Below, piece by piece: positions 1 to 26,068 of a stretch of DNA of 26,068 nucleotides. A program made the position numbers and the translations under genes. The stretch's first letter is position 1. Each line of letters opens with the position of its first letter. Below the pieces are notes generated by a model that was given only the letters and a program-made list of their open reading frames with translations, was not told the DNA's origin and did not search any database. This DNA is from a virus: IMG/VR virus record IMGVR_UViG_3300010883_000377, positions 1 to 26,068 of that record; one strand, given 5' to 3'.

Positions 1-63
1 AATGGTGGTGCCTGGTGCGAAGTCTGACTGGGTGTAAATTTTGATTCCGTTGTACTGTTCCAT
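1..63 (-). CDS. 5' end of an unidentified gene (partial, runs off the left edge)
   Basis: An ATG at 63-61 opens a frame with no stop through the window edge (21 codons seen, beginning MEQYNGIKIYTQSDF). An AAGG sequence lies about 8 bases upstream of the ATG, a plausible ribosome binding site. The gene is preceded by a long untranslated leader and the promoter at 240-268, so it probably heads its own transcript. The visible residues are too few to assign a function. Most of the gene is outside the window. Confidence 0.6.
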   Translation of the reverse strand, partial: MEQYNGIKIYTQSDFAPGTTI

Positions 64-239
64 ATTTTGACCTTGTGTTGATGCGTTGCACGTTGATGCA
101 GTGTGCTAAGGGGTTCTCCCCGCACTCCCCGCCAACGTGCCACGCTGGTTAAACAAACGACACGGTGCATAACTTTTCAATAGGGCACCGTGCGTCTATA
201 AGGAGCATTGTTTATGAACAAAAAAAACAATACAAACTT
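64..239 (-). promoter_or_regulatory. Structured 5' leader of about 170 bases
   Basis: The stretch between the 240-268 promoter and the ATG at 63 has no convincing gene but contains several RNA-like hairpins: an inverted repeat ATTGTTT/AAACAAT (207-231), an 8-bp stem CACGGTGC/GCACCGTG (161-168 with 185-192), and a compact hairpin with GTGC/GCAC outer and GGGG/CCCC inner stems (103-125). Two direct copies of GTTGATGC on the plus strand (77-84 and 92-99) lie just before the start codon, 15 bases apart. The length and structure suggest regulation of the downstream gene, but I do not recognise a known riboswitch. Confidence 0.4.
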
Positions 240-268
240 ATTATAACAGTTGATGTGTAATAAGTCAA
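240..268 (-). promoter_or_regulatory. Sigma70-type promoter (TTGACT / 17 bp / TATAAT)
   Basis: On the minus strand TTGACT (268-263) is followed after exactly 17 bases by a perfect TATAAT (245-240). It points left, toward the gene starting at 63. It lies just after the end of the 340-741 gene, so it restarts transcription in a gap rather than inside a gene. Confidence 0.7.
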
Positions 269-339
269 CTCCAGTTTTTGTATATTTTTACAATGCAGTA
301 AGCACGCCACATCTTGCCAACTCCAGTGGACGCCAACCA

Positions 340-741
340 CTACCTCATCTGCTCTAATAATCCTTGCACGTACTGTCTCTGGAGCTTGCCGCACTGCTCC
401 TCGAACACGAGTTGGACCTGTGTCTTACAGCTCTTGACTGTGCCTTCTACAGCAACTACCACTGTTGTCTTAAGATGCAGTGTGCTCTGATAGCCCTGCC
501 TCGCATATGCTCTCAATATCTTTGTGGTGTAGGGTTTGCTGGGCGTACGAGCGTATGTCAGTTTGAACTTGAATTGGTCATCGTCCAAACACTCGAACAC
601 TAGGTGTTTGCTCACTGTCTCGGCGTTGTGCCTGATCAGGGTGAACCCCTCCTCCACTATCGCTGTGCTGATATCGTTCACCGTGCGGTTGTATCGGTGC
701 ACCTTCAATTGACTCTGTACCCTATCTCGTGTGGAGCCCAT
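340..741 (-). CDS. Hypothetical protein, 133 aa
   Basis: A small soluble-looking protein of unknown function; no motif was recognised. The longest frame starts at 780, but the internal ATG at 741 is preferred: it overlaps the stop of the upstream gene as TAATG and is preceded by GGAGG 11 bases upstream. The protein is rich in Gln, Val, Thr and Lys, alternates strand-like stretches, and has no membrane segment or signal peptide. It is the third gene of a tight three-gene operon behind the 1241-1268 promoter. The position near consensus host-type promoters suggests an early or accessory role, which is inference. Confidence 0.7.
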   Translation of the reverse strand: MGSTRDRVQSQLKVHRYNRTVNDISTAIVEEGFTLIRHNAETVSKHLVFECLDDDQFKFKLTYARTPSKPYTTKILRAYARQGYQSTLHLKTTVVVAVEGTVKSCKTQVQLVFEEQCGKLQRQYVQGLLEQMR

Positions 742-1010
742 TAGTTCAACACCCTCCAATTGAAGTAGTTCTTGCCCCAAACGATCTCCTCGTACTCACC
801 TTCTTGTATTGTTAGCGAGTGATCGTAGTGGCCCTCATCCAATAGTTGTTGTGCCTCATCTCTAGCTAGGCCCTTTGCTTCCAATATGTCAAATACCACA
901 TCTACGGCACCGGCATATGAAGTTGCCTTTACATTGAACAGGCACTCTGAATCATCAGGCCCATACACAAGAAACACCTTATATGTTTTGTAGTCTTTGC
1001 TGTCTATCAT
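741..1010 (-). CDS. Hypothetical protein, 89 aa
   Basis: A small acidic protein of unknown function, middle gene of the 1201-340 operon. The start at 1010 overlaps the stop of the upstream gene as TAATG, with a GGGTGGG ribosome-binding-like sequence upstream. The N-terminal half reads as a strand, then FNVKATSYAGAVDVVF, a strand-helix pattern similar in layout to FEASNETHAHALMNEL in the preceding gene. The two neighbours may therefore share a small alpha/beta fold, but this rests only on pattern and not on a significant alignment. No catalytic motif is visible. Confidence 0.75.
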   Translation of the reverse strand: MIDSKDYKTYKVFLVYGPDDSECLFNVKATSYAGAVDVVFDILEAKGLARDEAQQLLDEGHYDHSLTIQEGEYEEIVWGKNYFNWRVLN

Positions 1011-1201
1011 TAAGCACCCACCCGTGTTATAGTGGTGTCTATGTCATACGCCTCGTGTCCGTGTTGTTCCAACATCAGTTCATTCATCAAGGCGTGTGCG
1101 TGTGTCTCATTGCTGGCCTCGAACACCTGTTCCTCGTGCTCAATGATGTCATACGCCTCGTAGTTGTTGTACACTGCTGATCTTATCTTATATTTGTTCA
1201 T
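1010..1201 (-). CDS. Hypothetical protein, 63 aa, first gene of operon
   Basis: The frame extends to 1261, but the start at 1201 (MNKYKIRSAVYNN) is clearly better: AGGAAG lies 4-6 bases upstream of this ATG, and the longer version would start upstream of the transcription start predicted from the promoter at 1241-1268. The protein is short, acidic and His-rich, without membrane segments or known motif. It ends in a TAATG overlap with the next gene. Function unknown. Confidence 0.75.
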   Translation of the reverse strand: MNKYKIRSAVYNNYEAYDIIEHEEQVFEASNETHAHALMNELMLEQHGHEAYDIDTTITRVGA

Positions 1202-1240
1202 TGTTCTTCCTTTTGTTTGTTTGTTTAACTCTATGTATTT

Positions 1241-1268
1241 ATTATAGCACACATACAGCACTTGTCAA
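1241..1268 (-). promoter_or_regulatory. Consensus sigma70 promoter (TTGACA / 16 bp / TATAAT)
   Basis: Perfect -35 TTGACA (1268-1263) and perfect -10 TATAAT (1246-1241) on the minus strand with a 16-base spacer. It drives the 1201-340 operon. The -10 overlaps an AATAAATA sequence (1243-1236) resembling the element seen in the structural module, so early and late transcription may overlap here. It is divergent from the promoter at 1323-1350. Confidence 0.85.
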
Positions 1269-1322
1269 TGGTGTTTGGGGAGAAATATGACTTTTTTTCC
1301 ACTTTTTTCAGCCTTATAAGGG

Positions 1323-1350
1323 TTGACAGGCTAGGAAAGTGTGCTATAAT
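1323..1350 (+). promoter_or_regulatory. Consensus sigma70 promoter on the plus strand with no obvious gene
   Basis: Perfect TTGACA (1323-1328), 16-base spacer, perfect TATAAT (1345-1350). The -10 context GTGTGCTATAATA is identical to that of the divergent promoter at 1241-1268. Immediately upstream are the palindrome CCTTATAAGG (1312-1321) and T-rich tracts (about 1291-1310). No plus-strand gene follows; the transcript would run antisense to the glycosyltransferase-like gene. Confidence 0.75.
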
Positions 1351-1491
1351 AGGCGCCTTTCGTGCTTTAAAGCTGTAGAACGTTGATATTGTTGGATTTT
1401 TTACTGTTTGAACAATTAAAAGGAAGGGCGGGCAATAGCCATACTATCCACACTAGTCTTTAGTATCCATTTACTGCTCCCACACAGTGTC
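1351..1491. other. Gap without a gene downstream of the plus-strand promoter
   Basis: No coding frame with a start and ribosome binding site is visible on either strand. It holds weak inverted repeats (ATTGTT/AACAAT around 1398-1426; ATACTA/TAGTAT around 1450-1468) but no convincing terminator. If the plus-strand promoter is active, this is the 5' end of an untranslated or antisense RNA. Confidence 0.4.
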
Positions 1492-2274
1492 TTATCCTTC
1501 AAATAGTGCTTGGAACTGTGTGTTAAACGGGGTCAATCTGTGTGTGTAGGGCATCACTATCTTGCGCTCTATGTTGTGTTGCGTTGCTGTCTTACGCATA
1601 AACTTCTTCCTCATCATCTGTCCATTGTCCACGTACATATCCGGATACAACTCCAGTATCTTTGCTGTTGTGCGTTCAATATCTTGCCTACGCTTGTCCT
1701 GACGTGCTTCATAGTTTGCACCAGTGAACAGTGTGCTGTTGCCCCTTTCCCTCACGACGAGGTTGAGACAGGTGCCAGTGAAGTATCCCATACGTGCCTG
1801 TTGATACGCCCATTCGTGGTCCTCGCTGTATGCTAGGTCCGTGCGTTGCGTGGGCTTCTCGGGTATGCGCCTTATCCAGTATATCTTGCCTATGTCCCAG
1901 TGTCTGTCTAAGACCCAGTTGTCCTCGAGGGTGCGTGTGTGCTGTTGTACCCGATTGACCGCTGTGGTTATCCCATTCATAGCGGTGAAACTGCTCAGTT
2001 GTCGTGGCAGTCTCGCCAGCAGTGTGTGTGGATCCTTGAGGAACGCATCAGTCTCTGAACGCCCCTCGAACAGTGTTATGTCATCATCACACATACACAT
2101 CCACTCCTCATCGCTGTCATAGAACCGTCGCAGTATGTGATTGCGTCCCCAACTGGGGAACAGGCCGTCGTTGTAGTGGGGGTGCACCCGCCATCCGTGT
2201 TCGTGCCAAAACTTCGCGGTGTCCGGCAGTCGCTTGCTGTTGGTGGTGGTCAGTATGTGTATGTCTAGGCTCAC
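1492..2274 (-). CDS. GT-A-like glycosyltransferase family protein, 260 aa
   Basis: Probably transfers a sugar from a nucleotide-sugar donor. The visible pattern is that of GT-A glycosyltransferases: an N-terminal strand (IHILTTTNS), GRN at residues 43-45, then EEWMCMCDDDITLF with the metal-binding DDD at 63-65, and a later ED at 151-152 followed by a helix and a Gly, where the catalytic base and acceptor loop usually lie. It lacks membrane helices. The start is GTG at 2274, overlapping the upstream stop (GTGA). In phages such enzymes modify DNA bases or surface polysaccharide; the TET-associated phage glycosyltransferases are one candidate family, but the acceptor cannot be told from sequence. 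Last gene of the 2665-1492 operon. Confidence 0.6.
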   Translation of the reverse strand: MSLDIHILTTTNSKRLPDTAKFWHEHGWRVHPHYNDGLFPSWGRNHILRRFYDSDEEWMCMCDDDITLFEGRSETDAFLKDPHTLLARLPRQLSSFTAMNGITTAVNRVQQHTRTLEDNWVLDRHWDIGKIYWIRRIPEKPTQRTDLAYSEDHEWAYQQARMGYFTGTCLNLVVRERGNSTLFTGANYEARQDKRRQDIERTTAKILELYPDMYVDNGQMMRKKFMRKTATQHNIERKIVMPYTHRLTPFNTQFQALFEG

Positions 2275-2501
2275 GTGAACCTACCCTTCAGCCATCGCTT
2301 GGCCTGGTGTGTGGCCAACATCTCCTTGGCCCTCATCCTCACTAGGGCGCTGTTGTGTTGGGGTGTGTCCTTGTGCCCCGCTCCGATGGTTGCAAGGTCC
2401 TCCGCGATCTCACGCCTCTCCTGCTGATCGGTTATGTCCCGGCCCTCCTCGAGCCAGTGTTCCACAAGCATCTCCGCCTGCAGGTCGATCAACACGCTCA
2501 T
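2271..2501 (-). CDS. Hypothetical protein, 76 aa
   Basis: A small, charged, predominantly helical protein (many Glu, Arg, Ala, Leu) of unknown function. The ATG at 2501 overlaps the stop of the upstream 55-residue gene as ATGA, and its own TGA overlaps the GTG start of the glycosyltransferase-like gene, so the three are translationally coupled. No motif was recognised. Confidence 0.7.
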   Translation of the reverse strand: MSVLIDLQAEMLVEHWLEEGRDITDQQERREIAEDLATIGAGHKDTPQHNSALVRMRAKEMLATHQAKRWLKGRFT

Positions 2502-2665
2502 TCCGCCGCCTCACGTTCCGCTTTTTGTCTTTGCTGTCTCTTGCGCCTGGTGATCAAGCTCTTGAGTTTGGCGCCCTCCACTGTGGCTATGTCCTCCGCG
2601 TACACGGCGTCGTGCAGTGCCTTGATGCGTTCGTGTTGTTGCTGACGTGCTTTTAAATTGTCCAT
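2498..2665 (-). CDS. Small basic helical protein, 55 aa, likely leaderless
   Basis: ATG at 2665, stop TGA overlapping the next start as ATGA. The protein starts MDNLKARQQQHERIK and ends in a run rich in Arg, Lys, Gln and Glu; it is expected to be one or two long charged helices. No function recognised. The -10 box at 2672-2677 ends only six bases before the ATG, so the mRNA should start at or next to the A of the ATG and have no ribosome binding site. The frame, the coupling to the next gene and the promoter fit together. Confidence 0.65.
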   Translation of the reverse strand: MDNLKARQQQHERIKALHDAVYAEDIATVEGAKLKSLITRRKRQQRQKAEREAAE

Positions 2666-2671
2666 TTTATT

Positions 2672-2700
2672 ATTATAGTATGTATTGTGCAGTTTGTCAA
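2672..2700 (-). promoter_or_regulatory. Consensus sigma70 promoter (TTGACA / 17 bp / TATAAT)
   Basis: Perfect -35 (2700-2695) and -10 (2677-2672) with the optimal 17-base spacer on the minus strand. It drives the three-gene operon 2665-1492. The upstream flank has CCCC (2701-2704) facing GGGG (2715-2720), a possible hairpin or operator just before the -35. Confidence 0.88.
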
Positions 2701-2752
2701 CCCCGCGTGTTTGTGGGGGGTCTGTGTGTGTCTAAACGGTAGGAAAGGGGTA

Positions 2753-2805
2753 GGGGTAGCAGTGCAATTTTAAACAAGCACGTGTAAAGGTGCGACTGCC
2801 ACCCC
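2753..2805. other. Imperfect 11-base inverted repeat
   Basis: GGGGTAGCAGT (2753-2763) pairs with ACTGCCACCCC (2795-2805), with a single non-Watson-Crick position. That position (2758 with 2800) is A-C on the plus strand and U-G on the minus strand, so this stem is slightly better as minus-strand RNA. A small GCAC/GTGC hairpin lies in the loop. Confidence 0.4.
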
Positions 2806-2810
2806 GTAGT

Positions 2811-2907
2811 GTGATTGGGTGTATCGATAAGGGCCGAAGCCCAGCTTACAAAGGAGTCAAATCGTATGGCGTACAAGTTTGACCTATCCAATCACAAAAA
2901 TATTTAG
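2811..2907 (+). ncRNA. Candidate structured RNA with a 13-codon reading frame
   Basis: An 11-bp closing stem (2811-2821 with 2885-2895) encloses a hairpin GGGC-CGAA-GCCC (2831-2842) and a second hairpin GTCAAA...TTTGAC (2856-2861 with 2878-2883) with an inner GTAT/GTAC stem. All non-Watson-Crick positions (2819/2887, 2821/2885, 2867/2871) are G-U on the plus strand and would be A-C on the minus strand, favouring plus-strand RNA. AAGGAG (2851-2856) sits nine bases before an ATG (2866) that opens 13 codons, ending TAG at 2905-2907. No clear promoter is visible immediately upstream. Confidence 0.35.
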
Positions 2908-2940
2908 CATCACGTTGGCCAGCATAAGTATTTTTATAAC

Positions 2941-2980
2941 AGGCACGCACAGGCACACACAGGCACAAACAAACACACAT
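2941..2980. repeat. Tandem decamer repeats (AGGCACNNAC)
   Basis: Three successive ten-base units AGGCACGCAC, AGGCACACAC, AGGCACAAAC, then a degenerate fourth. The period of about one helical turn would present the same DNA face to a bound protein. Flanking sequence is A/T-rich (2895-2940). Confidence 0.6.
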
Positions 2981-3047
2981 CGCAGACAGCACACCAAAAA
3001 ATATGAGTCTAATGCACCCTCACAGAATTGCATAGTTTTATGGCTGT

Positions 3048-3286
3048 ATGAACGAACTTGTTAGGCTAGGACAAGCGAAACAAATGGGCAGTTATGCTGA
3101 CAGGGTTTTGAGTATTTTACTCTGTTGGGCGTTGCACACTATGACTCAAAGTCAAACACGGTTAACCTGTTGTATGCAATGATGGAAGTCGGACACTGGA
3201 GACAGTACGTAGATATGCAAACCCTTTACGTTGCAAAGTTGGATGTAGTTAACCTTCGAAGGAGCTTTTTAGCCAATCAGTGCTAA
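3048..3286 (+). pseudogene. Possible plus-strand small gene split over two frames
   Basis: An ATG at 3048 opens 44 codons (start MNELVRLGQAKQMGSYADRV, stop at 3180-3182). The -1 frame is open from 3101 to a TAA at 3284-3286 and contains ATG ATG at 3179-3184 followed by 33 protein-like codons (EVGHWRQYVDMQTLYVAKLD). The transition region contains GGGTTTT (3103-3109). Together they could encode about 80 residues if a frameshift (natural, programmed or an assembly error) joins them. No ribosome binding site precedes 3048, and chance open frames of this size are common, so this is weak. Confidence 0.2.
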
Positions 3287-3318
3287 AAGTCTTCTACCTT
3301 GAAAGAAAGCAAAGAAGT

Positions 3319-3346
3319 AAAAAAAAAATAGACGTCAGTCTATTTT
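3319..3346 (-). terminator. Intrinsic terminator at the end of the structural operon
   Basis: On the minus strand a 9-bp stem (3346-3338 with 3333-3325) with a four-base loop is followed by an unbroken T-run (to 3319). It lies just downstream of the 3398-3682 gene. On the plus strand it is followed by only four T, so it is mainly a minus-strand terminator. Confidence 0.88.
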
Positions 3347-3347
3347 A

Positions 3348-3364
3348 GATGACTGCAAGTCATC
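3348..3364. repeat. Short perfect hairpin GATGACT-GCA-AGTCATC
   Basis: Seven-base-pair inverted repeat with a three-base loop, between the tandem repeat at 3366-3403 and the terminator. It may protect the mRNA 3' end or assist termination. Confidence 0.6.
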
Positions 3365-3365
3365 T

Positions 3366-3403
3366 CAACACAGTCAAGCTATCCCAACACAGTCAAGCTA
3401 TCC
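3366..3403. repeat. Perfect 19-bp tandem duplication across a stop codon
   Basis: CAACACAGTCAAGCTATCC is present twice without spacing (3366-3384 and 3385-3403). The second copy contains the TAG stop (3398-3400) of the adjacent gene, so the first copy is downstream untranslated sequence. A recent slippage duplication or a protein/attachment site are both possible. Confidence 0.85.
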
Positions 3404-3682
3404 GTTAATATCCCACTGCACTGTGTTGGGTGTAATGGTCTCTTCGAACACCCTCCTCTTGCCCACTATGATGCTTCTGTGATGGCGTGTCTTGGTGGAT
3501 CTTTTCAGTTGCAGTCGACAGGTGTGGTGGGGATCGCCCTGACAGGTCCTAGCACTGCCACCCGGGGCTCCCTTCCTGGGTCCTGATGCGCCCGCGACCT
3601 TGGCCAAAGGGGTCTTGCGTGTCTTGGTGCATTTGAATTCACCCAGCTGTCTTATCTTTGTAAGGAAATCTCTAGTGTCCAC
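3398..3682 (-). CDS. Hypothetical basic protein, 94 aa
   Basis: Last gene of the structural operon. The start is probably GTG at 3682, since the upstream stop is at 3692-3694 and no in-frame ATG exists. The sequence is very rich in Lys, Arg and Thr, with a low-complexity Gly/Pro/Ala/Arg middle, and has four Cys and a His-rich stretch (HHT, RHH) that could bind metal or nucleic acid. No known family recognised. The only uninterrupted minus-strand frame here, but start and expression are less certain than for its neighbours. Confidence 0.5.
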   Translation of the reverse strand: MDTRDFLTKIRQLGEFKCTKTRKTPLAKVAGASGPRKGAPGGSARTCQGDPHHTCRLQLKRSTKTRHHRSIIVGKRRVFEETITPNTVQWDING

Positions 3683-3691
3683 AGTGGCACA

Positions 3692-4126
3692 TTAACTGCT
3701 CGCCACTTCGCTGTTGTCTGTGAAATATCTCCACACGCCACCCGCGTAATACACCGGTGTGTCTATGGTTGAATCACCATTGGATGCCATCCCCACCATA
3801 CCATCCGCAAGGTCTCCCCTCGCATACAGTTGTGCTCTCGTCTGTGGGTTTAATTTTATCACACTGTTGATGTTTAACGCACCCGTGTTGGGCGTTATGG
3901 TCAGTGCCGTGCTACTTGAACTTATTATGGTGTCAGGCAGTTGTGTGTTTGTGATCTTGCTTGATGCATCCAGTCCAGCAACTCCGCTGGCTTGATTACG
4001 TCCGTTAATAATGTTTGTTATCTCATCCAGTGCGGCTTTGAGATCGCTCCTAGCACTCGCGGGGTTGTCCGTGCCTGAATCTAGATTCCCGGTTGATATG
4101 TTGTTCGCGTTTGCTGGCCAAGCCAT
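3692..4126 (-). CDS. Tail-fibre-like protein with repeated N-terminal module, 144 aa
   Basis: The first 40 residues (MAWPANANNISTGNLDSGTD..., then a helix around LKAALDEITNIIN) match in layout the N-termini of two fibre proteins at 22628-23263 and 23268-23975 (WPTNSK..., DSG.D.P..AR.xIKQxIxNxNAIID). This suggests a common attachment module. The rest is Ser/Thr/Asn-rich with short beta-like repeats (ITPNTGALNINSVIKLNP) typical of virion surface proteins. GGAGA precedes the ATG. Likely a virion or tail-tip accessory protein; the receptor is unknown. Confidence 0.6.
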   Translation of the reverse strand: MAWPANANNISTGNLDSGTDNPASARSDLKAALDEITNIINGRNQASGVAGLDASSKITNTQLPDTIISSSSTALTITPNTGALNINSVIKLNPQTRAQLYARGDLADGMVGMASNGDSTIDTPVYYAGGVWRYFTDNSEVASS

Positions 4127-4160
4127 TGTTTTCTCTCCTGTTTGTAGTTGTATTTACACA

Positions 4161-5042
4161 TTAAATTTTAGTCAAGTTTCCTTCCGCGTTCATTCCCACC
4201 AAAGGTAAACCATTCACAAGGCAGTCCACGGTGCTGTTTATGTCGTCCCCAGTGTTGGGTGCTACCAACTGTATCGTGATCGAAGTTGCCGCAATACTGC
4301 TGGTGTTGGCTCCAACAAATCTGCCAATTGGCAGTGTGGTTATTGTGGTGGAGTTTAAAGTGCTTTCGGAGCCTTCAACATAATTGGTCGCAACAAAGTC
4401 CGACGCCACGTAAAGCCCGCCACCGGCACTTACTGTTTCCTCTGTGTCTGATATCGTTGCCCTAGGTGTTATGCCCACGTATTGTACACTGCTATATTTC
4501 TTACGCAATGGTATGATACGTGTTGTGCTTGATCCGTCGTCCACTGTGCTGGTGTCAAACTGTTCCACAGTTTCCGTTTGTGGTTCCGTGTCCTGTGTTA
4601 TGTCAAAACCTGTAAATCCTTGTGGTGCTGTGTTGATGCCACTGTTGATGTTGAAAGTGAACCTGTAGTATCTAAATTTTCCTATGTTTGTGTATGCGAA
4701 GTTGTCCCTGTCCACTGTGTCGCTACTTACACCACTGGTCATATTTGCAACGTTGCTACCTTCAATTGTTATGCTGGGTTTGTCATCTAGAAAGAAAATA
4801 TCAGCATCTGGGTCTCCGTCCCTTGCTGTTGTTATTGTAATCAACGGTACCACTGTGGTCGAACTACCAAAATCAATTATGTCCGTTGTGAATTCTAATG
4901 TTGTGCTGGCGCTTAGGTTTTGATACCAACGTGTCCAGTTGTCCCACGTCGCATAAGGAGATGTGTTAAGATCGTTCCAAGTCAACGTGTCCTTGGGCAA
5001 GTATATGCCTTGGCTTGCATCAAAAAATCCTGTTCTTGCCAT
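4161..5042 (-). CDS. Virion structural protein downstream of the tip protein, 293 aa
   Basis: Ser/Thr-rich, beta-strand-rich protein without Cys-based motifs or membrane segments, immediately after the J-like gene (TAATATG junction; TAGGAG ribosome binding site). The N-terminus carries TWNDLNTSPYATWDNWTRWY, similar to TWDDF...RTWNEWF in the fibre-associated protein at 20758-22071. It also carries LYVASDFVATNYV, a variant of the VASDY motif found in four other structural proteins here. Probably a tail-tip or fibre-attachment component. No enzymatic function visible. Confidence 0.6.
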   Translation of the reverse strand: MARTGFFDASQGIYLPKDTLTWNDLNTSPYATWDNWTRWYQNLSASTTLEFTTDIIDFGSSTTVVPLITITTARDGDPDADIFFLDDKPSITIEGSNVANMTSGVSSDTVDRDNFAYTNIGKFRYYRFTFNINSGINTAPQGFTGFDITQDTEPQTETVEQFDTSTVDDGSSTTRIIPLRKKYSSVQYVGITPRATISDTEETVSAGGGLYVASDFVATNYVEGSESTLNSTTITTLPIGRFVGANTSSIAATSITIQLVAPNTGDDINSTVDCLVNGLPLVGMNAEGNLTKI

Positions 5043-5043
5043 A

Positions 5044-7017
5044 TTATGCTCCTAGCTGACTTGCTCCCACTGTTGTTTTCACACTTGATGTTGTCGGTGC
5101 AGCCGCACCTCCTCCACTTAAACTACCACTTGTCGATTCAAATGTTTCCGCAACTGTGTGGTTGCTTGCGGTTATAAAATTACTTACCCTGTTCAATTCA
5201 TTACGCACCCTTACCCTAACGTCATACGTCTCGCCTAATGCAACAGGACTAACGATAGCCTGTGTGTCCGCTGTTTCCAATATCGTAAAGAATGTTGTAT
5301 CACTGCTCTTCTTGTATTGCACGATGTAGTTGACAACGAACGGGTCTTCCGTTGCTGTCCAACTTGCTTTCATTCTCCTAATACTATTACCCTCACTGTC
5401 TGACAGGTTAAGTGTTGTTCCGCTTGTCAATGTAAGACTGCTGACAGGATCAACTTGGAATGGGTTTGGTAAATTGATAGTTGGTTTGGCCGGTGCAGTT
5501 GATTTTGCGTTTATCACGTAATCACTTGCAACGTGTTGTGTGCCTGTGAATGCAAGTTGTCCTTGGCTTGTAAGGTCCACACTCTGCACTCTAAATATGC
5601 CATCCAGTGCAATGTTGGCATTTGTTATTCGCACAAGATCACCTACACTAACGTTGGCAGGATCCGTTGTTGTGTTCAAGGATATAGTTTGATTCTGTCT
5701 CGATTTCTTGACCAACACCTCTGCCATTTGCAACGCCTGTTCTCTGTTGGTAATCATATTGAATGTGTATTTCTTCTCTAGTCTTATGCCGTCCTCGGCT
5801 AAGAATGTTGTGTCATCACTGCTACCATCTTCTGGGTATACAACTTGGTTTGCTTGGTAGTCAGCGTCTGGGTCTACAAATGTAAGCACAGCCCTGTTAA
5901 TTTTATTCTTCTTGCTGGGTGCTTGTAGTTGCACACCACCAACAATGTGATCTGTTGTTATTGTGTACACTGTGTTTGGTTCTGTGGGTGTAGCCGCTAT
6001 GTCTGTGTCATCACCTCCGTGTTCTATCTTTAAATGATACTGTCCTACTTGATAAGGCAGTATGCCCCTAAAGCCTGACAACAACATCTTGGTGTTGTTC
6101 ATCAGCGTCTGTCCTGTGTCTACTACTTGATCTGTTGTGAATGCTTTGCCTGATGTTGCAGATGTGTACTGTACAGTCTGTTCACATAGGTCTGCCGCTA
6201 CACCAAAACTCGTCATATCAAAACTGTCGTTTGGTAGTCCCTTTCCAAATCTCGGGTTCCTCATATAATCTAACAACACACTTACAGGATTGTTCGTAAA
6301 CACCTCTGTCTCACTGCCATATGCTGTGGTGTGTGCACCACTTAACGTTGTGGCATCAAAAACTTTCTTACCTTGCAGTATAACATTTATTTTTGGCAGT
6401 CCTCTGTATGGGTTGTTGTCCGCGTCTTCCTGCGTTTCAACTTTCTTCCATTCGAACCTACAAGCTAGGTAAGCCAAGCCCGACAGTGTGTGTTGTGCTG
6501 TCCAGTTTGGTGTTTCTTGTAATAAACTTGATGTTGGTTGGTTGTCCCTGCCGTCAAAAAACTGTGCAGTTAATCTACCATTGTAATCACCACTGCTTGG
6601 TGTTGCTTGTACACCGTGTGCATAACTGCTTAGGGGTACTTCGTTGTCATCTATGAATAATTTTGTATAACCGTTGCATTGTCCTTCACTTAGGATAAGA
6701 GCAACGTAAAGGTATTTGTTGTTGGTTCCGTCCGTGCTTATGAACACCCTAGATCCACCCACACGTCTCGTGCCGTAGATTATTGGTACAGGATTTACTG
6801 CACTGTCCTTGTTGACCATAACCCCTTGTATCTGTGCCGCCTGTGCTTGATCAACGCCCGGTGCACCCATATCTAAACCAAAAGGCATACCCACAATACT
6901 CATTGCGGCATCAAATATGTCCATTGCAACATCAACCACAGTCTCGACAACGTCTATGATTATGTCAACTACGCTTTCAACTACATCTTCTATTATGTCT
7001 ACTGGATTGGGACACAT
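5044..7017 (-). CDS. Lambda J-like tail tip (host specificity) protein, 657 aa
   Basis: The central tail-tip protein that contacts the host receptor. The start is placed at 7017 (MCPNPVDII), because GAGG lies seven bases upstream and the upstream stop is at 7019; a longer frame to 7056 overlaps that gene. An N-terminal hydrophobic, valine-rich amphipathic stretch (residues about 5-45) is followed by PVPIIYGTRRVGGSRVF, the typical J-family entry, then LILSEGQCNGYTKLFIDD. A late domain (about 530-625) reads as fibronectin type III (WTATEDPFVVNYIVQYK, TYDVRVRVRNELNRVS). Shorter than lambda J (over 1100 residues). Confidence 0.85.
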   Translation of the reverse strand: MCPNPVDIIEDVVESVVDIIIDVVETVVDVAMDIFDAAMSIVGMPFGLDMGAPGVDQAQAAQIQGVMVNKDSAVNPVPIIYGTRRVGGSRVFISTDGTNNKYLYVALILSEGQCNGYTKLFIDDNEVPLSSYAHGVQATPSSGDYNGRLTAQFFDGRDNQPTSSLLQETPNWTAQHTLSGLAYLACRFEWKKVETQEDADNNPYRGLPKINVILQGKKVFDATTLSGAHTTAYGSETEVFTNNPVSVLLDYMRNPRFGKGLPNDSFDMTSFGVAADLCEQTVQYTSATSGKAFTTDQVVDTGQTLMNNTKMLLSGFRGILPYQVGQYHLKIEHGGDDTDIAATPTEPNTVYTITTDHIVGGVQLQAPSKKNKINRAVLTFVDPDADYQANQVVYPEDGSSDDTTFLAEDGIRLEKKYTFNMITNREQALQMAEVLVKKSRQNQTISLNTTTDPANVSVGDLVRITNANIALDGIFRVQSVDLTSQGQLAFTGTQHVASDYVINAKSTAPAKPTINLPNPFQVDPVSSLTLTSGTTLNLSDSEGNSIRRMKASWTATEDPFVVNYIVQYKKSSDTTFFTILETADTQAIVSPVALGETYDVRVRVRNELNRVSNFITASNHTVAETFESTSGSLSGGGAAAPTTSSVKTTVGASQLGA

Positions 7018-7018
7018 A

Positions 7019-7477
7019 CTATAACCTCTTTTTGAACAAATGACCCACAGTCTCAAACTTCATAAACCTATAAAGTTTCTCGACCTTATCACTTGCTATT
7101 GCTACACTACTTGCAGGACAAAATTCTTTTGCACCTTGTTCTTTGGCCCAAGCAGTTGCGGCGTTTATTAATCTTATTGGCACAAAAATACTCTTACGTT
7201 CTTTTGGATCCACGTACAAGGCCAAGTCCGTGCATAGCAGTTCGTCGCTAAAAATATATGAATTAAGTTGTACTATCATTGCTCCAATTATTCTCTGTTC
7301 TTTCTCTGCTACCCAGCCCATACCTTTTTCTGTGTGTAGCAAATAAACAAAATTCTTTTTTAATTTTTGTTTGTTGAACTTAAGATATGAGTATGCTCCC
7401 TCCTGCCACATTGTGCTGGCCAAGTCAAGTAAAGGATCAACGTCCTCTTCGTTCCATCTTCTAATCTTGTAGCTCAT
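7019..7477 (-). CDS. GNAT-family N-acetyltransferase-like protein, 152 aa
   Basis: The fold pattern is GNAT: an N-terminal IRRWNEEDVDPLLDL, a central WVAEKEQRIIGAMIVQL beta hairpin, a strand LCTDLALYVDPKERKS, a helix and a C-terminal LYRFMKFETVGHLFKKRL. The usual Gly-rich acetyl-CoA loop (Q/RxxGxG/A) is not recognisable after the DLALYVDP strand, so activity may be altered. It lies between distal tail genes and the tip gene, where lambda has K and I, and overlaps a second GNAT gene. Target unknown; acetylation of a virion protein or a host factor are possibilities. Confidence 0.7.
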   Translation of the reverse strand: MSYKIRRWNEEDVDPLLDLASTMWQEGAYSYLKFNKQKLKKNFVYLLHTEKGMGWVAEKEQRIIGAMIVQLNSYIFSDELLCTDLALYVDPKERKSIFVPIRLINAATAWAKEQGAKEFCPASSVAIASDKVEKLYRFMKFETVGHLFKKRL

Positions 7478-7934
7478 AGTCTTTAGTATAAATCTTTTCC
7501 TCTATGTTGAAGCCCAAGCTCATTAAACTGTTGTCGTCTATGTTCTTGTTGCTTATCGTTAAATTTGTTATGCCTTTGTCCGTGCAGTACTCCTCTATGT
7601 GTCCAAACAGTCTGACCATATTATCGTTTGTTTGGTATGTGGGTTCAATGTAAAAATATTGTAGTTTCGCAACATTTCTTTTTGGTGCCCAAGGTAGTTG
7701 TGTAATGAACACCATAGCAAATCCAATTATAACATCGTTGTGGAACAGTCCTATGCTACCCTGCCAAAAAGGACTTACTAGTCCTCTCTTAATGTGCGTA
7801 TAGAAGTGCGTCTCGTCATAGTCAACGCCAAACAGTCCCGTCTCGTGCAACGCCTTGTAGCCTAACTTGGCCACCGCTGTTGCGTCTTCTACTTGTAATT
7901 GTCTCGTTTGTATTACGTCTATTCTCTGCCCCAT
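7461..7934 (-). CDS. Second GNAT-like protein, 157 aa
   Basis: Also of GNAT layout: TRQLQVEDATAVAKLGYKAL, a hairpin around GSIGLFHNDVIIGFAMVFI, the strand AKLQYFYIEPTYQ, a helix RLFGHIEEYCTDKG, and a final strand NLTISNKN...SLGFNIEEKIYTKDYE. As in its neighbour, the acetyl-CoA loop lacks the standard glycines. It overlaps the first GNAT by 17 bases and the DUF2163-like gene by 16. AAAGGA precedes the ATG. The pair probably arose by duplication or acts as a unit. Confidence 0.65.
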   Translation of the reverse strand: MGQRIDVIQTRQLQVEDATAVAKLGYKALHETGLFGVDYDETHFYTHIKRGLVSPFWQGSIGLFHNDVIIGFAMVFITQLPWAPKRNVAKLQYFYIEPTYQTNDNMVRLFGHIEEYCTDKGITNLTISNKNIDDNSLMSLGFNIEEKIYTKDYELQD

Positions 7935-8500
7935 CTTATGTCCTTTACTATTTGATTGCTGAATTCCATTCCCTTGTCTGTGTTAAAGAATAATTGTTGA
8001 CTTGCTACACTTGTGGTCCTGCCTGATTGTTTTTCAAAGTCCGCAAACTGGCTGGCACACGATATCGTAAGTGTGGCTGTTTCATTTGCTTCTCCTATCT
8101 TCCACGCAGTTATCCTTCCATCAAAAAATTGGAACACACTGTTGCTGTTAAATTCGCCTGTTGTGTTGAACAAGCATCTGTATAATACAATTCTCTTGTC
8201 AATATAGTTGTTGTTTATTACTAGCCCTATTGTGGTAAGGTCAACTGCCGTAAAACTTATGTCTAGTGTGTTGACTGTGATCGCACCACTCTCTCTTACG
8301 TTTCCAAACTCCAAGAACTGTCCCTGTGCAAGATACAAGTTTGATCCTGCATCGGGTGCCGTGGGGCTATCGAAGTTTACGTCTAGGTTTGCGTTTGTGA
8401 AGTACACAGCATTGTCGAAGTGTATCTCAATCAAATCAGCGGAAAGGATCTGCTTCTGTGATAAAGCATCTTGTATTGTGCTGTCCAAATTTCTTGGCAT
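7919..8500 (-). CDS. Distal tail (DUF2163 / L-like) protein, 193 aa
   Basis: Probably links the distal tail to the tip complex. The sequence begins with a helical segment (STIQDALSQKQILSADLIEI), then YFTNANLDV, YLAQGQFLEFGNVRESGAITVNTLDISF, FFDGRITAWKI and a final SQFADFEKQSGR; this pattern fits the DUF2163-type tail proteins of gene transfer agents and siphophages. Lambda gpL's cysteine-bound iron-sulphur motif is absent. It sits between the distal tail protein and the GNAT pair. AGAGGA precedes the ATG. Confidence 0.55.
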   Translation of the reverse strand: MPRNLDSTIQDALSQKQILSADLIEIHFDNAVYFTNANLDVNFDSPTAPDAGSNLYLAQGQFLEFGNVRESGAITVNTLDISFTAVDLTTIGLVINNNYIDKRIVLYRCLFNTTGEFNSNSVFQFFDGRITAWKIGEANETATLTISCASQFADFEKQSGRTTSVASQQLFFNTDKGMEFSNQIVKDIRWGRE

Positions 8501-8502
8501 TA

Positions 8503-9090
8503 CTACGTATCCTCTCTGACCGTTATCTCATATGTGAATAATTCTGGGCTACCAACGTTTGATTGTTGTGTGTCGCTGGTTAAAAAAACTTTGAATGGTA
8601 CGTCGTCGTAAACTATTGTTGTTGAATTTGTTATCGCTGTACGCAGTGTTGGGAATATTTCAAATGTGTCTGTGCTGTCCGTGTCCGCGTTTGTGTCTGC
8701 AGTCAGCATATAAACCTTGTCGTGATTGCTAAATTTGATCAAGTCGCCTGTCTTAAAAGTTCCACTACCGCCATTGGCCACAACTGTGCTGACGCCCGCC
8801 GCATAACCTGTCGTTATGGTGTGCGTGCCTGCGGCTGTCCCTGCCGAACTGCTGATAAGTGGTGGTACAACTGTGAATGATCCAAACTTACCACCCTGCT
8901 TCATTATGAAAGCCATTATGGGTGCGTATTCTGTTCTTGTCAGTGGAGGCGATACCAGTTTGAAGCTGAAGTATTGACTGTTGATCTGTGCTCGCTGTGT
9001 CCTACCCGACAGTGTCTGTGTGGTCCTCGTCTGTGTGTTGCTCTTCAACTCCATTGCGTTGAAGCCTGCTGTTGGAAATGTTCCACTCAT
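8503..9090 (-). CDS. Distal tail protein-like (M-like), 195 aa
   Basis: Position directly after the tape measure is that of the lambda M or distal tail protein. Sequence is beta-rich: AQINSQYFSFKLVSPPLTRTEYAPIMAFI, then SFTVVPP, a Gly/Thr/Ala-rich insertion, and FKVFLTSDTQQSN...LFTYEITVRED at the end, consistent with a ring-forming tail-hub protein. It starts with TAATG coupling to the tape measure stop, with AGGAGG upstream. Assignment is by position and style rather than a family motif. Confidence 0.55.
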   Translation of the reverse strand: MSGTFPTAGFNAMELKSNTQTRTTQTLSGRTQRAQINSQYFSFKLVSPPLTRTEYAPIMAFIMKQGGKFGSFTVVPPLISSSAGTAAGTHTITTGYAAGVSTVVANGGSGTFKTGDLIKFSNHDKVYMLTADTNADTDSTDTFEIFPTLRTAITNSTTIVYDDVPFKVFLTSDTQQSNVGSPELFTYEITVREDT

Positions 9091-11102
9091 TATACTAATG
9101 CCCTCCTGCCTTGTTCATTAAGTGCTTGGTTAATCATACCGATAAACACACCCTGTCTAGATCTAATAAGTCTATCAAAGTCTTTTGTGTCTGCGGCTGT
9201 GATGTTGAAATTTACATTGACAATTTGTCCACCGCCTGATCCCGCACCGTTTGGTACAATAGTGCCAGTTCTACCCGGTACAAAGGTCTCGGGTCCAGCT
9301 TCCCCAATCGTGTAAGGTCGATTGCCCATTACAGTACCACCCTTCTCCCTGCCTGGATACTGTTGTGATCTGATCGCATTCACGTGTGCATAAACCTTGG
9401 CCGCAGCCGCAGCCGCAAACACCGCCCCAAGTAAAGGACCTCCAAATTTACTTCCAAATGCAAATGCCCCAACGATACTTGCCTGGGCACCCATTATAGC
9501 TTCCGCTATCTGTACTGCCTTGTATGCCTCGAACGCTTTCTTGTTGAACGTGCCCATACTCTCTAGGATACTTTTACCGCCCGCAACAACTAATTGTTTT
9601 TTCTCTTCCTCAGTTGCGTTGGTCATATCGATGTTTTGGAAATTACCTTCCCTTACTGCCTGTAGCCTTTCCTCTTGGATTCTTTTTATCTGTGCAAGTT
9701 CTCTGTTGTAGATGACACCACGTTGTCGTGCCGCATCTTCCTCAATTTTTTGTATAAGCTCTACCGCTTCGATCCTGCTCTTGACTCCACTGTCTATCGC
9801 TTTTTGAACAACTTCCTTACGTTTCTCTTCCTGTCTAATGATGCCTGCTAAATCATCTTCACCTAATCTTTCCAGTTCGGTCATCGCCTTCCCGTGTGCT
9901 TTTGCGAAAGCGTCCTCGGCTGCGATCTCTTCTTTGATCGCTTTAATTTTATCTTTTCTTGCTTTGACCTCACCCTCTGCCGCCAAAATAACTGCTGACT
10001 GGTATTTGCCAAATTTGTTTGTGGACTCTTCCATCGCCTCGGCACTGCCGAACAATGTTTCCGTTAACGCCTCGATCTCTTTTCTGAATACTACTAGTCC
10101 CACCATTGCTGACACGAACGCAATCATTATCAATGGATGTTTTTTAGCCAACTTGCCCGTCAAGGCCAACGCTGGTGCAAGCACTCTGAAAGCCCCTGCT
10201 ATTTTTACAATGGCACCTGCCATACCCACAGCAACCAATGCCGCGAATGCCACCTTCAATAGTCCCACGTTGTCTTTTAAGAATATGACTGCCTTACCTG
10301 AATTTACTACTGCACCTGCCAGTGCCTCACCGACCTCTGTTGCAAACGCATCAAGGCCTTCTTGGTTATCATCGAAGAATTTGTTAAGATCCCCCAACTC
10401 GCTTTTCATCGCCTCAAAGAACGATTCGTTAACCACTAATTGGAATTTTAAGAACTTATCCCCAAGCATTGAAAGTGTTCCTTCCAACGTGCCTGCGAAC
10501 TCTTGCGCCGCCATACCAAACTCACCGCCTTCCCCAAATACTTCCTTGAATCTTCTTACTGTCTCATCCAGTGTAATCTTCTGTCCTTGTTGGAAACCAA
10601 GTAGTGCAAGTACACCCCTCTCCCTAAAGATGTCAGCCGCAGCCGCACCAGTGGAGAACGCTCTCTGTAATTGTTCACCCGTTGTCTTGAAGTCCAAGCC
10701 CGCCACAGCCGCAATATTACCTGTAAGTTTTAATACTTCATTTAATTCCTCGGCATCATCTGACACGATGGCCAAGTTTCCCGAAGCCGCCGCAATCTGC
10801 TCTAGGCTAAAAGGAACTGTTCCTGCATAGTCGGTTAGGGTTTGGAATGCTTTGCCACCTTCTTGTACCGATCCAAATAGGAATTTGAACCTTAACTTTA
10901 ATGACTCCATCTCCTGGCCAACTTTTACAAGGCTCTTTATGAACTTGACCGTACCTATTGCCGCTAGTGCTACTCCAGCCACGGAGGCAGCCGTGCCTAA
11001 TGACATTAATGCTCTTTGATTGTTCTGCAACGCCCGTTGCAAATCATCTACATTCTTCTTGCCTTGTACGGTAGCCTTTATGTTGTAGTTCTGTGTCGTC
11101 AT
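9090..11102 (-). CDS. Tail tape measure protein, 670 aa
   Basis: Sets tail length and is expelled during DNA injection. It has hydrophobic segments near residues 32-58 and about 258-345, a charged coiled-coil-like region around 370-500 (KARKDKIKAIKEEIAAE; IQKIEEDAARQRG), an Ala/Gly-rich hydrophobic region about 540-585, and the IGEAGPETFVPG motif common near the C-terminus of tape measures. At roughly 0.15 nm per residue it predicts a tail near 100 nm (inference). ATGA coupling to the chaperone extension and a TAATG coupling to the next gene support the boundaries. A long plus-strand frame opposite it is a shadow. Confidence 0.92.
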   Translation of the reverse strand: MTTQNYNIKATVQGKKNVDDLQRALQNNQRALMSLGTAASVAGVALAAIGTVKFIKSLVKVGQEMESLKLRFKFLFGSVQEGGKAFQTLTDYAGTVPFSLEQIAAASGNLAIVSDDAEELNEVLKLTGNIAAVAGLDFKTTGEQLQRAFSTGAAAADIFRERGVLALLGFQQGQKITLDETVRRFKEVFGEGGEFGMAAQEFAGTLEGTLSMLGDKFLKFQLVVNESFFEAMKSELGDLNKFFDDNQEGLDAFATEVGEALAGAVVNSGKAVIFLKDNVGLLKVAFAALVAVGMAGAIVKIAGAFRVLAPALALTGKLAKKHPLIMIAFVSAMVGLVVFRKEIEALTETLFGSAEAMEESTNKFGKYQSAVILAAEGEVKARKDKIKAIKEEIAAEDAFAKAHGKAMTELERLGEDDLAGIIRQEEKRKEVVQKAIDSGVKSRIEAVELIQKIEEDAARQRGVIYNRELAQIKRIQEERLQAVREGNFQNIDMTNATEEEKKQLVVAGGKSILESMGTFNKKAFEAYKAVQIAEAIMGAQASIVGAFAFGSKFGGPLLGAVFAAAAAAKVYAHVNAIRSQQYPGREKGGTVMGNRPYTIGEAGPETFVPGRTGTIVPNGAGSGGGQIVNVNFNITAADTKDFDRLIRSRQGVFIGMINQALNEQGRRALV

Positions 11103-11287
11103 CTTTTTCTACCTTGTTTTTGTTTCATCTTCTGCATCTGCTTGTTGGCGGCATCTGCTTCGGCTGTGATATATGCTAACCACATATCAATCTCCAACGT
11201 CGTCAGCTCCATAACTTGGGATAACGTTAATTTTAACCTATCCGCCAACATCATTAAGAACTTTGTCTCAACGTTGGATGTTATTCC
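11099..11287 (-). CDS. GT-type frameshift extension of the tail assembly chaperone
   Basis: After the stop of the 11281-11628 gene, the -1 frame continues for 62 codons from GGA at 11287 (reads through KLTLSQVMELTTLEIDMWLA and ends QKMKQKQGRKR) to a TGA overlapping the tape-measure ATG. In lambda-like siphophages the chaperone is made as G and, by -1 frameshift, as GT; this layout matches. The -1 frame has a TGA just upstream, so slippage must lie within about 11284-11298; the local GTAAAG (A-AAG) could slip. No ribosome binding site or good start supports a separate gene. Fusion would be about 176 residues. Confidence 0.75.
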   Translation of the reverse strand, partial: GITSNVETKFLMMLADRLKLTLSQVMELTTLEIDMWLAYITAEADAANKQMQKMKQKQGRKR

Positions 11288-11628
11288 TTTACGAGTACAT
11301 CAACCTTTGGCTTCAACGTGGCATTATTGATTACGCCCGCAATCCTAGTAATGATGCTTGGGTCAGCCTCGTTCATAAGCACAGATCTGTCAGCTTCGTC
11401 AAATATACGTTTTCCATTGGCATCATATGCCTTCTGGATAACCGATTCAACTAATGCTTCCACTATCTTGCCAGTCGACTGCATCTCCAATACCTTCGCC
11501 TCCACTCTGAAAGGATACGTTCTTTTGTAATGTATCTCCATATCCCATTCTTTTACGTGTAGTTTTAAAGTTTCACCATCAATTTCGTTGTGATAGTGTT
11601 TCGTGATCTTATCTAATGTTTTACTCAT
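11281..11628 (-). CDS. Tail assembly chaperone (G-like), 115 aa
   Basis: Chaperones the tape measure before tail-tube polymerisation. Position directly before the tape measure, small size and the -1 extension identify it. The sequence has an N-terminal strand region (LKLHVKEWDMEIHYKRTYPFRVEAK) followed by helices (STGKIVEALVESVIQKAYD; DEADRSVLMNEAD). The ATG at 11628 has AGGAAGG upstream and ATGA coupling to the preceding gene. Confidence 0.75.
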   Translation of the reverse strand: MSKTLDKITKHYHNEIDGETLKLHVKEWDMEIHYKRTYPFRVEAKVLEMQSTGKIVEALVESVIQKAYDANGKRIFDEADRSVLMNEADPSIITRIAGVINNATLKPKVDVLVKE

Positions 11629-11936
11629 CTTATTTTCCTTCCTCTCTGTCTGTTAGACACTTCCCCAACCGCTGGTCGGTAAAAACCGTTGGGTGATTGT
11701 TTCGAATAGCCTTCATCAAGTCGCTTAATATAAGGAACCTTGTTGGTCAACGTATATTTGGTGTCTGCTTTTTTATTCAAACGCCAGTTGCTTCTTGCCC
11801 GACCTGATTGTTTCGGTGTAAATTTCTTCACCGTCTTAAAAAGATCATTGGCTATCGAGCGAACAGTCTGATTCAAAATCCGATTAAAATCAGCCGTTGC
11901 TTTTATCGTACTAGGTGATACACTAACTTTTAACAA
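11625..11936 (-). CDS. HK97 gp10-like head-tail/tail completion protein, 103 aa
   Basis: A neck or tail-completion component. The pattern TPKQSGRARSNWRLNK, a strand, VPYIKRLDEGYSKQSPNGFYRPA is typical of the HK97 gp10-like family. The start is TTG at 11936 (no in-frame ATG), preceded by AGGGG and only 11 bases after the tail tube stop. The family usually has 100-150 residues. Its position after, rather than before, the tail tube gene is a small rearrangement relative to HK97 or lambda order. Confidence 0.7.
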   Translation of the reverse strand: MLKVSVSPSTIKATADFNRILNQTVRSIANDLFKTVKKFTPKQSGRARSNWRLNKKADTKYTLTNKVPYIKRLDEGYSKQSPNGFYRPAVGEVSNRQRGRKIR

Positions 11937-11947
11937 GTGTGTATCCC

Positions 11948-12367
11948 CTATGATGTTGCCGCGATAGTAAGTCCGCCCGTTCCTTGGAACGATGCAGTCG
12001 CTTCTACCATACCGTCAAAAGAACTTGATATCGAAAAACCGGTGATTAAAACTTCACCTGTTAATGTAGCACCAGTAGTTTCTCCCGATGGGAACAACTT
12101 AATTGTAGCCGGAGCAGATCCTTGCGTTCTTAATGCCTGCTGTGCTTCGTCGCTGTCTCTCATATAAAGATCCATTGTTCCGCTAAAGTCAGTTAAGCCC
12201 GCTTTGTAAGTTCTGTTCCCGCCTGAAGACATATCAGTGTCCTCGATTGTTTCTGTGTTTAGATCGATACTAAAAGATCTAACAGAAGCTACACTTGTTA
12301 ATGAACCACCAACGTCGAATTCGACCCTGCCTGTTTCACCTGTGTATGTCGTAGTATTAAAAGCCAT
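11948..12367 (-). CDS. Major tail (tube) protein, 139 aa
   Basis: Forms the hexameric rings of the tail tube. Sequence is beta-rich: TYTGETGRVEFDVGG, VASVRSFSIDLNTETIEDTDM, YKAGLTDFSGTMDLYMRDSDEAQQALR, then ATIKLFPSGETTGATLTGEVLI and a C-terminal SISSSFDGMVEATASFQGTG; this pattern is typical of small siphophage tube proteins. It lies before the chaperone and tape measure, as expected. GAGGAGG precedes the ATG; TAATG coupling with the upstream gene. Confidence 0.85.
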   Translation of the reverse strand: MAFNTTTYTGETGRVEFDVGGSLTSVASVRSFSIDLNTETIEDTDMSSGGNRTYKAGLTDFSGTMDLYMRDSDEAQQALRTQGSAPATIKLFPSGETTGATLTGEVLITGFSISSSFDGMVEATASFQGTGGLTIAATS

Positions 12368-12633
12368 TATTCAGCCTCCTCTTTGTTGTTTGTTAAGTCT
12401 TGGGGTCCATCCAAACTTATGTTTGTTCTTGCTTTAAGTGTCAGCACTTCCTTGTCTCCGACCACAGCCGTCTTGGGTACAATCCTTTTAACCCTCTCGA
12501 CCTTGGCCTTTGCTACGGAAGTTTTTAACACCGATGGCTTGTTGTAAGACCAACCATCTTTCAGCCTTGCTTGTATTTCTTGGTGTACTACAAGTTCTGA
12601 ATTCCCTAATCTGTCCCATAATTGTATTTTCAT
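12367..12633 (-). CDS. Hypothetical protein between tail terminator and tail tube, 88 aa
   Basis: Small basic protein (many Lys, Val) with a C-terminal acidic tail (NNKEEAE). It starts with KIQLWDRLGNSELVVHQEIQARLKDGW and has no Cys, membrane segment or recognised motif. TAATG coupling on both sides and AAAGGAG upstream of the start make it a well-supported gene. Its location suggests a neck or tail assembly role, which is inference only. Confidence 0.7.
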   Translation of the reverse strand: MKIQLWDRLGNSELVVHQEIQARLKDGWSYNKPSVLKTSVAKAKVERVKRIVPKTAVVGDKEVLTLKARTNISLDGPQDLTNNKEEAE

Positions 12634-13070
12634 TATAGCACTCCTTTAACGTATTGATAGGCACACTGTGCCGTTATTATTACTTCTCCCAAAGGTAGTT
12701 CTCTCTCAACAACCTCCACGTTTGTAATTCTTGTACTCACGTTGTGTATGTTTGCCGCCGTGAGTGTTATGCCTCTGTCTCTTGAAACTTCCAATATCTC
12801 TTCCACACGTTCTACTATCTCGTTCCTCAACGTGTCTATCTGTGTGCCACGCACATAACATTTCAACTGTACTTCAAGCACACCCTGTCTTAGGTCTGTG
12901 GATATGTCCTCCCTGCTCTCGCTCATTGTGTTAACAAGTATTGCTGGAAACTGTGTGATCGCAATCTTGCTAACTTCAAAGAACTCTCTGCTCACTAACC
13001 CCGGTGCAGGATTGGCCATATTCTGAAGTTGTTCAAAAATGTTTATTGTAATATTTTCTCTTGCTGACAT
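12633..13070 (-). CDS. Tail terminator-like protein, 145 aa
   Basis: Probably caps the tail tube and joins it to the head. The arrangement - N-terminal helix (ITINIFEQLQNM), a strand PAILVNTMSE, VLEVQLKCYVRG, a helix TLRNEIVERVEEIL, and final strands EVVERELPLGEVIITAQCAYQYV - fits the alpha/beta fold of siphophage tail terminators such as lambda gpU. Position between connector and tail tube agrees. TAATG overlaps at both ends. Confidence 0.65.
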   Translation of the reverse strand: MSARENITINIFEQLQNMANPAPGLVSREFFEVSKIAITQFPAILVNTMSESREDISTDLRQGVLEVQLKCYVRGTQIDTLRNEIVERVEEILEVSRDRGITLTAANIHNVSTRITNVEVVERELPLGEVIITAQCAYQYVKGVL

Positions 13071-13522
13071 TATCTAATAAGCCTACCTTGATAAAAGGAC
13101 TGTTTTTCCGAGTCTTCGTATGTACCACTACTATCTAAATCGTAGTTTACGCCGACTTGTAAAATGTCATCAAACTCCTCATTAAATTTTTCTTTGTAGT
13201 ATGCCATCTTCTCTCTGAACGTATCGCCTTCTACCTCAAACGTTGATAAACGGGGATATATGTACTGGTACAACACGTGGTAAACTGCCGCCCTTGTAAA
13301 TTGACTTGAGTCTAACTTACTTGGTGAAAGTTTTGTGTCTATGCCTCCTAGCACACTTATATCTCTTGTTCCGTAATTGGCTGTGGGCCACCAACGAATG
13401 TTTAGTAGTCTTAAAATGTCATCGTATGTTTTGCTGTGTAGGTCGGTGTAGTCTTGTATGCCGTAATTTTTTATATCCGGTGCGTATTCAAGTATGTCCG
13501 AGTCTTGTGCGAATGTTGCCAT
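13070..13522 (-). CDS. Head-tail connector/adaptor protein, 150 aa
   Basis: Likely binds the portal and forms the neck. It is mostly helical and acidic, with TRAAVYHVLYQYIYPRLS and REKMAYYKEKFNEEFDDILQVG, the arrangement seen in HK97 gp6-like and related adaptors, and starts the tail-side operon. AAGGA lies eight bases before the ATG within a small hairpin (13526-13540), and a second hairpin lies upstream. A late-promoter-like element is 55 bases upstream. Confidence 0.6.
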   Translation of the reverse strand: MATFAQDSDILEYAPDIKNYGIQDYTDLHSKTYDDILRLLNIRWWPTANYGTRDISVLGGIDTKLSPSKLDSSQFTRAAVYHVLYQYIYPRLSTFEVEGDTFREKMAYYKEKFNEEFDDILQVGVNYDLDSSGTYEDSEKQSFYQGRLIR

Positions 13523-13525
13523 CGT

Positions 13526-13570
13526 AAAAGTCCTTCTTTTTAATTAATTCAACAAAGTCCTTCTTTGTTG
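13526..13570 (-). promoter_or_regulatory. Two hairpins, each with AAGGA in the loop, before the connector gene
   Basis: On the minus strand CAACAAAG-AAGGA-CTTTGTTG (13570-13550, 8-bp stem) and AAAAG-AAGGA-CTTTT (13540-13526, 5-bp stem) follow one another; the second AAGGA is the ribosome binding site of the gene starting at 13522. Presenting or hiding the site in a loop could tune translation, or the first hairpin could be a decoy or a protein-binding site. Confidence 0.55.
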
Positions 13571-13591
13571 TAAAGTTATTTATTACTTAAT
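13571..13591 (-). promoter_or_regulatory. Late-promoter-like AATAAATA element (copy B)
   Basis: AATAAATA at 13584-13577 on the minus strand, 55 bases upstream of the connector start. The 21-base block matches that at 15795-15815 in 19 positions. It overlaps the stop codon of the preceding gene. Confidence 0.5.
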
Positions 13592-14088
13592 TGTTGAACC
13601 AGTTGCTCTTGTGTTATTACGGGAAACTTCACGTCTGGTATTTTGTCATTAACTGCTACTACATTGAAACCCTGTAATAATTTTTCAATCGTCCTCTTGA
13701 TGTTGTTGGTGAATTTTCTTTGTGTGCCTTTGTTGTATATGTGGTCATCACTGCTGTTATCACTCAATCCCCAGTCGCATCCAATGATGTATATTTTCTC
13801 GTTGGCTACTGCCATTTTTTGTGCAACCCAACAGGCTATCACACCGCTGTTGCCTCCACCAATAAGTGTGTCCCTTACTGTTATCCAATTAGGGTACTGT
13901 GCATCTGGACGTGTGTAGTATAGACGTGCTGGTTGTGTTTTTATGTTGTGTACGACTTCTGGATCAAACGCACACACCACATCAACGGCTCGCACCTGTT
14001 CTATGTAGTTGCACCCTATCTCTAACTTCTGCTGGGGCAACGTATCAATCAATTTGTCCCTGCTAGGACCATTAAACCAAATAATCAT
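13576..14088 (-). CDS. Rossmann-like, sialyltransferase/DUF115-style protein, 170 aa
   Basis: Start placed at 14088: the longer frame to 14112 begins inside the loop of the terminator at 14097-14127, whereas the ATG at 14088 yields MIIWFNGPSRDKL, a natural N-terminus of this class. The later GGGNSGVIACWVAQKMAV...KIYIIGCDWG is the Gly-rich strand-helix-strand seen in GT42 sialyltransferases and DUF115/MptE-like proteins, which bind nucleotides. Nucleotide-sugar or pterin/nucleotide chemistry is therefore possible; the reaction is unknown. An isolated cargo gene between capsid and connector genes, behind the terminator. Catalytic residues cannot be confirmed. Confidence 0.5.
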   Translation of the reverse strand: MIIWFNGPSRDKLIDTLPQQKLEIGCNYIEQVRAVDVVCAFDPEVVHNIKTQPARLYYTRPDAQYPNWITVRDTLIGGGNSGVIACWVAQKMAVANEKIYIIGCDWGLSDNSSDDHIYNKGTQRKFTNNIKRTIEKLLQGFNVVAVNDKIPDVKFPVITQEQLVQQLSNK

Positions 14089-14096
14089 AACGTCGT

Positions 14097-14127
14097 AAAA
14101 AAAGGGGAACATTTCTGCTCCCCTTTT
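14097..14127 (-). terminator. Intrinsic terminator after the major capsid gene
   Basis: On the minus strand AAAAGGGGA (14127-14119) pairs with TCCCCTTTT (14108-14100), followed by a seven-T run (14103-14097). It lies 28 bases after the capsid stop and would limit read-through into the tail module while leaving capsid mRNA abundant. Confidence 0.9.
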
Positions 14128-14154
14128 GATATTTGAGTGAGGTCAAATTAACGA

Positions 14155-15009
14155 TTAGTTAATTTGGTTATCTCCCAATAGTTTAACACCATAAGAGTTG
14201 TGTAATACTTGAACTCCATATACAGATGTCGCTACCACTTCTTCAGCTCTTAAACTTGCGTCTCTCTGAGTCTCTACTTTTAAGTTAGATGCCACAGCTA
14301 AACCTAGTGCGTCTCTCGAGAAGACCGCGTTTGTGCTAGAAGTTGAAGATGCTTCAACTACATTTGAACTTTCAAAAATATCTATGCCGGCTATTCTGCC
14401 TACAAAGCCTTCTGTCATCGCTTGATTGACAACAGATGATGCATTTGGATTAACAAATGTATTAGTCAAAGTTTTCTTGATGTTGTAGATCGCTTTCGGG
14501 TTGAACACACCGTAGTATGGTCCTGGAACGCCTGCCGCTTTTAGTGTAGAGTATGCTTTGAAAAGATCTGCTACTACTAGTTCGGACTGCGTGTCAGTTG
14601 CGCCGTTGATCTGTGCAGTGAATGAACCAAATAGTCCAGTCAATGCTCTGTCGTGTCTTTTTGCAATTGCCTCACCGAACAGTTTTCCCAAGTCCGCAAC
14701 AACGTTTGATACCGAATGGTTTTTAGCCATATCAGTCAATGTTGTCATTATACCTGCTTCTGTTAGTGTGATGTTTGCTACGCCGGTTGCGATCTCTGTG
14801 TTTGATAGGTCTGTGTTTTCAGCCACATCAGCAGAGATTGTCTGCACGGGGTATAGAGGCACTTGTAAAACTTTTCCTGAGTTTGCAGGGATACTAAAGT
14901 TTTTTACAAGACCTGGCATTATTGAAGTCTCGGAAGCTACAAACATAGCCTCCTGCACGATCGGTGCAATTAGATCATTCAATGTTGTTAGTGTTGTTTC
15001 GTTAGCCAT
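14155..15009 (-). CDS. Major capsid protein (HK97-like), 284 aa
   Basis: Forms the icosahedral shell. It lies directly after a scaffold-like gene and in front of a strong terminator, the usual place for the most abundant protein. The sequence begins ETTLTTLNDLIAPIVQEAMF, then FSIPANSGKVLQVPLYPV, a helical segment (AGIMTTLTDMAKNHSVSNVV; LGKLFGEAIAKRHDRALTGL), YYGVFNPKAIYNIKKTL and a C-terminal VYGVQVLHNSYGVKLL, typical of phage coat proteins with the HK97 fold. AAAGGAA precedes the ATG by about eight bases. No delta domain or protease is fused; no separate protease gene was seen. Confidence 0.85.
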   Translation of the reverse strand: MANETTLTTLNDLIAPIVQEAMFVASETSIMPGLVKNFSIPANSGKVLQVPLYPVQTISADVAENTDLSNTEIATGVANITLTEAGIMTTLTDMAKNHSVSNVVADLGKLFGEAIAKRHDRALTGLFGSFTAQINGATDTQSELVVADLFKAYSTLKAAGVPGPYYGVFNPKAIYNIKKTLTNTFVNPNASSVVNQAMTEGFVGRIAGIDIFESSNVVEASSTSSTNAVFSRDALGLAVASNLKVETQRDASLRAEEVVATSVYGVQVLHNSYGVKLLGDNQIN

Positions 15010-15045
15010 TGTAATGGTTTCCTTTTGTTAGTTGTTATAAAAAGT

Positions 15046-15753
15046 TTAATAGCCGAGCGTTTTCCTGTGCTCTGCATAAACTTTTCTGTGTTCTGGGTTT
15101 TGCATATCCAGTTTATTTAAATCAACTTTCGAAGCACCATCTGTGGTTGTGTTTGATTTAGTCCCGCCACCTGCTGGTCCTGCCGCAACAAAATGAGAAT
15201 TAGATCTTAAAAAATCTGCAATTAGCCCATCTGGTGTCATAGCATCACCATTTTCAGTATAACGTGTCTGTTTCGATAAAGGATCCACAACTTCTACCGA
15301 GCCGTCTTCATTCATTTTAAGTTGATCTTTTACAAGTCTTACAACTTGCTCTGGATTGATTGCTTTGTGTTTGCTTGCCGCATTCAACAAGGCACCGTCA
15401 ACTTTAATGTTAGACAGTTCGTTTGTTAAGTTATTGATTTTAGAGTTTGCTTTCTCGGCTTGCTCTCTCAATATCGTTTCAAACTCACCCTTTTTCTTTT
15501 GCTCTTCCACTTTGGATAACTCCTCTTTTTCAAGCAAATTCTTGTAGTGATTTACATCAACACCATCAAACTTCTTTAACACTTTGGACTCAGTCGTATG
15601 TTTGACTTTGGCCATTATGTTGTCAACGTCTTCTTGTGTGTATGCCTTCGTGGCTTGATCTACCACGTTCTCCTGTGATGGGATATTTTTTGTTTGTTCC
15701 GTATCTGCCACAGTAGCAGTTTCCGTATTCAAATTCGATGTTTCTTGACTCAT
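15046..15753 (-). CDS. Capsid scaffolding protein, 235 aa
   Basis: Guides capsid assembly and leaves before DNA packaging. It is hydrophilic, Lys/Glu/Asn-rich and mostly helical, with a coiled-coil-like central part (about residues 70-115, KNLLEKEELSKVEEQKKKGE) and a disordered Gly/Thr-rich patch (AAGPAGGGTKSNTT) before a short basic C-terminus, as in GP20-type scaffolds. AGGAGG precedes the ATG. A candidate late promoter lies 48 bases upstream. Confidence 0.75.
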   Translation of the reverse strand: MSQETSNLNTETATVADTEQTKNIPSQENVVDQATKAYTQEDVDNIMAKVKHTTESKVLKKFDGVDVNHYKNLLEKEELSKVEEQKKKGEFETILREQAEKANSKINNLTNELSNIKVDGALLNAASKHKAINPEQVVRLVKDQLKMNEDGSVEVVDPLSKQTRYTENGDAMTPDGLIADFLRSNSHFVAAGPAGGGTKSNTTTDGASKVDLNKLDMQNPEHRKVYAEHRKTLGY

Positions 15754-15794
15754 CGTGTCCTCCTATTGTTGTCTCGGGTAGTATCGCCCGTTTA

Positions 15795-15815
15795 TAAAGT
15801 TATTTATAAGTTAAT
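15795..15815 (-). promoter_or_regulatory. Late-promoter-like TATAAATA element (copy A)
   Basis: A perfect TATAAATA (15808-15801) on the minus strand, identical to the T4 late promoter consensus, 48 bases upstream of the scaffold start. The 21-base plus-strand block TAAAGTTATTTAT, one base, A, one base, TTAAT is shared with 13571-13591 (19 of 21). It overlaps the stop codon of the preceding gene (15811-15813). No host-type -35 box is evident. Confidence 0.55.
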
Positions 15816-16275
15816 AGAATTGTGCGTAGTCTTTAATGCCCCACGCCTTGTAGTAGCCATCGTGTTCCATTATTCGCTGTGCGTGTTTGAGTTTGGCCAA
15901 GTCTTGTATGAATATTAAAGGTGCCTTACCAAAGCTGAAGCTGACTCCTTTGTGCTTGCCGTCATTGTCTGGGTGATCGTACATCACCGCAAATGTTTTA
16001 TTCTTTGTGTGTGCTTTCTTGCAGATGTCCGCAAGTTTCTTCTCAGTTATTTTGTGATTGAAATATAGGACGACAACGTCCATATGGAGAACATTAAAAA
16101 GGCCACAACAATGATCAATCTGAGCCAGCACATCCTCCTTTGCCACTGCGATCTGTATTTTTTTATCTTCGATAGCTCTCTGTGCAAACGGACAGATTGC
16201 CTTTCCACTCGCTTTATGCTTCTTAGCAACAACCTGTCCAATCCACTTCTCAATGTCTTTACTTCCTACGTCCAC
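15811..16275 (-). CDS. Hypothetical protein with CPFA motif, 154 aa
   Basis: Unknown function. The N-terminus reads IEKWIGQVVAKKHKASGKAICPFAQRAIEDKKIQIAV, which resembles the W...CPFA...I.V pattern of DUF1415 proteins; the family link is tentative. Later parts include DHPDNDGKHKGVSFSFGKAPLIFIQDL, an alpha/beta pattern. The likely start is GTG at 16275, overlapping the end of the 28-residue gene; no ATG is available until residue 65. The weak start signal suggests coupling to the upstream small gene. Confidence 0.6.
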   Translation of the reverse strand: MDVGSKDIEKWIGQVVAKKHKASGKAICPFAQRAIEDKKIQIAVAKEDVLAQIDHCCGLFNVLHMDVVVLYFNHKITEKKLADICKKAHTKNKTFAVMYDHPDNDGKHKGVSFSFGKAPLIFIQDLAKLKHAQRIMEHDGYYKAWGIKDYAQFY

Positions 16276-16345
16276 TTGGCTTTTTTGGTTTACGCTTGCC
16301 GCCTGACATTGGTTTTCTTCTTCCGCTTTTCTTAGGTCCTGGCAT
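16259..16345 (-). CDS. Polycationic small protein, 28 aa
   Basis: ATG at 16345, TAA at 16261-16259, preceded by a perfect AAGGAGG eight bases upstream, one of the strongest ribosome binding sites in the window. Of 28 residues 13 are Lys or Arg, with Gly, Pro and Ser making up most of the rest (starts MPGPKKSGRRKPM). This composition suggests nucleic acid or RNA binding, DNA condensation or a virion-packaged peptide. It overlaps both neighbours. Function unknown. Confidence 0.7.
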   Translation of the reverse strand: MPGPKKSGRRKPMSGGKRKPKKPSGRRK

Positions 16346-16634
16346 TGTTAGTTCCTCCTTTAAGACTTATGCTGTGTTTGTCGTGTACACCGTATATAGG
16401 TTCAAGTCCTCTGTTTTGGTGATCACTGTACAATGATAGCAATTCTGTTCCACGTTCCATTGCGGCTTTACGCATATTACGTAAGGCACGTCTCGCCTCT
16501 ATGGCATAACGTCTAGATGGACGGTGCATTAACTTGTCGTAAGCCGTAAAATAATCTAAACACGCCTTCTTTAATTTGTTGTGTCTAGCTGTCTCGTTTG
16601 GCTCTTTGTATATCCTTCTAATTGTGTTTGGCAT
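16332..16634 (-). CDS. Basic hypothetical protein, 100 aa
   Basis: Arg/Lys-rich, helical protein in the cargo cluster between SpeD-like and scaffold genes. Reads TIRRIYKEPNETARHNKLKK, then YAIEARRALRNMRKAAMERGTELLSLYSDH and a C-terminal IYGVHDKHSISLKGGTN. AGGAGAGGAA precedes the ATG and the start overlaps the upstream stop as TAATG. No family recognised. Its charge suggests nucleic acid contact, perhaps in the head interior; this is inference. Confidence 0.75.
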   Translation of the reverse strand: MPNTIRRIYKEPNETARHNKLKKACLDYFTAYDKLMHRPSRRYAIEARRALRNMRKAAMERGTELLSLYSDHQNRGLEPIYGVHDKHSISLKGGTNNART

Positions 16635-16789
16635 TATTTCCTCTCCTGGATCTTGTTGATCAAATCAAATGCAACTTTCACTTTCTCTTCCAGCACTCTG
16701 ATACGATAGTGTGCCTGTGCCAAGGTTATTATCAGTAGCACGAATGCTACAAAGATGGGCCACAGTGCTGTCAGTGTCTGTATGTCCAT
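16634..16789 (-). CDS. Single-helix membrane protein, holin-like, 51 aa
   Basis: Start placed at 16789 (MDIQTLTALWP), which overlaps the upstream stop as TAATG; a longer frame to 16816 lies inside that gene. A hydrophobic segment of about 18 residues (PIFVAFVLLIITLAQA) is followed by a short charged coiled-coil-like tail (RIRVLEEKVKVAFDLINKIQ). Such small one-helix proteins include BhlA-type holins and spanin-like accessories, but no endolysin is in the window to support a lysis cassette, so holin is only a candidate. Confidence 0.6.
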   Translation of the reverse strand: MDIQTLTALWPIFVAFVLLIITLAQAHYRIRVLEEKVKVAFDLINKIQERK

Positions 16790-17235
16790 TAGTCGTATAC
16801 CACCTCGTCCTTCCAACTTGCGTTGTAGTGTTTGTTGTCCCAGTGGTTCAGTTCTTGATCAGCCAATGTCTTGAATCCCTTCTCCCTGTCTAGGTACTTG
16901 TAGTCCAACTGTTCAATGTCAAACTGTGCCAACCAAGTGAACACGTCCTTGATCTTGAACCCCTTGCAACTGTACACGTCCAACTGTATCAGTCCATCCT
17001 CGTCCCAACTGTGGAATGTTATTGAACTGGTTTTTATGATCGCTGTCGAACTCCAACCCTTGTTGCCTGGTTCCTCGCAGTATGCTGAATGCGGTCCTGA
17101 CAGGATATCCATATCTATGTGTTTGATTAAACTTTTTATTTCCTTGTTGAGTCTATCACTGCTGTAATTGTAAAGGGGCGGTGAGTTTACCTCTGCCCTT
17201 ATTAAAAGATGTTTGTGTACTAGAGCAGGTTGCAT
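16789..17235 (-). CDS. S-adenosylmethionine decarboxylase (SpeD)-like protein, 148 aa
   Basis: SpeD enzymes cleave themselves to form a pyruvoyl group and decarboxylate AdoMet for polyamine synthesis. The N-terminal HKHLLIRAE and the block GWSSTAIIKTSSITFHSWDE plus LIQLDVYSCKGF match the family. With the alignment that gives family spacing, Ser70 corresponds to the pyruvoyl serine, His75 lies five residues later and Cys90 twenty residues later, as in Thermotoga AdoMetDC (Ser63, His68, Cys83). The residue before Ser70 is Thr69 instead of the conserved Glu. Processing or substrate may therefore differ. It is a cargo gene in the head module, directly after a 29-codon frame (TAG ATG junction). 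Confidence 0.7.
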   Translation of the reverse strand: MQPALVHKHLLIRAEVNSPPLYNYSSDRLNKEIKSLIKHIDMDILSGPHSAYCEEPGNKGWSSTAIIKTSSITFHSWDEDGLIQLDVYSCKGFKIKDVFTWLAQFDIEQLDYKYLDREKGFKTLADQELNHWDNKHYNASWKDEVVYD

Positions 17236-17325
17236 CTAAAACCGCCTAAACGTTTTATCTATGAACTCTGCAAGTTTGTCGCAGGCTTCAAAAAACCTTT
17301 GTAAAATTTTATCCAGCTGGTTCAT
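17236..17325 (-). CDS. Small amphipathic peptide, 29 aa (possible)
   Basis: The ATG at 17325 lies inside the last codons of the portal gene in another frame; the frame ends TAG at 17238-17236, immediately before the ATG of the SpeD-like gene. The peptide (begins MNQLDKILQRFFEACDKLAE) forms a plausible amphipathic helix with basic C-terminus. GGAAA upstream is a weak ribosome binding site. It fills the only gap between portal and the next gene, which supports it moderately. Confidence 0.4.
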   Translation of the reverse strand: MNQLDKILQRFFEACDKLAEFIDKTFRRF

Positions 17326-18868
17326 TATTAGCATTTCCAAATGTTGTTGGCAGTTCGGGGTGCAAGTTTTTAATCTCTTCATCGGTGTGTCCCGCTTCTA
17401 TCATTTCTCTTAAATGTTTAATCATATCATCAGTGTTTTGTACTGGTGTGTGTTGCATCATCAATTTTTGATCTGCTTTCATTACATCTAATTCATCATC
17501 GTCTTTTGCTAATAGTTCTAGTATCTTGTTGTCTATGACAGCTTTAACATCTGGTCCTGCACTTGCTAGATCTCTCTGCATAGTTGCGGCTTTGGCTAAA
17601 ATGTCCATATCCAAGTTCTTGTCTCTAAGATGGAACGCCATAGGATACTTTATCTCACCATCAAAATTTATGTTCTGCCATTTTGCCCACACTCTAAAGA
17701 ACTGTTCTTCAAATAACTCTAGTTGTTTGGCCTTCTCGCAAAGTTTGGCATCCAACAATAGGAACTCCGATTGCATTGCGACACCACTCATCTGTCTTGT
17801 CTCTATCGCACGGATGGCTCCCATATGCGCCATTCTATCAATGGATTTAATCTTGCTGTCTATACTCTTTAATATTGAATCTAAATTTGCACCTGTCGGC
17901 TGTAAAATATAAGGTTTAAGTCCTGCGTCAGTCTCGTTAGGCATTGTGATTATACTGCCCGCTCCTGCTGTTGCTTCTACGTCTGGTGTCTTAACAAGTG
18001 TGGGGTGATTCGTTAGTCGAATTAATTGTTCAACTTCCGAGAGTTCTGAGTATATCGCCATTTGTTGATCTGCAACATCTCCCACATCACTTACACCAAT
18101 ACCTCTTATTGGTGATCTAGAAGCATAACACCAAATAGCTGGTATCTCTCCAATTGGATTTGGTTTCTGTTCAACAACTTGTGTTGCTTTACCTTTCTTG
18201 GCATCGTATATCTCAACTGTGATAGTTTCTTTTGTCCAAGTTCTCAAATAGTAAGTGGGTGCGTTTGTGTAAGTCCTGTCTTCTTTTTCCAACAACACCA
18301 AATAATTTAAATCATAGTGTCCGTTTGGTAGCCTCTGCCAGTTCCAATCTAAAACGTTCTCGGGTGAAAAAAGTGTGCAGTAAGGACGGATGCCTTGTTG
18401 CAGTTCTTCAGCACGAGTGCCTACTACTGTGTCCGGTCGATCCGCCAACACAACACAGTGTCCGTAAATTGTGCTCATAAGGTTTACGTCCCTCATAAAA
18501 CTTTCCCAAGTCCTGCCTTCCATATCACAGTCTTTTAAGAAAGCATCCATCTCTGGTGTGTCTTTCAAACTGCCGAAGTCCCTTGTGGGTTGGTTCCTGT
18601 AAATGAAGCTGTTGTAAATGTGTGTGATAGATTTCACGTGGTTGTCTAAAGGTGTCGCCGCCAACCTGCTTGAGTATTCAGGTGATGATTCGTAAACGTA
18701 CTTTGTAAGGTAGCTACCCATTTTGTAATGAGCTCCACCCAAATAAGAATTAATTAAAAATTTCCAACGTTGAATGTAATTGTTGTATTCGCTGTGTGAT
18801 GGTAAGCCTTCTAAATGGCTACCGCTGTCTGTGCCTTGGTCGGTGTTTGTAAAACTATAATCGGCCAT
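17309..18868 (-). CDS. Portal protein, 519 aa
   Basis: Forms the dodecameric DNA channel at one vertex. Location just after terL and size of about 500 residues are typical. Visible features include the N-terminal helical region, GIRPYCTLFSPENVLDWNW, PIGEIPAIWCYASRSPIRGIGVSDVGDVADQQMAIYSELS, the helix-rich clip/wing part and AIETRQMSGVAMQSEFLLLDAKLCEKA, characteristic of siphophage portals. GAGGAG precedes the ATG, which overlaps terL by 14 bases. The C-terminal 100 residues are acidic and helical. Confidence 0.85.
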   Translation of the reverse strand: MADYSFTNTDQGTDSGSHLEGLPSHSEYNNYIQRWKFLINSYLGGAHYKMGSYLTKYVYESSPEYSSRLAATPLDNHVKSITHIYNSFIYRNQPTRDFGSLKDTPEMDAFLKDCDMEGRTWESFMRDVNLMSTIYGHCVVLADRPDTVVGTRAEELQQGIRPYCTLFSPENVLDWNWQRLPNGHYDLNYLVLLEKEDRTYTNAPTYYLRTWTKETITVEIYDAKKGKATQVVEQKPNPIGEIPAIWCYASRSPIRGIGVSDVGDVADQQMAIYSELSEVEQLIRLTNHPTLVKTPDVEATAGAGSIITMPNETDAGLKPYILQPTGANLDSILKSIDSKIKSIDRMAHMGAIRAIETRQMSGVAMQSEFLLLDAKLCEKAKQLELFEEQFFRVWAKWQNINFDGEIKYPMAFHLRDKNLDMDILAKAATMQRDLASAGPDVKAVIDNKILELLAKDDDELDVMKADQKLMMQHTPVQNTDDMIKHLREMIEAGHTDEEIKNLHPELPTTFGNANNEPAG

Positions 18869-20108
18869 ATGTCTCCTCTAATTGTACGTTAAATCTTTTT
18901 TGTGGTTGTCTTTCAATCTCTCTCCTAATTGGATACAAATAACTTACCAAGTATCCCAAAGCGTCTCCTAAATGATCTATACCCTGTGTCTTGTTTGGCA
19001 CCGATGTCCCCTCTTTAAACGTTTGTTTTACAAGTGTATTTACAATATTCTTACACTTGGGTGATATAAACAAGCTCCTCACGTTGTTGGCATTGCACAA
19101 CTTACTGTTGACACTGTTGATCCTATCTCGCACTGCCATATGGCTCCTTAAAACTTTACAGACAAAGCCATTGTTCTGTAGGATTGAAAGATCTGTCTTG
19201 CCTCCAGCACTGGTACGTCTCTGCACACAACTGGGATCAGGGTAGGCCATTATCTTTTTGTTTGGATACCTAGTCAATATCTCATCACACAGTTCCTGTG
19301 TGTTGCTACCAAATATTCTTATCTCGTCCACTATCTCTATCACATCATTTTTCACAGTGGACACCACTGCACTAATTGGCGATACGTTAAAATCAATTCC
19401 AATGTGTAGCACTTTGTCTTCTTCCGTAATTTGATTTGATCTAACGTTGTCCTCTCTGCTGAAGCTGGCGTATATAAGGCCCGTGTAGTTTTCCCACGTT
19501 GCTTCGTACTCCTGTCTGTACACACTTATTGATAGATCGTTCTTGGCCGCTTGTATCTCTTCTTCATCAACCCAACCACCTTCTTTAGTGGTGTATAGAT
19601 GACTGCTCCAATCCTTTTGTTCCGGGTCCTTGCCTTTTTGATACAGGTCATAAAACCAATTGTGCCCCTTGGGAGTTCCGGTGAACAAGGCTTTTCCTTT
19701 TGTGTCCGATAGTGTGGGCCTTAAAACTTCTGTCCAAGATTGCTCACTAACATCACTCGCTTCATCAATCACAAGGTAGTGTATACCAACTCCACGGAGT
19801 GAGTCCGGGTTGTCCGCACCTCGAAGAGCAATTATACTGTTGTTTTTTAAATGGCAGGTTAGGTCTGCTTCGTTGAACTTTTTTGCCCAACGTAATTCTG
19901 TTAATTTTTTCTTAAGTTTTGTCCAAGCAATTTGTCTTGCCTGTCTGTAGCTGGGTGCAACCAACCAACAAAGTTTGTTTGGAAATCTTGCGTGGTAGCA
20001 AAGTTCTCTGATCGCTAATGTTGTCTTGCCGAATCTTCTGCCCGATACCAAAATTTTAAATCTTGTTTCGTCTTGTGCTACTACCTGTTGTGGATCGGAT
20101 AATTTCAT
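18855..20108 (-). CDS. terL: Terminase large subunit, 417 aa
   Basis: ATP-driven motor and nuclease for DNA packaging. ATPase motifs: Walker A GRRFGKTT at residues 23-30, Walker B YLVIDEA at 111-117, coupling motif FTGTPKG about 142-148. RNase H-like nuclease: HIGIDFNVSP with Asp239, YPDPS with Asp291, and DHLGDALGYLVSY with Asp378 and Asp382. All key residues are present. Four bases follow the small subunit stop. The rather short length (usually 420-550) suggests a compact version. Confidence 0.95.
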   Translation of the reverse strand: MKLSDPQQVVAQDETRFKILVSGRRFGKTTLAIRELCYHARFPNKLCWLVAPSYRQARQIAWTKLKKKLTELRWAKKFNEADLTCHLKNNSIIALRGADNPDSLRGVGIHYLVIDEASDVSEQSWTEVLRPTLSDTKGKALFTGTPKGHNWFYDLYQKGKDPEQKDWSSHLYTTKEGGWVDEEEIQAAKNDLSISVYRQEYEATWENYTGLIYASFSREDNVRSNQITEEDKVLHIGIDFNVSPISAVVSTVKNDVIEIVDEIRIFGSNTQELCDEILTRYPNKKIMAYPDPSCVQRRTSAGGKTDLSILQNNGFVCKVLRSHMAVRDRINSVNSKLCNANNVRSLFISPKCKNIVNTLVKQTFKEGTSVPNKTQGIDHLGDALGYLVSYLYPIRREIERQPQKRFNVQLEETYGRL

Positions 20109-20111
20109 TCC

Positions 20112-20414
20112 TTATTCCTGCCAAGGTAAAGGTGTATTGCTCTCTGTGTCTATTGCGTTGTCTTTCTGTCCGAGCAGTTGTTTCCCAAGCCATACTAACA
20201 TACGCACATCTTTCTTTTCGACTGCGGCTTCGAACTGGGCTCTACGTAATGATTTCTTGCCCTCAGCTCTACCCTTGTCTATTATTTTACTAAATCTTTT
20301 TTTAAGTGTGTCAACACTTGTACCAACAACATCCGCAATCTCTTCGTACGTACAATGAATGCTGGCTAGTTTAAAAACTATATCGTGATCAATTTTGTAT
20401 TTCTTTTCTGCCAT
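20112..20414 (-). CDS. terS: Terminase small subunit, 100 aa
   Basis: DNA-recognition component of packaging. It carries a helix-turn-helix pattern (LASIHCTYEEIADVVGTSVDTLKKRF, about residues 16-42) followed by GRAEGKKSLRRAQFEAA and MLVWLGKQLLGQKD, a signature of small terminases next to terL. TAATG coupling to the upstream gene; the ribosome binding site is weak (AGGA 12 bases upstream), which fits coupling. Confidence 0.82.
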   Translation of the reverse strand: MAEKKYKIDHDIVFKLASIHCTYEEIADVVGTSVDTLKKRFSKIIDKGRAEGKKSLRRAQFEAAVEKKDVRMLVWLGKQLLGQKDNAIDTESNTPLPWQE

Positions 20415-20758
20415 TATAGATGTTTAGATCCTACTACGATCCTAAACCTCCTGCTGTCCGTGTCGCCGTTAGTTGTTGCTATCTGCACGTCTACGTTGTA
20501 CTCGTTGCCGCTTGTGCCACCGTTCAATCTAACGTTCACAAGTTTGCCTGACACAACAACGTCAGTGCCTGCGTTTGTCGGCAGTGCAAGTGGTGCCGCG
20601 TCTCCTGTAATTGTCTCTATGCTTACTGTTGCTCCACTAATTGCGTCTCCGCTGTTAAGGTAGTTGGTGAAGTCTACGCCGTATTTGATGTTGGCGTTGG
20701 GGTGTTTTTCTATAAACGCTCCCTTGTTGTCTCTCTTGAATCCTGTTAGGTCTGCCAT
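20414..20758 (-). CDS. Fibre-tail adaptor-like beta-sandwich protein, 114 aa
   Basis: Probably an Ig-like adaptor between tail and fibres. The pattern ANIKYGVDFTNYLNSGDAISGATVSI, then VVSGKLVNVRLNGGTSGNEYNVDVQIATTNGDTDSRRFRIVV is typical of the short phage fibre-tail adaptor family (the D..DYL.wGD.I.. and LxGGTxGxxYxVxxxIxTxxGxxDxRxxxI motifs). It stands between the fibre genes and terminase. TAATG overlaps on both sides; CAGGAAG upstream. Confidence 0.65.
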   Translation of the reverse strand: MADLTGFKRDNKGAFIEKHPNANIKYGVDFTNYLNSGDAISGATVSIETITGDAAPLALPTNAGTDVVVSGKLVNVRLNGGTSGNEYNVDVQIATTNGDTDSRRFRIVVGSKHL

Positions 20759-22071
20759 TATACTTCCTGCCTCACTTTTGGAATACTACTTCTGTTCGTA
20801 AATTGTGGTTTGAATATTGTAAATTTACGTGTCTCTTGTGGCACTTGTAGTTTCCTTGTTTCTGTTGTAGTTGTATTTACACGTGTTTCCTGTAAAACAT
20901 TTATTAGTCTTGTTTCCACGGGTACAAAAAACGTTTTTGTCTCAACAGGAACAGTTAAAATGTTCCACGGATCAGCAATAGTAATAAGCCTACCAGCACT
21001 TAACACTGTGTTAAATGCTTCTATCTCTAGTTGTAATGGTCCATATACGACATTACCATTGACATCCAACGTTGCAGTGGGTGCCAATAATTTTATTATG
21101 TCGTAAGCAACATTGGCGTTGACGCTGGGTGCGAATGCACCTGTAATAGTTTTTGTTGGTCTAAATGTTGCATTGGCGTTGACAGTGAATGAGTATGCGG
21201 TGTTGTATGATCCACTACCCCTAAATGTTGCACTACCTATCTTGTTAGGTACGCTGAACGCAGTTGCAAAGCCTCCTGACACATTCCTAATCCTGATGTA
21301 ATCACTTGCTATGCTAGATTGTGCCAACAAGTCTTTGGGTTGTGCAAAGCCTGTTGTCTTGTTTGCATTTACACTTTCAGTGAAGCTTGCGGTGTATGAA
21401 CCTGTACCACTGTTTATTAGTCCACCAAGACAACTCACATCGAAGCCCTTGCTGAATATGATCATACCCGGATGCCATTGTCCGCCAAACCATTCGTTCC
21501 AAGTCCTGTCTATTGTGCTGTCCTCACTAAAGTCATCCCACGTGTAATCGTCCTGTCTGCCTTCTTGGAATGCGTTGAATATTATACCGCCGACACTAAT
21601 GTTAGTGAACACTGTGTCAAAGCTAGACGATGAGTTGTATGATACATTACCATCACCACCTAACGTTGCGGTGGCTGATATTGTTTTACTTGTCCTGTGT
21701 GTTTGGTTTCCGTTTGTGCTGGTCGATGCACTCACGTCTATGCCGGCCTCGCCATCCAGTTGGAACCCTGCCAGTATGTCTATGCTTGATGTTGTGCTTA
21801 ATGTTGCGGAACCAAGATCAAACTTGTCTCCCTGTACACTAACATTGAACGAGCTTGTTAAGAATGCCCTGACGTTGATTACATCCGCTTCACAACTTAA
21901 AGTGAATGCTGATGCTGGTATGTTTAAAGGAGATTGAAGGTAATCACTTGCTACAAAATCCGCAACTACATAATCACCCACACTGGGTGTAGGTGTTGTG
22001 TATGATTCTGGATCATAGTAAGTGTTAACGACATATAAGTCGCTGTTAACGCCGATTCCTTTTAGGGCCAC
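20758..22071 (-). CDS. Beta-rich virion protein with 9-residue repeats, 437 aa
   Basis: A virion or fibre-associated protein. The start is GTG at 22071 with AAGGAG upstream. It has repeated Ser/Thr/Asn-rich beta segments, the motifs DYTWDDFSEDSTIDRTWNEWF and two VASDY/IASDY boxes (around residues 40 and 256), and a C-terminal array of five nine-residue units (residues 374-418): VPVETKTFF, VPVETRLIN, VLQETRVNT, TTTETRKLQ, VPQETRKFT. The repeats suggest a regular beta structure or an attachment stalk. No enzyme motif. Confidence 0.6.
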   Translation of the reverse strand: MALKGIGVNSDLYVVNTYYDPESYTTPTPSVGDYVVADFVASDYLQSPLNIPASAFTLSCEADVINVRAFLTSSFNVSVQGDKFDLGSATLSTTSSIDILAGFQLDGEAGIDVSASTSTNGNQTHRTSKTISATATLGGDGNVSYNSSSSFDTVFTNISVGGIIFNAFQEGRQDDYTWDDFSEDSTIDRTWNEWFGGQWHPGMIIFSKGFDVSCLGGLINSGTGSYTASFTESVNANKTTGFAQPKDLLAQSSIASDYIRIRNVSGGFATAFSVPNKIGSATFRGSGSYNTAYSFTVNANATFRPTKTITGAFAPSVNANVAYDIIKLLAPTATLDVNGNVVYGPLQLEIEAFNTVLSAGRLITIADPWNILTVPVETKTFFVPVETRLINVLQETRVNTTTTETRKLQVPQETRKFTIFKPQFTNRSSIPKVRQEV

Positions 22072-22093
22072 TGGGCTTCTCCTTTAGTTAGGA

Positions 22094-22573
22094 TTATGCC
22101 AAGCTAATTGTCAAATTTCCTGATGTGATCTGAAATGTGTCGCCGGATAAAACTTCTTTGGCATTATCGAGTGCGCCGTAAAAAAGTACATTCCCCGCGT
22201 GTGTTGTTGAACCATCTGGTGTAAACGCCGCGTCCATAACTGCCATACAGGTAATAGTTGAACCTGATGTAGCCGCGTTGTTATAGTTTCCTGTTGCAGT
22301 TTCAAATGTACAGTTGGCGTTTGATGCCGCTGATCCACCTGATGCCGCCGCAAATGTTATTGCTTTCCTAACGTATGCGTTGCCTGTTATCTCGTAATGA
22401 CCCCAGTTGCCTGTGCCACTTCTTGATCCTGTGCCTGCCTCTAGTGCGGCTAACACGTCTGAACTCGTGCCGGCGAATAGAGCAATGGTTAATGTTGATG
22501 GCTGTGATAAAGCACTGTTCCTTAGAACGTGATTCAGTACAGCATTCTCCGTGTAATTACTTGCTGATGACAT
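22094..22573 (-). CDS. Gp80-like virion/fibre protein, 159 aa
   Basis: The start SASNYTENAVLNHVLRNSALSQPSTLTIALFAG matches the pattern of the phage Gp80-like family (xSDYxENxLLNHxLRGxxYxxPxxLYVALF), small beta-rich proteins of the virion, followed by a gap-rich Gly/Ala/Ser region and a final beta strand ITSGNLTISLA. AAGGAG precedes the ATG. It follows a gap with an AATAAATA element 45 bases upstream. Exact location in the particle is unknown. Confidence 0.65.
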   Translation of the reverse strand: MSSASNYTENAVLNHVLRNSALSQPSTLTIALFAGTSSDVLAALEAGTGSRSGTGNWGHYEITGNAYVRKAITFAAASGGSAASNANCTFETATGNYNNAATSGSTITCMAVMDAAFTPDGSTTHAGNVLFYGALDNAKEVLSGDTFQITSGNLTISLA

Positions 22574-22617
22574 TTTTTGTTGTCTCCTTAATTAAGTTTG
22601 TTTTGTTATAACAATAT

Positions 22618-22625
22618 TATTTATT
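22618..22625 (-). promoter_or_regulatory. Late-promoter-like AATAAATA element (copy C)
   Basis: AATAAATA on the minus strand just after the stop of the 22628-23263 gene and 45 bases before the Gp80-like start. Spacing matches that of copies A and B, although flanks differ. A TTGTTATAACAA palindrome lies between the element and the start. Confidence 0.35.
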
Positions 22626-22627
22626 GC

Positions 22628-23263
22628 TTACCCAAGTTTTGTAAGTTTCATATATCCTTTTATGGACACGTTCAAACTGTTTCCCGGTGAGGCACCAAAG
22701 TTTGCAGTCGGAGTTAGATAGAACTCTGCTGTGCTGTCTATCGTAAATTCGCCATTGAATGTTAGCCCTGCCTGTATGTTTGTGCTGGCTATTACTATCG
22801 TGCTGTCAACACCCTTCAACGCCAATGACGTTAGGGACTGGCTATTACCCGGGTTATGCGGTCCGTTGGTGTAAAGTTCTACAAAATAAGTTCCTGCGAT
22901 CAAAGTGAATCTACCCGCACCACTCAACGTGGTTAAACTGTGTGGGTCAACCTTGCTGGCTATCGGGTAAACGTCGAAGTCGTCGTCGTTGTTTGTGCCA
23001 CTGCTACCACCATTGGTTTGGCTGTATGTTCCCAATCTTAAGAATGCTTCTCTTATACCTTGTCCCGCCAGTTCAAACCTTGCGTTGCTGGCGTTGTAGA
23101 CCAAAGCGTTAGTGTCGCTGGGTGAGTCGATGTGCAAAGTGTCTATGATTGCGTTGGTGTTTTCTATGTTCTGTTTTATGTCCAAACGAGCCAACCTAGG
23201 TTTGTCCGATCCGCTATCGACGTTGCTGGTGCTCGCTTTGCTGTTTGTTGGCCAAGTTGGCAT
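22628..23263 (-). CDS. Tail fibre with conserved N-terminal module and jelly-roll-like C-terminus, 211 aa
   Basis: Probably contacts the host surface. Residues 1-45 carry the attachment module shared with the genes at 3692 and 23268 (WPTNSKASTSNVDSGSDKPR, IKQNIENTNAIID). The remainder resembles C1q/TNF-like jelly rolls: GAGRFTLIAGTYFVEL, then STIVIASTNIQAGLTFNG and final strands FTIDSTAEFYLTPTA...VSIKGYMKLTKLG. AGGAGG precedes the ATG, four bases after the preceding stop. Confidence 0.65.
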   Translation of the reverse strand: MPTWPTNSKASTSNVDSGSDKPRLARLDIKQNIENTNAIIDTLHIDSPSDTNALVYNASNARFELAGQGIREAFLRLGTYSQTNGGSSGTNNDDDFDVYPIASKVDPHSLTTLSGAGRFTLIAGTYFVELYTNGPHNPGNSQSLTSLALKGVDSTIVIASTNIQAGLTFNGEFTIDSTAEFYLTPTANFGASPGNSLNVSIKGYMKLTKLG

Positions 23264-23267
23264 TGTG

Positions 23268-23975
23268 TTATCCTCCTACCTTGATTATTTTGATCTGTAT
23301 CGGTGTCGCCGTGCCGTCAAAAGGTGCATCTGTACTTTTAGCAAACGGCACAAATTGACGTGTGCCTGATGATATGGTCTTGTGATAAAGTTGTTGTGGC
23401 TGTCCCACGTTATTTCCACCACTACTAAAATCAAAAATAGAACCTAATTGTCCATCATTACGTTGTGCAAGGTCTTCGTCTGTTATGCTCTGATCTAACA
23501 CGTTGAACAGTATTTTTTTATTACTACTGTAAGCCGACAAGTCGTCATTGCTACCTTCACCACCCGATCTGATAGCACCGTGGCACTCTATAATATATTC
23601 TCCCGCACCCAACACAAATCTGTCATCTCCTGTAAAACTCACCAATCCAAAAGGATCGATCTCATACAACTTACGCATTTGGTTATTACGCCTGCCATCA
23701 CTGTCAGTGCCATTACTGCTTATACCTGTTTCAAAAAAACGGTAAAAAATAATAGCTGACACATTTAAACTTGAAGCTATGCCTGTTGTGAACTTGCCTG
23801 TGGCACCGTTGTAGGCCAAGGTGTCATTGTTTACCGGACTGGATATGTCAAACGTGTCTATGATTGCGTTGACGTTGTCTATGTCCTGCTTGATCTCCGA
23901 CCTCGCATTCTGTGGGTTGTCTCCGGCGCTGTCAGTGTGTGTTGTCGTCGCTTTGGAATTTGTGGGCCAAGTCAT
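23268..23975 (-). CDS. Paralogous tail fibre, 235 aa
   Basis: Same N-terminal module as its neighbour (WPTNSKATTTHTDSAGDNPQ, IKQDIDNVNAIIDTFDISSP) and the same C-terminal plan (DRFVLGAGEYIIECHGAI ... final strand TPIQIKIIKVGG), so the two fibres are paralogues with diverged binding domains. Tandem location suggests duplication and divergence for receptor choice. AAGGA precedes the ATG. No proteolytic or depolymerase motif visible. Confidence 0.65.
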   Translation of the reverse strand: MTWPTNSKATTTHTDSAGDNPQNARSEIKQDIDNVNAIIDTFDISSPVNNDTLAYNGATGKFTTGIASSLNVSAIIFYRFFETGISSNGTDSDGRRNNQMRKLYEIDPFGLVSFTGDDRFVLGAGEYIIECHGAIRSGGEGSNDDLSAYSSNKKILFNVLDQSITDEDLAQRNDGQLGSIFDFSSGGNNVGQPQQLYHKTISSGTRQFVPFAKSTDAPFDGTATPIQIKIIKVGG

Positions 23976-23985
23976 TTGTTAGTCC

Positions 23986-24159
23986 TTATGCGAATGATGT
24001 TGACACACTTGGTGTCGTCCACTCGCCATCGATCTGTTCTTGGATTGTAAATCCGTGCGTATACCAAGTATCGCCTGCCGTGTTTTTCACCCAAGTAATA
24101 AGTTCTGCCTGTGTGTCAAACGTATGATACTCTGTGTATTCCCAATGTATTCTCCACAT
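23986..24159 (-). CDS. Small protein between fibre genes, 57 aa
   Basis: ATG at 24159-24157 overlapping the upstream stop as TAATG, with GGAGG nine bases upstream; TAA at 23988-23986. The protein (starts MWRIHWEYTEYHTFDTQAEL) is Trp/Thr-rich and beta-like. It is a short gene easily missed but very well supported by start signal and spacing. Function unknown; a fibre assembly or attachment protein is plausible from its context. Confidence 0.75.
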   Translation of the reverse strand: MWRIHWEYTEYHTFDTQAELITWVKNTAGDTWYTHGFTIQEQIDGEWTTPSVSTSFA

Positions 24160-25067
24160 TATCTTGTTCCTCCTGATCCTGGTCCATCGTTAGCGGCTAC
24201 TATCGCTATGTCTCCTGACCCATTTACTATTTTGGCTGGTGTGTTTGATAATGTTCCACCGTTTGCCAATGTTGATGCTGTGTTGTATAGATATAACTCT
24301 GGTTGTGCCGCTCCACCATCCGTGCCATCAGTGCCTCCATCCACGTATCCGTCCGTGTTTGATGCGTTGTAATAATGTGCTCTCACACTTGAACTTGTAA
24401 AATCAATGTCCGTGTCATAAAACCAAACAGGCCCCATATCTGCACTTGGGAAGTCATTACCCGTATTTGACGTGCCACCTGACGTGTCATTGGCTGGTTG
24501 TGCCTTTAAACTAACATAATTTACCGTATTTAATTTTGGATTATTTCCAGTGTCAGAGTTCACACTGGCGTGTAATGTCTGTCCAGCTGTGTGGTCCTCA
24601 CCGTCAATGTATATGCTTCTTTTACTTGCATTAGCCATATCACCCCTCATCATAACACAATGCCAACTGCCGTCCCCCAAACCTTGCATTGCTGTTGCGT
24701 TGTTTCCGTATGTTGAGCCTGACTTACCGTTGGACATCACTATGTTTTGTGTACCATTGTATATGTTAAACCCAAGTCCAAACGGATTGGAAGCGTCGGT
24801 TATCCAAGCCTGCCCGCCACCTGCGTCAGTCCTGTCCCTATAGGTCATTGATCTTGTGGTGGACTGGAGCTCCGCGTATTTGTATCTCACCCAATACACG
24901 GCACTAAAACCTGAGTTGTTGGCCATTTTGTTTGTCATTTCTACTCTGTATGTGGCCACATCTGTTGAGTTGTTGTTGGTGGTTCCACCGTTGAAGGCCC
25001 TCGCTCCAGCCGCCGCTGCCGCTACCGTCGGTTGTCCCAGTATTGCTTTTGCTAATCCTAAAGGCAT
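24159..25067 (-). CDS. Tail fibre with LamG/concanavalin-like lectin fold, 302 aa
   Basis: Likely receptor binding. The middle part reads like a LamG/concanavalin A-type jelly roll: FSAVYWVRYKYAE, FGLGFNIYNGTQNIVMSNG, GDGSWHCVMMRGDMANASKR, SIYIDGEDHTAGQTLHAS, and MGPVWFYDTDIDFTSSSVRAHYY. A Gly/Asn/Ser-rich C-terminus follows. A short Ala-rich N-terminal stretch may be a helical attachment segment. AGGAG precedes the ATG. Confidence 0.65.
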   Translation of the reverse strand: MPLGLAKAILGQPTVAAAAAGARAFNGGTTNNNSTDVATYRVEMTNKMANNSGFSAVYWVRYKYAELQSTTRSMTYRDRTDAGGGQAWITDASNPFGLGFNIYNGTQNIVMSNGKSGSTYGNNATAMQGLGDGSWHCVMMRGDMANASKRSIYIDGEDHTAGQTLHASVNSDTGNNPKLNTVNYVSLKAQPANDTSGGTSNTGNDFPSADMGPVWFYDTDIDFTSSSVRAHYYNASNTDGYVDGGTDGTDGGAAQPELYLYNTASTLANGGTLSNTPAKIVNGSGDIAIVAANDGPGSGGTR

Positions 25068-25086
25068 AGTGCTATTCTCCTATTTG

Positions 25087-26068
25087 TTATGCGTATGCTT
25101 TGGCCAAGTTTGCTATCATATCCGTACCATCATTAAAGATGGTGCAAACGTCAATAGCATTCGCAGCCGTTGATAATGTCTTAGATCCACCTGCGAATTT
25201 GATCGCTGTGGAGTCAGCTTCACTAAATGATGCTGTCCTTGATCCCGTGCCGTCCTGTCTTATTATTAGTGTCAAAGTCTGTCCTGTGCCTAAGTTGTTG
25301 ACTGCGAACTGTGTGTTCACTCCCAGTGTGATCGTGTGCACCGGTGCCAGTGCGGCATCAACTGCTATGGTTGAGCTTGATGTTAGTGCGTTGATCTGTT
25401 CCCTGTATGATTCCAGTTTTGACAGTTGCATAAGGTCCGTCTTGTCTGCCGAGAAGAATGAATATGTCTTGCCTGTGGGCTCGTGTTGGTTGTCGTGTGC
25501 GTAGTAGTGGTAGAACGTGCCCAGTGCCGTGGTGCCTGATGCCTGTTGCTGATACCAACCAACGGAGTTGAAACCTATTGCATCACCAACCGTGATGTCT
25601 CCCGCGCCGTTGCCGTATCCCTCAATCCAAGTGGAGATCCCGGCGGCGCTTGTTAAAGTGATGTCTTGTGCCTGAGCGGATACTTCAACACCTCCGTTTA
25701 AGCAAATGGCGTTGCCCAGTGTGGCCGCTGAACTGCCTGAGTTATGCACTGTTGATACGCTGTTGATCGCATTTGGACCCCTGCTCTTGTATGTGCTTGA
25801 CGAGGTAGTTGTGCTGACCCCGTTGAGGTCAAGTTTGGACTCAATGTTGTTCCTGTATCTGTCGTTGCTGTTGCTACTGTCTGATCCCGTCAATTTGTAG
25901 TTTGAAATTATCGCGTTCCTCTGGTGTCTGTTGCCTGATCCTGGTGTCAGTGCTAGGTCCTCCCAATACATCACGTTGGCACCCGCATATCTTGAGCTGG
26001 TGCTGAAGTTTGCGAAGTCCCCACCGTTGGCCCTGATCTGCACCTGTCCAGTGCCGTTGGATTCCAGT
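25087..26068 (-). CDS. Large tail fibre, C-terminal part (partial, runs off the right edge)
   Basis: The frame is open to the window edge: residues before the GTG at 26043 read LESNGTGQVQIRANGG, so the gene starts outside the window. It is Ser/Thr/Gly/Asn-rich with beta segments, and ends with TLTLIIRQDGTGSRTASFSE ... GGSKTLSTAANAIDVCTIFNDG, a C-terminal fibre domain style common in phage tail fibres. No catalytic motif. Full length unknown. Confidence 0.7.
   Translation of the reverse strand, partial: LESNGTGQVQIRANGGDFANFSTSSRYAGANVMYWEDLALTPGSGNRHQRNAIISNYKLTGSDSSNSNDRYRNNIESKLDLNGVSTTTSSSTYKSRGPNAINSVSTVHNSGSSAATLGNAICLNGGVEVSAQAQDITLTSAAGISTWIEGYGNGAGDITVGDAIGFNSVGWYQQQASGTTALGTFYHYYAHDNQHEPTGKTYSFFSADKTDLMQLSKLESYREQINALTSSSTIAVDAALAPVHTITLGVNTQFAVNNLGTGQTLTLIIRQDGTGSRTASFSEADSTAIKFAGGSKTLSTAANAIDVCTIFNDGTDMIANLAKAYA

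Follow-up and report, generated by a model that had tools for sequence, protein, structure and literature searches.

Described SpeD enzymes and their offshoots

The class 1b S-adenosylmethionine decarboxylases (AdoMetDC, SpeD) of Thermotoga maritima (1tlu) and Aquifex aeolicus (2iii) have a Glu residue directly before the pyruvoyl serine (position -1), a His residue directly after it (position +1) and the Pro of an HTWPE motif. In PMC10407285, the triad residues of the T. maritima enzyme are named as S63, H68 and C83, and a Pro residue is described as fully conserved in bona fide AdoMetDCs, but not in arginine decarboxylases (ADCs). The same paper assigns four diagnostic residues (Gln, Thr, Phe and Tyr) to the SpeDC ornithine decarboxylases, places SpeDC and the SpeD protein of the pelagiphage HTVC201P in one clade, and describes the characterised SpeD offshoots as all using arginine or ornithine, and none of them lysine.

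The HTVC201P protein (AXH71538) is a pyruvoyl-dependent arginine decarboxylase with a Km of 0.87 mM and a kcat of 0.25 s-1 on arginine. The purified protein decarboxylated neither ornithine nor lysine, and an E. coli speD mutant did not regain spermidine with it (PMC9992855). Several SpeD homologues of uncultured phages, described as HTVC201P-like, are ornithine decarboxylases (ODCs) according to the same study.

A SpeD homologue in a head-gene cluster

The window, by which we mean the whole analysed stretch of 26,068 nucleotides (IMG/VR virus record IMGVR_UViG_3300010883_000377), is probably a fragment, and it carries a siphophage-like gene set encoding terminase, portal, scaffold, capsid, tape measure and tail proteins. 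The genes around the SpeD homologue are as follows:

17309..18868, minus strand: portal protein gene, directly upstream of the SpeD-like gene (phrog_145, E 5.5e-63; conserved neighbour)
16789..17235, minus strand: predicted SpeD-like pyruvoyl-dependent decarboxylase gene (148 aa, ATG start; intact and conserved in IMG/VR relatives)
16634..16789, minus strand: gene that follows, recognised from the sequence and encoding a small protein that has a hydrophobic segment (L011 and L020 have a homologue at this position)
15046..15753, minus strand: head scaffolding protein gene, downstream (phrog_2303, E 1.8e-6; conserved order)
14155..15009, minus strand: major capsid protein gene (phrog_267, E 5.2e-18)

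The SpeD-like open reading frame has an AGGCGG-like ribosome-binding site in TTTAGGCGGTTTTAGATG, and its stop codon overlaps the ATG of the small gene (TAATG). This overlap suggests translational coupling to the next gene, so that the SpeD-like gene would probably be part of a head-gene operon. In about 36 related contigs, the SpeD-like gene is located between the portal gene and the cluster of small gene, scaffold and capsid. The HTVC201P gene, in contrast, adjoins ribonucleotide reductase in a podovirus, i.e. in a different phage lineage, and the speD genes of Pelagivirus (Autographiviridae) phages are found next to ribonucleotide reductase as well. No other polyamine gene was recognised within the 26-kb window.

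Judged by terminase, portal and capsid, the nearest cultured phages are HTVC111P, HTVC202P, HTVC026P, HTVC112P and DSL-LC06 (42-49% identity), and the major capsid protein is 46-48% identical to those of the first four, which are Pelagibacter phages. None of these four was among the cultured phages with SpeD matches, and no SpeD is annotated in the stretches of HTVC111P and HTVC202P that were read. SAR11 is nevertheless doubtful as the host, even though the nearest cultured relatives are mostly Pelagibacter phages: the GC content of the window is 44% versus about 30-35% in cultured pelagiphages, and versus 30-31% in the comparison made for the host question, and the host may therefore not belong to SAR11.

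Some other genes of the window deserve mention in their own right. A 154-aa protein with weak DUF6875/DUF1415 similarity (15811-16275, minus strand) is conserved across many contigs, where its gene is close to that of the SpeD homologue. Two GNAT-like acetyltransferase genes, which overlap and lie in tandem (7019-7934, minus strand), occupy an unusual place between baseplate-hub-like and phage-tail_3 genes, and a 260-aa protein (1492-2274, minus strand) with a CDDD-like motif looks by eye like a glycosyltransferase, with no Pfam or PHROG match.

Family membership and catalytic residues

Sequence comparisons identify the 148-aa protein as a class 1b AdoMetDC/SpeD homologue, with a similarity that goes beyond chance. 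It matches the Pfam profile PF02675 (AdoMet_dc) with 44.2 bits (E 2.7e-11), the curated cut-off being 25 bits, as well as phrog_3125, 'S-adenosylmethionine decarboxylase' (E 1.8e-11), and, in a phmmer search, the A. aeolicus AdoMetDC (E 2e-4). An AlphaFold2 model, predicted from an alignment from which annotated phage rows were left out, has a mean pLDDT of 87.7. The predicted fold matches that of SpeD and is closest to the Thermotoga AdoMetDC, the best solved matches being the T. maritima and A. aeolicus enzymes (1vr7, 2iii and 1tlu; E about 2e-6, probability 1.00). The motif of the protein reads A-I-I-K-T-S-S-I-T-F-H-S-W-D...Q-L-D-V-Y-S-C, with the following residues of interest:

17029..17031, minus strand: Thr69, residue -1, directly before the predicted cleavage site (Thermotoga SpeD has Glu here and E. 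coli SpeD has Lys)
17026..17028, minus strand: Ser70 (AGT), putative site of self-cleavage and source of the pyruvoyl group (an invariant column of the 81-row alignment; AGT and TCN both occur in the clade)
17023..17025, minus strand: Ser71, residue +1 (a position that is His in most SpeDs)
17017..17019, minus strand: Thr73, which invariably accompanies Ser71
17011..17013, minus strand: His75, predicted catalytic/processing histidine, equivalent to T. maritima His68 (invariant column)
16966..16968, minus strand: Cys90, predicted catalytic cysteine, equivalent to T. maritima Cys83 (invariant column)

As a preliminary description of this gene had stated, Ser70, His75 and Cys90 have the spacing of the AdoMetDC catalytic residues (S-x4-H-x14-C, identical to the T. 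maritima triad), and the residues flanking the putative pyruvoyl serine are indeed Thr and Ser. Six residues (Ser70, His75, Cys90, Asp86, Gly60 and Arg117) do not vary in an alignment of 81 rows, which covers phage, cellular, SpeDC-like and canonical (A-E-S-H) SpeD proteins. Homologues without the His or the Cys were not found in this alignment, and the invariance of S70, H75 and C90 in all rows, canonical SpeDs included, rules out a better placement of Glu-Ser elsewhere. The window protein therefore has the fold, as predicted here, and the triad spacing of the class 1b enzymes, but it has none of their three other features: the Glu before the pyruvoyl serine, the His after it and the Pro of HTWPE.

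Relatives and the residue before the pyruvoyl serine

IMG/VR contains 25 close relatives of the 148-aa protein and, by profile search, more than 550 candidates, 80 of which were kept. The cultured-phage matches comprised only Pelagibacter phages and one uncultured marine phage, and an SpeDC-like query had no match among the phage records. Phylogenetic placement, which had been proposed as a check, was carried out and assigned the window protein to the clade of HTVC201P SpeD (37% identity), apart from the SpeDC-like clade; in the tree, the window and HTVC201P proteins belong to a single large clade, whose members come from phages and marine cells and all have T-S.

All phage and marine cellular members of this clade with a readable motif have Thr at -1, the proportion being 100% in each phage and cellular group and also in the SpeDC-like group. 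The readable motifs are ETSH at 73 loci, DTSH at 8 and TSS, with T, D, E or K before it, at 49; these are counts of loci, with some contigs fetched twice, and two of the 49 TSS loci (L132 and L133) are from candidate-phyla bacteria. The cultured pelagiphage proteins have I-[ED]-T-S-H as their cleavage site, which is IETSH in HTVC201P. A-E-S-H or x-E-S-H is found in most canonical candidate-phyla SpeDs and in 19 viral proteins. The earlier view that Glu had been replaced by Thr thus holds in comparison with Thermotoga and Aquifex SpeD, but not as a novelty, since Thr is the rule in the protein's own clade. Judged by these sequences, Thr69 is a normal trait of a known phage-enzyme family and no anomaly of the window protein.

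The survey of homologues also gave three separate observations. An E-T-S-H SpeD homologue is encoded on SAR11-type chromosomal contigs (L118:2989-3369 and L122:2998-3378), where its neighbours are glutamine synthetase, glutamate-synthase-domain and GXGXG proteins and an ammonium-transporter-like gene; it is possibly the cellular origin of the phage genes, and within this nitrogen-assimilation cluster it is a candidate for a decarboxylase that does not act on AdoMet. Candidate-phyla homologues L166, L171 and L173 have V-E-S-G for E-S-H at the cleavage site and form a well-supported group of their own. Lastly, viral SpeDC-like proteins (L195-L197, L219 and L208-L209) have a Q-D-S-N or E-T-S-N site and H-F after the catalytic His.

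The Ser71/Thr73 state

Based on the sequences compared, the change that is specific to the subclade of the window protein is His to Ser at +1, and not Thr for Glu. The 26 non-redundant phage rows with Ser in place of His cluster as a single group (bootstrap 93, SH-aLRT 89), nested with ETSH proteins of the same phage lineage (L062-L066, L077 and L097). The sequence ETSHIAIHCW occurs at 17 loci of that lineage, partly on the same contigs. Ser71 is never seen without Thr73: Thr occupies position +3 in all 55 TSS proteins, whereas this position is A, T, V, G or S in the TSH proteins. Candidate-phyla bacteria have the S-x-T pair as well, in their SpeDC-like proteins (QFIETSSITIHF), and position +1 is variable in related SpeDC-like proteins (S, N, T or L; N, T or S in further viral ones). 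In the tree, the TSS state originates inside a phage clade with TSH, and the SpeDC-like clade lies elsewhere. A single TSS origin together with the SpeDC-like proteins costs 19.5 log units (p-AU 0.055), and a joint TSS clade is therefore marginally disfavoured, though not strictly rejected.

In the AlphaFold2 model, residues 70-77 form one strand, which is that of the catalytic His75, and residues 71, 73 and 75 should consequently share one face, directed towards the active site. It is conceivable, but in our view rather improbable, that the S71/T73 state replaced His71 convergently with SpeDC-like enzymes in a large marine siphophage-like lineage, became fixed in the head-assembly cluster, and shifts the substrate or pH preference (for example from arginine to ornithine, or to a new amino acid) in a manner linked to late infection and DNA packaging, and not to replication.

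Processing and substrate

Taken at face value, the unusual residues that flank the cleavage site could point to a non-processed pseudoenzyme, acting as a binder, as the preliminary description had considered, or as an activator of a host enzyme like the trypanosome prozyme. A pseudoenzyme could freely lose Ser, His and Cys, but these residues are invariant in all relatives, and the prozyme-like loss of processing residues is absent from the window protein. Moreover, the Ser70 codon in the TSS phage clade is AGT in 17 cases and TCN in 9, while the residue never varies. A switch between AGT and TCN requires a non-Ser intermediate codon or a double change. The median dN/dS is 0.16 (46 pairs with dS < 1.5), and the triad thus appears intact and under purifying selection. 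Neither flanking residue demands another view: E. coli SpeD, with the site H-L-D-K-S-H, has Lys before Ser112, the processed serine, so that Glu at -1 is dispensable for processing; the active pyruvoyl enzyme of HTVC201P carries Thr at -1, and +1 is variable in SpeDC-like proteins. Together with the fold match, the invariant triad, the retention of Ser70 across the codon switch and the low dN/dS favour a self-processing enzyme, which the window protein very probably is, and make a dead binder or activator highly improbable. In human AdoMetDC, the -1 residue Glu67 is among the ligand-contacting active-site residues (PMC5377238), and loss of the Glu would therefore fit a changed substrate better than lost processing.

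A changed substrate, which had also been suggested for this SpeD homologue, is indeed probable, as its clade holds the HTVC201P arginine decarboxylase that fails to rescue spermidine (PMC9992855). The window protein shares with HTVC201P SpeD the size class, the T-S site, the triad, Q84-L-D-V-Y-[ST]-C and the absence of Pro after HxW; Gln84 and Trp77 are common to it and the HTVC201P group, unlike the SpeDC-like proteins. It has Asp78 where 88% of canonical SpeD rows have Pro, and Ala65, Thr69 and Ser76 where SpeDC would have Gln, Thr and Phe; these columns were equated with the AdoMetDC Pro and with three of the four SpeDC residues (Gln, Thr and Phe) in the present analysis, from the description in PMC10407285, and the assignments are our own. 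Clade placement, the missing Pro and the missing SpeDC residues make arginine the best guess, with ornithine as the main rival because the HTVC201P-like phage homologues include ODCs. It should be noted that SpeDAs arose several times, so that grouping with one of them says less than belonging to a family of single origin would. We thus infer, with a probability of a little under 0.6, a small class 1b SpeD-fold proenzyme that cleaves itself to a pyruvoyl enzyme, most likely acting on L-arginine for polyamine supply during infection. The proenzyme would cleave itself between Thr69 and Ser70 with the help of His75, and Ser70 would be converted to the pyruvoyl cofactor with which the alpha chain begins. 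This group would then form a Schiff base with the amino acid, which would be decarboxylated with Cys90 as proton donor. The agmatine most likely produced from L-arginine could be converted by host enzymes to putrescine and further to polyamines.

The specificity could nevertheless differ from that of HTVC201P, because the window subclade lacks the Gln65 of that group (K68-T69-S70-S71 and Ala65 compared with E-T-S-H and Gln65) and has Ser71/Thr73 and a longer loop and C-terminus. Ornithine, which an SpeDC-like pyruvoyl enzyme would convert directly to putrescine by the same chemistry, has a modest chance of being the substrate. Besides the phage ODCs and the joint clade of SpeDC and HTVC201P mentioned above, this is suggested by the Thr at -1, the triad and the rare T-S-S-[IL]-T signature, with Ser at +1 and Thr at +3, shared with SpeDC/SpeDC-like proteins (candidate-phyla L132, L133 and L162-L167, which are other proteins than the assayed SpeDCs of PMC10407285). 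However, the SpeDC-like proteins are only about 20-27% identical to the window protein and have an invariant Gln65 and Phe76, both of which it lacks, and the TSS state appears to have arisen separately. It is less probable still, and overall unlikely, that the substrate of a processed enzyme is neither arginine, ornithine nor AdoMet. The strict pairing of Ser71 with Thr73 on the modelled face of His75, and an Ala65 unlike the ADC group, would allow for a reshaped pocket, but no such substrate is among those of the characterised offshoots described in PMC10407285, and a +1 residue that varies in SpeDC-like proteins need not set the substrate. The Pfam family, predicted fold and intact triad would suit a bona fide AdoMetDC that supplies decarboxylated AdoMet for spermidine, as in cyanophages. 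This is very unlikely, and AdoMet an unlikely substrate from the sequence: the conserved Pro and the Glu before Ser are missing, 19 of 27 loci in the same collection show the A-E-S-H of canonical viral SpeDs, and AdoMet activity has been lost in the nearest tested relative (PMC9992855).

Implications

Judged by its sequence, the gene in the window is a further example of the described phage SpeD-derived decarboxylases, with a subclade-specific S71/T73 state. Phage SpeD-derived amino-acid decarboxylases are thereby extended from cultured pelagiphages to a separate uncultured marine lineage, in which the gene is fixed in the head-gene cluster, and the annotation of such genes as 'S-adenosylmethionine decarboxylase' probably indicates the wrong activity. 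The T-S-S-x-T and T-S-H-x-A states may serve as a small set of natural variants for probing substrate choice in pyruvoyl enzymes.
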